64,000 nucleotides of DNA from NCBI GenBank assembly GCA_018241025.1, contig JAFEEQ010000011.1, forward strand, positions 372,001-436,000, in the 5' to 3' direction. This stretch comes from Pseudomonadota bacterium (GTDB lineage: Bacteria; Pseudomonadota; Alphaproteobacteria; Micropepsales; Micropepsaceae). A program made the position numbers and the translations under genes. The notes below the pieces were generated by a model. It was not told the DNA's origin and searched no databases. It worked only from the letters and a program-made list of their open reading frames with translations. Shown here one piece after another: positions 1 to 64,000 of the stretch (positions within the stretch are counted from its first letter, which is position 1; every line of letters begins with the position of its first letter).

Positions 1-1768
1 TGCCGGTGCCGGTCTCGGCGTCGTTCCACAGCCTGAGCGCGCCAGCCAGATCGACGCCGTAGAGCTCGGCGTCGCGGTTGACGAACTGAAGCTGCACGAA
101 GCCGCTCGGCATCCCCATCATCATGAGGTCTTGCAGCTTGGTCGCGTCGATGAAGTTGTCGACATAGGTGTAGTAGCCGGAGAGCTTCACCTCCCACGGC
201 GTGTCGCCCCGGCTCTTCCAGACGCCGCTCGCGCTGACGGTGTTGGCGACTTCCGGTTTGAGGTCGAGATTGCCGACATAACCGTTGCCGTCGCCGAACC
301 AGCCGATCATCTGACTCGACATCGCGCCACGGCCCCAGGTGTAGCGCTCGTACAGATTGGGCGAGCGGGTCTTGCGCGCATAGCCGAACTCATAGGTCGC
401 ACCGTCTTCCGCGGCGTAGCGTGCAAGGGCGGTGACATCGAGATTGCTGTCGTTGCGGGCATGGCCGACGGCATTGAACGCGGTGGCGGCCATCGCATCT
501 TCCATGCTCATCATGTCCGTCCAGGAATAGGGCTGGACGTTGCCGGCATTCATCGAGACGAAGTCGCCGCGTGCACCGAGCAGGGTCGACCAATGGCCGG
601 TCCAGGCTGCGTCCCACTCCGCGAACGCGCCGAAGCGGTCGCGTCTGCCGTCCACGACGTTGAGATAGGTCAGCGGTCCCATCATCATGCTGCCTGCAAC
701 CGGCGGCCACCAGTCGTCGAGTGTCATGTGGCGGTACTCGGCCCCGGCGCGGATCGTGTCGCGCTCATTGAGATTGGCCGTCACCTTCAGCGTGACGCCG
801 CCGTTCTGGGACTTTGTATCCATCGGCATCCCACCCATGGCCATGCCGCCCTTGTCGTCGAGGAAGTTCATCTCGTGACGAATATTTTGCCAGTAAGCGG
901 TGACCTCGACCGTGCCCCAGCCGAAGCTGCCGTCATACTTTCCGTTCACGAAGGCGGAGCGGTTGAACACCATGTCCATCCACTGGTTGGGATAGGCCTC
1001 GTAGGGCAGGTACTGCTGGCCGACCGTGAGCTGGAGGCTGTGCGCGCCGCTGCGTGCCGCGAGGGTCAGCGCGTGGTTCGCGGTCTCGAACTCGGTCGAA
1101 TGTACTTCGCCGTCATGGCCGCCGCCGTCATAGTTGCCGGACTGTGCGAAGGCGCCGGTATAGGCGATGTTGAAATCCTCGCCGGCGACGCTTGCGGACA
1201 GCGATGTGGAGAAGGCGTTGCCGTTGCTGCGATATGCAGCCTGCACTTTCGCGGCGGTGACAATCTCTCCGGTCGCAGAATAAGCCGGCGCAGCGGAGTT
1301 CACTTCGATGGTTCCGGCGATGCTGTCGCCGCCCATGCTCACCGGCGTGATGCCGGCGACGGCGGTTGCCGTTCCGACTTGTGCCGGGTCGATATAGGAC
1401 AGCGGCGAGTTCATGTGGTTGGGGCAGGCGACGCTGACCACCATGCCGTCGACGAGCACCAGAACGCGATCATCGGCGAGACCATGGATCGCAGGCAGGC
1501 TGGAAACGCCGCCGGCCTGATAGCTGCTCATGCCGGCGACGTCGTCGAAGAGCGAGGCGCTGTCGTTGCTGCGAACTGCGGTCTGCCGGATGACGTCGGG
1601 CGCGATTGTGGTGGCCGTCAGTGGCGCGTCGGAGACCGGCGCGGGCGACTCGACCGGAACCGGCGGCAACGGCGTCGCGTCCTCGGCATGAGCGGACGCG
1701 ACGGAAAGAGCGAAGGCAATGGATGTCAGTGCGCTGCAGGCGCGCAGGCGCGTGATAACGGATGTCAT
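1..1768 (-). CDS. TonB-dependent outer-membrane receptor, copper type (OprC/NosA-like), 3' end cut by window
   Basis: Outer-membrane beta-barrel that would import copper using TonB energy. Visible are a signal peptide (about residues 1-28, ending ASAHA), a plug domain (about 50-160, with the segment LVLVDGMVV) and the start of the barrel. The plug carries C115-P-N-H-M119 and the barrel carries H298-E-M300. This is the CxxxM...HxM arrangement known for copper binding in Pseudomonas OprC. A Met-rich stretch (GGMAMGGMPM) follows the HxM. The frame stays open to base 1, so about 589 residues are present and the C-terminus is missing. An AGGGG ribosome site sits 7 bases before the ATG. The DUF2946 gene lies 74 bp upstream on the same strand, a pairing often seen with copper receptors. 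Copper specificity is inferred from motifs only. Confidence 0.88.
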   Translation of the reverse strand, partial: MTSVITRLRACSALTSIAFALSVASAHAEDATPLPPVPVESPAPVSDAPLTATTIAPDVIRQTAVRSNDSASLFDDVAGMSSYQAGGVSSLPAIHGLADDRVLVLVDGMVVSVACPNHMNSPLSYIDPAQVGTATAVAGITPVSMGGDSIAGTIEVNSAAPAYSATGEIVTAAKVQAAYRSNGNAFSTSLSASVAGEDFNIAYTGAFAQSGNYDGGGHDGEVHSTEFETANHALTLAARSGAHSLQLTVGQQYLPYEAYPNQWMDMVFNRSAFVNGKYDGSFGWGTVEVTAYWQNIRHEMNFLDDKGGMAMGGMPMDTKSQNGGVTLKVTANLNERDTIRAGAEYRHMTLDDWWPPVAGSMMMGPLTYLNVVDGRRDRFGAFAEWDAAWTGHWSTLLGARGDFVSMNAGNVQPYSWTDMMSMEDAMAATAFNAVGHARNDSNLDVTALARYAAEDGATYEFGYARKTRSPNLYERYTWGRGAMSSQMIGWFGDGNGYVGNLDLKPEVANTVSASGVWKSRGDTPWEVKLSGYYTYVDNFIDATKLQDLMMMGMPSGFVQLQFVNRDAELYGVDLAGALRLWNDAETGTG

Positions 1769-1842
1769 GGGATTCCCCTGAGGTAACGTTCGGATGCGCA
1801 GGCGCGCCGCCATGCGATGGCGGGCGCGTGCGGTGTCGGGCG

Positions 1843-2202
1843 TCAGATCAGGGTTGCGGGAGGCGCGCGGGCTTCGGCGGCCAGATAGGACGCAAGCGGT
1901 CTGCCAGTCCTTTGATGCGGCGGTCGGATGGCGGCGATCGTGGCGAAGGAAACCGCGACGGCGTGCGGTGTCGCGGGCGGCGCGGCATGTGCCACCGCCG
2001 CGAAGGGACAGACGGCATGGTGCTCGGATTTTCCGGGCGTGCCGGACGGATGGTGGGCGGAGCCATCGGTCAGTGTGCAAACGACCAGCGTTCCCGGTGT
2101 CTTACCTGGCATCCATCCGGCCGGCAGCGCCGCCTGCAGCGTCATCGCCACGAGGGCGAGCTGCAGCGCCACGATGCGCCAGAAGGGTTGACGGTGTGTC
2201 AT
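1843..2202 (-). CDS. DUF2946 family small exported protein
   Basis: A 119-residue protein with a hydrophobic N-terminal segment (about residues 9-28, signal peptide or anchor). It has the family-style Cys motifs VVCTLTDG and HHAVCPFA, with His next to the second Cys. DUF2946 proteins are small envelope proteins frequently found beside TonB copper receptors; their biochemical role is unknown. It is the first gene of a likely two-gene operon with the receptor downstream. Cys and His residues suggest metal handling, but that is inference. The 151 bp on its other side separate it from the divergent rRNA methyltransferase and should hold both promoters. I could not pick out a clear metal-regulator operator there. 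Confidence 0.72.
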   Translation of the reverse strand: MTHRQPFWRIVALQLALVAMTLQAALPAGWMPGKTPGTLVVCTLTDGSAHHPSGTPGKSEHHAVCPFAAVAHAAPPATPHAVAVSFATIAAIRPPHQRTGRPLASYLAAEARAPPATLI

Positions 2203-2353
2203 CGTCTCGGAAAAGCAGTCCCGTGCACGTTATTGCCTCGCCGGAACCGCCATGGCGGGTCCACAAATTGACGCAAGTACAGGATGTCGCGCCGGGGCGC
2301 GTTGACGTCGATCAGGCAACATCCAGTGGCGGGATGACGGTCGTAGCGCGATA

Positions 2354-3610
2354 GTGCCCGCCATGACTCCCGCCGCGCGCATCCAGGCCGCCATCGACAT
2401 CCTGACCGAGCTTGCAAAGACGGATCAGCCGGCCGACCGGTTGATCCGCGATTTCTTCCGTGCGCGGCGCTATGCCGGATCGAAGGATCGCGCGGCGGTG
2501 ATCGACCGGGTCTACGACGTGTTGCGCCATCGCCAGGCTTTCGCTTGGCGGATGGGTAGCGAAAGCGCACGTGCGCTGGTGCTGGCCTCGGTTCTGGAAG
2601 AGGGCGGCGATCCGGATCTGCTGTTCACCGGCAGCACCTTTGCGCCCAGACAACTCGACGAAGACGAAGAACGTCAGCGGAAGCACCCGCCCGCGGCCGA
2701 GCCGCCGCTGCATGTCGTGGGCGAGTTTCCGCCGTTTCTCGAAGGCGAACTCAAGCGGGCGTTCGGCAATCGGCTGCTGCATGAGCTGGCGGCATTGTCG
2801 GAGCGTGCGCCAGTCGATCTGCGCGCCAACTCTCTGAAGGCGACGCGCGACGAGGTGCTCGGCGTGCTGCGCGGGGAGGGGTTCGATGTGACGCCGGCAC
2901 CTTATGCGCCGGATGGGCTGCGCCTGCCGAGCGGGTCGAGCGGACTCGATCGCACGACAGCGTTCACGAATGGCTGGTTCGAGATCCAGGACGAGGCGGC
3001 GCAGATCGCGTCGCTGCTTGCCGGTGCGAAGCCGGGCATGCGCGTGCTCGACATGGCGGCAGGTGCCGGCGGCAAGACGCTGGCGCTGGCGGCGGCCATG
3101 CGGAACGAAGGCGAGATCGTCGCCAATGATCCGCGCATCTCGGCGCTGAAGCAGCTCAACCTGCGTGCGGTGCGTGCGGGGGTGACGTGTGTCCGTATCG
3201 AGAAGGAGCCGCGGGGGGCGTTCGACATCGTCTTCCTCGATGCGCCGTGCAGCGGATCGGGGACGTGGCGGCGTCAGCCGGAGCAGCGCTGGAAGCTGAC
3301 GCCGAAGGTTCTGGCCGAGCGCATGGCGAAACAGGACGAACTGCTCGACCGCGCCGCGCCACTGGTGAAGCCGGGCGGGCGGCTGGTCTATGCCACCTGC
3401 TCGATCCTGCCGAGCGAGAATCAGGACCGTGTCGCGGTATTCCGCGAGCGGCATCCGGGCTTCGTTGTCGCCCGCGCCGATAACGTCTGGCGCGAATCGG
3501 CCGGCACGGATGCGCTGCCGGGAATGGGCGAATTCTTCGCCGCCAGCCCTTATTCCACGGGTACGGACGGGTTCTTCGCCGCCGTTCTTGTGCGCGAAAA
3601 GCGGGCATAG
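2354..3610 (+). CDS. RsmB/NOP-family RNA cytosine-5 methyltransferase
   Basis: SAM-dependent methyltransferase that puts a methyl on C5 of a cytosine, probably in 16S rRNA. The N-terminal part (about 1-150) is the NusB-like/PUA-like region of the RsmB family. The Rossmann domain follows, with a SAM motif VLDMAAGAGGKT. Both family cysteines are present: C299 in DAPCSGSG (motif IV) and C349 in ATCSILPSEN (motif VI, the nucleophile). Length 418 residues is normal. The first start is GTG at 2354; an ATG at 2363 three codons later is equally possible, and neither has a strong ribosome site. guaA follows 66 bp downstream. Assignment to RsmB (C967) rather than another NOP-family site is not certain. 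Confidence 0.9.
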   Translation: MPAMTPAARIQAAIDILTELAKTDQPADRLIRDFFRARRYAGSKDRAAVIDRVYDVLRHRQAFAWRMGSESARALVLASVLEEGGDPDLLFTGSTFAPRQLDEDEERQRKHPPAAEPPLHVVGEFPPFLEGELKRAFGNRLLHELAALSERAPVDLRANSLKATRDEVLGVLRGEGFDVTPAPYAPDGLRLPSGSSGLDRTTAFTNGWFEIQDEAAQIASLLAGAKPGMRVLDMAAGAGGKTLALAAAMRNEGEIVANDPRISALKQLNLRAVRAGVTCVRIEKEPRGAFDIVFLDAPCSGSGTWRRQPEQRWKLTPKVLAERMAKQDELLDRAAPLVKPGGRLVYATCSILPSENQDRVAVFRERHPGFVVARADNVWRESAGTDALPGMGEFFAASPYSTGTDGFFAAVLVREKRA

Positions 3611-3676
3611 CCGGGACGCGCCGCGCGCGGCGTTGTTTCGCTGGACTCGTGTGGGGGCCGTCCACTAAATCCGGTC

Positions 3677-5224
3677 ATGGCAGCTCCCGTCCTCGTCATC
3701 GACTTCGGATCGCAGGTCACCCAGCTCATCGCGCGGCGCGTGCGCGAGGCGGGCGTGTACTGCGAAATCGTCCCCTTCCAGAAAGCGGAGAGCGCACTCG
3801 CCGCGCACACGCCGCAGGCGATCATCCTCTCCGGCGGCCCCGCCTCGGCGATGGAAGAGAACGCGCCGCGCGCGCCGCAGGCGGTGTTCGACGCCGGCGT
3901 GCCGGTGCTCGGCATCTGCTACGGCGAGATGGCGATGGCGCATCAGCTCGGCGGCAAGGTGGAAGGCGGGCACCATCGCGAATTCGGCCGCGCCGATATC
4001 ATCATCCAAAAAGAGTCGCCGCTGCTCGCCGGCCTCGGCGCGATCGGCGACCGCGAGCCGGTGTGGATGAACCATGGGGACAAGATCACCGCGATCCCGA
4101 AAGGCTTCGAGGTCGTCGCGACGTCCGATCATTCGCCCTATGCGGTGATCGCGGACGAGACGCGCAAGCTCTACGGCATCCAGTTCCATCCCGAAGTGGT
4201 GCACACGCCGCGCGGCGCAGAAATCTATCGCAACTTCGTGCTCGGCATCGCGGGCATCAAGCCCGAATGGAACATGCATGCGTTCCGCGAGCACCAGGTG
4301 GCGAAGATCCGCGAGCAGGTCGGCAAGGCGCGCGTGATCTGCGGGCTGTCGGGCGGCGTGGATTCATCCGTTGCCGCGGTGTTGATCCACGAAGCGATCG
4401 GCGACCAGCTCACCTGCATCTTCGTCGACACCGGATTGATGCGCGCGGGCGAGGCCGACGAGGTGGTGTCGCTGTTCCGCAATCACTACAACATCCCGCT
4501 GATCCATGCGGAGGCGCAGGAGCTGTTCCTCGGCCGCCTCGCCGGCGTCAGCGATCCCGAGCAGAAGCGCAAGATCATCGGCGCAACCTTCATCGACGTG
4601 TTCGACGCGGAGAGCCACAAGGTCGGCGGCGCAGAATTCCTGGCGCAGGGCACGCTCTATCCCGACGTGATCGAGAGCGTGTCGGCGACGGGCGGGCCGA
4701 GCGTGACGATCAAGTCGCATCACAATGTCGGCGGGCTTCCCGACTACATGAAGCTGAAGCTGGTGGAGCCGCTGCGCGAACTGTTCAAGGACGAGGTCCG
4801 CGCGCTCGGCCGCGAGCTCGGCCTGCCGGCGAGCTTCGTCGGGCGGCATCCGTTTCCCGGGCCGGGCCTCGCGATCCGCGTGCCCGGCGAGATCACGCAG
4901 GAGAAGCTCGACATCCTGCGCAAGGCCGACGTGATCTATCTCGACGAGATCCGCAAGGCGGGACTCTACGACACGATCTGGCAGGCCTTCGCCGTGCTGC
5001 TCCCGGTGAAGACGGTGGGCGTGATGGGCGACGCGCGGACCTACGACCACGTCTGCGCGCTGCGCGCGGTGACGTCCTCGGATGGCATGACGGCGGACTA
5101 CTACCCGTTCGAGCATTCCTTCCTGGCGAGGGTCGCGACGCGCATCGTGAACGAAGTGCGCGGCATTAACCGCGTGGTCTACGACATCACGAGCAAGCCA
5201 CCTGGGACGATCGAGTGGGAGTGA
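3677..5224 (+). CDS. guaA: GMP synthase (glutamine-hydrolysing)
   Basis: Converts XMP, ATP and glutamine to GMP, the last step of guanine nucleotide synthesis, in the cytoplasm. The N-terminal class I glutaminase has its nucleophile at C81 (GICYGE) and the His/Glu pair in QFHPEVVHT. The ATP pyrophosphatase domain has the PP-loop GLSGGVDSS near residue 225. The C-terminal dimerisation domain ends in the standard KPPGTIEWE. Length 515 residues is typical. It stands alone after the rRNA methyltransferase gene. Downstream is a gene-poor stretch leading to an IS630 relic, so guaA marks the stable edge beside an acquired region. Confidence 0.98.
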
Positions 5225-5599
5225 ACTAGGGTGGTTTCAGACCATCCCGTGCCAGAAATCGCACGAACACTCTGACTGACAAGGATTATTTTTCTCACCC
5301 CGTATCGCTGCATGTTACGCCAGCCCGGCCACTTTGTTGGTATCCGTTCGCCCTACGACCGGATGCAGATTTATGGGCGACCTCACTGATCAAGAACTGA
5401 AAAATCGATGCGGGACGGCTTGAACCCCTCATTAGAAAAGCGGCGGACCGCGATTGCCGCCAAGGTGGCAGCGGCGCAACTTCGCGATTGTCGCCGAGGA
5501 AGTCGTCGCCAAGCGCGAGCGAGAGGGGCGCTCCGCGACCACCACTGGGAAGCCCCGCTGGTATGCATCCCTGCTTGGCAAGATCGGCGGCCGACCGGC
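5225..5599. other. Gene-poor junction between guaA and IS relic
   Basis: No intact gene is supported here. Several short frames are open but none has a recognisable domain. The part from about 5400 to 5600 may hold decayed sequence upstream of the transposase relic; I could not identify it. It marks the boundary between the conserved guaA side and the RiPP-like cluster. Confidence 0.5.
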
Positions 5600-5893
5600 G
5601 GGTGCTGCTGCCGACGCTGGCACTCGGCGATGTCGTCGTACCCGACAATCTGGGCAGCCATAAAGGCAAGGCGGTTCGCCACGCCATCCGCAAGGCCAGC
5701 GCCGATCTCGTCTTCCTCCCGCCCTGCAGCCCCGACCTAAACCCGATCGAGCAGATGTTCTCCAAGCTGAAAACACTGCTGCGAAAGGCCGACGAGCGAT
5801 CGGTTGAGGCAATGTGGAAGAGGATCGGGTCCCTCCTCAACCACTTTACCCGACGAATGCGGCAATTATCTCGCCAACTCGGGATATGTGTTA
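5600..5893 (+). pseudogene. IS630-family transposase, C-terminal fragment, frameshifted
   Basis: Only the C-terminal third of an IS630-type (DDE) transposase is left. It includes the conserved block DNLGSHKGKAVRHAIRK, the segment FLPPCSPDLNPIEQMFSKL with the final acidic catalytic residue, and the LLRKA...MWKRIG helix. Near position 5848 the frame shifts. The family ending (PDECGNYLANSGY) continues in another frame, so the gene is broken. The N-terminal two thirds are absent and I see no clear terminal inverted repeats. It abuts the end of the first oxygenase gene (stop at 5912) and sits exactly at the edge of the RiPP-like cluster, which hints that the cluster or this border arrived by transposition. 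Confidence 0.85.
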
Positions 5894-5911
5894 ACGCGAT
5901 CCGGTCATGCT

Positions 5912-6883
5912 CTAAGCTGGCGCGGCGTCGAACACGACCGCGACGCGAACCCCCGGTGTGTCTACCGGAGTCGACCAATGGGTGAGATAGGAGGGCAGGA
6001 TCGCCAGCCGCCCAGGGCGAGGATCGATCGTCAGGTCCGGCCAGCCTGGCGCCGACGCAGCGAGATCCTCGGGCGCCCCCACCCGCAGACGCCCCACGTC
6101 GCCGTCCCCATCCGGCACCGCGGCATAGAACACACCGGTGATCCAGCCGCACGGATGGATATGGCTCGCCGTATGGCCACCACGGGTGGAAACCACCGCG
6201 AGCGCCTCGATCGAGAGACGGGCCGGCATCCACGGCATGTAGCGAGCCGTCCTTGCGCGATAGGCTTCGAATTGCGCCGTCACCCACTGGATCAGCGCCG
6301 TGATCGGCGGATCGTCCCACGCGTGCAGATTGTCGATCCTGTGGCTGTCGCGCGTCGCCTGGCGCGCCGAAACCCAACAGCCCTCGGCGACACGCGCGAG
6401 CACCGCTTCGGCAATCGCGGACGGATCGGTCGCAAGCGCCGCAACCTCGCCGCGCGACTCGACATCGCGGACGCAGACCGCCTCGGGGCCGAGAAGGCGG
6501 GCCATCGCGTCAGTCGCGCCGACCTTGCTCAACTGGCGCAGATAATCCGCTACCATCGTCGCATTCGCCTCGCCGTTGTCGAAGAGCACGCGATATTCAG
6601 CAATCACCTCGTGCGGGTCGGAAGCGTCGAGGCAGCCGCGCACGCAGAGATTGCCTCCCGCTCGCACCGCGATAGCCCGCACCCGCGCGGCAGCTTCGCC
6701 CAGCCCGGCACGCGCGAGCATCTCCGCGTGAATGCCGCATGGCAACTGCGCGCCATCCTCCGAACCCAGCGCTGCGGAATAGCGCTCGAGTCCACCGTCG
6801 GCGTCGCCCGCCAGCATCAGTCGCAATGCGCTCGCGGCCAGGTTTTCGGCCGCCGTCGGCGCTTCGGGTCCGATCGATGGCAA
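5912..6883 (-). CDS. Putative 2OG-Fe(II) oxygenase (PF13759-like) in RiPP-like cluster
   Basis: Probable iron- and 2-oxoglutarate-dependent hydroxylase. The C-terminal half shows the family pattern: H241-I-H243 followed by PCGWITGVFYAAVP, then PGRLAILPSYLTH302W and a terminal RVAVVFDA strand. The N-terminal 150 residues are Ala-rich and helical, possibly TPR-like. The upstream frame is open to 6916, but I place the start at the TTG at 6883 because AAAGGAG lies 5 bases before it. The protein is then 323 residues. It is transcribed divergently from the next oxygenase gene. The substrate is unknown; given the neighbours, the precursor peptide or a sugar/lipid partner are candidates. Confidence 0.75.
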   Translation of the reverse strand: MPSIGPEAPTAAENLAASALRLMLAGDADGGLERYSAALGSEDGAQLPCGIHAEMLARAGLGEAAARVRAIAVRAGGNLCVRGCLDASDPHEVIAEYRVLFDNGEANATMVADYLRQLSKVGATDAMARLLGPEAVCVRDVESRGEVAALATDPSAIAEAVLARVAEGCWVSARQATRDSHRIDNLHAWDDPPITALIQWVTAQFEAYRARTARYMPWMPARLSIEALAVVSTRGGHTASHIHPCGWITGVFYAAVPDGDGDVGRLRVGAPEDLAASAPGWPDLTIDPRPGRLAILPSYLTHWSTPVDTPGVRVAVVFDAAPA

Positions 6884-6999
6884 TGCGGCTCCTTTTGTAT
6901 TTGCGGTGATCGCCAAACCTTCTATAGCTCCTGCATGCGCGCCGCTACTCCAGCTGTGTATGCGCGGGCAGCGCCCCGGCAGGGCGGCGGCGCCCTCAC

Positions 7000-7974
7000 A
7001 TGACCTTGCCTGCTACGCTCGATCTCAACCGCTTTGCCGAGTTCGCGGTCGCCGCTGGACCGGGCGGCGGCCAGGCGCTGATCGTCGATGCCTTTGGCGC
7101 GCGCACCGGGTTCCAGCGCCATCGGTTGCCGCCCGGTCCGCTGCGCGATCTGGCGATGACGCTGATCGACGAGCCGGCGCAGGCCGGCCACCGGCTGGCG
7201 CAGGCGAGCTTCGACGAAGTGGCTGCGCTACTCGACGCGGGCGTGATTTCGCCCAGGACGGGGCTGGTCGATGGCGCTCCATTCGCATCGCTGCCCCTGA
7301 TGCCGGCGGCGACAGAGCCCGCCGATCGGGCGTCGCCCGGCTGGCGGCTGGCTCGCGCGCTCTGTCCGCCGATCGCCGTGCTGGACGAATTCGTTCCGAC
7401 GCCGGTCGTCAGCGGCGCGGCCGAACATTTCGTCGCGGATGGACTGGTCGCGCTCGATGCGTTGCTGTCGGAACGGCTGTGCGACGGGCTCGAGCAATAT
7501 TACGCCAAACTGGCCGGGCTGGGGTTGATGGCTCGCGCGCAGCGCGGCGTGGACCGGCAGATCGCGTTCAGCGATCCGGCCGGACTGCGGCTGCAGCGCC
7601 TGCTGCAGCCGCTCGTCGCCGCGATCGTCGGGGTGTCGATTGGTCCCAGCTACACGCTGGCCTGCCGTTACGGGGTCGGCGCGGTGCTACCGATGCACAC
7701 CGATCGAGCGGCGTGCCAATATACGCTTTCGCTGCAACTTGGGGATGCTCCCAATGGGGCCGCCGCGCCCTGGCCGTTCCATATCGTCGAAAAATCCGGC
7801 GCCGTGCGGGATATCTTGCTTCGGCGCGGCGCGGGCGTCCTGTTCCTGGGACGCGAACGGGCGCATGGCCGGCCAGCGCTGCTGCCCGAGATGGTCGGCG
7901 GCACCCTGTTGCTGCACTACATCGACGCGGAGGCCGACCGCGGAAGCGATCAGTCCGACGCCCCCGTCAGGTAG
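7000..7974 (+). CDS. 2OG-Fe(II) oxygenase-like protein in RiPP-like cluster
   Basis: A 324-residue protein whose C-terminal domain has the iron triad pattern H233-T-D235 (in MHTDRAACQYTLSLQL) and H289, with R291 two residues on (AHGRPAL) as likely 2-oxoglutarate anchor. The N-terminal 180 residues resemble no domain I can name. The start ATG at 7000 has only a weak AGGGCGG upstream. Its 3' end overlaps the convergent pqqD-like gene by 25 bp. Fold assignment rests on these motifs and the beta-strand pattern. Peptide hydroxylation is the favoured role from context, in line with hydroxylases such as that of the canucin lasso locus. Confidence 0.68.
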   Translation: MTLPATLDLNRFAEFAVAAGPGGGQALIVDAFGARTGFQRHRLPPGPLRDLAMTLIDEPAQAGHRLAQASFDEVAALLDAGVISPRTGLVDGAPFASLPLMPAATEPADRASPGWRLARALCPPIAVLDEFVPTPVVSGAAEHFVADGLVALDALLSERLCDGLEQYYAKLAGLGLMARAQRGVDRQIAFSDPAGLRLQRLLQPLVAAIVGVSIGPSYTLACRYGVGAVLPMHTDRAACQYTLSLQLGDAPNGAAAPWPFHIVEKSGAVRDILLRRGAGVLFLGRERAHGRPALLPEMVGGTLLLHYIDAEADRGSDQSDAPVR

Positions 7975-8228
7975 GTGATGGCGCCCTGGGCGTCGAGCTT
8001 GGCAAGGAACGCGTCGACGTCGGCGCGGCACTGATCGGGCGAGACGGCATATTCCTCGCGCAGCGCATCGCAGATCGCCTCGACATCGTCGGTGGTGTCG
8101 AGCAGCTCCCAAATGCGTGTGCCCACGCCGCTGATCCCGAGATAATTGCCCTGCTCCGGGCTCATCATCACCAGACCGTCCCCGACCTGCGCGGAGAGCC
8201 AGTCCCCAGTCTTGCGAACGCGCGCCAC
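7950..8228 (-). CDS. PqqD-family peptide recognition protein (lasso B1 / RRE-like)
   Basis: A 92-residue PqqD-like protein. Family signs are the N-terminal strand with DGLVMMSPEQGNYLGIS, then GTRIWELLD and a helical C-terminus with EEYAVSPDQCRADVDAFL. Proteins of this fold (RRE) bind the leader of a RiPP precursor and present it to modifying enzymes; in split lasso systems this is the B1 protein. The GTG start has GGGAG 8 bases upstream. It is the last gene of the kinase-sulfotransferase-pqqD operon. A role in PQQ synthesis is unlikely because no pqqA/B/C/E genes are near. Leader recognition of the peptide at 10161 is the natural prediction. Confidence 0.82.
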   Translation of the reverse strand: MARVRKTGDWLSAQVGDGLVMMSPEQGNYLGISGVGTRIWELLDTTDDVEAICDALREEYAVSPDQCRADVDAFLAKLDAQGAITYLTGASD

Positions 8229-8239
8229 TCGCCGTCTCC

Positions 8240-9115
8240 CTAAGCTACGGAATCTGCGTGCGCGAGCACATAGCCCAGCCGCCGCATCATCGGCCCGTGT
8301 GCGCGTTCAATGCATAGGAGCTGATCGCGAGTCAATGTCGTGCGCCATTCGCCGGCCAGCCCCTTGCGGAAGAAGGGCGCGGCGGATGGATCACCTGGCC
8401 AGGCGCGCTCGCGGAAACCCGCCGCCCGCTCGCGCGCCTGCAACGCGGCGAACGAGGAGCGCTCGACTGCCTGCTCCACGCGCGCGCGGTCCACCGTCTC
8501 GCCAACAAACGCCAGCGCCTCGGTGAATACCGCGACAGTATCGGCCAGCAGATCCTCGTACCGCACCAGATGGACGGGCAGGTCGCGCTGGTTGAGCCAG
8601 CTCGCGGCGTGGCCGCTCCAGTCGAGCAGCCGCTGCCGAAACTGAAGCGAAACGCCATTGTCATCGAGGCAGATGCCGCCGGCCGGATCGTTGAGGATCG
8701 CGATAGCCTGATCCAGCGTCACCCGGCTGTGGTGGGCCATCGATGCCGTCACGTCGCGCGGATCGCGCACGATCAGGATCGCCGCGCGTGCGCCGCGCGC
8801 CAGCATTGCCTCGCCCATAGGTGTCGGCAAATAGGCGTCGTGGACCTTTACGAACGCGGTTGTCGGGCCTGCCCCCGCGGATTCCGCAAGTGCCGCATAG
8901 ACGCTGGGACGCAAGGCGTCGGCCTCATCCGGCGTCAGCAGCGTCGATGCGATTAGCAGCAAGTCGTCGAACGGTGCGCGACCGCCTGCCGTCCAATCGG
9001 CGGTCTGTAGCGTGTTGAGGTCGATCGGCCCGGCTTGCATGAGGTTGGCGAGCAGGACCCGCAACCAAGTGTTGCCCGGCTTGGGATAGGAAGCGAGCCA
9101 GACCGGTGTGGTCAT
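8240..9115 (-). CDS. Sulfotransferase domain protein (PAPS-dependent)
   Basis: Transfers sulfate from PAPS to a hydroxyl or amine. The N-terminal PAPS 5'-phosphosulfate loop is present at residues 9-17 (SYPKPGNTW), with K12 as the phosphate-binding Lys. The 3'-phosphate site appears as VRDPRDVTASMAHHS. The rest follows the classical cytosolic sulfotransferase layout, including RYEDLLAD. Length is 291 residues. Its ATG overlaps the stop of the kinase gene (ATGA at 9112-9115), so the two are translationally coupled. The pqqD-like gene follows after 11 bp. The likely acceptor is a peptide hydroxyl, possibly one made by a neighbouring oxygenase; that link is inference. Confidence 0.88.
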   Translation of the reverse strand: MTTPVWLASYPKPGNTWLRVLLANLMQAGPIDLNTLQTADWTAGGRAPFDDLLLIASTLLTPDEADALRPSVYAALAESAGAGPTTAFVKVHDAYLPTPMGEAMLARGARAAILIVRDPRDVTASMAHHSRVTLDQAIAILNDPAGGICLDDNGVSLQFRQRLLDWSGHAASWLNQRDLPVHLVRYEDLLADTVAVFTEALAFVGETVDRARVEQAVERSSFAALQARERAAGFRERAWPGDPSAAPFFRKGLAGEWRTTLTRDQLLCIERAHGPMMRRLGYVLAHADSVA

Positions 9116-10029
9116 GCCGGACGCCCCCCGAGACCGATCGCGTCCCAATGCCGCTCGAGCGACCGCAGCACCTGCTCCATGCTTGCGAAGTCGCGTCGTC
9201 GCGTAAGGTGATACACGCCGGCATCGCTGGCGATTCGAGTCGCCGCAGCAAAATACAGCCCCGCCTGCCCCAGGCGATCGACAAGGCGCGGCCGATAGGC
9301 GTTTTCGTGCAGCTTCGCCGCAGCCACGGCGGGGGGCAACTGCTGGATGCCGATCACGGCCGGTGGGCGCGGCTCGCGCAGGGCATAGATCGCGCCGATC
9401 GGCATCGGCGTCCGATCGGCCGCCGGAGGCTCGACATAATATTTGCGAATGCTGGGCCGCACCGCCTCGCGGGCCTTGTCCGACATAGCGAGCGCGTCGA
9501 TCGCCTCGCGCCACAGCTTCAACTGGCGGCCATCCGGGTGGACGATCGGTACCGGATCGATCGTGACCGCGCAGATGTCGTCGGTCACCACCGGGTAGCC
9601 CCGGTTCGCGAGCGCGGCGGCAATGGTCGACTTGCCGGCCCCGGAAGCGCCGCAGAACAGAATCGCGCACGCACCGACGCGAACCGCGCTCGCGTGCAGC
9701 ACGACATAGCCGCGAAGATGGAGCAGGACGCCGAACACGCTGCCCGCGAGGAAGATCGCGAGGTCCGCCGGCGTTGCCGTGGCGGCCGCGTCGAACAGGA
9801 TCGTGTCGTCGCCAACGACGAGGAAACGCGCGACGCCCGGCACCCGGAGCAGGAACTGGTCGCGCGTCATTTCCCAGGTCGGCGCGACCGCGATCGGTGC
9901 ATCCAGCGCCTCCGGTACGATTGCCGATCGGATCGTTATCTCGGCGGGTCGATTGCTCGTAGCCGCCAGCCTCCCCGGCAACTCGATCTCGCAGTCAACC
10001 ACCAGGCTGGAGATATTGTAGGAGAACAT
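9112..10029 (-). CDS. HPr-kinase/phosphorylase-like kinase (lasso tailoring type)
   Basis: A 305-residue protein with an HPrK-like C-terminal kinase domain. The P-loop is CGASGAGKST with K133, and VVTDD follows as the expected acidic motif. There is no HPr substrate gene nearby. Homologues in lasso loci (paeninodin type) phosphorylate the C-terminal Ser of the precursor, and the precursor candidate next door ends in Ser54. The ATG has AAGGG 6 bases upstream. The gene begins 131 bp from the divergent precursor gene, so the two probably share a promoter region. A role in carbon-catabolite control cannot be excluded but fits the context poorly. Confidence 0.83.
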   Translation of the reverse strand: MFSYNISSLVVDCEIELPGRLAATSNRPAEITIRSAIVPEALDAPIAVAPTWEMTRDQFLLRVPGVARFLVVGDDTILFDAAATATPADLAIFLAGSVFGVLLHLRGYVVLHASAVRVGACAILFCGASGAGKSTIAAALANRGYPVVTDDICAVTIDPVPIVHPDGRQLKLWREAIDALAMSDKAREAVRPSIRKYYVEPPAADRTPMPIGAIYALREPRPPAVIGIQQLPPAVAAAKLHENAYRPRLVDRLGQAGLYFAAATRIASDAGVYHLTRRRDFASMEQVLRSLERHWDAIGLGGRPA

Positions 10030-10160
10030 TTCGAACCCTTAGAAATGGCGAACGGAAGGACAAGCGCCAGAAAGTTCCCCAACTTTGCACAAAAGGCCTT
10101 GCGCCCGAGTCTCGTTGGTCGATAACCACGTCGTGGAAACCTGTGTTGAGGACGGTACAG

Positions 10161-10325
10161 ATGGGGAACGAACGGCCGGGCAAGGAAATTTCCTCCCAAC
10201 AGCAGGCGCCAATGCTGAAACCGTGGAAGGCGCCGGACGTGACGATCTCGCAAGTTCGCAACACCCGGACCGGCATGATCCACAACGGCGTCGAGCCGTC
10301 GTCGCCGCCGCAAGTCCCTTCGTGA
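10161..10325 (+). CDS. Candidate lasso-like RiPP precursor peptide (54 aa)
   Basis: Small ORF between the kinase and cyclase genes, on the strand opposite to both. The ATG at 10161 has a good ribosome site (GAGGA at 10148-10152). The leader holds KPWKAPDV (W22, P25). If the core starts at G38, its sequence is GMIHNGVEPSSPPQVPS. E45 is then residue 8, allowing the Gly1-Glu8 macrolactam typical of lasso peptides; residue 54, the last, is Ser. The residue at -1 is Thr and another Thr is at -3; the usual lasso Thr at -2 is Arg, a mismatch. The tail has four prolines and three serines, possible sites for hydroxylation, phosphorylation and sulfation. A GTG at 10143 could extend it by six residues. 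Not recognised as a known peptide. Confidence 0.6.
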   Translation: MGNERPGKEISSQQQAPMLKPWKAPDVTISQVRNTRTGMIHNGVEPSSPPQVPS

Positions 10326-10338
10326 GCGGCGGGCGGAA

Positions 10339-12255
10339 CTAACAATTTCGCCTCTCGAACCATTTGACATAGCGTGCCGCCAGCACGGCGCGCGAGGCCC
10401 TTATGAGCAACGCCCCCGAAGGCGGCTCTGGTTGCGAAGGGTCGAATATCCCGTCCAGCCTGGCGAAGTCGACATGCTGGGCGAGGGCTGCATCGCCAGC
10501 CAGCTGCGCGGCTTGCTCGCGTAGTTCCGGCTGCAGCGCTTCGAGCATTTCCAGCTGATCGGGCAGCAGCGGATCGGCGACAGCGTCGCGGGTCTGGAAT
10601 TCCGCAGGATAGACGCCGGCCAGCGCGCGCCGCGCGAGGTAGCGGTTCCGACCGCCTGCCACGTAAAGATGTTCAGGGATCGCCAGCCCAAGTTCGACCA
10701 CGCGCTTGTCCATGAACGGGCGGGTCATCGACAGCCCGTGAATCGCCGCCTCATTGGTCAGGCGCCGGCGCGGCCATTCGATCCCGCGCCGTAGCGCATG
10801 CAGTGATCGCTTGCGCAGCCACGGAAGCACGATCGCGGCGCCGATCTCGTGACGATCGGCTTCGCCGTGCCGGAACAGGCTATCCGCGAATTCGGGCGCG
10901 ATCGGAAATTCGGCGAACGGCGCGCTTCGATCCAGCTTCCGCAGCGCGAGCCACCGTCGGATCGATTCGGGCAGCAGTGGATAGACCACCTCGCGTTTGA
11001 GCGTGTCGATCAGGCCCCTGCCGGTCACACGCCGATGCGCCGCGAATTCGCGCGCAAAGCGCGCCCAGCGCCCGGTGCGCATCAAATGTGCCAGCACTCC
11101 GTTGCCGCGCGGGTTGAGCGTATCGTCGCCGCCATTCCCATCCATGATCAACCGCGCGCCAGCGCCGGCGGCCTCGCGGAACAGCGCGTCATGCAGGAAG
11201 TTCGGGCCGCGCAACGGATAGTCCGCAGCATGGAACAAGGTCTCGATCCGCGTGAAGATCGTTTCGTCGCGCCGCACGAAATAGCGAACGTCGAGGTGCG
11301 GCATGTCCCGGCGGCACAGGTCCACCCACCGCCGGGGATGGCGCAGCGGCCCGTCATAGTCCTCGGGCATGACGCACGACACCGCGATCAGCCGGTGCCC
11401 CTTGCCGGCGAGTGCCGGCCCCGCCAGCCCGGCAATCGCCGAACTGTCGAAGCCTCCGCCGTGGCACAGCGCCGGCGGATCGATCAGCCGACGCACGCGG
11501 CACGCCACGGCTTCGGCGAGCACCGTGCGATAGGCCGCGATATAATGGGCCTCGTCGCGCCCGACATGCTCGGGGGCCGCGCGCGGCTCCCAATAGCGCT
11601 GCCGGCTGATCGTTCCGTCGATCGAAACCGAGAGCGTCGAGCCGCCGGGAATCCCGGCGATCCCCTCGAACGCCGACTGGCTGCCGCGCGGCCGGAGTTC
11701 CCACATCATGTAGCGCCCGACGTGCGCCATGTTCAGCTTGCGCGGCACGCCTTCGAGCGCCCACAGCGCCTTGATCTCGGTGGCAAAGACCAGGAAATCG
11801 GGGCCGCGGTGCCAATGCACCGCGCGCTGTCCCATATGGTCGCGGCAGAGCAGCAGCCGTTGCGCGCGCGCATCCCACAGCGCGAAAGCAAAATCGCCGA
11901 CCAGATGCTGCGCGCAGTCGGCACCCCATTGGTTATACGCACGCAGGATCAGCGCGCTGTCCGGCAGTTCGCGCAGCTCGGCCGGGGGTATGCCGAAGCG
12001 CTCCGACAGCGCTTCACGATTATCAAGCCTGGCGTCCGCTACCAGAATGGAGCCGTCGTCGCCCAAAACGGGTTGGACTTCGAACCGGTCTTCGCGATTG
12101 ACGCGCGTCAGGCAATGACCGAGCCCGACCGGTCCAGTTGCGACCGCCTTTCGCCCGTGCGGCGCGTGGTGCGTAAGAATACGGCCCATCCGCTCGAGAT
12201 CGGTCTGCGCGACCGGACCGCCATCGAAGCGCAGCACGCCGAAAATTGCGCTCAC
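10339..12255 (-). CDS. Asparagine-synthetase-like protein, probable lasso-type macrolactam cyclase
   Basis: A 638-residue protein with an N-terminal glutaminase-like domain (about 1-200) and a C-terminal ATP-dependent synthetase domain. The protein begins M-S-A-I-F-G, so the Cys2 nucleophile of glutamine-dependent asparagine synthetases is absent and glutamine hydrolysis is not expected. The synthetase loop reads HGGGFDSS and a second motif is DGNGGDD. The SMTRPFMDKRVVE helix and RNRYLARRA are family-like. Loss of Cys2 is common in lasso cyclases, which activate an Asp/Glu side chain by adenylation for attack by the core N-terminus. The start is GTG and the preceding ribosome site is weak. 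It is divergent from the Stf0 gene. Confidence 0.82.
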   Translation of the reverse strand: MSAIFGVLRFDGGPVAQTDLERMGRILTHHAPHGRKAVATGPVGLGHCLTRVNREDRFEVQPVLGDDGSILVADARLDNREALSERFGIPPAELRELPDSALILRAYNQWGADCAQHLVGDFAFALWDARAQRLLLCRDHMGQRAVHWHRGPDFLVFATEIKALWALEGVPRKLNMAHVGRYMMWELRPRGSQSAFEGIAGIPGGSTLSVSIDGTISRQRYWEPRAAPEHVGRDEAHYIAAYRTVLAEAVACRVRRLIDPPALCHGGGFDSSAIAGLAGPALAGKGHRLIAVSCVMPEDYDGPLRHPRRWVDLCRRDMPHLDVRYFVRRDETIFTRIETLFHAADYPLRGPNFLHDALFREAAGAGARLIMDGNGGDDTLNPRGNGVLAHLMRTGRWARFAREFAAHRRVTGRGLIDTLKREVVYPLLPESIRRWLALRKLDRSAPFAEFPIAPEFADSLFRHGEADRHEIGAAIVLPWLRKRSLHALRRGIEWPRRRLTNEAAIHGLSMTRPFMDKRVVELGLAIPEHLYVAGGRNRYLARRALAGVYPAEFQTRDAVADPLLPDQLEMLEALQPELREQAAQLAGDAALAQHVDFARLDGIFDPSQPEPPSGALLIRASRAVLAARYVKWFERRNC

Positions 12256-12299
12256 CGGCGGTAACCGCTATCGACTGCGCGCAAAGGTCCCTCCCGCCC

Positions 12300-13133
12300 A
12301 TGATCCGCTCGTCCCACTCGCGAGACTATAGCGTGACGCAAACCACCGCCGATTTTCCCGAATGGCACGGCCCGCCGGCGCGAACGCTGGTGCTGTGCGC
12401 GCATCCGCGCTCGGGCAGCACGCTGCTCGCGGAGGCAATCGCCACCACAGGCCGCCTGGGGCGCCCGCTCGAATATTTTCAGGCCGGGCACCGTCCGCTG
12501 TTCGAAGCCCGTTGGAAGCCGGCCGACCTCCTTGAATATGTCGCCATCCTGCATCGCAGGCGTACTGCGCCGACAGGGGTGTTCGCTGTCAAGCTGTTCT
12601 GGCGCGGCCTCGTGTCGTTTGCGCATGAGCGGGCGACCGGGGCGCCGCTTGCGGCCGACATTCCCGAAGCGCTGCTGCCTGACCAAGGTTATCGCGACCT
12701 CGCCGCGGCCATCGCCGATGCGTTTCCCGCACCCATGTTCGTGCATATCGTTCGGCGCGACTTCATCGCTCAGGCCGTCTCCATTCATCGCGCAACGCAA
12801 AGCGGAATCTGGCTGGCGCGGGCGGGGAGCAACGCACCTGGTCCAGCACCGGTCCGCTACGACTTCGCGCGCATTCTGGAGTATGTCGGGCGCATTCGGC
12901 GCAGCAACGCGCACTGGCAGGCATTCTTCCGTGCGAACCGGATTGCGACGTATCCGATTGTCTATGAGGATCTGGCAAGCGATTATCCGGGCGTACTCGC
13001 CGGATTGTTCGAATGGCTTGGCGAGCCGGCCACGGTGTTCGCGCCGCCGCGACTGCGCAAGCTTGCCGATGCGCACAGCGAGGCGCTCGCGCAGCGGTTC
13101 CGCGAAGATTTTGCGCGCTTTTCGCGCGGCTGA
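12300..13133 (+). CDS. Stf0-type sulfotransferase
   Basis: A 277-residue Stf0-family sulfotransferase. The PAPS loop is AHPRSGSTLL (P36-R37-S38-G39-S40-T41) followed by the Stf0 signature GRPLEYFQ. The RRDFIAQAVSIHRA segment gives the 3'-phosphate-binding Arg. The best-known Stf0 sulfates trehalose in mycobacteria; the acceptor here is unknown. I chose the ATG at 12300 over an earlier in-frame start at 12246 because the earlier one overlaps the divergent cyclase start at 12255. AAAGG lies 12 bases upstream, rather far. Two sulfotransferases of different subfamilies in one peptide cluster is unusual. Confidence 0.87.
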   Translation: MIRSSHSRDYSVTQTTADFPEWHGPPARTLVLCAHPRSGSTLLAEAIATTGRLGRPLEYFQAGHRPLFEARWKPADLLEYVAILHRRRTAPTGVFAVKLFWRGLVSFAHERATGAPLAADIPEALLPDQGYRDLAAAIADAFPAPMFVHIVRRDFIAQAVSIHRATQSGIWLARAGSNAPGPAPVRYDFARILEYVGRIRRSNAHWQAFFRANRIATYPIVYEDLASDYPGVLAGLFEWLGEPATVFAPPRLRKLADAHSEALAQRFREDFARFSRG

Positions 13134-13146
13134 GGCTTTCGGCGGT

Positions 13147-13809
13147 TCATGTCGCCACGTTCGGCTTCAGCCGACTGAACCAGCAGTTTACCGCGAAACG
13201 CGAATCGGCGAACTGCTGCGACGGGCAGTCGACCGGTAGCACTTCGTGCGGCGCCCAGGCCGGAAACACGACCAGGCTGTTGTGAAGCGGCTCGATGTCG
13301 ACGAAGCGCGCCGCCGCGTCGCCGATGGCGTGGAGGCGCAGCGCCCCGCCCGTGAATGCCTTGGGTTCGCGATGGAAATAATAGACGCAGCTGAGCACGC
13401 GAACGTGCCTCAATTCGGCATAGCGGGAGACCTGCGTATCGACGTGACGCTTGTAAAAGGCGCCGTGGCCGTGCGCGACGAGTTCGAGCTCCGTCGATTC
13501 AACGATGAATTCAGGCATGCGCAACGCCGCGAAAAACCACGGCCGCCGTTCGATAAGCGCTTCCTTTAGCGCCGTGAGGATGCCGCCGGCTTCGGGCAAG
13601 CGGCGCGACTGTCGGATCGCCAGATCGACTCCCCTTGCGCCTACCCCGGCATCGACAAAAGCCAGCTCTCGGTTCACTGCATCCTCGAGCAGCGCCAGCC
13701 CATCCCGTGCGTCGAGGAAATCCGGCACCTGAAGATAGGGCGGGATGATTTCCAAAGGGGCAAGCTCCTTCCCCGAAATCTCGTTGCCGGGCACTCCAGC
13801 GCCGTCCAC
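13147..13809 (-). CDS. 2OG-Fe(II) oxygenase, prolyl-4-hydroxylase-like
   Basis: Iron/2OG oxygenase of the P4H type. The triad is clear: H122-V-D124 in FYKRHVDTQ and H188 in WAPHEVLPVD, with an Arg in ADSRFAVN as the 2-oxoglutarate anchor. Between them are LSCVYYFHREP and GGALRLH, typical of P4H proteins. The frame extends to 13923, but I start at the GTG at 13809, which has AAGGGAG 7 bases before it; a TTG start further in, also with AAGGAG, is possible. The length is then 220 residues. It converges on the Stf0 gene. The precursor candidate has four prolines in its tail, making it an attractive but unproven substrate. Confidence 0.83.
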   Translation of the reverse strand: MDGAGVPGNEISGKELAPLEIIPPYLQVPDFLDARDGLALLEDAVNRELAFVDAGVGARGVDLAIRQSRRLPEAGGILTALKEALIERRPWFFAALRMPEFIVESTELELVAHGHGAFYKRHVDTQVSRYAELRHVRVLSCVYYFHREPKAFTGGALRLHAIGDAAARFVDIEPLHNSLVVFPAWAPHEVLPVDCPSQQFADSRFAVNCWFSRLKPNVAT

Positions 13810-14046
13810 CGGGAGGCTCCCTTTGCCGCGTGGCCTATCCTTTTGATGCACGGCGTAGGTTGATAGGCAAGATTTACGGGGAAGTCGCCTGGAGATTCGT
13901 CGCACGCTTTGGGACATACCCAAGTGGGGGCGTCAGATGGATGAATCCGCTGCCTATCGCGCTTCACGGACCGCGATGGCTTAGGGAAATTGGCAACATC
14001 GCGCGGGGTTGGGTACGGTGGGCTCGGGATAGTTTGGTGATCGCCC

Positions 14047-14478
14047 ATGACCATTCCAGCGCAGATCAAAACCTACATCGCCAACCTGCCCGATGCGAAG
14101 CGCGCCGATATGGAGGTGCTGGATCGTCTCATCCGGAAGGCGATGCCACGCTGCAAACTGTGGTTCCTGGATGGCAAGGACGAGACCGGCAAGACCGTCT
14201 CCAATCCCAATATCGGCTATGGCGCCCAGACGATGACATATGTCGGCGGCAAGACTCGCGCGTTCTACCAGATCGGGCTCAGCGCGAACAAAACCGGCAT
14301 TTCGGTCTATATCCTCGGCATCGCGGACAGGGCCTATCTGGTCCGGACCTATGGCAAGACTCTCGGTAAGGCGCGCGTCACGGGGTACTGCATCAAGTTC
14401 AGAGCCCTGAAGGACATAGACACCGGCGTGCTGGAAACGGCCATCCGCGACGGGGCCGTGATTTCGGGCAAAAAATAA
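14047..14478 (+). CDS. DUF1801 domain protein
   Basis: A 143-residue protein of the DUF1801 (YdhG-like) fold, seen in the opening ...DAKRADMEVLDRLIRKAMP and in GYGAQTM followed by the FYQIGLSANKTGISVYI strand pair. These are small soluble proteins of unknown function, sometimes described as iron-related by distant homology; I make no functional claim. It starts with ATG after a GC-rich leader and stands alone, 85 bp before the DGPF gene. It is probably outside the RiPP-like cluster. Confidence 0.7.
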   Translation: MTIPAQIKTYIANLPDAKRADMEVLDRLIRKAMPRCKLWFLDGKDETGKTVSNPNIGYGAQTMTYVGGKTRAFYQIGLSANKTGISVYILGIADRAYLVRTYGKTLGKARVTGYCIKFRALKDIDTGVLETAIRDGAVISGKK

Positions 14479-14563
14479 TTTTTCGGGCCTGTCGATTTCG
14501 GATGCGCTCGTTCGTCGTCATCATATCCGGCCACCTGCCGGCGCGACCTATGGAGGACACACA

Positions 14564-14986
14564 ATGCGCGTAATGGTTTTCGTGAAGGCGACCGAAGATA
14601 GCGAGAAAGGTACCCCGCCCTCGACCGAGATGCTGATGGCGATGGGCAGGTTCAACGAGGAGCTGGTGAAAGCCGGCATCATGCAGGGCGGCGACGGGCT
14701 GAAGCCGACCTCGGCCGCCAAGCGTGTCGCTTTCGATGGGCCGAACCGCACCGTGATCGACGGGCCCTTCGCCGAGACGCGCGAACTCGTCGCCGGCTAC
14801 TGGATCTGGGAGGTGAAGGACATGGACGAGGCCGTCGCCTGGGTGAAGCGCTGCCCCAATCCGATGCCCGGGCCGAGCGAGATCGAGATCCGGCCGCATT
14901 ATGAGATGGGCGATTTCGGCGACGCCGTCACGGCGGAAGTTACCGAACTCCACGACCGGACACGCGCGCAGTCCAAGGGTTCCTGA
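14564..14986 (+). CDS. YCII/DGPF-domain protein paired with ECF sigma factor
   Basis: A 140-residue YCII-related protein with the hallmark DGPFAETRE motif and a ferredoxin-like alpha/beta pattern. A GGAGG ribosome site precedes the ATG. Genes of this family commonly sit directly before ECF42-type sigma factors, as here, and are thought to be partner or target genes. The catalytic or sensing role is unknown. The 48 bp to the sigma gene suggest co-transcription. Confidence 0.85.
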   Translation: MRVMVFVKATEDSEKGTPPSTEMLMAMGRFNEELVKAGIMQGGDGLKPTSAAKRVAFDGPNRTVIDGPFAETRELVAGYWIWEVKDMDEAVAWVKRCPNPMPGPSEIEIRPHYEMGDFGDAVTAEVTELHDRTRAQSKGS

Positions 14987-15034
14987 TTTGCACCGCCTGC
15001 TTGTCTTGTCCGCCGCGGTGGCGGACAAGACGGC

Positions 15035-16279
15035 ATGGACGAGACGCAGCGAGCCATCGAGGCGACGTTCCGCATCGAGCGGGCGCGGCTGATTGCCGGG
15101 CTGGCGCGGATGCTGCGCGATGTCGACCGCGCCGAAGAGCTGGCGCAGGATGCGCTGGTGATCGCACTCGCGCAATGGCCGAAAAGCGGCGTGCCGGCCA
15201 ATCCCGGCGCCTGGCTGATGACGGCGGCGAAGCGGCGGGCGCTCGATGCGCTTCGGCAGCGCAAGATGCGCGAGCGCAAGCATGTGGAAATCGCGCATAC
15301 GATGGACGAAGCCTTCGATGGCGGCGCGGCGGAAGCTGCGATGGACGACGATCTCGGCGACGAGCTGCTCGGCCTCATCTTCACGGCCTGCCATCCGATG
15401 CTGTCGCGCGAGGCACGTGCGGCGCTGACGCTGCGCGTGGTCGGCGGGCTCACGACCGACGAGATCGCGCGCGCTTTCCTCACGAGCGAGCCGACGATCG
15501 CACAGCGCATCGTGCGCGCGAAGAAGGCGATCGCGAAAGCCGGGCTGCGCTTCGACGTGCCGCGCGGGACGGAGCGGGCGGCGCGGCTGCCGTCGGTGCT
15601 GGAGGTCGTCTATCTCATCTTCAACGAAGGCTATGCCGCCACGGCGGGCGACGATCTGGTGCGTCCCGGTCTGTGCCTAGAAGCGCAACGGCTCGGCCGC
15701 GTGCTCGCCGCGCTGTTGCCGGAAGATGCCGAGGTACTCGGTCTGTTGGCGCTGATGGAGATCCAGGCCTCTCGGCTTCATGCGCGCAGCGGACCGGACG
15801 GCGCCTTCATTCCGCTGACGGAGCAGGATCGCGGGCGCTGGGACCGGCTTCTGATCCATCGCGGTCTCGATGCGCTGTCGCGGGCCGAGAAGATCGGTGG
15901 CAGTGGTCCCTATGTGCTGCAGGCGGCGCTCGCAGCCTGCCACGCCATCGCGCGCCGGGCGGAGGATACGGACTGGACGCGCATCGCCGCGCTGTACGAC
16001 CGGCTGCGCGGCACGATGCCGTCGCCGGTGGTCGATCTCAATCGCGCCATCGCGCACAGCATGGCGTTCGGACCGGAAGCGGGATTGGCGCTGCTGGACG
16101 ACATCGATGCCGGCGCGCTGCCCGGCTATGCGCCCTTGCCTGCGGCGCGTGGCGATTTCCTGTTTCGCGCCGGCCGGCGGGGCGAAGCGCGCAGCGCCTT
16201 CGCGGCGGCGGCCGCGCTGACCCGCAATGCAAAGGAACGCGCGTTCCTCCTCGCCCGCGCCGAAGCGTGCCTCGGCTGA
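15035..16279 (+). CDS. ECF RNA polymerase sigma factor with long C-terminal extension (ECF42-type)
   Basis: Alternative sigma factor that would direct RNA polymerase to a small regulon. Region sigma-2 lies near residues 10-80 (RDVDRAEELAQDALVIALAQWP) and sigma-4 near 120-175 (LTTDEIARAFLTSEPTIAQRIVRAKK). The protein is 414 residues, about twice a minimal ECF sigma. The extra C-terminal domain (NEGYAATAGDDLVRPGLC..., TPR-like helices) is the ECF42 hallmark and is believed to take the place of an anti-sigma factor. It follows its DGPF partner gene and overlaps the next gene by a TGATG. Its inducing signal is not evident. Confidence 0.9.
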   Translation: MDETQRAIEATFRIERARLIAGLARMLRDVDRAEELAQDALVIALAQWPKSGVPANPGAWLMTAAKRRALDALRQRKMRERKHVEIAHTMDEAFDGGAAEAAMDDDLGDELLGLIFTACHPMLSREARAALTLRVVGGLTTDEIARAFLTSEPTIAQRIVRAKKAIAKAGLRFDVPRGTERAARLPSVLEVVYLIFNEGYAATAGDDLVRPGLCLEAQRLGRVLAALLPEDAEVLGLLALMEIQASRLHARSGPDGAFIPLTEQDRGRWDRLLIHRGLDALSRAEKIGGSGPYVLQAALAACHAIARRAEDTDWTRIAALYDRLRGTMPSPVVDLNRAIAHSMAFGPEAGLALLDDIDAGALPGYAPLPAARGDFLFRAGRRGEARSAFAAAAALTRNAKERAFLLARAEACLG

Positions 16280-16983
16280 TGGCGCCGCTCATCCACTTCG
16301 TGAAAGACCGGATCTGGCTCTGTCCTTATCCCGTCCGCATGGCCGGCACGCGCTTCGAGGCCCGCATGACGGTGATCCGGCTGAACAGCGGCGTGCTGAT
16401 GCTGCATTCGCCCTGCGCCATCACGCCGGCGCTCGCGGCGGCGCTGGGCGCACTTGGTCCGGTCGCCCACATCGTGGCACCGGGGAATTATCACACGCTT
16501 CATGTCGCGTCGGCACAGGCTGCGTTCCCGGATGCGAAGACCTGGATCTGCCCCGGCATCGAGACGAAGCGGCTCCGTTTGAAATACGACGGAATCCTCG
16601 GCGACGACGCGCCGCCCGACTGGCAGGGCGAGATCGACCAGGTGCTCGTGCGCGGCACGCGCATCATGCGCGAAGTCGCGATGTTCCATCGCGCCAGCCA
16701 CACCCTGGTTCTCGTCGACCTGATCGAGAATTTCACCGATGCGACACCGGGCGTGGGCGGGGCGCTGAAATTCTGGTTCAAGTATGTGTTCCGCATGTGG
16801 AACCGGCCGCGTCCCGCGCCGGAATACCGGCTGGGCTGGCGCGACCGGCGCCTGGCAGCACAGTCCCTGCGGCGCATTCTGGCGTGGGATTTCGAGCGGA
16901 TCGTGCTGTCGCACGGCGATCTCATCGCGCGCGACGCGCACGCCGTTGCGGAGCGCGCATGGGCCGGCTTGCTCGAAGCGTAA
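16279..16983 (+). CDS. DUF4336 domain protein (metallo-hydrolase-like)
   Basis: A 234-residue protein matching the DUF4336 pattern: opening with a short beta region (IWLCPYPVRMAGTRF), then VAHIVAPGNYHTLHVASAQAAFPDA and ending with FERIVLSHGD. The His residues and the GNYHT/HGD elements recall a reduced metallo-beta-lactamase fold. Function is unknown. Its ATG overlaps the sigma-factor stop codon (16277-16281), so it is probably translationally coupled to the sigma factor and part of the same operon. Confidence 0.75.
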   Translation: MAPLIHFVKDRIWLCPYPVRMAGTRFEARMTVIRLNSGVLMLHSPCAITPALAAALGALGPVAHIVAPGNYHTLHVASAQAAFPDAKTWICPGIETKRLRLKYDGILGDDAPPDWQGEIDQVLVRGTRIMREVAMFHRASHTLVLVDLIENFTDATPGVGGALKFWFKYVFRMWNRPRPAPEYRLGWRDRRLAAQSLRRILAWDFERIVLSHGDLIARDAHAVAERAWAGLLEA

Positions 16984-17008
16984 GAGACTCCGAGACGATT
17001 TGTGCGCG

Positions 17009-17512
17009 CTATCGGCCGAAGATCATCGCGGCCCGCGATGCGAGCAGCCGGACGATCAGGCCGAAGGGATAGCCGGGCGACTGCGGCACGTCATTGGGAA
17101 GCACGGCGCCTTCCGGTTTGAACTTGGTGCACATCCGGAACTGCAGAGGCGGGAGCTCGCCGCGAAAACGCGCGCGATAGGCCGAGACCCAATGCGGGCC
17201 TTTGTCGAAATTCACGAACATGGCCGTGTTGCAGCAGGTCGCGACCACCCGGTTGGTGATCGATGTGTCCTTGAGCTTGTAGGGCTTCAGCATGTCCGCC
17301 CCCTTGGAGCAGGCGATGCGATCCTTTCGGTAGAGAATATAGGCCGTGCCGCCGTCGGGATCGCGCACCGCGCCGGCGTTCGGCAAGGCTTCGATCTGCG
17401 CCGCGCCCTTCTGGCAGTCGTCGCAATAGCAGACGCTGCTCACGATCGGCGGGCCTTTGGCCGTGACCTCGACGCGGCCGCAGGCACAGCCCGCGATCAG
17501 ATTGTCCGTCAT
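17009..17512 (-). CDS. GFA/CENP-V-like zinc-binding domain protein (DUF6151-like)
   Basis: A 167-residue protein with the GFA-type zinc cysteines: CACGRVEV near the N-terminus, then CYCDDCQKG and a downstream ATCCNTAMF. Enzymes of this fold include glutathione-dependent formaldehyde-activating proteins, but most relatives have no known substrate. The ATG overlaps the stop of the VOC gene (ATGA), so both are in one minus-strand operon divergent from the TetR gene. Detoxification is a reasonable guess only. Confidence 0.78.
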   Translation of the reverse strand: MTDNLIAGCACGRVEVTAKGPPIVSSVCYCDDCQKGAAQIEALPNAGAVRDPDGGTAYILYRKDRIACSKGADMLKPYKLKDTSITNRVVATCCNTAMFVNFDKGPHWVSAYRARFRGELPPLQFRMCTKFKPEGAVLPNDVPQSPGYPFGLIVRLLASRAAMIFGR

Positions 17513-17874
17513 GGGCTCGCCACCACCATGCGATTGCCCTCGCTGTCGCGAAACTCCGCGACGGTGCGGCCGGGCTGCCAGGGCGGGTTCATGGGCTCGG
17601 TGAGGATCTCGACGCCGCGCGATCTGAGCGCGTCGATGGTCGCCCCGACATCCGGCTCCACCAGCACCAACACCGGATCGTCCTGCGCGCCGCCATCCTT
17701 GCGGCGGACGAAATGCAGCGTCGTTTCGGCGCCGGCGAATTTCAGCTCGACCCAGCGCCAGCCATCCTTGCCCATCGGTTGATCGGCGACGGCACGGCAG
17801 CCGAAATGCTCTGCATAGAACGCCTTGGCGCGGTCCTGATCGGATACTGGAAGCTCGGCAAACTGGATGTGCAT
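17509..17874 (-). CDS. VOC-superfamily (glyoxalase/bleomycin-resistance-like) protein
   Basis: A 121-residue VOC protein made of paired beta-alpha-beta-beta-beta units. Visible are the opening IQFAELPVSDQDRAKAFYAE, the centre TTLHFVRR and the closing VAEFRDSEGNRMVVA. These proteins bind a metal or small molecule; this one's ligand is unknown. It heads the VOC-GFA operon. The 73 bp to the divergent TetR gene contain an inverted repeat, so TetR control of this operon is likely. Confidence 0.88.
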   Translation of the reverse strand: MHIQFAELPVSDQDRAKAFYAEHFGCRAVADQPMGKDGWRWVELKFAGAETTLHFVRRKDGGAQDDPVLVLVEPDVGATIDALRSRGVEILTEPMNPPWQPGRTVAEFRDSEGNRMVVASP

Positions 17875-17910
17875 AATCGGGCCTCAGGTTGCGTCTCGTG
17901 AAAATCAAAC

Positions 17911-17933
17911 TAGACTGTCCAGTACTATCAGTC
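17911..17933. promoter_or_regulatory. Probable TetR operator between VOC and TetR genes
   Basis: An imperfect dyad, TAGACTGTCCAGTACTA (17911-17927), overlaps a second inverted pair GACTG...CAGTC (17913-17933). It lies 15 bases before the TetR start and 37 bases from the VOC start, where a divergent autoregulatory operator is expected. Binding is inferred from position and symmetry. Confidence 0.5.
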
Positions 17934-17947
17934 AATCGGGAATCGGA

Positions 17948-18604
17948 ATGGCCAAAAAGCGGGTGGCAAACGTTACGGAAGAGCCCGAAGGGCAGGGGCG
18001 CTCAGCGCAGAAGCGGCGCGCGATCGTCGATGCCGCGACGCAGACCTTTCTGCAGAAGGGTTATCTGGCAACCAACATGGACGAGATCGCGGCGCTGGCA
18101 GCGGTGTCGAAGCAGACCGTCTACAAGAATTTTCCCGGCAAGGAGGCGCTGTTCGTCGAGGTCGTGAACAACGTCACGAATCTGACCGGCAACCGCGTGC
18201 ACAACGAAATGCCGGACCTGGCGGAGGGTGAAGATGTCGGCGAATATCTTCGCCGCTATGCCGACCGCCAGCTCGCCATCGTGCTGACGCCGCGCGTGAT
18301 GCAGCTGCGCCGCCTCGTCATCGGCGAGGTCGATCGCTTTCCGGATCTGGCGAAGGCTCTCTACGAGGGCGGGCCGAAGCGGGCCATGGCGATCTTCGCC
18401 GCGAAGCTCAAGAGCCTGTCCGATCGCGGCCTGCTCGCGATCGAAGATCCCGCCGCCGCGGCCTCCCAGTTCAACTGGCTGATCATGGGCGAGCCGTTGA
18501 ATCGCGTGATGCTGCTGGGCGATAGTGCGATACCCGACCGGGCGGCGCTCCGGCGCCATGCCGCGGCCGGCGTACGCGTGTTTCTTGCATCGTATGGCCG
18601 TTAG
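17948..18604 (+). CDS. TetR/AcrR-family transcriptional regulator
   Basis: A 218-residue repressor-type regulator. The N-terminal helix-turn-helix is clear (RAIVDAATQTFLQKGYLATNMDEIAALAAVSKQTVYKNFPGKE, in two pieces across residues 25-70). The C-terminal ligand-binding part has the AefR-like FDNRQ of many TetR proteins only loosely. I start at ATG 17948, because the upstream extension to 17867 would overlap the VOC promoter region. It is divergent from the VOC-GFA operon and partly overlaps the reading frame upstream of the GST gene. It probably controls VOC-GFA, and perhaps the GST gene downstream. Confidence 0.9.
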   Translation: MAKKRVANVTEEPEGQGRSAQKRRAIVDAATQTFLQKGYLATNMDEIAALAAVSKQTVYKNFPGKEALFVEVVNNVTNLTGNRVHNEMPDLAEGEDVGEYLRRYADRQLAIVLTPRVMQLRRLVIGEVDRFPDLAKALYEGGPKRAMAIFAAKLKSLSDRGLLAIEDPAAAASQFNWLIMGEPLNRVMLLGDSAIPDRAALRRHAAAGVRVFLASYGR

Positions 18605-18635
18605 TCATGCGGTGCCGATATTGGCGGAGAACGGA

Positions 18636-19286
18636 ATGATCACGGTCTGGGGCGAAGGCAGAGGCATCCGCGTCGTCTGGCTGCTGGAGGAGATGGGGCT
18701 GCCCTACCGTTTGCGGGATGTGAACCTGCTCGAGGACATTTCGAAAGACACTGAGTTTCTGGCCATCAATCCCTGCGGCTTCATCCCGGCGCTGCAGGAC
18801 GGCGACATGGTCATGGTCGAATCCATCGCGATCATGGAATATCTGCTCGGCCGTTATGGCCGTCAGTCGAAGAGCGCGCTCGCGCCGGCGCCCGATGCGC
18901 CGAATTTCGGCCTCTATCAGCAGTTCCTGCATCTCGGCGAAGCCGGCCTCGCCGGCATGCTCTATTTCCACGTCATCACGAAGAACATCGCGCCGGAAGC
19001 GGAGCGCAACAACTGGACGGCGCGGGAGTCGGTCGAGATATTTCGGAACCGGCTCCAGCTCGTTTCGCGCCAACTGGCGCTGGCGCCTTACATGGCCGGC
19101 GAATATTTCACCGCTGCCGACATTTCGGTCACCTATGCGTTGACCTTTGCTCAGGCGGCGGGAGGGCTGACGCTCGGCAAAGACGAGCGGAACTATTGGG
19201 AGCGCATGACCGCCCGCGACGGCTACAAGCGCGCGCTTTCATCCTGCCATGCGACGCGGAACTGGCTCGCAAAGGCACTGTCCTAG
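18636..19286 (+). CDS. Glutathione S-transferase family protein
   Basis: A 216-residue GST. The thioredoxin-like N-terminal domain begins ITVWGEGRGIRVVWLLEEMGLPY and has the cis-Pro and ESIAIMEYL glutathione-binding segment. The helical C-terminal domain ends ERMTARDGYKRAL. I chose ATG 18636, with GGAG 7 bases upstream, rather than the longer frame overlapping the TetR gene. It would conjugate or reduce electrophiles with glutathione. Its position right after the TetR gene suggests joint control with VOC-GFA as a small detoxification set. Confidence 0.9.
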   Translation: MITVWGEGRGIRVVWLLEEMGLPYRLRDVNLLEDISKDTEFLAINPCGFIPALQDGDMVMVESIAIMEYLLGRYGRQSKSALAPAPDAPNFGLYQQFLHLGEAGLAGMLYFHVITKNIAPEAERNNWTARESVEIFRNRLQLVSRQLALAPYMAGEYFTAADISVTYALTFAQAAGGLTLGKDERNYWERMTARDGYKRALSSCHATRNWLAKALS

Positions 19287-19388
19287 AATCATTCCAATTG
19301 ACCGCGCGCGCTGCGGCTGCGATCCTCACCAATATTGGTTTCGGCGTGCGTCCGAAACGCCGCCGGTCGTTTTGGAGCCCATTGCATC

Positions 19389-20732
19389 ATGGCTGAGCGG
19401 GAGCTCGAGGCGGAGCGCAGCGCCCATCTGGCAGCCATCGTCGACAATTCTTTCGATGCGATCGTGTCGAAGGATCTGAACGGCGTCGTCCGCAGCTGGA
19501 ACAAGGCGGCGGAGCGGATTTTCGGCTGGTCGGCCGACGAGATCGTCGGCAATTCAATTCGCCTGCTCATTCCCGAGGATCGCGGCGAAGAGGAGGACAG
19601 GATTCTTGCCAAAGTCCGCGCCGGCGAACGGGTGCCGAAATTCGAGACCGTGCGGCGGCGCAAGGACGGCAGCCCCGTTCCGGTCGCGATCACCGTCTCG
19701 CCGCTTCTCGACGGAGCCGGAAAGATCATTGGTGCATCGAAGATCGCGCACGACATCTCGGAAATCGTCGATGCGCGCACGCAGCTTGAGGAAAGCGAGC
19801 GTCAATTTCGCATGCTCGCCAACAGCATCCCGCAGCTTGCCTGGATCGCCGACGGCGATGGATCGATATTCTGGTACAACGACCGCTGGTACGACTACAC
19901 GGGCACCACGCTCGACCAGATGTTCGGCTGGGGCTGGACCGCCGTTCACCATCCGGATCATGTCGAGCGCGTGAAGACGCGCATCCGGCACAGCTGGGAT
20001 ACCGGAGAGGTCTGGGAGGATACATTCCCGCTGCGCGGCCGCGACGGGCAGTACCGCTGGTTTCTCTCGCGCGCGATGCCGATGCGGGGCAGCGACGGGC
20101 GCCTCTGGCGCTGGTTCGGCACCAATACCGACATTACCGCACAGCGCGAGCACGAGCAGAAGATCGACCTGCTGATGGGCGAGGTGAGCCACCGTGCCAA
20201 GAACATGCTCGCGCTCGTCCAGGCGGTTGTGAACCGGACCGCCGATCCGAAATTCGCCGATACGCTCGGCGGCCGCCTGCAGGCGCTTGCGCGCAATCAG
20301 GATCTGCTGACGAGGCGGAGCTGGCTGGGCGTGCCGCTGGGCGAACTCATCGAGTCGCAGCTCGCCATCGTTGCCGATCTTCTGGGCTCGCGGATCACGC
20401 TTGCCGGCGCGCTCGATCTGGTGCTGGTGCCTTCGTCCGCGGAGACGATCGGCCTGGCGATCCACGAGCTCGCAACCAATGCCACCAAGTACGGCGCGCT
20501 CAGCGGAGCTGCCGGACAGCTCCGGATCGTCTGCGCCGTCGACGCCGACGATCTCGTCATTTCCTGGGAGGAGAGCGACGGGCCGACGGTGGCGGCGCCG
20601 GTCCATCGCGGCTTCGGCACCGTGATGATCGACCAGAATCCGCGCCTGTCGCTCGGCGCGAAGGTCGAATACGGCTATCCGGCGGGCGGCTTCCACTGGC
20701 GCATGACCGCAGCGCTGGCGCACATCACCTAG
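19389..20732 (+). CDS. PAS-PAS sensor histidine kinase, HWE family
   Basis: Cytoplasmic sensor kinase of 447 residues. A first PAS domain (about 12-135, DNSFDAIVSKDLNGVVRSWN in its core) and a second PAS/PAC domain (about 140-265, IPQLAWIADGDGSIFWYN) precede the kinase core. The phospho-acceptor is in EVSHRAKNMLALVQA, the HWE/HisKA_2 type, and the ATP lid has HELATNATKYGAL. No transmembrane segment is present. HWE kinases in alphaproteobacteria often respond to light or general stress; no flavin Cys motif (NCRFLQ) is seen in these PAS domains, so light sensing is not supported. No response regulator is adjacent. Confidence 0.92.
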   Translation: MAERELEAERSAHLAAIVDNSFDAIVSKDLNGVVRSWNKAAERIFGWSADEIVGNSIRLLIPEDRGEEEDRILAKVRAGERVPKFETVRRRKDGSPVPVAITVSPLLDGAGKIIGASKIAHDISEIVDARTQLEESERQFRMLANSIPQLAWIADGDGSIFWYNDRWYDYTGTTLDQMFGWGWTAVHHPDHVERVKTRIRHSWDTGEVWEDTFPLRGRDGQYRWFLSRAMPMRGSDGRLWRWFGTNTDITAQREHEQKIDLLMGEVSHRAKNMLALVQAVVNRTADPKFADTLGGRLQALARNQDLLTRRSWLGVPLGELIESQLAIVADLLGSRITLAGALDLVLVPSSAETIGLAIHELATNATKYGALSGAAGQLRIVCAVDADDLVISWEESDGPTVAAPVHRGFGTVMIDQNPRLSLGAKVEYGYPAGGFHWRMTAALAHIT

Positions 20733-20829
20733 GCCGAGCCGGTTAGTCATTATAACAGTATAAAGTCTCATCTTTAATGGTATCGCCGGGATGGCGAGAC
20801 TGCGTGTGTCATCCCAGCGGAACACGCAC

Positions 20830-21732
20830 ATGAAAGTCTTCATCACCGGCGCGACCGGATTTATCGGAACGGCACTCACCAAGGATCTCGTCGCCCATGG
20901 CCACAGCGTGCTCGGCCTCGCACGCTCCGAAGAGGGCGCGCTGGCGCTGGGTGCTCTCGGCGCGGAGCCGCATCGCGGATCGCTGGAGGATCTCGAGCGC
21001 CTGAAGCGCGGCGTCACCCGTGCCGATGCCGTCGTCCATCTCGCCTTCAACCACGACTTCTCGACCTACATGAAGAACTGTGCGGACGATCGCACCGTGA
21101 TCGATGCGATCGGTTCGGTGCTCGGCGGCCGGCCGTTACTCGTCACCTCCGGCACCGGGATGGCGCGCTTCGAACCGGGACAGCCCGCGACGGAAGACGC
21201 ACCGGCGGCAAGCTCCGCCGTCATCCCGCGCGCCGCATCCGAAGAAGGTGCCAACGCAATCACCGCAAACGGCGGCAATGCCGGCATCGTCCGCCTGCCG
21301 CAGGTCCACGACACACGGCGCCAGGGTCTGGTCAGCTTCGTGATCCAGACCGCGCTCGAAAAGCGCGTGCTGGCCTATCTGGGCGACGGTGCAAACCGGT
21401 GGCCGGCGGCGCATGTCTCCGACGTTGCACGGCTTTATCGCCTGGCGATCGAGCGCGCCGAGAAGGGCGCGGTCTACAACGCGGTTGCAGAGGAGGGTGT
21501 CTCGATGCGGGCGATCGCCGACACGCTCGGCAACCGTCTCGGACTTCCGGTGAAGTCGATCACGCCGGACGAAGCGCCGGAATATTTCGGCGTGATGGCG
21601 ATGTTCGCGGCGATGGATTCGCCGGCTTCGAGTGCGATCACGCGCAAGAAGTTGGACTGGAACCCGACCGGGCCCGGCCTGCTCGCCGATCTCGAAAAGC
21701 TCGAGTTGCCGGAAACCATGGCTGCCACGTAG
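20830..21732 (+). CDS. NAD(P)-dependent epimerase/dehydratase family protein
   Basis: Extended SDR of 300 residues. The nucleotide-binding motif is GATGFIGTAL at residues 7-16. The middle has VVHLAFNHDF and VTSGTGMARF, but a canonical YxxxK is not obvious, as in the family of SDRs annotated near YfcH/3-beta-HSD-like proteins. I start at ATG 20830, where MKVFITG gives the usual N-terminus. The next gene, an XRE-type regulator, follows 25 bp downstream, so the two may be co-transcribed. Substrate unknown. Confidence 0.88.
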   Translation: MKVFITGATGFIGTALTKDLVAHGHSVLGLARSEEGALALGALGAEPHRGSLEDLERLKRGVTRADAVVHLAFNHDFSTYMKNCADDRTVIDAIGSVLGGRPLLVTSGTGMARFEPGQPATEDAPAASSAVIPRAASEEGANAITANGGNAGIVRLPQVHDTRRQGLVSFVIQTALEKRVLAYLGDGANRWPAAHVSDVARLYRLAIERAEKGAVYNAVAEEGVSMRAIADTLGNRLGLPVKSITPDEAPEYFGVMAMFAAMDSPASSAITRKKLDWNPTGPGLLADLEKLELPETMAAT

Positions 21733-21757
21733 CGGCAAACCGGCGTAGGATCGCGCG

Positions 21758-22603
21758 ATGTCCGACCTCGGCAGGTTCCTCAAGGATCGTCGCGCCCGTC
21801 TCGACCCGGCGGCGCTCGGCTTTTCGACCGCAAGGCGGCGCACGCCGGGACTGCGGCGCGAGGAAGTCGCCCAACGCGCGCATGTCAGCGCCACCTGGTA
21901 CACCTGGCTCGAGCAGGGGCGCGGCGGCGCGCCATCCGCCGATGTCCTCAACCGCATCGCGCGCGCGCTGATGCTGACCGAGGCCGAGCGCGAGCATCTG
22001 TTTCGCATCGGCCTCGGCCGCCCGCCCGACATCGCCTGGCGCGAGACCGAAGGCGTGACGCCGCGGCTGCAGCGCGTGCTCGACGCGCTCGCATTCAGTC
22101 CTGCACTGGTCCACACCCAGCTCTGGGACATCGTGGCGTGGAACCGGGCAGCCGCCGCGGTGCTGACGGATTACAGCGAACTTCCGCCCGGCGAGCGCAA
22201 TATCCTGCGCCTGATCTTTACCCGCCCGGCGGCGCAGAAAGTGCAGGAGCACTGGAAGAGCGTCGCGCGCTTCGTCGTATCCGGTTTCCGCGCAACGGTG
22301 GCGGGTGCGCTCACGCTGCCGGCGGTGCGCAACTTCGTCGACGACATGTGCCGCATCAGCCCGGAGTTCGAGGCCTTGTGGCGCTCGAACGAAGTGGCCT
22401 TCCACAACGAAGGCACCAAGCAGATCCATCACCCGAAGGCCGGGCTGATCACGATGGATTTCTCGTCCTTCTCCGTAGACGGCCGGCCGGACCTCTGCAT
22501 GGTGGTCTACAATCCGGAGACCGAAAAGGACGCCGCCCGCGTCCGCTCGCTGATCGCGGCCAAATCCAAACCGAAAAAAACGCCGCCCCGGCGAAAGCGC
22601 TGA
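21758..22603 (+). CDS. XRE-family regulator with MmyB-like ligand-binding domain
   Basis: A 281-residue regulator. The helix-turn-helix (about 5-70) shows the family text RRTPGLRREEVAQRAHVSATWYTWLEQGR. The C-terminal PAS-like MmyB domain (about 100-265) has NRAAAAVLTDYSELPPGERN and the closing MVVYNPE. MmyB-type domains bind fatty-acid-like ligands in some members. The tail is Lys/Arg-rich (KPKKTPPRRKR). Such regulators commonly control an adjacent SDR gene; the epimerase gene 25 bp upstream is the likely target. Confidence 0.9.
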   Translation: MSDLGRFLKDRRARLDPAALGFSTARRRTPGLRREEVAQRAHVSATWYTWLEQGRGGAPSADVLNRIARALMLTEAEREHLFRIGLGRPPDIAWRETEGVTPRLQRVLDALAFSPALVHTQLWDIVAWNRAAAAVLTDYSELPPGERNILRLIFTRPAAQKVQEHWKSVARFVVSGFRATVAGALTLPAVRNFVDDMCRISPEFEALWRSNEVAFHNEGTKQIHHPKAGLITMDFSSFSVDGRPDLCMVVYNPETEKDAARVRSLIAAKSKPKKTPPRRKR

Positions 22604-22606
22604 CGT

Positions 22607-23032
22607 TCAGCGGTCGCGCAGCCTGGGCACGCCGGTGCGCGGATCGACCAGCGTCACATTCTCCGCCGCCTGGATCCGCCATGCGCCGCCGCGCCGGGTG
22701 ACGACGATGAGAAGCAGCGTATCGGTGACATGCGGCCCGGCGGGATGCGCCTTGCCGGTCGTCAGCCGCGACCAGACATGCAGGATGGCGGCATCCTCGC
22801 CGATCGGGTCGACATTGGGCGGATCGCAGACGAGCGTCGAGTCGCTGTAGATCGTCTCGTGGATGGTGCGATGGCCGGCGACGATCGCATCGACACCGCG
22901 CCAATAGGTGCCGAAGCGGTTCACGAAGCTCGCATCGGGATGGAACAGCGCGGCAAAGGCCGTCATGTCATGCGCGTTCCAGGCGGCTTCGAACAGACGC
23001 GGGATGTCGGCGGCGGTCGACGCTGCGTGCAT
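22607..23032 (-). CDS. SnoaL-like/NTF2-fold protein (SgcJ/EcaC-type)
   Basis: A 141-residue protein of the cone-shaped NTF2 fold. The opening LFEAAWNAHDMTAFAALFHPDASFVN and the RIQAAENVTLVDPRTG ending are typical of the SgcJ/EcaC group, which includes small isomerases, cyclases and non-catalytic binders. The ATG start at 23032 has no unusual features. It converges with the XRE regulator gene, leaving 3 bp between stops. Role unknown. Confidence 0.85.
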   Translation of the reverse strand: MHAASTAADIPRLFEAAWNAHDMTAFAALFHPDASFVNRFGTYWRGVDAIVAGHRTIHETIYSDSTLVCDPPNVDPIGEDAAILHVWSRLTTGKAHPAGPHVTDTLLLIVVTRRGGAWRIQAAENVTLVDPRTGVPRLRDR

Positions 23033-23081
23033 GGGCTGTCCTCGTTCGGCTGTGCGAGAAAATCGGGCGGCGTCGAGGCTG

Positions 23082-24305
23082 TCAATCGCGCGCGGCAGGA
23101 GCCGCCGAACGTCCGGTGGGAAATCCGTAAAGCAGGCGGAGCCAGCGAAGCGGCTTGCCGCGCAGCCCGGCCCATCTCGTCCGCAGATAGCCGGCGAAGG
23201 AATGATCGTCGAACTCCCTTCGGCTGAGCAGCGCGCGCTGGTTATCGACGATGAGGATATCGCGCCGGTGCAGCACGACGGTGTGAAAGGCCTGGCTGTC
23301 GGCCGCCTCGCGCAATGCGCGCCGCAGGGCAAGAAAATGCGTCGTCCATGTCGCGTCGATGCCCCAGACGCGCGCCGGATCGAGCGACATCAGATAGTCG
23401 AGCGGCCCGGTTTTGAGCGGATCTTTCATCAGCACGGGCCCTTGCGCGGCGGGATCGAACGGAAAGAGGTCGGCGCGCGGGCCGCTCTTGATGTAGCCCT
23501 CCTGGCAAAGAGCGGCGATGGTCTCGCCGCGGGTCTCTTCCTTGAGGCGCGAGAGCACCTCCTGCACCGGAAGCACGAAGATCGGGATGCGCCGAATGTT
23601 GGTGAGGCAGGTGACGACCTTGAACGAACAGGTCAGCGGCGCATCCTGGCTGCGCTTCGGATAGGGCAACTGGTATTCGGTCGTGCTTTGATGAAACCGG
23701 AGCGCCATGTCGCGCGACTGCCGATCGGGCAATTGCGGCTCGAACGGCTCCTCGACCATGTTGCGCGCGAGGCGCGAATTGGCCGAGCGGCGCCGGCTTC
23801 GGAAATCGACCTGCGCGCCGAGCATCCAGAGCAGGCTGCCGGCCAGCGTATCGATGCGGCGCTTGCGCCGCTCCAGTCGTGTCAAATCCGGCGCGGTATC
23901 GTCCTCCGCGGTGTCGGACACCTTGCCGCGTCCCGGATGGGCCTTGCGCGCGAAGTCGATATCGTCGCCCGGATAGGACCAGTTCACATGCGCCGCATTG
24001 CGGATAACGAGATAGGGCGCCGATTTCGCCGAACGGAGCCGTTCAAGGGCGGCCATTACATGGCGCGGCAGCGCGTGGGCGAGATCTTCAGCGACGTCCG
24101 GAACGATCGAATCCTTGTGCTGCGCGAAGATCCAGTCGCGATGCCGTTTTCGCGGGAGCGGGAAGTTCAGGGAGTACTGATTGTAGAAACGCCGTATCGC
24201 GCGTGCCGTCCAGAAGCGCGTCGAGGCGCCGACGCGCACTTCGTTGATCTGGCCCTGCTGCCCGTGATCCACGCGATCCCCCACCTGGGCGGGACGATAC
24301 AACAA
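23082..24305 (-). CDS. TauD/TfdA (clavaminate-synthase-like) fold protein, possibly inactive
   Basis: A 407-residue protein. The C-terminal RRDILIVDNQRALLSRREF resembles the GDxLxxDNRRxxHxR block of TauD/clavaminate-synthase enzymes, and SAPYLVIRN near residue 95 resembles their opening strand. The position that should carry the distal iron His (DNRRxxH) is Leu here (DNQRALL). A proximal HxE/D is not convincing either; RFHQSTTE is the nearest candidate. The middle holds a Lys/Arg-rich insert (ERRKRR). The start is uncertain: TTG 24305 or a GTG about 12 codons further in. It may be a non-catalytic relative. Assignment is moderate. Confidence 0.55.
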   Translation of the reverse strand: MLYRPAQVGDRVDHGQQGQINEVRVGASTRFWTARAIRRFYNQYSLNFPLPRKRHRDWIFAQHKDSIVPDVAEDLAHALPRHVMAALERLRSAKSAPYLVIRNAAHVNWSYPGDDIDFARKAHPGRGKVSDTAEDDTAPDLTRLERRKRRIDTLAGSLLWMLGAQVDFRSRRRSANSRLARNMVEEPFEPQLPDRQSRDMALRFHQSTTEYQLPYPKRSQDAPLTCSFKVVTCLTNIRRIPIFVLPVQEVLSRLKEETRGETIAALCQEGYIKSGPRADLFPFDPAAQGPVLMKDPLKTGPLDYLMSLDPARVWGIDATWTTHFLALRRALREAADSQAFHTVVLHRRDILIVDNQRALLSRREFDDHSFAGYLRTRWAGLRGKPLRWLRLLYGFPTGRSAAPAARD

Positions 24306-24342
24306 CCGGCACGGGAAATTGTGACATCAATGCCACTTGCGC

Positions 24343-24927
24343 TCAGGCTTCGCCGCCCAGCTTCCAGTCGCTTTGCGGCAGCCGCCAGTAGATCCGGTCC
24401 TTGCGCGCCAGCATGGCGTGGCCGACGAGTTCGCGGCGCAGCGTCGCGCTGTCCCAATGATGGCGCTGGATCGCTTCGTTGACCTCTCTCTCCGAGTAGC
24501 GCGTGCCTTCGGCGAAGTCGCGCATCAGCCAGCGCAGCACCGCACCGCGCTTCTTGCGGCTGGCCGGCAGCTGGCTGAGCTTGCCGTCGGCATCGACGAA
24601 GGCCTTCAGGACTTTGGTGTCGAAATCGTCGGCCGGCTTCGGCTGGCTCTTGCGGACGCGCTCCGCCTCCGGCTGGAGCACAAGCTTCGACATGCGCTCG
24701 AGCGCGTCGCGGTCGAGCGCATGCCAGCGCGTCGTGCCCTCGGCCCGCGCGGTGACGATGCCCTGCCGCTTCAGGAGCGCGAGATGGTGCGAGACCGTCG
24801 GCTCGCTGAGTTTCAGCGCAGCGGCGATCTCCTGCACGCTCTTCTCGCCCTGGGCGAGCAGGCCGACGATGGCGAGGCGGCTCTCATGCGCCATCGCCTT
24901 GAAGAATTCGAGCAGGGTTTCGGTCAT
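24343..24927 (-). CDS. ArsR-family regulator with DUF2087 C-terminal domain
   Basis: A 194-residue regulator. The winged helix-turn-helix (about 5-80) reads SVQEIAAALKLSEPTVSHHLALLKRQGIV in two adjoining parts. The C-terminal DUF2087 domain (about 100-190) shows RGAVLRWLMRDFAEGTRYSEREVN and the closing RDRIYWRLPQ-type segment. No metal-binding Cys pair of ArsR proper is present. Two palindromes upstream of its ATG are probable autoregulatory sites. The TauD-like gene lies 37 bp downstream on the same strand and may be co-transcribed. Confidence 0.92.
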   Translation of the reverse strand: MTETLLEFFKAMAHESRLAIVGLLAQGEKSVQEIAAALKLSEPTVSHHLALLKRQGIVTARAEGTTRWHALDRDALERMSKLVLQPEAERVRKSQPKPADDFDTKVLKAFVDADGKLSQLPASRKKRGAVLRWLMRDFAEGTRYSEREVNEAIQRHHWDSATLRRELVGHAMLARKDRIYWRLPQSDWKLGGEA

Positions 24928-24943
24928 GGCTGTATCGACAACT

Positions 24944-24970
24944 ATCTAATTAGATAATCTTCTAATTAGA
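24944..24970. promoter_or_regulatory. Twin palindromic operator for the ArsR-type regulator
   Basis: The perfect 10-bp palindrome TCTAATTAGA occurs twice, at 24945-24954 and 24961-24970, 16 bp start to start. The first is extended to a 12-bp palindrome ATCTAATTAGAT. They lie 17-43 bases before the regulator's ATG in an AT-rich patch of otherwise GC-rich DNA. The 16-bp phasing would place dimers about 1.5 helical turns apart. Confidence 0.8.
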
Positions 24971-25047
24971 CTCACATCGAATTTCAAGGCCGCGATTGCA
25001 GGCCGCGGGCGAGGCTGCTCCAGTGACGGGGGTATTGGGGGCAGGGC

Positions 25048-26016
25048 ATGGACGACGAGAAACGCGCCAAGCGGCGCGCAAGCCTGGCGCTGGCGCCGGC
25101 GATCCTGCTGGCTGCCGCCCTCGGCATCGGGGCGCTCTATTTCTATCCGAAGGTGTGGCTGGATCTGGGACTGTCCGAATCCTTCGGCGAGACCTGGGAC
25201 ATTCTGACGACGCGGGCGTGGCTTCCGGGGCTTGCGTTGGTCGCCGTCTGGCTGCCGCTCAACATCGCGTTCCTGCGCGGGCTCTATCCGCCGCGCGGAT
25301 TCCTCTACTTCGCCATCATGCTGGTCTGCCAATGCGTGCTGGTGATGTCCGCGGTAATTCTCTTGCAGCCGGCCGCGGCGCGTACGGCCGCGCCGGTCCG
25401 CGCCGCGTGGCTCGGCGCCGTCGATGCGATGAACGGCAGTTTCGCCGCAACGATCGATCCCGGCGTCCGCATGCCCTCACTGCCAGCGGATGGCCAGCAG
25501 GCGGCACTCGTGCAGGAGTTCCGCGGCATGCTGAGCGGCGTGGGCAAGGCGGCGAACGCCTATCGCGAACGCAGTGCCGGCTACGTCGCAGCCTACATTC
25601 CGGGGACGCAGGGCATCGATCTCAGGGCCGTGTCTTCGGGCATGGCGAAGGCGCAGTCCGCGCAATGGGGATATGAAGAGTACCTGCAATGGATCCTGCG
25701 CCACGGCGAGGCAGCCATTGCCGCGCGCGACCTGCCGGAGCGGCTGCAGGAGGAAATGATCGTGCGGTTCGAGAGCGGCACCGGCGCCGAAGCGCGCCGG
25801 CGGTTGGGCATCCTCGCCATCGACGACCGGATCTTCGCAACGCTGGATGCCATGACGAAGCGCCTCGGCGATCGCAACAGGCGCTGGACCGCGCTGCCGC
25901 AGGGACCGCGCTTCGCCGCCCTGGCCGATCAGCAGGCTTTCGACGATGCGCGCCAAACCCTCGATCGCCTGCGCGCGTGGCGCGCGGCGCAGATCGCCGA
26001 CAAACCGTCACGATAG
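25048..26016 (+). CDS. Uncharacterised membrane protein (paralogue of next gene)
   Basis: A 322-residue protein with three hydrophobic segments near residues 13-35, 57-75 and 84-105, then a soluble, Ala-rich helical C-terminal domain of about 215 residues. It starts at ATG 25048 after GGGGGCAGGGC. No known motif was recognised. The next gene has the same layout and a similar G-rich leader, so the two look like diverged duplicates forming an operon. A sensor or envelope-structural role is possible; nothing in the sequence decides it. Confidence 0.7.
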   Translation: MDDEKRAKRRASLALAPAILLAAALGIGALYFYPKVWLDLGLSESFGETWDILTTRAWLPGLALVAVWLPLNIAFLRGLYPPRGFLYFAIMLVCQCVLVMSAVILLQPAAARTAAPVRAAWLGAVDAMNGSFAATIDPGVRMPSLPADGQQAALVQEFRGMLSGVGKAANAYRERSAGYVAAYIPGTQGIDLRAVSSGMAKAQSAQWGYEEYLQWILRHGEAAIAARDLPERLQEEMIVRFESGTGAEARRRLGILAIDDRIFATLDAMTKRLGDRNRRWTALPQGPRFAALADQQAFDDARQTLDRLRAWRAAQIADKPSR

Positions 26017-26073
26017 TTGCGTTGCGTGCCGCGCTTGCGGCTGCTCCACTGCGATCCTTGGGGGGGGGACGAC

Positions 26074-27048
26074 ATGGAAGACGAAGATCGCATCGGCGCC
26101 GGCCCGATCGTGGCGGTGACGCTCGGCATCATCGCGGCGGCGGGTGTCAGCCTCTTCCGCTCATTCAGCAATCTCTATGGCATGGCCGACCTCGCCTTCG
26201 GGCCGGTCTCGGGGCCGGTGATGTACCTGTTCGGGCAGGCGACGGTCTTCAGCCTCGCCGCTTTCGCCGTGATCTACTTCGCCTATCTGCGCTGGCGCGA
26301 CGAGCAGCGCACGATGACCTACCTCCTCATCACCATCGTATCGGTCTTCGTCATCGACTTCGGCGTCTTCGCGCTCTTTGCATTCGGGCTACAGGGCGCC
26401 CAGCGCTCCGCCGACCAGGATCGCAACGCCATGCTCGAAATCACCTTCGCGATGGACAATGCCGGCCGGGTCTCGGGCGGAAGACTGGTTTCGAAGATCA
26501 TCTCGACCGGCGATGCGGCGGTGGTCGAACGCGCGGCGAAACTGACGGCAGCGCAGATTCGCGCCGCGGCCGAGGCCTATCGCGACGAAGTGCTGGCGGT
26601 GGATTTTCCGGCGGTCACCGCGCCGGAGCGCCTCGGCCGCAAAGGCGGACTCGTGGCGGCGCGCGCCGCGCTCGCCCGCCTGCACAAGGCCGCGGCCGAC
26701 TATCGCGCCGGCATCAAGAAGGCCACGGCACAGTTCGTCGCGACCGCGCCCGGACTCGATGTCAGTCCCTCGGTGCGCAGCGGATTGCTGGCACGCACGC
26801 TGAGGCTGATCGTGAACTATGGCGGGGTGCGCGATGCGGAAGTCGCGGCGCAGGATTCGATGTACGGCGAGTTCGACGCGCTGGTCGCGCTGTTGTCGCA
26901 TGCCAACGGCCCGTGGATGTTCCAGAAGGGCAGCTTCATGTTTTCCAGCCAGCGCGACCTCGACAGTTTCAACAGCCATGTGGCACGGATACGCGGACTC
27001 GAAATTTCCGCGACCCAGCCCGACGGCGCCTGGGATCGCCCGCGCTGA
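26074..27048 (+). CDS. Uncharacterised membrane protein (second of pair)
   Basis: A 324-residue protein. Hydrophobic segments lie near residues 12-28, 45-72 and 85-108, then a long helical soluble domain (coiled-coil-like, rich in Ala and Arg) extends to the end. The ATG at 26074 has a run of eight Gs just upstream (26064-26071), a strong if simple ribosome site; the longer frame to 26017 is not needed. Like its neighbour it has an acidic start (MEDEDR versus MDDEKR). Function unknown. Confidence 0.7.
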   Translation: MEDEDRIGAGPIVAVTLGIIAAAGVSLFRSFSNLYGMADLAFGPVSGPVMYLFGQATVFSLAAFAVIYFAYLRWRDEQRTMTYLLITIVSVFVIDFGVFALFAFGLQGAQRSADQDRNAMLEITFAMDNAGRVSGGRLVSKIISTGDAAVVERAAKLTAAQIRAAAEAYRDEVLAVDFPAVTAPERLGRKGGLVAARAALARLHKAAADYRAGIKKATAQFVATAPGLDVSPSVRSGLLARTLRLIVNYGGVRDAEVAAQDSMYGEFDALVALLSHANGPWMFQKGSFMFSSQRDLDSFNSHVARIRGLEISATQPDGAWDRPR

Positions 27049-27061
27049 AACGGCAGGACAT

Positions 27062-27412
27062 ATGACGATCACGGTCTACGGCATCAAGAACTGCGACACG
27101 ATGAAGAAGGCGCGCGCCTGGCTCGACTCGCATGGCGTCGCCTATGCCTTTCACGACTACAAGAGCGCGGGCATCGAGCGCGAAAAGCTCGAGGCCTGGG
27201 CGAAGAAGGCCGGGTGGGAGGTGCTGCTCAACCGGGCCGGCACGACGTTCAAGAAACTCCCGGACGCCGAGCGCCAGAACGTTACCGAGAAGAAAGCCAT
27301 CGCGCTGATGCTGGCGCAGCCTTCGATGATCAAGCGGCCGGTGGTGGAGAAGGGCGCGACGCTTCTCGTCGGGTTCAAACCGGAGAATTATGAAAAGGCT
27401 TTCGGCGGCTGA
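27062..27412 (+). CDS. ArsC/Spx-family reductase-like protein (YffB-type)
   Basis: A 116-residue thioredoxin-fold protein. The N-terminal ITVYGIKNCDTMKKARAWL carries the single Cys (C11) of the ArsC/YffB group, and the C-terminal part has PSMIKRPVVEKG with the expected cis-Pro region. YffB-type proteins are glutathione-dependent reductases by homology; arsenate reduction is not implied without an ars operon. The start is ATG 27062, with CAGGA upstream and only 13 bp after the membrane gene, so it is probably in that operon. Confidence 0.88.
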   Translation: MTITVYGIKNCDTMKKARAWLDSHGVAYAFHDYKSAGIEREKLEAWAKKAGWEVLLNRAGTTFKKLPDAERQNVTEKKAIALMLAQPSMIKRPVVEKGATLLVGFKPENYEKAFGG

Positions 27413-27460
27413 AACGCCAGGGGCATTGACGCTTTTCGTTGTTCTTGTTATGTTCTTGTA

Positions 27461-28036
27461 ATGGCCAGGCGCCCGCGCAAGAAATTCGGCGCAACGCAGA
27501 ATGACCGCATCTTCCTCGCGCTCCTGCCGGACGCGGAGGCTGCGGCGCGGATTTCCGCGCGCGCGGAAGAGCTGAAGGCCGCGCATGTACTCGGCGGCAC
27601 GCTGACCCGGCCCGAGCATCTGCACATCACGCTGTTTCATCTCGGCGACTGGATCAGCTTGCCGGAGGAGATCGTGCGCATCGCGAGCGCTGCCGCCGCG
27701 AAGGTGCGCGCCGCGCCTTTCGAGGTGCGTGTCGACCGCGCCGCCAGCTTCGGCAACAGCACCGGCATCTATCCCTTCGTACTGCTGAGCGAGAGCGCGG
27801 GCCTGTTCGACTTCCACGCGAAACTCGGTGCAGCGCTGACGCAGGAAGGCCTTGGCGGTGCGACCAAGGGCGAGTTCAAGCCGCACATCACCTTGCTGCG
27901 CGACGAAACGCGTGCGAAGGCGGCGAAGGTTGCACCCATCGTGTGGACGGCACGCGACTTCGTGCTGGTGCACAGCCTGCTCGGCAAGACGACGCATGTG
28001 CATCTCGGCTGCTGGCCGCTCGCGGCTGCATCGTGA
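27461..28036 (+). CDS. thpR: RNA 2',3'-cyclic phosphodiesterase (2H phosphoesterase)
   Basis: A 191-residue 2H-family enzyme that opens 2',3'-cyclic phosphate ends of RNA. Both catalytic HxT motifs are visible: HLHITLFHLG near residue 52 and FKPHITLLRD near residue 145. Length and motif spacing fit ThpR/LigT. The Lys/Arg-rich N-terminus (MARRPRKKFG) may contact RNA. It lies alone, 48 bp after the reductase gene and 206 bp before dnaB. Confidence 0.9.
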   Translation: MARRPRKKFGATQNDRIFLALLPDAEAAARISARAEELKAAHVLGGTLTRPEHLHITLFHLGDWISLPEEIVRIASAAAAKVRAAPFEVRVDRAASFGNSTGIYPFVLLSESAGLFDFHAKLGAALTQEGLGGATKGEFKPHITLLRDETRAKAAKVAPIVWTARDFVLVHSLLGKTTHVHLGCWPLAAAS

Positions 28037-28242
28037 GGCGTCGTCATGCAAGCTGTTGGCAGCGATCGCGCAAAGCATGCACAGGAAAGAATCCGCTCGC
28101 GAAATGCGTTCGGTCGCATGCGCCCAGATCGCAACCAAATTACCTGTTAGCAAAGCCATGATTGCCTTGCGGCAAGTGAGTCGGATCGCTTGATTCGCCG
28201 TTCGCCGCGCGCACCGGCCGGAACAAGACCAAGAAGAAAAAT

Positions 28243-29682
28243 ATGGAACAGGAACTCTATCGTCACGTCCCCTACGACATCGAAGTCGAGCAGGCGCTGC
28301 TCGGCGCGATGCTGGTGGACAACCAGACGATCGAGCGCGCGTCCTCCATTCTGAAGGCGGAGGATTTCTACGATCCGCTGCATCAGCGTCTTTACGCGAT
28401 GATGCTGACGGCGGCGGAGCGCGGTTCGATGGTACTGACGCCGCTGACGCTGCATGCGGCGATGAAGGCCGATCCCGGCCTGATCGAAGTCGGCGGTCAT
28501 GCCTATCTCGCGGGCCTCGTCCAGGCTGCGCCGGCCATCCCGAATGTCCGCGACCTTGCGCGCATCCTCAGCGAGCTCGCGGTGCGCCGCGCGCTCATTG
28601 GCATTGGCGAGGATATCGTCAACACGGCCTACGAGGCGCCGCACGACAAGCCGCCGAAGGCGCAGATCGAGGAAGCCGAAAAGGCGCTCTATCGCATCAG
28701 CGAGACTTCGAAATACGGCTCCGGTCCGATCGATTTCGCCGAAAGCCTGCGCCGCACGGCCGAACTCGCGGAGAAGGCGCAGGCGCGCGGCGGGCGGATC
28801 TCCGGCCTCGTCACCGGCTTCTCGGACATCGACAGCCTGCTCGGCGGTCTGCAGCCTTCCGACCTCATCATTCTTGCCGGGCGTCCCGGCATGGGTAAGA
28901 CCTCGCTCGCCACCAACATGGCGTTCCACACCTGCCGCGCCTATGTGCAGGACATGGAGAGCGGCGCCGAAGTGCCGCGCGGCGCGCCGGTGCTGTTCTT
29001 CTCGCTCGAAATGGCGGCGCAGCAGCTTTCCGGCCGTATCCTCGCCGAGCAGACCGAAATCGAGATGTGGAAGATCCGCAACGGCAAATTCGCCGACAGC
29101 GAGTGGGAGAAGTTCGTCCTCGCGATGCAGGAACTGTCGAACCTGCCGCTCTACATCGACGACACCGGCGGGATCAGCCTGGCGCAGATCGCGGCCCGCG
29201 CGCGACGGATGAAGCGCGAGAAGGGCATCGGCTGCGTGATGATCGACCACATCCAGCTCGTCGCCGGATCGGGCCGGGCCGAGAACCGGGTGCAGGAGCT
29301 GACCGAGATCTCGAAGGGCCTGAAGGTGCTCGCCAAGGAACTCGACGTGCCCGTGGTCGCGCTCTCGCAGCTGTCTCGTGCCGTCGATGCGCGCGACGAC
29401 AAGCGTCCCGTTCTCTCCGACCTGCGTGAATCCGGCTCGATCGAACAGGACGCCGACGTCGTGATGTTCGTCTATCGCGAAGAGTACTACCTCAAGACCC
29501 GCGAGCCCGATCCGTCATCGCCCGATCACGCAAAATGGATCGAGCGCTGCGAGCGCGTGACCGGCCGAGCCGAGGTCATTGTCGAGAAGCACCGTCACGG
29601 CGCGACCAACAAGATCGACCTGCAGTTCGATTCGCGCTTCACGCGGTTCTCGAATCTCGCGCTCGAGGATGCGGCGCGCTGA
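28243..29682 (+). CDS. dnaB: Replicative DNA helicase
   Basis: Hexameric helicase that unwinds DNA at the replication fork. The N-terminal domain (about 8-110) has the usual EVEQALLGAMLVDNQTIERA opening. The RecA-like C-terminal domain has Walker A GRPGMGKTS near residue 210, Walker B-type VMIDHIQLV and the DnaB motifs SLEM and LSQLSRAVDAR. Length 479 residues is normal. A start ATG follows a 206-bp leader in which I saw no convincing small gene. It is located apart from the rpsF-rpsR-rplI genes with which it is often grouped in this class. Confidence 0.98.
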   Translation: MEQELYRHVPYDIEVEQALLGAMLVDNQTIERASSILKAEDFYDPLHQRLYAMMLTAAERGSMVLTPLTLHAAMKADPGLIEVGGHAYLAGLVQAAPAIPNVRDLARILSELAVRRALIGIGEDIVNTAYEAPHDKPPKAQIEEAEKALYRISETSKYGSGPIDFAESLRRTAELAEKAQARGGRISGLVTGFSDIDSLLGGLQPSDLIILAGRPGMGKTSLATNMAFHTCRAYVQDMESGAEVPRGAPVLFFSLEMAAQQLSGRILAEQTEIEMWKIRNGKFADSEWEKFVLAMQELSNLPLYIDDTGGISLAQIAARARRMKREKGIGCVMIDHIQLVAGSGRAENRVQELTEISKGLKVLAKELDVPVVALSQLSRAVDARDDKRPVLSDLRESGSIEQDADVVMFVYREEYYLKTREPDPSSPDHAKWIERCERVTGRAEVIVEKHRHGATNKIDLQFDSRFTRFSNLALEDAAR

Positions 29683-29688
29683 TTTTCG

Positions 29689-30159
29689 TCAGTGCGGCTT
29701 GTCCGGATCGGGGCAGGTCGCGTCGTAGCCGTGCCAGGGCGCCATGCGGGCGCGATCGTCGGCCGGCGGAACCGTGCCGCCGGTGCCATGGCGGCGGCCA
29801 TAACCGTCGACCCATACGCCCGCTGCCGCGCCGCCGCCCGTGGCATAGCCGGTGTTACCGTTCGCATGGCCGCTTCCACCGGCGGCGTAGCCGCTGCTGT
29901 CGGAGTGGTAGTCGTAGGTGAACACCGAAATCTCGGAATATTCGCGCCGCCAATAGTGGCCGTGACCGGTCGCGTGTGCGTAGCCGCGATGATGCGACCG
30001 GTGCGGTGCGGCCGGTGGTGGTGTGTAGGCGCTCGGGCCCGGCACAGCCGGGGCCGCGCAGTTGCATTCCACCTTCGCCGTCTTCGGCGTCGTGTTGATG
30101 TCGCAGCTCGAGACCGTCAATGCGATCAGCGCAACCGCGGCCGTCCAGAGGACCCGCAT
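29689..30159 (-). CDS. Putative small lipoprotein, Gly/His/Tyr-rich
   Basis: A 156-residue predicted lipoprotein. The signal sequence ALIALTVSSC gives a lipobox-like cleavage site at C19. Mature protein is low-complexity: Pro-rich after the Cys, then His-rich (HRSHHRGYAHATGHGHYW) and Gly/Tyr/Ala repeats (GGSGHANGNTGYATGGG). A CNC pair follows the lipobox. No domain is recognised. It converges with dnaB (6 bp between stops). An envelope or surface-attachment role is a guess. Confidence 0.65.
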   Translation of the reverse strand: MRVLWTAAVALIALTVSSCDINTTPKTAKVECNCAAPAVPGPSAYTPPPAAPHRSHHRGYAHATGHGHYWRREYSEISVFTYDYHSDSSGYAAGGSGHANGNTGYATGGGAAAGVWVDGYGRRHGTGGTVPPADDRARMAPWHGYDATCPDPDKPH

Positions 30160-30254
30160 CGCTTTCTTCCTCTCGCCGCGTCCGGCGAAATGGTTTCCGT
30201 CCGTTAAGTATGGCGCAAAGGGCGCGTGCGGTGGGCGGGATTCGCCGCCGCTGG

Positions 30255-31070
30255 TTAATGGCGCTGGTCGACGCGGACGAGGCTGCCGCTGCGGGTCAGC
30301 AGGCTGGCGATCTGCATCGGCAGGAGGCGGCATTCGTAATAGCCGCGCTTGATCTTCTGCCGGACCCGTTTCCAGCCCCTGACCTCGCGCCGGCGCCATT
30401 CGCCGATGTCGGTCTTGCCGCCGACATGTTCCGATTGCCGCGCGATCACCGGCGTGAGCTGCCAGGGCTCCAGCCGTGCGGCGAGCGGCGAGTTGTTCGG
30501 ATTGAACAGCATGTGATCGACCGGCAGCGTCCACTTCTCCCGCCAGCCGAGGAGCGTCTCCGCGGTCTTGCGGGTGAGGATATAAGCGCCGGCACCGGTA
30601 TGGCGCGAGCGCAACCGGCCGACCTGGCGTCCGCCGCCGACATCGCGCAAGCCGTCCAGCAGCACGCGCTGGCTCGGCGGACCGAAGCGCTCGATCTTGA
30701 GCAGATCGATATGGCCGGGTACCCAGGCGAGGTCGCGCAGCAGGGCACCGCTGTCGTCGTCGAACTGGATATCGTCTTCGAGAATCAGGGCATGGCTTTG
30801 GCCCGATTCGAGAAATGATCGCCACGCCATCATGTGGCTAAGCGTGCAGCACTTGTCGCCCTTCGGCAGGGGCCCCAACGGCCCGCTCGCGGCGAATGTC
30901 GTTTCGAGCAGTTTGTCCGCCGTCGTCTGGGCGTCGGCCGCGCTTACAACCTCGAATGGCAGTTCCAGCCGGCCGAGCTGGGCTTCCATGTTGCGCAGCC
31001 GGTCGGGCCGGCGCTCGAGATTGATCACATAAGTCTGCACGCGCGGAAATCCGCTATGGTCCGAAGGCAT
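30255..31070 (-). CDS. Glycosyltransferase family 25 protein
   Basis: A 271-residue GT25-type sugar transferase, the family of lipooligosaccharide galactosyltransferases. The opening TYVINLERRPDRLRNMEAQL and the ALILEDDIQFDDD segment with its acidic metal-binding motif are diagnostic. CCTLSHMMAWR lies between them as expected. It would act in the cytoplasm at the inner membrane on surface glycan. A divergent sulfotransferase-like gene starts about 200 bp away, so glycan sulfation is conceivable but unproven. Confidence 0.88.
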   Translation of the reverse strand: MPSDHSGFPRVQTYVINLERRPDRLRNMEAQLGRLELPFEVVSAADAQTTADKLLETTFAASGPLGPLPKGDKCCTLSHMMAWRSFLESGQSHALILEDDIQFDDDSGALLRDLAWVPGHIDLLKIERFGPPSQRVLLDGLRDVGGGRQVGRLRSRHTGAGAYILTRKTAETLLGWREKWTLPVDHMLFNPNNSPLAARLEPWQLTPVIARQSEHVGGKTDIGEWRRREVRGWKRVRQKIKRGYYECRLLPMQIASLLTRSGSLVRVDQRH

Positions 31071-31089
31071 AGAACGCAGAAGGCTGCCT

Positions 31090-31233
31090 GTGTCTGCCTC
31101 CCAATTGCCCGATTATGTGTTTGGCTGTCATCTTGCGACAATTAACGACACAATGGCTAGCGGAACACCCGCGGAAACTGCGGGTATTTTGGGTGTGACC
31201 ACCGATTCAGTTCATTTTCCGGACATGTTCTGA
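31090..31233 (+). CDS. Candidate small ORF upstream of sulfotransferase-like gene (47 aa)
   Basis: GTG start at 31090 with a strong ribosome site AGAAGG (31078-31083, 6 bases away) and a 47-codon frame ending at 31233. The peptide starts SASQLPDYVFGCHLATINDT and ends TDSVHFPDMF. It matches nothing I recognise. The sulfotransferase-like gene starts 33 bp downstream on the same strand, so the two could be an operon. An ACCCGC...GCGGGT hairpin lies within it. It may be a leader peptide or a small protein partner. Only the good ribosome site and position support it. Confidence 0.35.
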   Translation: MSASQLPDYVFGCHLATINDTMASGTPAETAGILGVTTDSVHFPDMF

Positions 31234-31266
31234 CGTGACGTATCCAACCCGCCGGCCGCCCAACTC

Positions 31267-32244
31267 ATGAGCCGCCCGATCATTGCCGCCGCCGTCGTCG
31301 AGGCCCGCCGCACCGACCGGATCGCCATCTCGACCCCCGGAGACTTCCGCCTCGGCACGGTCCGGACGGCCAAGGCGATGCCAGACGATGGGCTGCTGCC
31401 TTATTGCATCGATTTCCTGCGCCGCCGCGCGCTCTATGTCGGCGGCGTCGATCTGCGCGAGGCGCAGGCGGCGCCCTTCTACTATCTCCACCTCCGCCGC
31501 ACGGCGCGCTCGGTCGTATCCATACCCTGGGAGCGCGGTGCGCTTCACCGCGAGGGCGCGGCGGCGCCGATCTTCCTGTTCTCGCCCGGACGCTGCGGCT
31601 CGACATTGCTCAGCCGGGTGTTGTTCGCAGGCGGCATCGCCAATGTGTCGGAGCCGGACTTCTACACCCAGGCGACGACGGCCGTGGCGGTGAGCCCGTT
31701 CAATCCGTGGCGCGGCCGCATTGCCTTCGTCGCGGCCAATATGGGGCGCGATCTCGCACACGCGCTCAGCGCCGCGCCGGTGGTGAAGCTGCGCGCCGAA
31801 TCCTGCCGCGCGCCGGAGCGTCTCGTCGATCCGCGCGAGCGGCGCACATTGTTCATGACGCGCGGCTTCGAAGGTTGGGCGCGTTCGAATGTCCGCGCCT
31901 TCGGCAACGACGCGCGCAAGACCGTCGGCAAATACATGCGTGCGCTCACCTGTCATGCCTGGCTGCGTGCGAACACCGACTGTCATGTCGTGCACTACGA
32001 AGACCTGTCCGCGGACACCGCGGCATCTCTCGGCAGTCTCGGCCGGTTTCTCGAACATGAGATATCCGGCGAGGCCGTTAACAGTATAATGGGCGCGGAC
32101 TCGCAAGCTGGAACACCTGTCGCGCAGGGCAGGGACCGGCCGGGCTGGGAGCGGCGCTTCGACGAAACCATGGCGCTGTGGAAGTCTGATAAGGTAAGAC
32201 GGACGCGCGATCGGCTGGGCGCAGATGCGCTCCGCATCGACTGA
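31267..32244 (+). CDS. Sulfotransferase-like protein
   Basis: A 325-residue protein with a PAPS-type P-loop, LFSPGRCGSTLLSRVL, near residue 103 and a downstream segment VVHYEDLSADTAASLGSL like the C-terminal part of sulfotransferases. The 3'-phosphate Arg region (TLFMTRGFEGWARS) is less typical. The N-terminal 95 residues form an extra domain of unknown type. The ATG at 31267 has no clear ribosome site, so coupling to the small ORF upstream may matter. The acceptor is unknown; the divergent GT25 gene suggests a surface glycan. Confidence 0.7.
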   Translation: MSRPIIAAAVVEARRTDRIAISTPGDFRLGTVRTAKAMPDDGLLPYCIDFLRRRALYVGGVDLREAQAAPFYYLHLRRTARSVVSIPWERGALHREGAAAPIFLFSPGRCGSTLLSRVLFAGGIANVSEPDFYTQATTAVAVSPFNPWRGRIAFVAANMGRDLAHALSAAPVVKLRAESCRAPERLVDPRERRTLFMTRGFEGWARSNVRAFGNDARKTVGKYMRALTCHAWLRANTDCHVVHYEDLSADTAASLGSLGRFLEHEISGEAVNSIMGADSQAGTPVAQGRDRPGWERRFDETMALWKSDKVRRTRDRLGADALRID

Positions 32245-32303
32245 CGGCGGCCGCGAATTTCGGATGCGCCGGCCTATCGAGCAGACTCAGTGAGCAGGAT
32301 TGT

Positions 32304-32954
32304 GTGACGGACAGCACGGTCGAACCCGAGGACTTCTCCGGAATCCTGGCCGCGCATCTTCATGCCGAGGAAGCGGAGCGCCAGCGCAACATCCGCCGCG
32401 CGATTGCCGGTGCGGCGGTCGTGGCGCTGCACGTCCTGCTCATCGTGCTATTGATCGTCAGCAACCGCGTTGCCGTGGTGGAGCGCGTGCGCGAGACCGT
32501 GCCGGAGGCGATCTGGATCCTGTTTCCGCAGCCGCCCAAGCCGAAGACCAAGGTCGAGCAGCCGCAGCCCAGCGAGCAGGAGACACCCCAACTCACCGCG
32601 CCGATCACGAACGTGCCGCCGGTTCATACCCAGCCGCCGGCCCAGCCGCAGAGCGGCGACCTGGAAGGCGTTGGGCGCTCGCTCGCCTGCGGGGCGTCGA
32701 GCTACGAAAAGCTGCCGCCCAATCTGCGCGAAGCCTGCCGCCGTCATCCCTGGGCATTTATCAAGAGGCCTGATGGCACCATCGTGCTCGATGCGCCCAA
32801 ACCCGATGCGGTGCCGTCCTTCTCGGGCGCCGACATCAATCGTCACCAGTCGCAGACCGCGCCGCCCTGTCCGCCGCTGATCAACATCCCGTGCCTGAGC
32901 AACGTCCTGCCGGACCACGATCCGGTTACCAACGGCTCCCTGGACGGACATTGA
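32304..32954 (+). CDS. Uncharacterised bitopic membrane protein, proline-rich
   Basis: A 216-residue protein with a cytoplasmic N-terminus, one membrane segment (about residues 34-52, VALHVLLIVLLIVSN) and a long Pro/Gln-rich linker (FPQPPKPKTKVEQPQPSEQE). A C-terminal region with four or more cysteines (LACGASS, REACRR, PPCPPLINIPC) follows. The layout resembles TonB/TolA-type proteins, but the C-terminal domain does not look like TonB. The start is GTG 32304. It precedes alr by 67 bp. Confidence 0.6.
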   Translation: MTDSTVEPEDFSGILAAHLHAEEAERQRNIRRAIAGAAVVALHVLLIVLLIVSNRVAVVERVRETVPEAIWILFPQPPKPKTKVEQPQPSEQETPQLTAPITNVPPVHTQPPAQPQSGDLEGVGRSLACGASSYEKLPPNLREACRRHPWAFIKRPDGTIVLDAPKPDAVPSFSGADINRHQSQTAPPCPPLINIPCLSNVLPDHDPVTNGSLDGH

Positions 32955-33021
32955 GCGCAAAATTTCCCTGCGGCCAGCGGCACTTTGACGGGACGGGACG
33001 CGGCAAGGCATTGTCCCGGCC

Positions 33022-34125
33022 ATGAAACCATCGGACTACGAGGCGGCGCGCCTGACCGTCAGGCTGGGCGCGATCCAGGCGAATTATCGCCTGTGCCAGC
33101 GGCTGGCTGGCCCGGCCGCCGTGTCCGGCGTGGTCAAGGCGGATGCCTATGGCTGCGGCCTCGCGCCGGTCGCCGCGGCGCTGGCAGAGGCCGGTTGCGA
33201 CACCTATTTTGTCGCCCGTCTGGAAGAAGGCATCGCCCTTCGGAAGGCCCAGCCTGCGGCGCGCATCTTCGTACTCGACGGTGCCGCGCCCGACACCGTG
33301 CCGGCGCTGATTTCGAACGCTCTTACCCCGGTGCTGAATTCGCTCGCCGAAGTCGCCGGCTGGTCCGCCGCCGCGAGCGCGGTGAAGCAGGACCTCGAAG
33401 CCGCGATCCATATCGACACCGGCATGAGCCGCCTCGGACTTCCTGCCGAAGAACTGTCGCTGCTCGCCAAGGACTGGAAGAAGCGGCTCGACGGCATCCG
33501 CGTCGTGCTGTGGATGAGCCATCTCGCCTGCGCCGACGATCCCGCGGCGAAGATGAACGCGCTCCAGCTCGACCGTTTCCGCACCGCGCTCGCGATGCTG
33601 CCGTCGGCCCCGGCGAGCTTCGCGTCGTCCGGCGGCGTGCTGCTCGGCAAGGACTACGCCTTCGACATGGTGCGCCCGGGCATCGGTCTCTATGGCGGCA
33701 ATGTGCAGAATGCGCAGACCAATCCGTTCCAGGTCGCCGCGGTGCTCGAAGGCCGGGTGCTCCAGCTGCGCCGGATCGGCGCCGGCGAGAGCGTCGGCTA
33801 TGGCGCGACCTTCAGGGCGAAACGGCCGACGGTGCTCGCGACCGTCGCGCTCGGCTATGCCGACGGCCTGATGAGCGCCATCGGCAATCGCGGGCATGCC
33901 GCCGTCGCCGGGCTGCGGGCGCCGATCGCCGGCCGCGTCTCGATGGATCTCACCACGCTCGACGTCACCGGCATCGACGGGCTTTCGACCGACAGCTACG
34001 CCGAGTATTTTGGCGATACGATCAGCCTCGAAGAGGCGGCGAAGGCCGCCGACACCGCGGCCTATGAGATTCTCACCTCGCTGACGCCGCGCGTGCCGCG
34101 GCATTACCAGGGCGCCTCTCCATGA
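33022..34125 (+). CDS. alr: Alanine racemase
   Basis: PLP enzyme making D-alanine for peptidoglycan. The PLP Lys is K39 in VVKADAYGCG. The second catalytic Tyr lies in GESVGYGATF, and AGRVSMDLTTLDVT is the family's C-terminal block. Length 367 residues is typical. Its last codons overlap the start of the mlaE-like gene (34122-34125), so it is probably co-transcribed with the transporter genes. Confidence 0.97.
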   Translation: MKPSDYEAARLTVRLGAIQANYRLCQRLAGPAAVSGVVKADAYGCGLAPVAAALAEAGCDTYFVARLEEGIALRKAQPAARIFVLDGAAPDTVPALISNALTPVLNSLAEVAGWSAAASAVKQDLEAAIHIDTGMSRLGLPAEELSLLAKDWKKRLDGIRVVLWMSHLACADDPAAKMNALQLDRFRTALAMLPSAPASFASSGGVLLGKDYAFDMVRPGIGLYGGNVQNAQTNPFQVAAVLEGRVLQLRRIGAGESVGYGATFRAKRPTVLATVALGYADGLMSAIGNRGHAAVAGLRAPIAGRVSMDLTTLDVTGIDGLSTDSYAEYFGDTISLEEAAKAADTAAYEILTSLTPRVPRHYQGASP

Positions 34126-34895
34126 ACATCTTCGCGCCCGTCGGACGGGCGTTCTTCACGCTCCTCGCGCAGATCGGCCGGCTGACGATGTTCCTCGTCG
34201 AGGTCGTGTCGAGCTGCTTCCGGCCGCCGATCTACTGGTACCATATCGGCCAGCAGATGATGCGCATCGGTTATTTCTCGCTGCCCGTGGTCGGCCTGAC
34301 CGCGTTCTTCACCGGCGGCGCGCTCGCGCTCCAGATCTATCTCGGCGGCAACCGCTACGGCGCCGAGGCGATCGTGCCGCAGATCGTGGTGCTCGGCATC
34401 ACCCGCGAACTGGGGCCGGTGATCGCCGGCCTGATGGTCGCCGGCCGCGTCGCCGCCGCCATCGCCGCAGAAATCGGCACGATGCGCGTGACCGAGCAGA
34501 TCGATGCGCTGACCACGCTCGCCACCAACCCGATCAAATATCTCGTCGTGCCGCGCCTGATCGCGGCGGTGGTGACGATGCCGATACTGGTCGCCATCGG
34601 CGATTCCATCGGCGTGATGGGCGGCTATATCGTCTCGACCCAGAGCCTCGGCTTCTCGAGCGGCATCTATCTCAAGAACACGCTCGACTTCATGAAGAAC
34701 GAGGACGTTATCTCCGGCCTCTACAAGGCCGCGGCCTTCGGCTTCATCATCGCGCTGATGGGCTGCTACAACGGCTTTAATTCCAAGGGCGGCGCGCAGG
34801 GCGTCGGCGCCGCGACGACCAATGCCGTGGTCACCGCCTCGATCCTGATCCTGGCGGCGAACTATTTCCTCACCTCGATCCTGTTCGCCAAGTGA
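34122..34895 (+). CDS. mlaE: MlaE-family ABC transporter permease
   Basis: Inner-membrane permease of the lipid-asymmetry (Mla) transporter type, 257 residues. It has about five or six hydrophobic segments and the conserved block LGITRELGPVIAGLMVAGRVAAAIAAEIG followed by MRVTEQIDALTTLATNP, both diagnostic when read as separate motifs. It overlaps alr by 4 bp and is followed at once by the ATPase gene. No substrate-binding MlaD or MlaC gene follows here, so those parts must be encoded elsewhere. Confidence 0.93.
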   Translation: MNIFAPVGRAFFTLLAQIGRLTMFLVEVVSSCFRPPIYWYHIGQQMMRIGYFSLPVVGLTAFFTGGALALQIYLGGNRYGAEAIVPQIVVLGITRELGPVIAGLMVAGRVAAAIAAEIGTMRVTEQIDALTTLATNPIKYLVVPRLIAAVVTMPILVAIGDSIGVMGGYIVSTQSLGFSSGIYLKNTLDFMKNEDVISGLYKAAAFGFIIALMGCYNGFNSKGGAQGVGAATTNAVVTASILILAANYFLTSILFAK

Positions 34896-34900
34896 CAGCC

Positions 34901-35671
34901 ATGACCACTCCCAAGATCGAGCTGCGCGGCGTCAAGAAACGGTTCGGGCCGAAGGTCGTGCTCGACGGCATCGACCTCGTAATCAATCCGGGCGAAAGCC
35001 TCGTCGTCATCGGCGGCTCCGGCACCGGCAAATCGGTGACGATCAAATGCGTGCTCGGCATCCTGCGTCCCGACGAGGGCAAGATCTTCGTCGATGGCGA
35101 GGAGGTGACGCATATCAACGGCCGCGCGCGCGACAAGGTGCTGCGCAAATTCGGCATGCTGTTCCAGGGCGCGGCGCTGTTCGACTCGCTGACGGTCTGG
35201 GAGAACGTCGCCTTCGGCCTGATCCAGGGCCGCGGCATGGGACGGCGCCAGGCGCGCGACATCGCCGTCGAGAAGCTCGCCAAGGTCGGCCTCGGCAGCG
35301 AGGTCATCAATCTCTCGCCGTCGGAGCTTTCCGGCGGCATGCAGAAACGTGTCGGCCTCGCCCGCGCCATCGCGGCGGATCCGGACATCATCTTCTTCGA
35401 CGAGCCGACGACGGGTCTCGATCCGATCATGGCCGACATCATCAACGACCTGATCGTCGACACGGTGAAGGATGTCGGCGCGACGACGCTCTCGATCACC
35501 CACGACATGGCGAGCGCGCGCAAAATCGCCGACCGGATCGCGATGCTCTACAAGGGCAAGATCATCTGGCATGGCCCGGTGAGCGAGATCGACAACAGCG
35601 GCAACCCCTATGTCGACCAGTTCATCCACGGGCGGGCGGAAGGGCCGATCAAGATGGAAGTGCGGGGGTAG
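34901..35671 (+). CDS. mlaF: MlaF-family ABC transporter ATP-binding protein
   Basis: ATPase partner of the permease, 256 residues from ATG 34901; a GTG at 34892 overlapping the mlaE stop would add three. Walker A is GGSGTGKS, the signature is LSGGM, and Walker B is IIFFDEPTTGLDP. MlaF-type residues follow (ISITHDMASARKIADR). It drives phospholipid transport across the periplasm in the Mla/Ttg2 family. A separate promoter starts 3 bp after its stop, so the operon ends here. Confidence 0.95.
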   Translation: MTTPKIELRGVKKRFGPKVVLDGIDLVINPGESLVVIGGSGTGKSVTIKCVLGILRPDEGKIFVDGEEVTHINGRARDKVLRKFGMLFQGAALFDSLTVWENVAFGLIQGRGMGRRQARDIAVEKLAKVGLGSEVINLSPSELSGGMQKRVGLARAIAADPDIIFFDEPTTGLDPIMADIINDLIVDTVKDVGATTLSITHDMASARKIADRIAMLYKGKIIWHGPVSEIDNSGNPYVDQFIHGRAEGPIKMEVRG

Positions 35672-35673
35672 TG

Positions 35674-35702
35674 TTGACATTTGTTTACACAGCGCCTATC
35701 TA
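35674..35702 (+). promoter_or_regulatory. Consensus sigma-70 promoter for a leaderless gene pair
   Basis: TTGACA (35674-35679), a 17-bp spacer and TATCTA (35697-35702). This is nearly consensus, unusual for a GC-rich genome. The ATG of the next gene is at 35706, only 3 bases after the -10 element, with no ribosome site. The transcript would therefore start at or just past this ATG, pointing to leaderless translation or a start a few codons later. Confidence 0.8.
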
Positions 35703-35705
35703 GCG

Positions 35706-35942
35706 ATGGTGAGGTCTCGGCATCCCAACAAGGAGATCGAGGCCGCCGTGGCTTATGCGGAGAAACAGGGTTGGCGCTGGCGGAAGGGGCACGGCCATTG
35801 CTGGGGTCGATTGTTGTGCCCCAGAAACGACCGTGACGGCTGCCAGCTTTCGGTCTGGTCGACGCCTCGCAATCCGCAGAACCATGCCAATGCCATCAGA
35901 CGCGCGCTCGGCCGCTGCGCGCATGCCCATGGTGCGGGATGA
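35706..35942 (+). CDS. Small HicA-like/RNA-binding-fold protein, possible toxin
   Basis: A 78-residue basic protein. The sequence KEIEAAVAYAEKQGWRWRKGHGHCWGRLLCP and the STPRNPQNHANAIRRAL tail recall small HicA-like proteins (double-stranded-RNA-binding fold with a His in the core). Conserved hypothetical relatives of this kind occur next to DNA-binding partners. The ATG overlaps nothing upstream and lacks a ribosome site; a consensus promoter sits directly before it. The stop overlaps the next start (ATGA). A toxin role is inferred from size, charge and pairing only. Confidence 0.62.
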   Translation: MVRSRHPNKEIEAAVAYAEKQGWRWRKGHGHCWGRLLCPRNDRDGCQLSVWSTPRNPQNHANAIRRALGRCAHAHGAG

Positions 35943-36508
35943 TGACGACACATGAATTCACCATCGTCGCTTCGGGCCTCGATGCCGGCGCCGACGACTT
36001 CGAGGACCGGTTCTTCGCGGCGGGCTGCGACGACGCCACGATTTCTCTCCAGAAGGGCGCGATCATCCTGGAATTCGCGCGCGAGGCGCCCAGTTTCGCC
36101 GCAGCACTCGTTTCCGCCTTTGCCGATGTTCTGCGCTCCGGTGCGGAGGTGGAGCGGATCGAGCCCGACTATCTCGTCAGCCTCTCGGACATCGCGGAGC
36201 GGACCGGCATGTCGCGCGCGGCCATCTCGCTCTACACCAAGGGTGCGCGGAGCCGCGATTTTCCCGCGCCGGTCGCCCGCGTGACCTCGGACAGCCCTCT
36301 TTGGGATTGGTCCGACGTATCCCACTGGATGCTGGGCCACAAAAAGCTGTCGTCCGACGATGTTCTGCGCGCGCGTGTGGTGAAGGAGGCCAATCTCGTC
36401 GCCCAGGCACCGGAGCTGAAGCGCGATCAGCGCATCAGGCATTTGCAGCGGCGCACCAAAGCCCTCGGCCGGGCAAAGGGATCGATCAAGATGGAAGTGA
36501 AGGCTTAG
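35939..36508 (+). CDS. Helix-turn-helix protein partner, possible antitoxin/regulator
   Basis: A 189-residue protein whose centre, VSLSDIAERTGMSRAAISLYTKGARSRDFPAPVARV, is a MerR/excisionase-like winged helix with a following Trp-rich strand (WDWSDVSHWML). The N-terminal 80 residues (FTIVASGLDAGADDFEDRFF) form a separate ligand- or partner-binding part. The C-terminus is basic. It is translationally coupled to the small gene before it (ATGA). The pair looks like a toxin-antitoxin or two-gene regulatory module, with this protein as DNA-binding partner. Confidence 0.7.
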   Translation: MMTTHEFTIVASGLDAGADDFEDRFFAAGCDDATISLQKGAIILEFAREAPSFAAALVSAFADVLRSGAEVERIEPDYLVSLSDIAERTGMSRAAISLYTKGARSRDFPAPVARVTSDSPLWDWSDVSHWMLGHKKLSSDDVLRARVVKEANLVAQAPELKRDQRIRHLQRRTKALGRAKGSIKMEVKA

Positions 36509-36513
36509 GCATC

Positions 36514-36771
36514 TTGGTCAAGCTGATCCACGAAGTGTGGGAAGACCCGCAAAACAATTCGCACGCGATGTTCATTCGCGGCGCTAAAGGTTGGCGCGAT
36601 TCACTTTCGCCGCAGGCGCGACTGATCCGGACCTTTCTGGCGGAAGGCACGTTCGAGGCGTTTCGCACGCATTATCGCCTGATGGGGTTCGGCGAATGGA
36701 AGGCGCCCGAAGGTATGGAAGACGAGGTCTACGATCTCAGCGACAAGTGGCCTCAAGAGTCACGTTCATAG
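36514..36771 (+). CDS. Uncharacterised 85-residue protein
   Basis: Short ORF with TTG start at 36514, 5 bp after the HTH gene. It holds LIHEVWEDPQNNSHAMFIRG and ends in DLSDKWPQESRS. No family is recognised. A CTTAGG lies 4-5 bases before the TTG, a weak ribosome site. It may be part of the same transcript as the toxin/antitoxin-like pair. The longer frame to 36301 overlaps the HTH gene and is not believed. Confidence 0.45.
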   Translation: MVKLIHEVWEDPQNNSHAMFIRGAKGWRDSLSPQARLIRTFLAEGTFEAFRTHYRLMGFGEWKAPEGMEDEVYDLSDKWPQESRS

Positions 36772-36816
36772 AGGTTGTTCCCGATGCTGCGATCCGCAAA
36801 CGTGGAGCTCTAAGCA

Positions 36817-37191
36817 ATGAATTGGCAGATCGAATTCGAATCCGATCTATTCCGGCCCGACGCGCAAGACGAGGGGCAAACGAACCCCGGCATCTACGGC
36901 CGCGAACTTGCGGAATGGCTCAAGCAGGCTCTCGCAGCCAAGGGCATCGAGACCGGTGAGCCCGTGGCTGAGGATTGGGGCTGGATTCTGAAGCACGCGG
37001 ATTGCGATATCGCTTGCGGCAACATGATCGGCGATGACGGTCCGTTGATCTGGAGCATCTTCGTCAATCCGCGCCGGGCGTCATTGCTGCAAAGACTGCG
37101 AGGACAGTCTTTCGACCGCGCGGCACAAGGCGTTGCCTCTGCCATCGAGACCGTGCTCGCTGAGACGGGAATTGCGTTCCGGCCGGCCTAG
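36817..37191 (+). CDS. Uncharacterised 124-residue protein
   Basis: Soluble acidic protein with NWQIEFESDLFRP at the start and EDWGWILKHADCDIACGNM in the middle. It matches the general look of conserved hypothetical proteins found singly in proteobacteria, but I cannot name a family. ATG 36817 lies 45 bp after the previous ORF. Together with the two or three preceding genes it forms a small island between the mla and radA blocks. Confidence 0.55.
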   Translation: MNWQIEFESDLFRPDAQDEGQTNPGIYGRELAEWLKQALAAKGIETGEPVAEDWGWILKHADCDIACGNMIGDDGPLIWSIFVNPRRASLLQRLRGQSFDRAAQGVASAIETVLAETGIAFRPA

Positions 37192-37230
37192 CCGCGTTCG
37201 GCCGCTTGACGCTCCTGCTATACTCGAATC

Positions 37231-38625
37231 ATGGCGCGTTCTTCCTCCTCTTTCGTCTGTCAGTCCTGCGGCGCGGTTTCCGGGAAATGGGCCGGGAAGT
37301 GCGAATCCTGCGGCGGGTGGAACACCATCACCGAGGAGGGCGCGCCGGCACCCATCGGCGGTGGCGCGGCGAAGCGCGTCAAAGGGCGGAAATTCGCGCT
37401 CGAAGATCTCAAGACCGAAGATAAGGCGCCGCCGCGGCGCATCACCGGCGTGGCGGAGTTCGACCGCGTCACCGGCGGCGGGATCGTGCCTGGGTCGGCG
37501 CTGCTGATCGGCGGCGATCCGGGTGTCGGCAAGTCCACGCTTATCCTCCAGGCGCTGGCGAGTTTCGCGGCCAAGGGCGGCAACGCGGTTTACATCTCCG
37601 GCGAAGAGGCGATGGCGCAGGTCCGCCTGCGTGCGGCGCGGATGGGCGTGTCCGACACCCCGGTTGCGCTCGGCGCCGCGACCAACATCGAAGACATCCT
37701 CGCCACGCTCGAAGGCGGCGCGCGGCCCGACATCGTCGCCATCGATTCCATTCAGACAATCTGGACGAGCGCGCTCGACGCCGCGCCCGGAACCATTGCG
37801 CAGGTGCGCACCGGCTCGTTCGATCTTGTGCGCTTCGCCAAATCGTCCGGCGCGGCGGTGATCCTCGTCGGTCACGTCACCAAGGAAGGACAGATCGCGG
37901 GGCCGAAGGCGGTCGAGCATCTCGTCGACGCAGTGCTCTATTTCGAGGGCGAGCGCGGCCATCATTTCCGCGTGCTGCGTGCGGTGAAGAACCGCTTCGG
38001 GCCGACCGACGAGATCGGCGTGTTCGAGATGACGGGCAGGGGACTTTCCGAAGTCGCCAATCCCTCGGCGCTGTTCCTCGGCGATCGCAACAACGTCTCG
38101 CCGGGTACCGCGGTGTTTGCCGGGCTCGAAGGCACGCGGCCGCTGCTGGTCGAGATCCAGGCGCTGGTCGCCGCTGCCGGATACGGCTCGCCGCGCCGCG
38201 CCGTGGTGGGCTGGGACACCGGCCGTCTCGCCATGATCCTCGCCGTGCTCGATGCCCGCGGCGGCCTTGGAATCAGCGCTTCCGATGTCTACCTGAACGT
38301 CGCCGGCGGGCTGAAAGTGTCGGAGCCCGCAGCCGATCTCGCCGCCGCCGCGGCGCTGATCTCGTCCTTTGCCGGCCGCGCTCTCCCGAAGGAAACCGTG
38401 TTTTTCGGTGAAATCAGCCTTTCCGGCGACGTCCGGCCCGCACCCCAGGCAGAGCTCCGCCTGAAAGAGGCCGCCAAGCTCGGCTTCTCCCGGGCCTTCG
38501 TACCGGTCGGGACGCGAATCGAGCAGGCGGGAATCGCGCTCGAACCTGTCAGGGATGTTACGGAGCTGGTCGCGCTGATCGGCGCGGAACAAGACGCCCC
38601 CCGGCGTGGTAGACTGGCATCATGA
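37231..38625 (+). CDS. radA: DNA repair protein RadA
   Basis: RecA-like helicase that helps branch migration in recombination. The N-terminal zinc finger has C10, C13, C24 and C27. Walker A is GGDPGVGKS near residue 92, and the family-specific KNRFG motif is in AVKNRFGPTDE. A Lon-like C-terminal domain (DVYLNVAGGLKVSEPAADL) completes the normal 464-residue length. The last codons overlap the cvpA start (38622-38625), giving a radA-cvpA-purF operon. Confidence 0.98.
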   Translation: MARSSSSFVCQSCGAVSGKWAGKCESCGGWNTITEEGAPAPIGGGAAKRVKGRKFALEDLKTEDKAPPRRITGVAEFDRVTGGGIVPGSALLIGGDPGVGKSTLILQALASFAAKGGNAVYISGEEAMAQVRLRAARMGVSDTPVALGAATNIEDILATLEGGARPDIVAIDSIQTIWTSALDAAPGTIAQVRTGSFDLVRFAKSSGAAVILVGHVTKEGQIAGPKAVEHLVDAVLYFEGERGHHFRVLRAVKNRFGPTDEIGVFEMTGRGLSEVANPSALFLGDRNNVSPGTAVFAGLEGTRPLLVEIQALVAAAGYGSPRRAVVGWDTGRLAMILAVLDARGGLGISASDVYLNVAGGLKVSEPAADLAAAAALISSFAGRALPKETVFFGEISLSGDVRPAPQAELRLKEAAKLGFSRAFVPVGTRIEQAGIALEPVRDVTELVALIGAEQDAPRRGRLAS

Positions 38626-39296
38626 GTTTGGCGTTCACCCTGGTCGACGCGCTGGTCGTCGTCGTGATCCTCGGCTCGATGGCCTTCGCGATCTGGCGTG
38701 GGTTCATCGACGAGACCCTTTCCATCGTCGCCTGGGCGGCGGCCGCTTTCGCCGCGCTGTTCTTTGGCCCCTGGGTCTCGCGCATGGCGCATGGCCTGAT
38801 CGAAACCGCCTGGATCGCGACGGTCGTCGGCTATGGCGTGGTCTTCGTCGCGATCTTCATTCCGATTTCCTTCGCCAGCCACCGCTTCTCGCAGAGCGTG
38901 AAGCGTTCCGCCGTCGGCCCGCTCGACCGGGTGCTGGGCGCGACCTTCGGCATCGTGCGCGGTCTGGCGATTCTCGGCATCGCCTATCTGGTGTTCACCG
39001 CCTTCGTGCCGATTCGCGAGCAGCCGCGCTGGCTGACCGAGGCGCGCACGCTGCCGCTGATCCAGAGCTCCAGCGAGGTTCTGCTCGCCCTGGTTCCCGA
39101 TCAGGGTGGCCGCGACACCACACCGCCGGCTGCCGCCGGACCCGCGCACCCCCAGACCATCGAAGACCTGCTGCCGACGCCGAAGCCGGACGTGAAACCC
39201 GCGAAACACGGCAAAAAGGCCTATGGCGCCGACGACCGTCACGCGCTAGACAGGCTCATCGAGTCCACAGCCAGCGGCGGAACCGGAAAGCCATGA
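38622..39296 (+). CDS. cvpA: CvpA family membrane protein
   Basis: A 224-residue inner-membrane protein. About four hydrophobic segments in the first 135 residues (VVVVILGSMAFAIW, AWAAAAFAALFFG and two more) are followed by a soluble tail rich in Pro and charged residues. CvpA is needed for colicin V export in E. coli and appears in peptidoglycan/stress contexts elsewhere. It overlaps both radA upstream and purF downstream (ATGA at 39293-39296). Confidence 0.9.
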   Translation: MSLAFTLVDALVVVVILGSMAFAIWRGFIDETLSIVAWAAAAFAALFFGPWVSRMAHGLIETAWIATVVGYGVVFVAIFIPISFASHRFSQSVKRSAVGPLDRVLGATFGIVRGLAILGIAYLVFTAFVPIREQPRWLTEARTLPLIQSSSEVLLALVPDQGGRDTTPPAAAGPAHPQTIEDLLPTPKPDVKPAKHGKKAYGADDRHALDRLIESTASGGTGKP

Positions 39297-40762
39297 ACGG
39301 CCTTCAGGAACACGGGCAGTTTCAGGACGACAAGCTGCACGAGGAGTGCGGCGTTTTCGGCATCTTCGGCCATCCGGATGCCGCGGCCCTGACGGTGCTC
39401 GGCCTGCACGCCCTTCAGCATCGCGGCCAGGAAGCGGCCGGCATTGTCGCCGGTCACGACGGTCATTTTGCCGCCGAGCGCCATCCCGGTCTCGTCGGCG
39501 ACATCTTCTCCTCGCGCTACGCTGAGCGCGTCGCCAATCTCAAGGGCAACAACGCCATCGGCCACAACCGCTATTCGACGGCGGGCGGCTCGGCGGTGCG
39601 CAACATCCAGCCGCTCTATGCCGATCTCTCGGGCGGCGGCCTTGCCATCGCCCATAACGGCAACCTGACCAATTCGCTGGCACTGCGCGCCGAACTCGTC
39701 GCCGAGGGCCGCATCTTTCAGTCGACCTCGGATACCGAGGTGATCATCCATCTTGCCGCGCGCAGCACCTATCGCCAGATCGTCGACAAGCTGATCGATG
39801 CGCTGAAGAAGGTGAAGGGCGCCTATTCGCTCGTCGCGCTGACCTCGAAGAAGCTGATCGGCGTGCGCGATCCTTTCGGCGTGCGTCCGCTGGTGATGGG
39901 CAAGCTCGACGACGCTTATATCCTGGCTTCGGAGACCTGCGCTCTCGACATTATCGGCGCCGAATTCGTCCGCAACGTCGAGCCGGGCGAGATGGTGGTG
40001 ATCACCACCGACGGCGTCGAAAGCTATTTCCCCTTCGCGCGCCAGCCGCACCGCTTCTGCGTCTTCGAGTACATCTATTTCTCGCGTCCGGATTCGGTGG
40101 TCGAAGGCCGCAACGTCTACGAGCATCGCAAGCAGACCGGCGCCGAGCTCGCGCGCGAAGCGCCGGCCGATGCCGACATGGTCATTCCGGTGCCGGACTC
40201 GTCGATCCCGGCAGCGCTCGGCTACGCCACCGAGGCCAAGCTGCCCTTCGAGCTCGGAATCATCCGCAATCACTATGTCGGCCGGACCTTCATCGAGCCG
40301 ACCGACGGCATCCGCAATTTCGGCGTGCGCAAGAAGCACAATCCGAACCGCGAGACGCTCGCGGGCAAGCGCGTGGTGCTGATCGACGATTCCATCGTGC
40401 GCGGCACGACCTCGAAGAAGATCGTGCAGATGGTGCGCGACGCCGGCGCGACCGAAGTGCATTTCCGCGTCGCCAGCCCGCCGACGGCGCATTCCTGCTT
40501 CTACGGCGTCGACACGCCGAACACCGCGGACCTTCCGGCGCATCGCATGGATGTCGAGGAGATGCGCAAGCTGATCGGCGCCGACAGCCTCGCCTTCATC
40601 TCGATGGACGGGCTCTATCGCGCGATGGGCGTGGGCGCCCGCAAGGCGGATGCTCCGCAGTTCTGCGACGCCTGCTTCTCCGGCGATTACCCGATCCAGC
40701 TCACCGACCTGAGCGGCGGGTCCAAGGACCGCCAGCTCTCGCTCCTCGCCGACGTGGCGTGA
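39293..40762 (+). CDS. purF: Amidophosphoribosyltransferase
   Basis: First committed enzyme of purine synthesis, making phosphoribosylamine from PRPP and glutamine. An 18-residue propeptide precedes the glutaminase nucleophile C19 (EECGVFGIFG), which becomes the N-terminus after self-cleavage. The PRPP loop is VVLIDDSIVRGTTS. Cys residues in SCFYGVD and FCDACF suggest the Bacillus-type iron-sulfur cluster. Length 489 residues. Last gene of the radA-cvpA-purF unit. Confidence 0.98.
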   Translation: MNGLQEHGQFQDDKLHEECGVFGIFGHPDAAALTVLGLHALQHRGQEAAGIVAGHDGHFAAERHPGLVGDIFSSRYAERVANLKGNNAIGHNRYSTAGGSAVRNIQPLYADLSGGGLAIAHNGNLTNSLALRAELVAEGRIFQSTSDTEVIIHLAARSTYRQIVDKLIDALKKVKGAYSLVALTSKKLIGVRDPFGVRPLVMGKLDDAYILASETCALDIIGAEFVRNVEPGEMVVITTDGVESYFPFARQPHRFCVFEYIYFSRPDSVVEGRNVYEHRKQTGAELAREAPADADMVIPVPDSSIPAALGYATEAKLPFELGIIRNHYVGRTFIEPTDGIRNFGVRKKHNPNRETLAGKRVVLIDDSIVRGTTSKKIVQMVRDAGATEVHFRVASPPTAHSCFYGVDTPNTADLPAHRMDVEEMRKLIGADSLAFISMDGLYRAMGVGARKADAPQFCDACFSGDYPIQLTDLSGGSKDRQLSLLADVA

Positions 40763-40766
40763 TCTG

Positions 40767-40846
40767 AAGCGAATGGCAATTAGCGAATAGGGTTTGTCGC
40801 TCGACTTGGCTTTCCCTATTGGCTATTCGCTACGCGCTATTCGCTT
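40767..40846. repeat. Inverted-repeat hairpin with AGCGAATAG units after purF
   Basis: The left arm (40767-40792) and right arm (40814-40846) are imperfect reverse complements built from AGCGAAT/ATTCGCT units. The right arm holds CTATTCGCT twice. It can form a long hairpin between purF and the SDR gene. It could stop purF transcripts, though no T-run follows, or be an old repeat element. Confidence 0.7.
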
Positions 40847-40858
40847 GGCGGCCGGAAG

Positions 40859-41578
40859 ATGACCAAACCACTGCAGGACAAGATCGCCCTCGTCACCGGT
40901 GCTTCGCGCGGTATCGGCCGCGCTGCGGCGCTCGAACTGGCCAAGGCCGGCGCGCATGTCATCGCCGTGGCGCGCACGACCGGCGGGCTCGAGGAGTTGG
41001 ACGACGAGATTCGCAAGGCGGGCGGCGAAGCGGCGACGCTGGTGCCGCTCAACCTGCGCGATTTCGATGCGCTCGACCGCCTCGGTCGCTCGATCTTCGA
41101 CCGCTGGGGCCGGCTCGATGCCTTTCTCGGCAATGCCGGTTTCCTTGGCGTGCTCACGCCGGTGGCCCATCTCGATCCGAAGATATTCCAGGAACTGGTG
41201 GAGACCAACATCACGGCCAACTGGCGCCTGATCCGCTCGCTCGATCCGCTTTTGCGGCTGTCGGATGCCGGGCGCGTGCTCTTCGTCAGCTCGGGCGCGG
41301 CGCGCAAGCACACGCCGTTCTGGGGCGGCTACGGCATGGCCAAGGCGGCGCTGGAGTCGCTCGCGTTGACCTATGCAGCCGAATGCGCGGCGACGACGAA
41401 GGTGCGTGTGAACCTGCTCAACCCCGGGCCGATGCGCACCCAGATGCGCAAGCGCGCCATGCCCGGCGAAGACCCGGCAACGCTCCCGCCGCCCGAAGCG
41501 ATCGCGCCGCTGATCGTCGAGTTGCTGTCACCGGAATGCGAGAAGAATGGCGAGTTGATAAGTTTCAAGGCGGCGTAG
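40859..41578 (+). CDS. Short-chain dehydrogenase/reductase (YciK-type)
   Basis: Classical SDR, 239 residues. NAD(P) motif GASRGIGRAA, the structural NAG as GNAGF, catalytic Ser in FVSSGAAR, and YxxxK as YGMAKAA are all present. It resembles YciK-like oxidoreductases of unknown substrate. The start ATG at 40859 lies directly after the inverted repeat, with CCGGAAG upstream. It converges with the enoyl-CoA hydratase gene, 1 bp between stops. Confidence 0.92.
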   Translation: MTKPLQDKIALVTGASRGIGRAAALELAKAGAHVIAVARTTGGLEELDDEIRKAGGEAATLVPLNLRDFDALDRLGRSIFDRWGRLDAFLGNAGFLGVLTPVAHLDPKIFQELVETNITANWRLIRSLDPLLRLSDAGRVLFVSSGAARKHTPFWGGYGMAKAALESLALTYAAECAATTKVRVNLLNPGPMRTQMRKRAMPGEDPATLPPPEAIAPLIVELLSPECEKNGELISFKAA

Positions 41579-41579
41579 T

Positions 41580-42386
41580 TTACTTCAACGTCGCCGACGG
41601 CGCGGTGAGGTTCTGCGCTTCGTAGGCCTTCATGCGCTGGATCGCCGGTTCGCCGATGCAGAGCTGCATGAACAGGTTGCGCTCCAGCGCCAGCCCTTGC
41701 TCCAGCGGTGTCGACAGCGCGCCGCGCACCAGCCGCTTGATTGCGCGCACGCTCTCCGGCGTATGTGTCGCCATGCGCTGCGCGATCTCGAGCGCGCGGT
41801 CGAGCGCCTTGCCGCTGACGCATTCCTGCACGAAGCCTTTCGCCGCCGCCTCGCGCGGACCCACCGTCTGGCCCATGAGGATGTGCATCAGCGCATTCGG
41901 CATGCCGATGGTGCGGGCGAGGCGCTGCGTGCCGCCGCCGCCGGGCAGGATGCCGATATTGATCTCGGGCAGGCCGATCTGGAAATCGCCGTCCTCAGCG
42001 ATGCGGATATCGCAGGCGAGACAGAACTCGAATCCGCCGCCCATCGCCGAGCCGGAGATCGCGGCGATCACCGGCTTGTCCATCGTCTCGCACAGCATCA
42101 TCGCCTTGTCGAAGCTGCCGGCCTGATACGGCGTGTCCTCCGGCCAGGGCTGGCCCCTGAGCCGCTCGCCGAGTTGGACAAGGGCGGCCACGGAGTAGTG
42201 CCGCACGAAATATCCCGGTGCCCCGCCGGTGACGACGATCACGCGCACGGCGGGATTCTCGGCAAGCTGCGAGAGCGCTTCGTAGAGCGCATCGCTCATC
42301 TCGGGATCGAAATAGATGCGGCTCGCGCTGCCGAGCGTGACGATCGCGATGCCGTCGCCGATGCGGGTCGAGAGGACGTCGGACAT
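41580..42386 (-). CDS. Enoyl-CoA hydratase/isomerase family protein
   Basis: Crotonase-fold enzyme of 268 residues acting on a CoA thioester. The oxyanion-hole segments are AAISGSAMGGGFEFCLACD and INIGILPGGGGTQRLARTIG, quoted as separate motifs. One catalytic Glu position (E in LPEINIG) is present. It lies 4 bp after der on the minus strand, so it is the last gene of the panB-TPR-bamB-der unit. The exact substrate is not predictable. Confidence 0.9.
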   Translation of the reverse strand: MSDVLSTRIGDGIAIVTLGSASRIYFDPEMSDALYEALSQLAENPAVRVIVVTGGAPGYFVRHYSVAALVQLGERLRGQPWPEDTPYQAGSFDKAMMLCETMDKPVIAAISGSAMGGGFEFCLACDIRIAEDGDFQIGLPEINIGILPGGGGTQRLARTIGMPNALMHILMGQTVGPREAAAKGFVQECVSGKALDRALEIAQRMATHTPESVRAIKRLVRGALSTPLEQGLALERNLFMQLCIGEPAIQRMKAYEAQNLTAPSATLK

Positions 42387-42390
42387 GGTC

Positions 42391-43785
42391 TCAATCCTTC
42401 GCGTAGGGATTCTTCCCGCCGCGCATCAGAAAGCGCAGCGGCGTGCCGGCGAGGTTGAAGGCGCGGCGCAGGCCGTTGGTGAGATAGCGGATGTAATCCT
42501 CAGGCAAATGCGTCAGCTGATTGCCGAACAGCGCGAAAGTCGGCGGCCGTGCCTTGACCTGCGTCATGTAACGGATGCGGACGCGGCGCCCGCTGATCGC
42601 CGGCGGAGCGTGACGCTGCAGGGCTTCTTCGAGGAAGCGGTTCAACGCCGATGTACCGACCCGCGTATTCCATGCGCCATAGGCTTCGAGGATCGCCGGC
42701 ACCAGCCGGTCGAAGCCCTCGCCCGTGCGTGCCGAGACCCCGATCAGGGGCGCGCCAAAGAGCTGCGGCAGCAACCTGTCGAGCTTCTCGCGCAGGATGC
42801 CGACGGCGCCGGCTCGGTTCTCGACGAGGTCCCATTTGTTGGCGACGAACACGGCGGCGCGGCCTTCGCGCGCGATGAGGTCGGCGATGACCAGATCCTG
42901 CTTCTCGAAGGCCTGCGTCGCGTCCATCTCGATCAGCACGCAATCGGCGAAGCGGATCGCTTCGAGTGTGGAGCCGACTGACATCTCTTCGAGGGTATGG
43001 CCCGCTGTGCGCGCCTTCCGGCGCAAGCCGGCCGTGTCGTGGAGCAGAAATTCGTGGCCGTCGAAGGTCCACGGCGCCGCGATCGCATCGCGCGTGATGC
43101 CCGCTTCCGGCCCGGTCAGCGTGCGCTCTTCGCCGAGCAGGCGGTTGAACAGGCTCGACTTGCCGACATTCGGACGGCCGGCGATGGCGAGGCGGATCGG
43201 TCGGGCCGGTGCCTCCTCGATCTCTTCGCCGTCTTCTGCGATTTCGTCCGCAGCATCCTCTTCTTCGTCGTCATCGTCTTCGAACGGCGCGGGTTCGATG
43301 AATTCGGCCAGCGCTTCTTCCAGCGCGCCGAAGCCGAGGCTGTGCTCGGCGGAGATCGCCACCGGCTCGCCGAAGCCGAGCGCGAAGGCCTCGCCATAGC
43401 CGGCATCGCCGGCCCGGCTCTCGCATTTGTTGGCAACCAGAACGACGCGCTTGCCCGAGCGGCGCAGGGCGGCGGCGATCTGCTCGTCGCCGGCGGTGAT
43501 CCCGGCACGGGCGTCGATCACGAAGAGACAGGCGTCGGCCTCGGCAATGGCCGCTTCGGTCTGCGCCGTCATCCGCCCGGCAAGGCTCTCCGGCGTGTTC
43601 TTTTCGAAGCCGGCGGTGTCGATGATCTGGAAGGCGAGATTGCCGAGCTGCGCCTGCGCGACGAAGCGGTCGCGCGTCACGCCCGGCGTGTCGTGCACCA
43701 GCGCGATGCGCTTGCCCACCAGCTTGTTGAAAAGCGTGGACTTGCCGACATTCGGCCGGCCGACGATGGCGAGGGTGACGGACAT
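42391..43785 (-). CDS. der: Ribosome biogenesis GTPase Der
   Basis: Double GTPase that matures the 50S subunit. Two G domains each start with GRPNVGKS (near residues 8 and 205), with NKCES and NKWDL as the guanine-specificity motifs. A KH-like C-terminal domain follows. Between the domains is a strongly acidic linker (DDDDEEEDAADE). Length 464 residues is normal. Its neighbour bamB upstream is the widely conserved arrangement. Confidence 0.98.
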   Translation of the reverse strand: MSVTLAIVGRPNVGKSTLFNKLVGKRIALVHDTPGVTRDRFVAQAQLGNLAFQIIDTAGFEKNTPESLAGRMTAQTEAAIAEADACLFVIDARAGITAGDEQIAAALRRSGKRVVLVANKCESRAGDAGYGEAFALGFGEPVAISAEHSLGFGALEEALAEFIEPAPFEDDDDEEEDAADEIAEDGEEIEEAPARPIRLAIAGRPNVGKSSLFNRLLGEERTLTGPEAGITRDAIAAPWTFDGHEFLLHDTAGLRRKARTAGHTLEEMSVGSTLEAIRFADCVLIEMDATQAFEKQDLVIADLIAREGRAAVFVANKWDLVENRAGAVGILREKLDRLLPQLFGAPLIGVSARTGEGFDRLVPAILEAYGAWNTRVGTSALNRFLEEALQRHAPPAISGRRVRIRYMTQVKARPPTFALFGNQLTHLPEDYIRYLTNGLRRAFNLAGTPLRFLMRGGKNPYAKD

Positions 43786-43806
43786 GGCCGACTTGTAGCG
43801 CCCGCC

Positions 43807-45198
43807 TTAGCGGAGCGCCACCAGCTGGGCATCCTTGGTGTAGAGATACATCGTGCCGTTGGCGACCACCGGTGCGATCAGCGTCCCGGCCGGAATCTCC
43901 ATGCGCCCGATGAGTTCGCCGGTATAGGGCGACAAGGCCACCGCGATACCGATCGACGACACCACCACGAGGCGGTTCGAGACCAGCACCGGACCGGCCC
44001 AGGTCACCGCGCCCTTGTGGTCGTCGGGGTCCTCCCAGCGCTGGAGCTGGTGGATCCACTTGATCTTACCCTCCTTGCGGGTGAGGCAGATCATCTGCTG
44101 GTCCGACGACAGCACATAGACGTAGTCGCCCGCGGTCCAGGGCGTCTGGATACCGCCGATATCGCGCGACCACAGGCGCTCGCCATTGTTGAGGCCGATC
44201 GCCGCCATCACGCCGGAATGGCTGATCGCAATGACGACGTCGCGGTCCACCACCGGCCGTCCGGCAATGTCGTCGAGCTCGGAAAGCGCTGTCGCGGCGC
44301 CGGAGTGGTTGAGCATGTCGTTCCACGCCGGGCGTCCGTTCTGGACGCGCAGCGCGTAGATCTCGCCCGAGGAATAAGGCGCCATCACATATTCGCCGGC
44401 CACGGCGGCGCTGGTGCTTTCGAGAATGCCGGCGGACTCGGTGATGCCCTGATGGTCCCAGAGCTTGCGCCCGTCGGTCTCGGCGAGGGCGTAGAAATGG
44501 TTGTCCTGGGTGGAGACGAAGACGCGTCCGCCATTTGCGGTCGGCGCGTTCACGATCGGCACGCCGAGATCCTGCGTCCACAGCCTGCGTCCGGTGCGCG
44601 GATCGAGCGCGACCACGGTGCCGAAGCCGCTGGAGACGTAAAGCTTGCCGCCGTCGGAGGCGATACCGCCGCCGGCGCCCTTGTTCGGGTCGACCGAATT
44701 GTCCGTGCCGAACATGCCGAACAGCCAGGTGTTGTCCTTGCCCGGCGGTGCGACCGAGGTGTCCCACAGCGGATTGCCGTTGCCGGCGTCGAAGGCGAAG
44801 ACGTGCGCCTGGGAGTCGAGCACGAAAATGCGTCCGTCGACGATGATCGGCGGCGCGGTGAGACGGCCTTCGCTGTCCGAACCCTTGCCGGCATCCTGCT
44901 CCCACACCTGGCGCAGCGGTCCCGGTGCTTCGAGGTGATACATGGCGTTCGAGGCATAGCCGCCCGGTTCGGGCCATTCCGGGTTCTTGTAGGGCGGAGG
45001 GAGCTGAACCGGGACGCTTTTCAGTGTGTCGTCGATGCGCAGCGTCTCGTCGATGGTCATCACCGAGATACGTTCGCCGCGCAGTTTCGATTTCTTGTTG
45101 CCGGTGTTGAACCAGGTTCCGACCCAGTCAGTCATGGCGCAGCCGGCAACAAGCGAGGCGAGCATCACCACCGTGACGGCCTTCAGGGTCTTGTTCAT
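43807..45198 (-). CDS. bamB: Outer-membrane assembly lipoprotein BamB-like (PQQ/beta-propeller)
   Basis: A 463-residue predicted lipoprotein; ASLVAGCAMTD gives a lipobox Cys near residue 20. The rest is a beta-propeller with repeated motifs such as RLLWTQDLG, KLWDHQG, RLWSRDIGG and KIKWIHQL. BamB helps insert proteins into the outer membrane. The start overlaps the upstream TPR gene's stop and der follows 21 bp downstream, as in many proteobacteria. Confidence 0.92.
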   Translation of the reverse strand: MNKTLKAVTVVMLASLVAGCAMTDWVGTWFNTGNKKSKLRGERISVMTIDETLRIDDTLKSVPVQLPPPYKNPEWPEPGGYASNAMYHLEAPGPLRQVWEQDAGKGSDSEGRLTAPPIIVDGRIFVLDSQAHVFAFDAGNGNPLWDTSVAPPGKDNTWLFGMFGTDNSVDPNKGAGGGIASDGGKLYVSSGFGTVVALDPRTGRRLWTQDLGVPIVNAPTANGGRVFVSTQDNHFYALAETDGRKLWDHQGITESAGILESTSAAVAGEYVMAPYSSGEIYALRVQNGRPAWNDMLNHSGAATALSELDDIAGRPVVDRDVVIAISHSGVMAAIGLNNGERLWSRDIGGIQTPWTAGDYVYVLSSDQQMICLTRKEGKIKWIHQLQRWEDPDDHKGAVTWAGPVLVSNRLVVVSSIGIAVALSPYTGELIGRMEIPAGTLIAPVVANGTMYLYTKDAQLVALR

Positions 45199-45968
45199 GG
45201 CGTGGGCGTACCGTTGGGAGCAGCCGGCGCCGGGACTGGCGGCGGAACAATCTGGAGGGGGGCGCCGGGAGCACCGGGTGCGGCAGGCGGTTCCGGCAGC
45301 TGCGGAACGGTGCCGTAATTCGTCGCGCCGCCATTGGCGAGATACTGCACCATCGCGACCGCGCGGCGGCGCAACTGTTCCGGCGCATCCTTGTCGTCGC
45401 CGAGAGCCTTGAATTCGCTTTGCGCCTGCTTGTTCAGCCCGGCATGGAGATCGGCATAGGCGAGGATCTCGCGCGCCGCGAAGCGCCAGGGATTTCCGTC
45501 CTGTGCCAGCTTGCCGAGCATCGTCTGCATGTCGGCACGCGGCGTCGTATCGACCACGGCCCAGGCGGCGCGCAGTAGCGCCAGATCGCCGATCGGCCCG
45601 CTGTTCTTCGCGGCGATGGATTTGTAGATCCCAACCGCGGCATCGCGCTGGCCGGCGCCGATCAGGACGTCGGCCTGGGTCAGCTTGGCGATCGTGTCGT
45701 AGTCGGACGGCGCATTGGCGGCGAGCGCGGCGAGCACCGGTGCGGCCTTGCCCGGATTGCCGCCCTCCGCGGCTTCCTGCGCGGCGATGAGTTCCTCGGA
45801 TGCCTTGAGGCGCTGATTGTCCTCATAGCGCTGCCACAGCTTGAAGCCGGCAACGGCGATGACGATGAGCGCGACGGCTGCAATGATGTAGTCGCCGTAC
45901 TGCTTCCAGAGCTTCTCGAAGCGTTCGCGGCGTACTTCCTCCTCGACTTCGTGGAAGATGTCGCTCAA
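45195..45968 (-). CDS. Tetratricopeptide-like membrane protein (YfgM-type)
   Basis: A 257-residue protein. A short cytoplasmic N-terminus (SDIFHEVEEEVRRERFEKLW) is followed by one membrane segment (YIIAAVALIVIAVAGFKLW) and a TPR-like periplasmic domain. A Pro/Ala-rich tail ends the protein. YfgM-type proteins assist periplasmic folding near BamB. I start at TTG 45968, with GAGGA 7 bases upstream, not at 46013. The stop overlaps the bamB start. Confidence 0.88.
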   Translation of the reverse strand: MSDIFHEVEEEVRRERFEKLWKQYGDYIIAAVALIVIAVAGFKLWQRYEDNQRLKASEELIAAQEAAEGGNPGKAAPVLAALAANAPSDYDTIAKLTQADVLIGAGQRDAAVGIYKSIAAKNSGPIGDLALLRAAWAVVDTTPRADMQTMLGKLAQDGNPWRFAAREILAYADLHAGLNKQAQSEFKALGDDKDAPEQLRRRAVAMVQYLANGGATNYGTVPQLPEPPAAPGAPGAPLQIVPPPVPAPAAPNGTPTP

Positions 45969-46095
45969 GGGATAATCCTCGTTCGGGGGCGGACAGGCGC
46001 GAGCATGGCCCAAGCCATTGACCGCGCGGATGATTTAGCCGCTGGCGGCGTTGCTGGCAACCGACAGAGGGTTAAAACCCCGAAAAGGCGGTGGG

Positions 46096-46920
46096 TTAGC
46101 TAACCCGCTTCATCTGATAGACATTTTCCACGCCCGGGAAGTGTCGGTCGCGGACGTCTGCGGCATAGGCCTTCACCGCGCGCTCGATTTCCGGCCCGAG
46201 ATTGGCGTATTGGCGCACGAATTTCGGCGGGTTCGGGTTCAGGCCCAGCATGTCCTCCATCACGAGGATCTGGCCGTCGCATTCGGCCGAGGCGCCGATG
46301 CCGACGGTCGGGATCGCGATCTCGCGTGTGATCTTGGCGGCGAGCGGTTCGGCCATGCCTTCGAGCACGATAGCGAAGGCGCCGGCTTCGGCGATGGCTT
46401 TGGCATCCGCCTCGATTGCCGGCCATTCGGCATGGGTGCGTCCCTGGGTCTTGAACCCGCCCATAACGTTGGTCGCCTGCGGCGTCAGGCCGATATGGCC
46501 CATCACCGGAATGCCGCGCTGGGTGAGGTACTGGACGGTTTCTGCGAGGCGCTGGCCGCCTTCCATCTTCACCGCGGTGCAGCCGGTTTCCTGAATGACG
46601 CGCGCGGCGTTGCGGAACGCGACCTGCGGGCTTTCCTCATAGGAGCCGAACGGCATGTCGACGACGACGAGCGCGTGCTTCGAGCCGCGCATCACCGCCT
46701 TGCCGTGGGTGATCATCATGTCGAGCGTAACGCCGAGCGTCGTCTCCATGCCGTGCATCACCATGCCGAGGCTGTCGCCGACGAGCATGAGGTCGACGTG
46801 CTCGTCGAGCAGGCGCGCGGTGTGCGCGTGATAGCAGGTCAGGCAGACGACCGGCTTGCTGTTCTTGTGGGCGCGGATATCCGGAACGGTGACCCGCTTG
46901 GTCGCGACGACGGCCGACAT
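46096..46920 (-). CDS. panB: 3-methyl-2-oxobutanoate hydroxymethyltransferase
   Basis: Makes ketopantoate from alpha-ketoisovalerate and methylene-THF, the first step to pantothenate and CoA. Diagnostic parts are [39 protein letters not shown] and MGHIGLTPQ. Length 274 residues from ATG 46920 is typical. It leads the minus-strand run into the TPR-bamB-der genes 127 bp away. No panC gene is adjacent. Confidence 0.97.
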
Positions 46921-47169
46921 GGACGCAATTCTCCCTGAATTTTGTTCGTTGGAAGAGCCTGACTCCGCGGCGCTATGCGCCAGGCGGACGGCAACGGTCC
47001 TTGACCCGTAGCTTGGACTATAGCGCAAAAGCGGGGTCCGCGCGAGGCCGTTCTGCACCCGCCCCGAGGGCAGGTCGCAACCCTGGAACCGCTTCCGCTC
47101 GCCATCGCTGCGTTGGCCGTCCGGGCATTGGATTTGGCCGCGGGCCTCGGCTAATCAGGAGCATCCTTA

Positions 47170-48477
47170 ATGCGGCCATCGGCCGGACGATCGGATTCTG
47201 GCTCCATGGCATCGCGCGCGACGTCCTTCCTGATCGACGCCGTTCTCCGAATTCGGAAATGGACGGAGGTACCGGTCCGTGAGGCTGCGCGCCAGATCCG
47301 TATCGCGCTGGCCTCGGGCGACCTCAAAATCGAACGCCGAGCGGAACATGCCTGGTGGCATGGCGATGCCGCCACCGCGACGGCGCTCTGGCGCGAGTTG
47401 GAACGTAGGCAGCCCGGGCGCAGCCAATGGCCGCTCTGCCTGGCCCAGGCCGCCAAGGAACGTGGGGACATCGAAGAGGCGGAGCGTGTTCTCCTCGCCG
47501 CCCGCGCGCGCGGAGTCGACAATGAGCGGATCGAACTCGAATTGCTGCGCTGCGGGCGCATGTCACGCCGGTCCAACGCCGCGGTCGGCGAGGCGGAGGC
47601 CATCGTCGGCGATTCCCAAGCATCGCCGAACAAGTTGTTCCCCGCGGCCTACCATCTGTTGACGCAGAACCAGTTCGCCGCCGCGCGCGCCGGGCTCGAG
47701 CGCCTCGTCGACGACCGCGAATACAGCTATCTGGCTCGCGGCAATCTCGCGGCGATCGAAATGCTCGAGGCGCGGCGGGCGCAGGGCCTGCCCGACATCC
47801 CCGGCCGGGTCACGCAGGCGCAGAATTCGATCCTCGTTCGCGAGCCGTCCTCGGACACGTTGATCGTCGGCTTCACGCTTCCCGACGGAACGCTCGGCCA
47901 GTCGCTCAATACGGTGCAGGCGATGCTGACGTCTAAGGGAGTCAATGCACTCTATCTCTATGACAGCCGTTCGATCCTGCATCTGACGGGCACCGACCGC
48001 TTCGGGCCCGGCTATCAGGTGATGCTGGATGGCATCCGCGCGCTCGCAGCGGAGCTGGGGACGCGCCGGCTGATCATGGTTGGCGGCTCGGCGACCGGCT
48101 ATACGGCCATCCGTACCGCGCTCGATCTCGACGCCGACGGCGCTCTGGTTTTCGGAAGCCAGACCTTCATGAAGCGTAACGCCAGCTTCGCGCTCGCACG
48201 CAGCGCTTACACGCTGCGTCGCATGCTGGACAACATATTTCCGATGATGAAGAATCTGCGCCCGGAGATCGAGGCCAGGCCGTACCGTCCGCGCATTGTG
48301 ATGTACTACAGCGCAGGCAATCGCTTGGACCGCATGCATGCCGGCAACCTCGCCGATCTGCCGAACGTGATCCAGCATCCGATCGCAGGCGTCTCCCGCC
48401 ACGACTGTCTGACCGCGATGGCGGCGCGGGGCTATCGCAATCTGCTGGACGAATTCGATGCCGGCGAGGCGATTTGA
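47170..48477 (+). CDS. TPR-like protein with alpha/beta-hydrolase-like C-terminal domain
   Basis: A 435-residue soluble protein. The N-terminal half (about 40-190) is helical and TPR-like (WWHGDAATATALWRELERR, LCLAQAAKERGDIEEAERV). The C-terminal half (about 225-430) has strand-turn patterns including IMVGGSATGYTAI, a GxSxxG-like nucleophile elbow, and a late SRHDCL with Asp/His. A carbohydrate- or polysaccharide-related role is suggested in some relatives; none is proven. It stands alone, tail-to-tail with the small peptide gene at 48661. Confidence 0.6.
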   Translation: MRPSAGRSDSGSMASRATSFLIDAVLRIRKWTEVPVREAARQIRIALASGDLKIERRAEHAWWHGDAATATALWRELERRQPGRSQWPLCLAQAAKERGDIEEAERVLLAARARGVDNERIELELLRCGRMSRRSNAAVGEAEAIVGDSQASPNKLFPAAYHLLTQNQFAAARAGLERLVDDREYSYLARGNLAAIEMLEARRAQGLPDIPGRVTQAQNSILVREPSSDTLIVGFTLPDGTLGQSLNTVQAMLTSKGVNALYLYDSRSILHLTGTDRFGPGYQVMLDGIRALAAELGTRRLIMVGGSATGYTAIRTALDLDADGALVFGSQTFMKRNASFALARSAYTLRRMLDNIFPMMKNLRPEIEARPYRPRIVMYYSAGNRLDRMHAGNLADLPNVIQHPIAGVSRHDCLTAMAARGYRNLLDEFDAGEAI

Positions 48478-48660
48478 AGCCGGCAAGCTGTAGGCGTTGG
48501 CGGAATCGACATTTGACAGGTTGCCGATTTTGGCTTCGTCGGCCACCGGCCCCGACATTGTCGGCCAGGGCCAGGACGCGCGGATGCGTTTCGTGCCATT
48601 GCTTGGCGTGTCGTCGGGTTGGTGCGCCTTCGAAGTGGTTCTTTCCCGGCTAGCGGCAAA

Positions 48661-48828
48661 TCAGCTGAACGTTGCAGTCCCGTCGGTGGTGGAGTTCACG
48701 CCGGTCTCGGCCTCGCCCGCCACCCGGCAGAAGAAACCGGGTCGGCTCCAGGTTTCGCGCTGCAGGACCTGACGCGCGTTCGACTCTGAGTGCTGTGTTT
48801 CGCTCTTTGCCTGCATTTCGGTGGCCAT
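48661..48828 (-). CDS. Small peptide resembling the RiPP precursor candidate (55 aa)
   Basis: A 55-residue ORF with ATG at 48828 and no obvious ribosome site. Its text ETWSRPGFF...EAETG matches the cluster precursor in spacing: W27, P30, T42 and G43 here against W22, P25, T37 and G38 there (offsets +3, +15, +16 from the Trp). A core starting at G43 would be GVNSTTDGTATFS, with D49 as residue 7 and a C-terminal Ser. The DNA upstream is AT-rich. No modifying enzyme lies nearby. Alternative upstream starts to 48903 exist. It could be coincidence; the spacing match is the evidence. Confidence 0.4.
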   Translation of the reverse strand: MATEMQAKSETQHSESNARQVLQRETWSRPGFFCRVAGEAETGVNSTTDGTATFS

Positions 48829-49110
48829 GGTTCGACGTTCGTTTGAAGCTAACTGCGGATGCTTAAGAAAGTTTCGTACGCATACATACCGATCCTGTAA
48901 CAAAACAAGATTTCAACTCTTGGCTGAAATCTCTTGCCGCTTTGCACCGAATCGATCCGAAGCGGCCGCTACAGTTCTTCGCAATGTCTGCGCAAACGGA
49001 GCGCTTTTCGAGCGGTCGCGGCCTAAGCCCAGACTCGTATTCGTATGTGCGGCGCGGAATCCGGCCAGCGACCTCCGGTTGTGGCGCACGGGTTCCATCG
49101 CTGCCGCCAA

Positions 49111-49140
49111 AGAAAAAGGGCGCGCCTCGCGGCGCGCCCC
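49111..49140 (-). terminator. Rho-independent terminator of rpsF-rpsR-rplI
   Basis: On the minus strand a perfect 9-bp stem GGGCGCGCC/GGCGCGCCC (49118-49126 with 49131-49139, loop of 4) is followed by TTTTTCT. It lies 24 bases after the rplI stop, exactly where the operon should end. Confidence 0.93.
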
Positions 49141-49163
49141 GATTTCTTGCTGCCGACGGAGAC

Positions 49164-49754
49164 CTACTCGGCCTCGGCGGCTTCCTCGCCTTCATCTTCC
49201 TTCGGGCCGGCGCCTTCGTCGAAGAGCGCTTCGGCATTCGCCAGCGCTTCTTCTTCGTCGGTCTTCTCGGCGAGGACGTCTTCGCCGCGGGCCTGGCGCT
49301 CCGCCTCGTCCTCACTGCGCGCGACGTTGACCGTCACCGAAACGCGGACTTCCGGATGGAGCACGACCGAGACCTTGAACAGGCCGATGGTCTTGATTGC
49401 GCTGTCGAGCGCGACCTGGCCGCGGGCGACGCTGACGCCGCCATCGGTGATCGCCATCGAGATGTCGCGCGGGCTGACTGAGCCGTAGAGCTGGCCGCGG
49501 TCGCCGGCCTGGCGGATGAGCATGAAGCTCTTGCCCTCCAGCTTGGCGCCGACCTGTTCGGCTTCCTTCTTCTGTTCGAGGTTGCGGGCTTCGAGCTGCG
49601 CCTTCTGCGAGGCGAAGTATTCGCGGTTCGCCTTGTTGGCGCGCAGGGCCTTCTTCTTGGGCAGAAGGAAGTTGCGGGCAAAGCCGTCCTTGACCTTCAC
49701 CTCGTCGCCCATCTGGCCGAGCTTCTCGACCCGTTCGAGCAGGATCACTTGCAT
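49164..49754 (-). CDS. rplI: 50S ribosomal protein L9
   Basis: A 196-residue L9. The N-terminal domain begins [22 protein letters not shown] and has [14 protein letters not shown], the standard signature. The C-terminal domain is followed by an acidic Glu/Ala-rich tail of about 45 residues ([16 protein letters not shown]...), which makes it longer than the usual 150. Such acidic extensions are common in alphaproteobacteria. It lies 14 bp after rpsR. Confidence 0.97.
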
Positions 49755-49768
49755 CGTTCTCTCCCGCC

Positions 49769-50047
49769 CTAGCTGATGACGTAGGGCAGCAGCGCCATGT
49801 AACGCGCGCGCTTGATGGCGTTCGCGAGAATGCGCTGCTTCTTGTTGGACACCGCCGTGATGCGGCTCGGCACGATCTTGCCGCGCTCGGAGATGAAGCG
49901 CTGGAGCAGCTTCACGTCCTTGTAGTCGATCTTCGGCGCGTTGGCGCCCGAGAACGGGCAGGTCTTCTTGCGGCGGAAGAAGGGACGGCGCTGACCGCCG
50001 CCATCGCCACCACGGCCGCCTTCGCGGCGATCACCGGCACCGGACAT
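49769..50047 (-). CDS. rpsR: 30S ribosomal protein S18
   Basis: A 92-residue S18. The N-terminal part is Gly/Arg-rich ([20 protein letters not shown]); the core [19 protein letters not shown] and SKKQRI-type helix are typical. Its start overlaps the rpsF stop by one base, giving tight coupling with S6, its binding partner in the ribosome. Confidence 0.98.
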
Positions 50048-50421
50048 TATGCGGCCTCCTGGTTTTCAGCGTTTTCCGCCTTGCGCTCGCCCTCGGGGCG
50101 GTCGTCGCGGCGGTTCTTGTTGGAGGAAACGTCGAACGCATCGACCTTCACGGTCATGTAGCGCAGCACGTCTTCGTTGATCTTGAGCTGGCGCTCGAGC
50201 TCGACCACGGCCTTGGCGGGCGCGTTGATGTTGAGCAGGACGAAGTGGCCCTTGCGGTTTTTCTTGATGCGATAGGCGAGGCCGCGCAGGCCCCAATATT
50301 CCTGCTTCTCGACCTTGCCGCCTTCGCCTTCGACGATGGTCTTGAGGTGGGTCGCCAGTGCGTCCACCTGCTGCGCGCTGATATCCTGGCGCGCGATCAG
50401 GAGATGCTCGTAGAGAGCCAT
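50047..50421 (-). CDS. rpsF: 30S ribosomal protein S6
   Basis: A 124-residue S6 from ATG 50421. Family text: [38 protein letters not shown] and [10 protein letters not shown]. The charged C-terminal tail ([20 protein letters not shown]) is usual. It forms a heterodimer with S18 in the small subunit platform. First gene of the rpsF-rpsR-rplI operon. Confidence 0.98.
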
Positions 50422-50657
50422 GTCCGTCCTTTCGGGGCCGCGGAACGGATCGGGGCGGACACCCGTCACCGCTTTGGATCGTCCGGGAGGCGCACCATGC
50501 GCAAACCCGTCCGAAAACGGGGCCCGTCGACCGCAGCCGATTGTGAGGCGCGGCTTATAGGCGAAGGACGGAGGCGGGGCAAGCCGTGCCCCGAAAAAGG
50601 CTCAAGGGCGCGGTCCGGTCGATGAATACGGCCCGCGCCCTTGATTCCGTTAGGCTT

Positions 50658-50834
50658 TTAGCGCCAGCCCCAACGCACGCAAACGCGCTCGTGGTGATGG
50701 TGCCGCCAGACGAAACGGGTGCAGACGCGATGGTGACGGTGATGCCAGCCGTGATGCGGGTAGGCATCGGCGGCCGTCGTACCCATGGCCAACAGGCCCG
50801 TGGCCGCGACCGCGGCCAGTACAAGCTTCTTCAT
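50658..50834 (-). CDS. Small exported His-rich protein
   Basis: A 58-residue protein. Signal peptide LVLAAVAATGLLAMGTTAADA is followed by a mature part that is nearly all His, Trp, Arg and Cys (YPHHGWHHRHHRVCTRFVWRHHHHERVCVRW). The two Cys and clustered His suggest metal binding in the periplasm. AGGGAT lies 7 bases before the ATG. No family name is known to me. It sits in a 600-bp gap between rpsF and the MFS gene. Confidence 0.7.
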   Translation of the reverse strand: MKKLVLAAVAATGLLAMGTTAADAYPHHGWHHRHHRVCTRFVWRHHHHERVCVRWGWR

Positions 50835-51021
50835 GGAATATCCCTCGAGAATAGTGAGATGGCCGGAACCGGCGCTTGCTGAACGCCGGCGGGCATCTCT
50901 GGTTCCTTGCCCCTTCGAGTCCGATGCTGGGCCGCCCTGCCTGAACGCAGGATGAATGGCGCCGCGCCGGCACTTGCGGCCGCCTCTTCGAACGGCATAG
51001 TCCGCCCGTCGGGGGAGACAG

Positions 51022-52317
51022 ATGGCAGACCGTGACGTTTTCGCGAAGGCGACCTGGCGGCTCGTGCCGTTCATGGTGCTTCTCTACATCGTCGCTTATC
51101 TCGACCGCGTGAACGTCGGCACCGCGGCGCTGACGATGAACAAGGATCTCGGCCTGACGCCCGAGAGCTACGGCTTCGCCGCCGGCATCTTCTTCTTCGG
51201 CTATTTCCTGTTCGAGGTTCCGTCGAACGTCATCATGCAGAAAGTCGGGGCGCGGCTCTGGATCTGCCGCATCATGCTGACCTGGGGCGTGGTTTCGATG
51301 GCCAATGCCTTCGTCACCGGACCGGCGAGTTTCAGCGCGCTGCGCTTCATCCTCGGCCTGGCCGAAGCCGGCTACTTTCCGGGCATGGTCCTCTATCTGA
51401 CCTTCTGGTTTCCGTCCGAACATCGCGCCCGGCTGATCGCGATGTTCCTCGCCGCGGTGCCGCTCGCCAATGTCATCGGCACCCCGGTCTCCAGCATCAT
51501 CCTCGGCATGAACGGCTTCCTCGGCCTGCATGGCTGGCAATGGCTGTTCCTGATCGAGGGCGCGCCGGCCGTGCTGTTCGGCTTCCTCGTCCTGCTCTGG
51601 CTGCCGAACGGTCCGGCCGATGCGAAATGGCTCGACGATTCCGAACGCGCCGTCATTCACGACGCCCTCGCGGCGGAGCCCGCGCACGAGCACACCGCGT
51701 TGATGCCGATGTTCCGCGATCCGCGGGTCTGGCTGCTGACGATCCCCGACTTCGCGATCGTGCTGGCGCTTTACGGCATCAATCTCTGGCTGCCGCAGAT
51801 CGTGCATGAGATGGGCTATTCGATCCTCGAGACCGGGTTCATCGGCGCGCTGCCCTATGTCGCCGCCGCGGTCGTCATGGTGCTGTGGGGCCTCTCAAGC
51901 GACAGCCGGCGCGAGCGCGTCTGGCATGTCGCGACAGCGGCGCTGATGGGTTCTGCCGGCTTCGTCGGTGCGGCGCTGTTCACCTCGCATGTCGCGATCC
52001 TGCTGTCGCTGACCGTCGGCGTCTGCGGCGTCTATGCGGCGCTCGCGGTGTTCTGGACGCTGCCGCCATCCTTCCTCGGCGGCACGGCGGCGGCCGGCGG
52101 CATCGCGTTGATCAATTCGATCAGCAATCTCGGCGGATTCTGGGGCCCCAACATCATGGGATGGGTCAAGAGTTACACCGGCGGCTATTCCGGAGGCCTC
52201 GCCGCGCTCGCGTTTTCGCTTCTCGTGGGCGCCGTGATGGTGGTGCTGGTCGGACGCACGCTGACCTTCGCCGGCCGCGCCGCCGCGCTCGAACGCTTCA
52301 CGCGGTTGAACGCCTAA
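51022..52317 (+). CDS. MFS transporter, anion:cation symporter (ACS) type
   Basis: A 431-residue inner-membrane transporter with about 12 membrane segments. The N-terminal LLYIVAYLDRVNVGTAAL and the loop WFPSEHRARLIAMFLAAVPLA mark the ACS family, whose members import organic acids such as tartrate, phthalate or hexuronates. The cargo is unknown. The start is ATG 51022 with GGGGGAGA upstream. Its 3' end overlaps the convergent membrane-protein gene by 20 bp. Confidence 0.92.
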   Translation: MADRDVFAKATWRLVPFMVLLYIVAYLDRVNVGTAALTMNKDLGLTPESYGFAAGIFFFGYFLFEVPSNVIMQKVGARLWICRIMLTWGVVSMANAFVTGPASFSALRFILGLAEAGYFPGMVLYLTFWFPSEHRARLIAMFLAAVPLANVIGTPVSSIILGMNGFLGLHGWQWLFLIEGAPAVLFGFLVLLWLPNGPADAKWLDDSERAVIHDALAAEPAHEHTALMPMFRDPRVWLLTIPDFAIVLALYGINLWLPQIVHEMGYSILETGFIGALPYVAAAVVMVLWGLSSDSRRERVWHVATAALMGSAGFVGAALFTSHVAILLSLTVGVCGVYAALAVFWTLPPSFLGGTAAAGGIALINSISNLGGFWGPNIMGWVKSYTGGYSGGLAALAFSLLVGAVMVVLVGRTLTFAGRAAALERFTRLNA

Positions 52318-53218
52318 GGCTGCGGCCGAACAGGGCCGCGCCGAGATCGCGGAAGGCGAGTCCGTTGAGCGGGAATTCCAGCAGCACATGGCCGAAGCTG
52401 ACGGCGAGCAGGACGGCAATCCCTATCGCATAGTTGTAGAAATAGAGCGCGGTCGACGCTGCGCTCAGCAGCGCGACGGCGATCAGGCGCGGCCGCGGCA
52501 CGGCCGTCCAGCGGATCACGTCCGCCTTAATGAACCAGTTCAGGTAGTGATAGGTGTAGACGAAGGAAAGGAGCCCGGTGATCCGTCCGCCGAAGCTGAG
52601 ATCCGGGATGCCGAACAGCGTGCCGAGCGCCGGCGCCACACCGCCGAAATAGGTTTGTCCGATCCGCGCCAGCGCCGGCACGACCGTATGGTTCGTCGGC
52701 GGCACGATCAGAATGAGCGCGATCGACGCGAGATAGATGCCGACCAGCGCAAACTGGATCCGGCTGCCCGAACGCAGGGCGCCGAGAGACATGAACGCGA
52801 GCGTAAAGACGCAGACATGGATGAAGGTCGGCAGAAGCACGCCGGCCGCGAAGAAGGGCAGGCCGGCGATGACACATGCCAGCGTCACCGCGACGCCGAC
52901 CACCGATGCGGTCAACGCCTGCCGCGGCGTGTGCGCGGTCGCGAGGATCGCCGCGCCCAGAAGCAGGCACCAGGTCACGAGGCCGAGCGCATAGTCGTCG
53001 GCGTAGTAAAATGCGATGCCGCCGACGACGATCAGCGGAAGCGCGAAGCCCCGATGGGGCAGGAAATACTTGCGGTCGTGGAGCCAGGAAATTTCGGTGA
53101 AGTAATGCGCCGGGCCGAGCACCGCATAGGCGAGCAGGAGCAGCTCGAAGGGCAGGGCATAGGCAAGTGCCAGCGCCCCCAGCATCAGGCCCAGGTGAAA
53201 GGCATCGCCGCGCCGCAT
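52298..53218 (-). CDS. Uncharacterised polytopic membrane protein
   Basis: A 306-residue protein with about nine hydrophobic segments. Recognisable elements are GPAHYFTEISWLHDRKYFLP near residue 35 and FVYTYHYLNWFIKADVI in the last third. Several His residues lie inside membrane segments (AHYF, YHYLNW, SFGHVLLEF), as in membrane-bound diiron or carotenoid-cleavage proteins; this is only suggestive. It lies 23 bp after the FNR-type regulator on the same strand, so probably co-transcribed with it. Confidence 0.65.
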   Translation of the reverse strand: MRRGDAFHLGLMLGALALAYALPFELLLLAYAVLGPAHYFTEISWLHDRKYFLPHRGFALPLIVVGGIAFYYADDYALGLVTWCLLLGAAILATAHTPRQALTASVVGVAVTLACVIAGLPFFAAGVLLPTFIHVCVFTLAFMSLGALRSGSRIQFALVGIYLASIALILIVPPTNHTVVPALARIGQTYFGGVAPALGTLFGIPDLSFGGRITGLLSFVYTYHYLNWFIKADVIRWTAVPRPRLIAVALLSAASTALYFYNYAIGIAVLLAVSFGHVLLEFPLNGLAFRDLGAALFGRSLRRSTA

Positions 53219-53241
53219 GATCGGCCCTCCGGAAAGGCGAA

Positions 53242-53916
53242 CTATCGGGGAGCCGGTGCGATCTGCGCAACGCGTCCGAGGCGCGCACGGTCGCGGACGA
53301 CGATCTGTCCATAGCGCCGCTCGATCGTGCCGCTGCGTTCGAGCCCCTCGAGATGGCCGTTCACCGTCTTGCGCGAGAGGCCGACCATCTCGGCGAGCTG
53401 GGCCTGGGTCACGGCGACGTCGTCGGTCACGCTCGCCAGAAGCGCCAGCCGCGCCGCCACGCGCTGGCGCGGCGGCAGGTGGAGCAGCAGGCCGGCAAGC
53501 TGCAAGGCACCGGCGAGCTGGGCGTAGAGAAGGGTCGAGAAATTGCGCCAGACATCGGGCTGGCTGCGGCCGATCTCGGCCAGCGCGGCGTCGGGAATAT
53601 AGAGCAGGCGCGAATCCGCGCCGGCCGTCGCGGTCACCAGGCGCGGCCCGCCGCCGAAGCGCGCCGGCTGGCCGAAGAAATTCCCGCTCTGGACGATGTC
53701 GAGCAGCCGCGCCTCGCCGTCGGGCAGCGTGAGCAGCAGGTGCACCGAGCCTTCGAGCACGCCGTAGAGCCCGTTCAGGCTGTCGCCGGTTCCGTAGATC
53801 CACTGGCCGGCGTCGACGCGCACGATCCGTCCGTGTGCCAGCAGGGCCTCGCGCAGCTCCGGGCTCTGGCGCGCCAGCCAGGGATTGCGCAGGAGTTTCC
53901 GCTCGTCTTCGGCCAT
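53242..53916 (-). CDS. Crp/Fnr-family transcriptional regulator
   Basis: A 224-residue regulator. An N-terminal cyclic-nucleotide-binding fold (about 15-130, GDSLNGLYGVLEGSVHLLL) is followed by the dimer helix and a winged helix-turn-helix (TQAQLAEMVGLSRKTVNGHLEGLER). The N-terminal Cys set of oxygen-sensing FNR is absent. It is divergent from the TauD gene at 53993, with 76 bp between, and heads a two-gene unit with the membrane protein. Control of the dioxygenase gene is plausible. Confidence 0.9.
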   Translation of the reverse strand: MAEDERKLLRNPWLARQSPELREALLAHGRIVRVDAGQWIYGTGDSLNGLYGVLEGSVHLLLTLPDGEARLLDIVQSGNFFGQPARFGGGPRLVTATAGADSRLLYIPDAALAEIGRSQPDVWRNFSTLLYAQLAGALQLAGLLLHLPPRQRVAARLALLASVTDDVAVTQAQLAEMVGLSRKTVNGHLEGLERSGTIERRYGQIVVRDRARLGRVAQIAPAPR

Positions 53917-53992
53917 GTCTCAGATTGTAACGAAGGTGACAATCTCGCAAGCACACGGTGCTAGGCTCCGGTCAAAGATCAGGGAGGAAACC

Positions 53993-54826
53993 ATGAGCGC
54001 TGCAATCGAAGTGAGACGGCATCCCGGCGGCTGCGGCGCCGAAGTGCTCGGTGTCGATCTGCGCGATCTCGACGACGCCACGATGGCAGCGATCCGTGCC
54101 GCCTATGCGGAGCACGGCGTGATCTTCTTCCGCGACCAGAAACTCAGCGAGGACGATCATATCGCCTTCGCCAAGCGCTGGGGCGAGATCGACGTCAACA
54201 AGTTCTTCCCGCATATCGAGGGCTATCGCGAGATCGCCAAGGTCTCCAAGGAAAAGGCCCAGACGACGAATATCGGCGGCGGCTGGCACACCGATCACTC
54301 CTATGACGAGATCCCGGCCATGGGCTCGATCCTCGTGGCGCGCGTCCTGCCCGCCAAAGGCGGCGATACGCTCTTCGCCAACATGTATGCCGCCTATGAC
54401 GCGCTCGACGACGAGACCAAGGCGGAGATCGCCGATCTGAAGGCAGTGCACTCCAATGCCCATGTCTTCGGTTCGAAGGCGTATTATTCCAATCCCGAGC
54501 GTACCGAATTCGCCAGGGACGAAGCGGTAAGCCAGGCGGTGCATCCGGTCGTGATCACCCACCCGCTCTCGGGCCGCAAATCCCTCTATGTGAATCCGGG
54601 TTTCGTGCTGCGTTTCGACGGACAGTCGCGCGAGGAAAGCCAGACCCTGCTGTACAAGCTCTTCGCCCACGCGATGAAGCCGGAATTCACCTCGCGCTTC
54701 CAGTGGCGCCCGGGCTCGATCGCGTTCTGGGACAACCGCGCGAGCTGGCACTTCGCGCTCAACGACTATCAGGGCGAGGAACGCCTCATGCACCGCATCA
54801 CGGTGGCGGGCTGCGCGCTCAACTGA
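53993..54826 (+). CDS. TauD/TfdA-family 2OG-Fe(II) dioxygenase
   Basis: A 277-residue taurine-dioxygenase-type enzyme. The iron ligands H99-T-D101 (GGWHTDHSYDE) and the distal His of WDNRASWHFALNDYQGEERLMHR, with the 2OG Arg after it, are intact. A GGAGG ribosome site precedes the ATG. TauD-type enzymes oxidise sulfonates, sulfate esters, aryloxyacids or similar small acids; the substrate is not readable from sequence. Unlike the TauD-like gene at 23082, this one looks catalytically complete. Confidence 0.93.
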   Translation: MSAAIEVRRHPGGCGAEVLGVDLRDLDDATMAAIRAAYAEHGVIFFRDQKLSEDDHIAFAKRWGEIDVNKFFPHIEGYREIAKVSKEKAQTTNIGGGWHTDHSYDEIPAMGSILVARVLPAKGGDTLFANMYAAYDALDDETKAEIADLKAVHSNAHVFGSKAYYSNPERTEFARDEAVSQAVHPVVITHPLSGRKSLYVNPGFVLRFDGQSREESQTLLYKLFAHAMKPEFTSRFQWRPGSIAFWDNRASWHFALNDYQGEERLMHRITVAGCALN

Positions 54827-54885
54827 CGCCCATTTCAGCCGGTTCGAATCTCGGCTAAAGCCCTCGCGGGTTTGGGGGCAGGACC

Positions 54886-55386
54886 ATGGCCGTGAAAGTG
54901 TACTTCGCATCCGACCATGCCGGATTCGACGTCAAGAATGCGCTCGTCGCATTCGTGCGCGACGATCTCGGCTTCGAGGTCGAGGATTGCGGCGCGCATG
55001 TGAACGATCCGCAGGACGATTACCCGGACATCATCGCCATCGCTGCGCGGAAGCTTTCAGAGGACGCCGCCGCCGGAAAGGACAGCCGTGCCATCGTCGC
55101 CGGCGGATCGGGGCAGGGCGAGGCCATCGTGGCGAACCGGTTCAAGGGGGTGCGCTGCGCGCTCTATTACGGCGATCCGGGAAGCGAACAGGTCGACGCC
55201 TCCGGCAAGCGTCTCGACATCCTCGCCTCGACGCGCGAGCACAACGATGCGAATGCGCTGTCGCTCGGCCTGCGCTTCCTGACGCTCGACCAGGCCAAGG
55301 CGGCCGTCGCGCGCTGGCTCGCGGCACCCTTCCCCGGCGAGATGCGTCACGCCCGCAGGATCGCGCAGATCGATCGGGTGTCCTGA
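54886..55386 (+). CDS. rpiB: Ribose-5-phosphate isomerase B (mycobacterial-type active site)
   Basis: A 166-residue RpiB/LacAB isomerase of the pentose phosphate pathway. It starts VKVYFASDHAGFDVKNAL. The active-site loop reads VAGGSGQGEAIVANRFKGVRC; the catalytic Cys of E. coli RpiB is absent and the GGSGxGE pattern, with Glu as base, matches the Mycobacterium type. STREHNDAN is the family's phosphate-binding block. Typical length is 150. Confidence 0.9.
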   Translation: MAVKVYFASDHAGFDVKNALVAFVRDDLGFEVEDCGAHVNDPQDDYPDIIAIAARKLSEDAAAGKDSRAIVAGGSGQGEAIVANRFKGVRCALYYGDPGSEQVDASGKRLDILASTREHNDANALSLGLRFLTLDQAKAAVARWLAAPFPGEMRHARRIAQIDRVS

Positions 55387-55401
55387 CGGCCGCGCGCAGC
55401 C

Positions 55402-56475
55402 TCAGCGCTCCATCCAGACCCGGACGTGATGCCGGTCATGGGCGCCGTGGATCGTCACGGCGTCGCCTTCACGTGTTTCGAGGGGCTGCACGAAAGGCCA
55501 GAAGCGCATCGCCCAGCAGGAATAATGGGGCGATCCGGGGGCGTTCTCATAGGATGTTGCCGCGTCGAGCGTCAGATCGATCCATTGCAGGATGCCGTTC
55601 GCGGTTCCGCCCGAAGCGCAGCAGGTCACGTGCCGCGCCTCGCCCACCGTGTGCGCAACGCTGGCGAAATCGAAGTCAAAAAGATCGGCCGGCGTGCTGC
55701 GCAGGGCGACCGTGTTGCTGCCGCTCTTGACCAGCAATGACGGCGCGCGCCACTCCATCATGTCCGAGAGATCGAAGCCCGAGACCTCACCGATGGGCGC
55801 GAACTTGTCGTCGCTGCAATCCGCCAGCGCGACACGGATTCTCCCGCTTGCCGGGATCACAGGCGCACCGGGCTTCAGCAGATCGCGCACCGCGCGTTCG
55901 TGGGCGGGAAGTACGTCTTCGGCAAGCAGATCGTTGCTGACGATTTCGGAGACCAGAAGGTCCATGCGTCCGCCGAGATCGCCGTCGGCATCGATTTTGT
56001 CCGAATGTTTGGAGATCACCCGCACCCGGCCGGCGTAGCCGTTGCGTGCAATGATCTTGCGGGCGGTCTCGGCGACGATGTCGTTCATCTCGCAGGTGAC
56101 GACTTCCGCCGCGCCGGCGCGTGCCGCCATCATCGCGAGGATGCCGCTGCCGGTTCCGATTTCCAGGACCCGCATGCCCGGGCGAATCGCCCGCCGCAGC
56201 GCCGCCTCGTACGCGTCGTTGCGCACCGAGTCGCGCACCAGGATCAGATGCCAGTCGGGCACGCCGCCGCTCAGGAATTCCCGTGCGAGATGACGGACAA
56301 CCGGCTCATCGGGCGCGAGCGCCATGGCACGGCGGGCGAGCGCATGCGCCTCCGGCTCCCGGCCGCCTTTGCGCATGAGCGCTGCGAGGCGGAGCATGGC
56401 TTCGGGCTTGCCTTCGACTTTGCGCTGCAGCGCCTCGAGCGCCGGCCCGCGCAGCTGTGCGATCTCCGTCATCAT
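55402..56475 (-). CDS. PRMT-like class I SAM methyltransferase
   Basis: A 357-residue methyltransferase. The SAM motif is VLEIGTGSGILAMMAARAGA near residue 110, followed by CEMNDIVAETARKII. The segment DLLVSEIVSNDLLAED resembles the double-Glu loop of protein arginine methyltransferases (SExxxxxLL), and the C-terminal beta-barrel ending HDRHHVRVWMER fits that layout. The first 65 residues are an additional helical TPR-like part. Bacterial PRMT7-like proteins are uncommon. Arginine methylation is inferred, not shown. Confidence 0.75.
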   Translation of the reverse strand: MMTEIAQLRGPALEALQRKVEGKPEAMLRLAALMRKGGREPEAHALARRAMALAPDEPVVRHLAREFLSGGVPDWHLILVRDSVRNDAYEAALRRAIRPGMRVLEIGTGSGILAMMAARAGAAEVVTCEMNDIVAETARKIIARNGYAGRVRVISKHSDKIDADGDLGGRMDLLVSEIVSNDLLAEDVLPAHERAVRDLLKPGAPVIPASGRIRVALADCSDDKFAPIGEVSGFDLSDMMEWRAPSLLVKSGSNTVALRSTPADLFDFDFASVAHTVGEARHVTCCASGGTANGILQWIDLTLDAATSYENAPGSPHYSCWAMRFWPFVQPLETREGDAVTIHGAHDRHHVRVWMER

Positions 56476-56551
56476 CGACTCTTAGCCGCCGCCTGCGGGA
56501 AAACACAGCCCTGCTTGCGTCCGACCCGCCGCCGCTATAAACCGCGCGCCC

Positions 56552-57499
56552 ATGACCAGAGCCTTCATCTTTCCCGGCCAGGGCAGTCAGGCCGTCGGCA
56601 TGGGCAAGGCCCTCGCCGATGCGTTTGCGCCGGCCCGCGAAGTCTTCCAGGAAGTCGACGACGCGCTGAACCAGAAGCTGTCGAAGCTGATGTGGGAAGG
56701 CCCGGAAAGCGATCTCGTCCTGACCGAGAATGCTCAGCCCGCGATCATGGCGGCGTCGCTCGCCATCGTGCGCGTGCTGCAGAAGGAAGCCGGGCTCGAC
56801 CTCGCCAGGCATGCGCGCCTCGTTGCCGGCCATTCGCTCGGCGAATATTCGGCGCTCTGTGCCTCCGGCGCGTTCTCGCTCTCCGATGCGGCACGTCTGC
56901 TCAAGGCGCGCGGCCAGGCGATGCAGTCGGCGGTGCCGGTGGGTGAGGGCGGCATGAGCGCGCTGCTCGGCGCCGAGATCGACCAGGCCGAAGAACTGGC
57001 CAAGGAATGCGCGAGCGCGGCCGGCGGCGTCTGCGTCGTCGCCAACGACAACGCGCCCGGCCAGGTCGTGATCTCCGGCAGCACCGCTGCCATCGCCAGG
57101 GCCCCCGACTTCGCCAAAGCAAAAGGCATCAAGCGCGCGATGGCGCTGAACGTCTCTGCTCCGTTCCACTGCCCGCTGATGCAGCCCGCCGCCGACAAGA
57201 TGCGCGAGGCGCTGGCCGCCGTGACCATCCGCCCGCTCGCGGTTCCGGTCGTCGCCAATGTGACCGCCGCCGAGACCGCCGAACCCGAAACCATCCGCCG
57301 CCTGCTCGTGGAACAAGTCACCGGCCGCGTGCGTTGGCGTGAAAGCGTGCTTGCGTTCAAGGGCTATGGTATCGACGCTACGGTCGAATTCGGCGGCAAC
57401 AAGGTGCTCACCGGCATGGTCAAGCGCATCGACAAGGATCTCGCCAACGTGACGCTCGACACGCCGGCCGATATCGAAGCCTTCGCCAAGAGCCTCTGA
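56552..57499 (+). CDS. fabD: Malonyl-CoA:ACP transacylase
   Basis: Loads malonyl onto ACP for fatty-acid synthesis. The N-terminal FPGQGSQAVGMG and the catalytic S95 in GHSLGEYSAL are present; the catalytic His is in SAPFHCPLM. Length 315 residues is normal. It opens the operon fabD-fabG-acpP-fabF, with fabG starting 2 bp after its stop. Confidence 0.98.
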   Translation: MTRAFIFPGQGSQAVGMGKALADAFAPAREVFQEVDDALNQKLSKLMWEGPESDLVLTENAQPAIMAASLAIVRVLQKEAGLDLARHARLVAGHSLGEYSALCASGAFSLSDAARLLKARGQAMQSAVPVGEGGMSALLGAEIDQAEELAKECASAAGGVCVVANDNAPGQVVISGSTAAIARAPDFAKAKGIKRAMALNVSAPFHCPLMQPAADKMREALAAVTIRPLAVPVVANVTAAETAEPETIRRLLVEQVTGRVRWRESVLAFKGYGIDATVEFGGNKVLTGMVKRIDKDLANVTLDTPADIEAFAKSL

Positions 57500-57501
57500 C
57501 C

Positions 57502-58242
57502 ATGTTCGACCTCACCGGCAAAGTTGCGCTTGTTACCGGAGCTTCCGGCGGTATCGGCGGCGCCATCGCCAAGGCGCTGCATGCGCAGGGCGCGACCGTC
57601 GTTCTCTCCGGCACCCGCGCCGAAGCGCTCGAGGCCGTGAAGGCCGAACTCGGCAGCCGCGCTTTCGTCGCGACCTGCAATCTCGGCGACAAGGATTCCG
57701 TCGAAGCTCTTCCGAAAGCGGCCGAAGCCGCCGCCGGTGCGCCGATCGACATTCTCGTCAACAACGCCGGCATCACCCGCGACAACCTCTTCATGCGCAT
57801 GAAGGACGAGGAGTGGGATCAGGTCATCGCGGTGAACCTCACCGCGGCTTTCCGTCTCTCGCGCGCGGTGCTGCGCAACATGATGAAGAAGCGCTGGGGC
57901 CGCATCGTCACGATCACTTCGGTGGTCGGCGAGACCGGCAACCCGGGCCAGGGCAACTATGCCGCCGCCAAGGCGGGCCTTGTCGGCATGAGCAAGTCGC
58001 TCGCCGCCGAGGTCGCCTCGCGCAATATCACGGTGAACTGCGTCGCGCCGGGATTCATCCAGACCGCGATGACAGACGTCCTGAACGACCAGCAGAAGGA
58101 AACCATCAGCCAGCGGATCCCATCGGGCCGCATGGGCACGCCGGCCGAAATCGCCGCCGCGGTGGTCTACCTGGCGAGCGACGAAGCAGCTTATGTCACC
58201 GGCGAGACCTTGCAGGTCAATGGCGGAATGTCGATGATCTGA
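57502..58242 (+). CDS. fabG: 3-oxoacyl-ACP reductase
   Basis: NADPH-dependent reductase of the fatty-acid cycle, 246 residues. GASGGIGGAI is the cofactor motif, NNAGITRDN follows, and Y153/K157 (YAAAK) are the catalytic pair. VNCVAPGFIQT and the ending VTGETLQVNGGMSMI are standard FabG text. Directly after fabD. A 152-bp leader separates it from acpP. Confidence 0.98.
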   Translation: MFDLTGKVALVTGASGGIGGAIAKALHAQGATVVLSGTRAEALEAVKAELGSRAFVATCNLGDKDSVEALPKAAEAAAGAPIDILVNNAGITRDNLFMRMKDEEWDQVIAVNLTAAFRLSRAVLRNMMKKRWGRIVTITSVVGETGNPGQGNYAAAKAGLVGMSKSLAAEVASRNITVNCVAPGFIQTAMTDVLNDQQKETISQRIPSGRMGTPAEIAAAVVYLASDEAAYVTGETLQVNGGMSMI

Positions 58243-58330
58243 CAATAGAATCAATGGCCTAAGCCATTTGTGGCGGCGTCCCGGGGTTTGTGTTACGAAA
58301 CCGCGCGCCCCCAACCGGCTTAACCAGTGA

Positions 58331-58355
58331 GGGCCCAACCTGCGGGCCGCTTTTT
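58331..58355 (+). terminator. Small terminator-like hairpin in the fabG-acpP gap
   Basis: GGCCC (58332-58336) can pair with GGGCC (58344-58348), loop of 7, followed by GC and TTTTT (58351-58355). With only 5 stem pairs it is weak. It could trim fabDG transcripts or attenuate read-through before the very highly expressed acpP. Confidence 0.45.
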
Positions 58356-58394
58356 CCAACCCCGGCAGGACCCTAAGGAGAGGCTTACAATACC

Positions 58395-58631
58395 ATGAGC
58401 GATACGGCGGAACGCGTTAAGAAGATCGTCGTCGAACACCTGAACGTCGATGCCGACAAGGTCACGAACGAGGCGTCCTTCATCGAGGATCTCGGCGCGG
58501 ACAGCCTCGACACCGTCGAGCTGGTCATGGCCTTCGAAGAGGAATTCGGTATCGAAATCCCCGACGATGCGGCCGAGTCGATCGTCACCGTCGATGACGC
58601 GGTGAAGTTCATCGAAAAGGCCCAGTCCTAA
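58395..58631 (+). CDS. acpP: Acyl carrier protein
   Basis: A 78-residue acidic ACP. The phosphopantetheine Ser is S37 in [19 protein letters not shown], the invariant block. AAGGAGAGG lies 7-15 bases before the ATG, one of the strongest ribosome sites in the window, as expected for a very abundant protein. It lies between fabG and fabF in the usual order. Confidence 0.99.
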
Positions 58632-58647
58632 AACCGAATAGTCCCGT

Positions 58648-59907
58648 ATGCGCAGAGTCGTCGTTACCGGCCTAGGACTCGTCACGCCGCTCGCCAGCGG
58701 TGTGGAAGAGACATGGTCGCGCCTGCTCGCCGGCAAGTCCGGCGCGCGGACGATCACCAAATTCCGGACCGACGACCTTGCGACCAAGATCGCCTGCGAT
58801 GTTCCACGCGGCGACGGCAGTGACGGCACCTTCAACGCCGATCACTGGGTCGATCCCAAGGAACAGCGGCGGATGGACGATTTCATCGTCTTCGGCCTCG
58901 CCGCCGCGAAGCAGGCGGTACGGGACTCCGGCTGGGAGCCGAAGACCGAGGAAGAGCGCTGTCGCACCGGTGTGCTCATCGGCTCCGGTATCGGCGGCCT
59001 TCCGGGAATCGAGGATGGCGCGCTCCTGATCGAGACCAAGGGACCGAAGCGGCTTTCGCCGTTCTTCATCCCCGGCCGTCTGATCAATCTCATCAGCGGC
59101 TATGCCTCGATCGAGCACGGCTTCAAGGGCCCGAACCATTCCGTGGTCACGGCCTGCGCCACCGGCGCTCATGCCATCGGCGACGCGGCGCGGCTCATCG
59201 CCTTCGACGACGCTGATGTGATGCTGGCGGGCGGCGCCGAAGCGGCGATCTGCCGGCTCGGCATTGCCGGCTTCAATGCCTGCCGTGCGCTCTGCACCGA
59301 TTACAACGACACGCCCGAGAAGGCGTCGCGTCCTTATGACAAGGGCCGCGCCGGTTTCGTGATGGGCGAGGGCGCCGGCTGCGTCATGCTCGAGGAGTAC
59401 GAGCACGCCAAGGCGCGTGGCGCGAAGATCTATGGCGAGATCAAGGGCTACGGCCTGTCGGGCGACGCCTTTCACATCACCGCCCCGTCGGAAGACGGCG
59501 ATGGCGGCTTCCGCGCCATGCAGATGGCGCTGAAGAAATCCGGCTTCCAGCCATCCGATATCGACTACGTAAACGCCCACGGCACCTCGACCATGGCCGA
59601 CTACATCGAGGCCGGCGCGGTCGAACGCTTCCTCGGCAATGCCGCGGCCAAGGCTTCGATGTCCTCGACCAAATCGTCGATCGGCCATCTGCTCGGCGCT
59701 GCAGGCGCGGTTGAAGCGATCTTCTGTCTGCTCGCCATGCGCGACCAGATCGTGCCGCCGACGATCAACCTGGAGGCCCAGGAGAACCCGACCCAGCTCG
59801 ACCTCGTGCCGCTGACCGCCAAAAAGCGTGAGGTCAACGTGGTGCTGTCGAACTCCTTCGGCTTCGGCGGCACCAACGCCGCGCTGATCATGGCGCGGGC
59901 CGATTAG
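58648..59907 (+). CDS. fabF: 3-oxoacyl-ACP synthase II
   Basis: Condensing enzyme that elongates acyl-ACP, 419 residues. The triad is C170 (VVTACATGAHAIG), H311 (VNAHGTST) and H347 (SSIGHLLGAAG). NSFGFGGTNA near the end is standard. It follows acpP by 16 bp. mltG follows 95 bp later, completing the alphaproteobacterial fab-mltG-yicC-gmk order. Confidence 0.99.
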   Translation: MRRVVVTGLGLVTPLASGVEETWSRLLAGKSGARTITKFRTDDLATKIACDVPRGDGSDGTFNADHWVDPKEQRRMDDFIVFGLAAAKQAVRDSGWEPKTEEERCRTGVLIGSGIGGLPGIEDGALLIETKGPKRLSPFFIPGRLINLISGYASIEHGFKGPNHSVVTACATGAHAIGDAARLIAFDDADVMLAGGAEAAICRLGIAGFNACRALCTDYNDTPEKASRPYDKGRAGFVMGEGAGCVMLEEYEHAKARGAKIYGEIKGYGLSGDAFHITAPSEDGDGGFRAMQMALKKSGFQPSDIDYVNAHGTSTMADYIEAGAVERFLGNAAAKASMSSTKSSIGHLLGAAGAVEAIFCLLAMRDQIVPPTINLEAQENPTQLDLVPLTAKKREVNVVLSNSFGFGGTNAALIMARAD

Positions 59908-60002
59908 CGTAAATTCCAGTCTTTGCGCATGATGGCGGCGAGCCGGGCTAGAGTCTGGCGCGTTCCTTATTGCCGCCAACTTCCAGCATTTGGGTTCCCG
60001 CC

Positions 60003-61022
60003 ATGCTTCGTTTCTTCGGCATCCTGTTTGCGCTCGCCCTGATCGTGGCCGGCGCCTTTGCGTGGGAGAGCTACAACTTCTGGCAGCCAGGCCCCGCAGC
60101 GGCGAACGGCGCGCCGGAGACTGTCGTGCTGATCAAGCCCGGCGTCGGCCTGCGCGGCATCTCCGCCGCCTTGAAGGATGCCGGCGCGATCGACAACCCG
60201 GACCTGTTCCAGGTCGGCGTCCGCCTGCGCCGCACCACCGAGAAGCTGAAAGCCGGCGAATACGCGATCCCGAGCCGCGCCAGCATGCACGACGTGATGG
60301 ATATCCTGATCGCCGGCAAATCGATCCAGCACAAGATCACCGCCGCCGAGGGCCTCACCAGCGAGATGATCGTCAAGCTGATCAACAAGGACCCGGTGCT
60401 GAAGGGCGATCCCGTCGCGGTCCCGGCCGAAGGCACGCTGTTGCCCGAGACCTATCTCTTCATGCGCGGCGATACGCGAGCCGAGATCGTCGACCGCATG
60501 AAGAAGGCCCAGGCGCGCCTGATCGCCAGGCTCTGGCCCAAGCGCGACAGGAACCTGCCCTATACGACGATCGAGCAGGCGATCACGCTGGCCTCCATCG
60601 TCGAGAAGGAAACCTCGCTGCCGGAAGAGCGCCGCCACATCGCCGGGGTGTTCGTCAACCGCCTGCGCCTGGGCATGAAACTGCAATCCGATCCGACGAT
60701 CATCTACACGATCACGCGCGGCTATCCGCTCGGCCGCGGCATCCGCGCCAGCGAGCTGGCGCGCGTCACGCCCTACAACACCTATGCGATCGAGGGCCTG
60801 CCGCCGACGCCGATCTGCAATCCCGGCGCCGATGCCATCGCCGCGGTGCTCAATCCGGACGACACCAAGGATCTCTACTTCGTCGCCTCGGGAACCGGCG
60901 GGCATTATTTCTCGGCCACCATCGCCGACCAGGAGAAGCACGTCGCCGAGCTGCGCGCCCGCGAGCGCATCGAGAAGGCGATGAGAAAGCCCATCGAGGC
61001 GCCGCCGGTTCCGCATCTATGA
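60003..61022 (+). CDS. mltG: Endolytic murein transglycosylase MltG
   Basis: Cleaves nascent peptidoglycan at the inner membrane face. One N-terminal membrane segment (FFGILFALALIVAGAFAW) is followed by a LysM-like part and the YceG catalytic domain. The catalytic Glu is in ASIVEKETSLPEERR, and the closing FVASGTGGHYFSAT is family-typical. I start at ATG 60003; an earlier GTG/ATG at 59970 is unneeded. Length 339 residues. Confidence 0.95.
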   Translation: MLRFFGILFALALIVAGAFAWESYNFWQPGPAAANGAPETVVLIKPGVGLRGISAALKDAGAIDNPDLFQVGVRLRRTTEKLKAGEYAIPSRASMHDVMDILIAGKSIQHKITAAEGLTSEMIVKLINKDPVLKGDPVAVPAEGTLLPETYLFMRGDTRAEIVDRMKKAQARLIARLWPKRDRNLPYTTIEQAITLASIVEKETSLPEERRHIAGVFVNRLRLGMKLQSDPTIIYTITRGYPLGRGIRASELARVTPYNTYAIEGLPPTPICNPGADAIAAVLNPDDTKDLYFVASGTGGHYFSATIADQEKHVAELRARERIEKAMRKPIEAPPVPHL

Positions 61023-61048
61023 ATGTGTCTTGTCATTCAGGATAGGGC

Positions 61049-61160
61049 CGTCATGGGCGGGTTTAACCCGCCCATCCATCGGGCGCGCGGGAGCGCGCCG
61101 AATGATTTCAATTCGTGTCTGTTGGGACGATGGATGGGCGGCTCAGGGCCGCCCATGACG
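61049..61160. repeat. Inverted pair of 33-bp REP-like palindromes (BIME-like)
   Basis: Two 33-bp copies face each other, at 61049-61081 and 61128-61160. The outer 12 and inner 13 bases are identical (outer end CGTCATGGGCGG, other end CGCCCATCCATCG); only the 8-base loop centre differs. Each copy is itself a hairpin. A third GC stem (GGCGCGC/GCGCGCC, 61082-61099) lies between them. This is the layout of bacterial interspersed mosaic elements. It fills most of the 216-bp mltG-yicC gap. Confidence 0.88.
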
Positions 61161-61238
61161 AATTGAGAGTTTAACACCAGACCATTCAAACCTTTGCGCC
61201 CAGTCGACGCGGGTCTATCTTCCGCCCATGGAGTCGCC

Positions 61239-62126
61239 ATGACCATCGTCAGCATGACCGGATTCGCCGAAGCGCATGGCAGCCGCGACGGCACGCATTG
61301 GCGCTGGGAAGTGAAGAGCGTGAACGGCCGCGGTCTCGACATGCGCCTGCGCACGCCGCCGGGGTTCGACGGCCTCGAAAGCGCCGCGCGCACGCTTGCC
61401 GGCGAACGGTTCAAGCGCGGCTCGCTTCAGATCGGCCTGACGGTCGACGAGGGCGGAAGCAGCAAGGGGCTGAAGATCGACGCCGCGGCACTCGCCGCCG
61501 CGGTGCGCATCGCCCGCGAAGTCGCGGCCGAGACCGGCCTGACACCGGCGCGCGTCGACGGCCTGCTCGCGCTCAAGGGCGTGATCGTCCAGGAGGAGAA
61601 CGCGCCGCTCGAGGAACACGCCCGCGCCGCGCGCGATGCCGCGATCCTCGAGACCCTGGCGACGGCGTTCGACGCGCTGGCCCGCGCCCGGTCCAACGAA
61701 GGCAACAAGCTCAAAACGGTGCTCGCGGCACAGATCGACGGCATCGATGCGCTCACGCGCGAGGCCGCCGCGCTTGCTTCGGTCCAGCCCCAGGCGCTGC
61801 GCGACAAGCTCGCCGCGCAGGTGAAGGATCTCATCGGCGCTGGCACGCTGCCGGAAGAGCGTCTCGCCCAGGAAGTCGCGCTGCTTGCGGTCAAGGCCGA
61901 CATCCGCGAAGAGCTCGACCGGCTTGCGGCCCATGTCCAGGAAGCGCGCGCCCTGATGGCGAGCGGCGAGGCGGTGGGCCGCAAGCTCGATTTCCTCTCC
62001 CAGGAATTCAACCGCGAAGCCAACACACTGTGCAGCAAGTCGTCGGACATCGCGCTGACCAAGATCGGCCTTGCGCTCAAGGCCACGATCGACCAGTTCC
62101 GCGAGCAGGCCCAGAATGTCGAATAA
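61239..62126 (+). CDS. yicC: YicC-family endoribonuclease
   Basis: A 295-residue YicC protein. The opening TIVSMTGFAEAHG with RWEVKSVNGRGLDMRLR and the C-terminal block KLDFLSQEFNREANTLCSKS are invariant features. Family members are RNases that act on small RNAs. ATG 61239 is chosen over 61194 because conserved text starts there. Its end overlaps the gmk start by 11 bp. Confidence 0.95.
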   Translation: MTIVSMTGFAEAHGSRDGTHWRWEVKSVNGRGLDMRLRTPPGFDGLESAARTLAGERFKRGSLQIGLTVDEGGSSKGLKIDAAALAAAVRIAREVAAETGLTPARVDGLLALKGVIVQEENAPLEEHARAARDAAILETLATAFDALARARSNEGNKLKTVLAAQIDGIDALTREAAALASVQPQALRDKLAAQVKDLIGAGTLPEERLAQEVALLAVKADIREELDRLAAHVQEARALMASGEAVGRKLDFLSQEFNREANTLCSKSSDIALTKIGLALKATIDQFREQAQNVE

Positions 62127-62754
62127 CGGCGAGATCCGGCGGCGCGGCCTGATGCTGGTGCTGTCCTCGCCCTCGGGCGCGGGCAAGAGCACGCTGTCGC
62201 GCGCGCTGCTCGCCGACGACAACGCCATCCGCCTGTCGGTCTCCGCCACCACCCGCGCGCGCCGCCCCGGCGAGACCGAGGGCAAGGACTATTTCTTCGT
62301 CTCGCCCGCGCGCTTCGAGGAGATGGTGAAAGCCGACGCCTTCTTCGAGCATGCCCATGTCTTCGATCATCGCTACGGCACGCCGAAGCAGCCCGTGGTC
62401 GATGCGCTGCGTGCCGGCAGCGATGTGCTGTTCGACATCGACTGGCAGGGCACGCAGCAGCTGAAGGAGCAGGCGCGCGACGATCTCGTCAGCATCTTCA
62501 TCCTGCCGCCGAGCCATGACGAACTCGAGCGCCGCCTGAAGGCCCGCGCCCAGGACACGGACGAGGTGGTGACGCGCCGCATGGCCAAGGCCGCGGCCGA
62601 GATCAGCCATTGGCCGGAATACGACTACGTCGTCGTCAATCGCGACGTGAAGCGTGCGCTGGAGCAGATCAAGGCGATCCTCGAAGCCGAACGCGCCCGC
62701 CGCACGCGCCTCGTCGGCGTCGGCGACTTCGTGGCGGAGCTGACGAAGAGCTGA
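62116..62754 (+). CDS. gmk: Guanylate kinase
   Basis: Phosphorylates GMP to GDP, 212 residues. P-loop SSPSGAGKST near residue 18, GMP-binding SVSATTRARRPGE and GKDYFFVS, and DIDWQGTQQL are all typical. I start at ATG 62116, inside the yicC end, because text before it is in another frame. Together with guaA it serves guanine nucleotide supply, but the two are 57 kb apart. Confidence 0.98.
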   Translation: MSNNGEIRRRGLMLVLSSPSGAGKSTLSRALLADDNAIRLSVSATTRARRPGETEGKDYFFVSPARFEEMVKADAFFEHAHVFDHRYGTPKQPVVDALRAGSDVLFDIDWQGTQQLKEQARDDLVSIFILPPSHDELERRLKARAQDTDEVVTRRMAKAAAEISHWPEYDYVVVNRDVKRALEQIKAILEAERARRTRLVGVGDFVAELTKS

Positions 62755-62760
62755 TCTGCC

Positions 62761-63396
62761 CTAGGAATGGGCGACGAGGACGTACTGCTTGGCTTCGGCA
62801 GCGTTCTGAAAAAATGTCTGCAGCCGCTCGAAGCACCGGACTATTACATCGTCGAAGACCGATGGCTCTTCTTCGGTCCACAGAACGCCAGCAACGTCCA
62901 ATATCTCCATCGTCTTCGGGTTCCAGTGCTTCCGAAGGTCCGACATGGTAATTTTGCCAAGTTCGGCGGCGAACCCTGTTACCTCCTCCGGCGTGAAGAT
63001 TGTCGCGCCGTAGCCGATGTCCGCGATGCGGCTCTCGTCAGTACCGCGTCCTGCTATCGCGATCAGCAGCGGATCGTCCGGCAGAGCTCGCGTGTCGACG
63101 AACTCGAACCCGAGCTTGCGCGCCTCCTCCCGCATCGCGGCTCGCCACGCCTGGTCGTCCGAATTATCCTCGCTCTCGCGACGCTGGACGGCGATGAGCG
63201 CCATCATATACCCGGCCTCGTCTCGGGCTTTCTGTGAGAGAAGATAGGATAGCGTAGCCCAATCCTTGTCTAGATATAGCATCTCGGCGCTTTCGGACCC
63301 GGCATGCTCCGGCAGAGTCCAAAACGTTTCAGGGTCGCTGCGGATGGCGGCGAGGCGCTCGCTATTCACGCGAGCGTGGTAGGAAACGATGCTCAT
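62761..63396 (-). CDS. DUF1877 (YfbM-like) family protein
   Basis: A 211-residue protein. IVSYHARVNSERLAAIRSD at the start, LYLDKDWATLSYLLS and GYGATIFTPEEV are the DUF1877 pattern. The family is widespread and of unknown role, sometimes linked to phage or toxin immunity settings. It converges with gmk, 6 bp apart. No special promoter feature was noted. Confidence 0.8.
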   Translation of the reverse strand: MSIVSYHARVNSERLAAIRSDPETFWTLPEHAGSESAEMLYLDKDWATLSYLLSQKARDEAGYMMALIAVQRRESEDNSDDQAWRAAMREEARKLGFEFVDTRALPDDPLLIAIAGRGTDESRIADIGYGATIFTPEEVTGFAAELGKITMSDLRKHWNPKTMEILDVAGVLWTEEEPSVFDDVIVRCFERLQTFFQNAAEAKQYVLVAHS

Positions 63397-63429
63397 GTGG
63401 CTCTCGTTGTCGTCGCGTGTGGCGCGAAG

Positions 63430-64000
63430 CTAGACGATATTTACCCGGTACACCTTCTTCGCCGTGCCGCTGAACAGCGCGGTCTTCTCGTCGGCGGAGT
63501 AGGTCTTCGCGATGCGCTTGAACGCGTTCCACAGGCTGACGTAATCGCAGCCGAAGCGGTCGACCGGGAAATTGCTCTCGAACATGCAGCGCTTGGCGCC
63601 GAAGGCTTCGATGCAGGTCTCGATATAGGGCCGCCACTGCTCGGCGAGCAGCTCCGACGGCGGATCTGGCTCGTGCATCCGCGTCTTCCAGCCGGCGAAG
63701 GGCATCGGCAGGCCGCCGGTCTTCACGTGGACGTTCGCGCACTCCGCCAGCGTCTCGATCTCGCGCTTCCAGATGCCGAAACGCTCGCCGAGCTTGCCCT
63801 TATAGGCGCCGATGCCGAGCGGCGTGCCGACATGGTCGAGCACGATGGTCGTCTCGGGGAAGGCGCGGGCGAGGTCGATCAGGTCGGGCAATTGCGGCTC
63901 GACCAGCCAGGCATCGAAGGAGAGGCCGAGCTTGTGCAGCACCGCGAAACCCTCGCGGAATTTCGGATCGCGATAGAGCCCCGCCGTGTTGCGGCCCGCC
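63430..64000 (-). CDS. Amidohydrolase family protein (TIM-barrel), 5' end cut by window
   Basis: The C-terminal 190 residues or so of an amidohydrolase-2 type enzyme. Visible are AFPETTIVLDHVGTPLG with the metal-site His, NVHVKTGGLPMPF, and CMFESNFPVDRFG with the final Asp-region typical of lactone hydrolases (SNFPVD). The frame is open to the window edge, where DPKFREGFAVLHKLGLSFDAW precedes the visible metal site. Such enzymes open sugar or aromatic lactones. Confidence 0.85.
   Translation of the reverse strand, partial: AGRNTAGLYRDPKFREGFAVLHKLGLSFDAWLVEPQLPDLIDLARAFPETTIVLDHVGTPLGIGAYKGKLGERFGIWKREIETLAECANVHVKTGGLPMPFAGWKTRMHEPDPPSELLAEQWRPYIETCIEAFGAKRCMFESNFPVDRFGCDYVSLWNAFKRIAKTYSADEKTALFSGTAKKVYRVNIV

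Follow-up and report, generated by a model that had tools for sequence, protein, structure and literature searches.

The analysed window is a stretch of 64,000 nucleotides from a contig of an alphaproteobacterium of the family Micropepsaceae. Profile searches of its segment 5912-13809, supplemented for one oxygenase by structure prediction, identified a lasso-type cyclase, a PqqD-like RRE, an HprK-type kinase, two unrelated sulfotransferases and three 2OG-Fe(II) oxygenases, which lie around a short ORF with the features of a lasso precursor (Table 1). The initial annotation had named the same set of families, and these assignments were borne out: the cyclase by its Asn_synthase and GATase_7 domains, the PqqD-like protein by PF05402 and the kinase by its HprK motifs, while the two sulfotransferases (PF00685 and PF09037) and the three oxygenases (PF13759, PF13640 and, by structure prediction, ox2) indeed belong to different subfamilies. 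Neither a B2 leader peptidase (PF13471), a usual component of lasso clusters, nor an ABC transporter, frequent though not universal in them, was found within the segment, two points that the initial annotation had overlooked.

Table 1. Features of the locus, in order of position within the window.
Feature	Position	Strand	Evidence and remarks
ox1, 2OG-Fe(II) oxygenase	5912..6817 (longest ORF to 6916)	-	PF13759, 5.7e-13; N-terminal part apparently helical
ox2, third 2OG-Fe(II) oxygenase	7000..7974	+	double-stranded beta-helix, residues ~130-320; N-terminal part unassigned
PqqD-like RRE / B1 leader-binding protein	7950..8228	-	PF05402, 8.7e-23
ST1, PAPS-dependent sulfotransferase	8240..9115	-	Sulfotransfer_1, PF00685, 2.1e-20
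HprK-type peptide kinase	9112..10029	-	H / GxxGAGKS / DD motif
Precursor, 54 aa	10161..10325	+	MGNERPGKEISSQQQAPMLKPWKAPDVTISQVRNTR/TGMIHNGVEPSSPPQVPS, predicted cut between; convergent with cyclase
Divergent lasso-type isopeptide cyclase	10339..12255	-	GATase_7 + Asn_synthase
Stf0-type sulfotransferase	12333..13133	+	PF09037, 8e-32; PDB 1tex
P4H, PHD/EglN-like prolyl-hydroxylase-type 2OG oxygenase	13147..13809	-	PF13640, 1e-17

Enzymes encoded at the locus

The best curated match of the cyclase is the lasso cyclase model NF033535 (1.1e-94; 318 bits, i.e. below the 525-bit cut-off), and some 32 relatives recovered in the collection scan share about 38-50% identity with it across most or all of its length. 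Many members of this divergent clade are found in otherwise complete lasso-type loci. The PqqD-like protein is closest to the lasso PqqD model NF033536, again with a score below the cut-off, and its best solved relative in the PDB is the lasso RRE TbiB1 (6.6e-9). Together with the precursor pattern described below, these matches sustain the proposed lasso-like character of the locus.

The kinase matches TIGR04352 (7e-11) and, with a score under the Pfam cut-off, PF07475 (8e-7); it carries the motifs LHAS, GASGAGKS and TDDICAV, and thereby the His-Lys-Asp-Asp set of the known lasso kinases (PMC9266682, PMC10368454). Its stop overlaps the start of ST1 by 4 bases. ST1, whose solved relatives are of the SULT/Teg type, has kept the motifs that bind the 5'- and 3'-phosphates (YPKPGNTW, KVH and RDPRD) as well as an intact FFRKG; in the Stf0-type enzyme the motifs HPRSGSTLL and GRPLEYF are present.

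The assignment of ox1 is by its PF13759 match; the AF2 model computed from its single sequence was poor. Searches of ox2 against Pfam and NCBIfam gave no match; an alignment with ten homologues revealed an invariant H233xD235...H289...R291 in its C-terminal half, most of which is modelled by AF2 with a pLDDT of about 75-90, and Foldseek relates the model to the prolyl-4-hydroxylases 4iw3 and 4j25 (E 5e-11, target-normalised TM 0.70-0.75). Motif and predicted structure thus argue that the third oxygenase is real. P4H has as relatives the Pseudomonas prolyl hydroxylase (4iw3) and PHD2/EglN1, and possesses the iron-site residues HVD, PHEV and R.

The probable precursor and its family pattern

The small ORF mentioned in the initial annotation is most likely the precursor gene of Table 1, whose ATG has a ribosome-binding site, GAGGA, roughly 10 bases 5' of it. 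The encoded leader is of the WxxP type (WKAPDV) with Thr at -2, and the predicted 18-residue core, TGMIHNGVEPSSPPQVPS, starts with Thr1, has Glu at position 9 and ends, after four prolines in the tail PSSPPQVPS, with Ser. A leader-bearing small ORF is kept beside the cyclase in the relatives, mostly in the same convergent arrangement.

An Asp or Glu occupies core position 7-9 in 40 of the 45 precursors of relatives, where shuffles gave 9.1 on average and never more than 19. A C-terminal Ser is found in 46 of the 48 ORFs that bear a leader, compared with 10% in the background. The first pattern fits the closure of a lasso ring, the second the known kinases that act on a C-terminal Ser. The C-terminal phosphorylation proposed earlier is therefore a better supported prediction than before, and the window has both the catalytic set and, as putative acceptor, a C-terminal Ser. 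At -2 the relatives have Thr (25/45) or else Ser or Ala; their first core residue, expected to be Gly or another small one in a lasso peptide, is Gly in only 2, Ala in 13 and Lys in 9 of the 45. The frequent Lys near the core start led us to consider a macrolactam formed by a Lys side chain in place of the N-terminal amine. For the window we discarded this option, since its core holds no Lys and the position of the acid is fixed with respect to the predicted N-terminus. Tyr sulfation as the general role of ST1 was likewise rejected for the window, whose core lacks Tyr, and for several relatives; sulfation of the window peptide would have to target Ser, Thr or a newly made hydroxyl. The calculated mass of the 18-residue core less one water is 1814.862 Da, and the additions expected from phosphate (+79.966) and sulfate (+79.957) lie only 0.0095 Da apart, so that the +80 Da named in the initial annotation would not tell one from the other.

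Conserved gene partnerships

The earlier suggestion that this combination of chemistries is rare did not hold: kinase, two sulfotransferases and an oxygenase co-occur in 18 sampled loci, mostly of Sphingomonadales, and HprK is followed by ST1 in tandem on the same strand wherever the two co-occur (41 of 41 loci). The genes of these relatives stay together rather than being dispersed over their genomes. A second partnership joins an Asp/Asn beta-hydroxylase (AspH) to a second sulfotransferase (ST3) in 19 of the 20 AspH loci; in the window P4H and Stf0 stand in their place. The previously proposed sequence of hydroxylation followed by sulfation remains sound as logic; it is backed by the pairing of AspH and ST3 genes in relatives and is still conjectural.

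In the relatives AspH and ST3 are mostly located next to genes for collar proteins, which may hence be their substrates. Six triplets of collar genes that lie apart from lasso genes included no ST3 and a single AspH, which tentatively favours a tie of the AspH/ST3 pair to the lasso rather than to the collar module. Literature searches for a connection of lasso peptides to collar or phage-tail proteins, or of collar proteins to asparagine synthase, returned nothing.

Proposed pathway and alternatives

The reading that best explains the whole, and to which we assign a probability of roughly 0.65, is that the locus yields a tailored lasso-type peptide. The PqqD-like protein would grip the WxxP leader of the 54-residue precursor and offer the core to the enzymes that tailor it: the kinase would phosphorylate Ser18, and ST1 and Stf0 would transfer sulfate from PAPS onto core hydroxyls, some of them probably made by the 2OG oxygenases, the PHD-like member of which would probably target the tail prolines Pro10, Pro13, Pro14 and Pro17. 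The other lasso locus of the genome would supply, in trans, a B2 peptidase that cleaves after Arg(-1), and the cyclase would link the Thr1 amine to Glu9. Tailoring of the linear peptide would parallel that by CanE, a 2OG enzyme, and by the known kinases, all of which use linear precursors; the RRE aids CanE and BsfK (PMC9266682, PMC10368454). Observed are the families of the enzymes, their intact motifs, the conserved partnership of the genes, the conserved pattern of the precursor and the lack of B2 at the locus; each reaction, the order and sites, the threading and the cleavage in trans are what we infer. Counting against the pathway are the absence of B2 and transporter, the Thr at position 1, the variable residue at -2, the sub-cut-off scores of cyclase and PqqD, the 5 of 45 precursors in which the ring acid is missing, the lack of Tyr in the window core, the P4H homologues away from lasso genes and the collar-protein genes next to AspH/ST3.

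With respect to the missing peptidase, the macrolactam might instead be formed on a peptide that retains its leader or is cleaved in some other way, or general proteases might free the core for cyclisation. B2 is present in 20 and an ABC transporter nearby in 5 of the 34 clade loci; 13 other clade loci, each of 12 kb or more, have no PF13471 protein in their vicinity, and the loci without B2 are scattered over the cyclase tree, which speaks for such a variant. Yet the -2 residue and the ring acid follow the same pattern with and without B2 in the locus, the window core lacks a Lys that could stand in for the N-terminal amine, and all nine further genomes checked hold a B2 somewhere, including all seven that have B2-less loci (B2 is also found elsewhere in genomes G000, G016, G065 and G066). 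We consider a leader-retaining or B2-independent route improbable. The sole PF13471 match of the present genome lies on contig C8 inside a separate lasso locus, which makes processing in trans the likeliest route.

The pathway might also comprise the kinase, ST1, PqqD, precursor and cyclase only, with Stf0, P4H, ox1 and ox2 as chance neighbours that serve other substrates. The homologues of ox2 are weak (~30%) and none was found in any lasso-type locus scanned, ox1-type oxygenases are frequent genome-wide, and four of the seven P4H homologues among 96 genomes lie away from lasso genes. Homologues of P4H, Stf0 and ox1 nevertheless recur next to lasso-type cyclases: the other three P4H homologues adjoin one, as does the only close Stf0 homologue of the 96 genomes (1.6 kb away, in locus L046), and ox1 homologues border on lasso cyclases in four loci and are found next to lasso-type cyclases in the related genomes G065 and G066. 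P4H homologues adjoin cyclases in L045, L187 and L188, and the L068 homologue lies 70 bases downstream of B2 in the same orientation. The cores of the window and of L068, both with P4H, each contain four prolines; this link is only suggestive, as the core of L045, with P4H, has one and that of L089, without it, has six. Pure chance proximity of all four genes seems unlikely to us, and about equally so the notion that the sulfotransferases modify a phosphate-linked sugar or another co-produced small molecule instead of the peptide. The latter would suit the lack of Tyr in the core, the trehalose sulfotransferase model that is nearest to Stf0 and the pseudomycoidin nucleotidyltransferase, which attaches hexoses to the phosphate at the C terminus (PMC8498205), but no sugar-transferring gene was recognised in the locus and ST1 follows the kinase also in many loci that have no nucleotidyltransferase.

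Comparison with known systems

Like the paeninodin/syanodin-type systems (PadeK, ThcoK, SyanK), the locus combines a His-Lys-Asp-Asp HprK-type kinase with a separate PqqD (B1), a lasso cyclase and a C-terminal Ser; it differs in the absent B2 and transporter, the two sulfotransferases and three 2OG oxygenases, the core that begins with Thr and the divergent cyclase below the NCBIfam cut-off. A sulfotransferase gene has been noted earlier in some kinase-type lasso clusters of Firmicutes (review PMC8498205). The canucin A cluster shares a 2OG-Fe(II) enzyme, CanE, which hydroxylates the linear precursor with help of the RRE (PMC9266682), whereas the present locus has three such enzymes (PF13759, PF13640 and ox2) plus sulfotransferases and kinase. 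The BsfA system of Bradymonas (BsfK, BsfB1, BsfB2) is likewise a Gram-negative kinase-type lasso locus with a non-canonical leader residue at -2; there, however, BsfK targets Ser3, BsfB2 is present and the extra genes are a kinase and a nucleotidyltransferase, without sulfotransferase or oxygenase (PMC10368454). The loci of Sphingomonadales and the genus Rhizomicrobium (L038, L045, L046, L072, L074-L096) have the same or a related cyclase, the HprK-ST1 tandem, PqqD, the precursor pattern and, in most, a 2OG enzyme together with a second sulfotransferase. These are mostly AspH and a Sulfotransfer_3-like protein, instead of P4H and Stf0, and three collar-domain proteins, of which the window has none, usually accompany them.

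Implications

The peptide of this bacterium is, judging from its genes, probably phosphorylated, sulfated and hydroxylated as well. In the literature searched, a 2026 review included, we found no sulfation among the modifications of lasso peptides; it would be a new one. The mix of chemistries recurs in relatives and is an essentially unstudied recipe, not a one-off. More tentatively, and at somewhat less than even odds, the loci stand for a widespread and so far undescribed class of lasso-type peptides that are phosphorylated, sulfated and hydroxylated and occur in Sphingomonadales and their relatives; AspH/ST3 and P4H/Stf0 would be interchangeable pairs, and three proteins with phage-collar domains, often encoded alongside, might carry the peptide or use it. 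The conserved kinase-sulfotransferase tandem offers a direct and testable entry to lasso sulfation, with precursors and cut sites predicted for about 45 peptides, and the oxygenase-sulfotransferase pairing suggests a logic in which the hydroxyl comes first and the sulfate next. The recurring lack of a dedicated leader peptidase, finally, makes cross-talk between the lasso loci of one genome testable.

Gene content of the locus

The gene families that the initial annotation listed for the locus were borne out by Pfam and NCBIfam scans (table below), and the active-site motifs of the kinase, ST1, Stf0 and the PHD-like oxygenase P4H are intact as far as checked. The ox2 product is without a Pfam match; an HxD...H...R set is invariant in its C-terminal half in the alignment of homologues, and prolyl-4-hydroxylases are the structural match of its AF2 model. 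The closest PDB relative of PqqD, the leader-binding protein, is the lasso RRE TbiB1, and the best match of the cyclase is the lasso cyclase model, at a score well below the model cut-off.

A transposase fragment abuts the left edge of the locus, where it overlaps the 3' end of ox1 on the opposite strand, and hints at past mobility. The TonB-dependent receptor was not assigned to the locus because rsmB-like and guaA-like genes lie in between.

Features of the window, and collar-domain triplets in sampled loci (L numbers)
Feature	Position	Strand	Basis
TonB-dependent receptor, truncated by window start	2-1669		PF00593/PF07715
IS630-like DDE transposase fragment	5488-5985		PF13358, 1e-14
ox1, PF13759 2OG oxygenase	5912-6817	-	Pfam/NCBIfam
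ox2, oxygenase-like protein	7000-7974	+	HxD...H...R set, AF2 model
PqqD	7950-8228	-	Pfam/NCBIfam
ST1, Sulfotransfer_1 protein	8240-9115	-	Pfam/NCBIfam
HprK-like kinase	9112-10029	-	Pfam/NCBIfam
Precursor ORF	10161-10325	+	small-ORF search, leader pattern
Asn-synthetase-like cyclase	10339-12255	-	Pfam/NCBIfam
Stf0 sulfotransferase	12333-13133	+	Pfam/NCBIfam
P4H, PF13640 oxygenase	13147-13809	-	Pfam/NCBIfam
Collar triplets beside cyclase	L034 11558-13202; L038 12423-14061
Collar triplets, further loci	L045, L046, L072, L074-L096, L099, L100, L101, L109, L119

The precursor peptide

Between kinase and cyclase, and convergent with the latter, lies a small ORF with a good ribosome-binding site that encodes MGNERPGKEISSQQQAPMLKPWKAPDVTISQVRNTRTGMIHNGVEPSSPPQVPS. 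Small ORFs adjoining the cyclase in relatives yielded a family with a WxxP leader, in which only the leader, with Thr/Ser/Ala at -2, was used to place the core start. Asp or Glu then falls at core position 7, 8 or 9 in 40 of 45 precursors (2000 shuffles: mean 9.1, maximum 19), which is the lasso ring rule. Gly occupies core residue 1 in only 2/45, which is unusual among lasso peptides. The C-terminal residue, to which the ORF search was blind, is Ser in 46 of 48 leader-bearing ORFs versus 10% of ORFs generally; C-terminal Ser is the substrate of characterised lasso kinases (PMC9266682). For the window precursor we predict Thr(-2), a nine-residue Thr1-Glu9 ring and a nine-residue tail, PSSPPQVPS, whose C-terminal end would be the phosphorylation site. 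Elsewhere, several distinct precursor genes adjoin a single cyclase (three in L040 11977-13030 of genome G029, three in L095 11926-12629, and also L079), which suggests that one machinery serves several peptides.

A recurrent gene set around the cyclase clade

The clade of the window cyclase is represented chiefly in Sphingomonadales and in the genus to which the window belongs (that of Rhizomicrobium electricum); MAGs with the labels Hyphomicrobiales, Rhodospirillales and Gemmatimonadaceae contribute one member each. About 100 loci were scanned with profiles made in this analysis; clade counts refer to 34 loci of at least 12 kb each. HprK and ST1 are each present in 30/34, always together, and in all 41 scanned loci with both, HprK precedes ST1 on the same strand. 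An Asp/Asn beta-hydroxylase (AspH, PF05118) is found in 16/34, every time with a second, Sulfotransfer_3-like protein (ST3; some members score below the Pfam cut-off); Fisher values for such co-occurrence overstate significance because the loci are mutually related. Kinase, two sulfotransferases and oxygenase stand together in 18 loci, and the same gene sets accompany other cyclase clades (L045, L046). The combination, initially considered rare, is therefore a recurrent recipe. Lasso-type loci with ST1 are found in Bacteroidota, Acidobacteria and one gammaproteobacterium too.

The window locus lacks AspH and ST3 and carries an adjacent P4H and Stf0 pair. The sole close Stf0 homologue among 96 genomes (L046, 47% identical) has a cyclase 1.6 kb away. 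One P4H homologue lies 70 bases past the leader peptidase gene (B2) in L068, and others lie in L045 and adjoining cyclases in L187 and L188; 4/7 lie away from such loci. Homologues of ox1 stand next to lasso cyclases in four loci, and ox2 is so far confined to the window among the loci scanned. In the cyclase tree the window clusters with L068 and L032 (G066:C1:2200000-2219999), the latter having the closest cyclase (about 50%); its surroundings hold only PqqD and an ST3-like gene, and no precursor bearing the leader motif turned up there.

Three tandem genes for phage-collar-domain proteins (PF07484, 'microcystin-dependent protein') adjoin the cyclase in 21/34 clade loci, and about two thirds of collar triplets in the window's taxonomic family lie within a few kb of a lasso-type cyclase. 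The window locus has none; L038, in the same genome, does. Triplets also occur in lasso-type loci of a gammaproteobacterium, Bacteroidota and a Verrucomicrobiia bin, and GNAT and DUF6916 genes are usual companions of lasso-linked triplets. Six lasso-free triplets (L203-L208; genomes G045, G044, G048, G023, G027, G029) mostly have GNAT and sometimes a DUF6916-like gene; L206 has a lone Asp/Asn hydroxylase. As none of the six has ST3, HprK or ST1, the collar genes form a module of their own, which frequently accompanies lasso loci of this sort. No literature connecting the two was found.

The missing B2 and the proposed pathway

No B2 (PF13471) or transporter was found in the window locus. The single B2 of the genome belongs to L042 on contig C8, a canonical lasso locus of the kinase type that has its own cyclase, RRE, kinase, nucleotidyltransferase and ABC transporter. 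Contig C34 of this genome carries a further locus, L038, that combines kinase, ST1, AspH, ST3 and collar genes and has a precursor of its own, with core GINPSYTFESRGVNSSTAGS. A nearby B2 is missing at 14/34 clade loci, the window included, dispersed across the cyclase tree. Since all seven genomes with B2-less loci examined encode B2 elsewhere, and the precursors show one pattern of -2 residue and ring acid whether or not B2 is encoded nearby, leader cleavage in trans would be the simplest reading.

Families, motifs, kept gene neighbourhood, precursor pattern and the absence of B2 and transporter are what we observe; the order of events would follow PadeK, ThcoK, SyanK, CanE and BsfK (PMC9266682, PMC10368454, PMC8498205). 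By that analogy, the kinase and oxygenases would act on a linear precursor presented by PqqD, with tailoring done before the leader is removed and the ring closed by the cyclase afterwards. Peptide sulfation, which we infer, is the step without precedent. With no Tyr in the window core, sulfate would go to Thr1, Ser11, Ser12, Ser18 or a hydroxyl group that one of the oxygenases introduces.

Kinase-type lasso peptides are a known class, 2OG hydroxylation is known in canucin, and a sulfotransferase gene beside some Firmicutes lasso clusters is on record (PMC8498205). No sulfated lasso peptide appeared in a 2026 review or in the literature searched, which took in few subscription papers. Because B2 was searched for and is absent, we do not count the locus among complete lasso peptide gene clusters. 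It would work like one, and other members of its cyclase clade are often complete.
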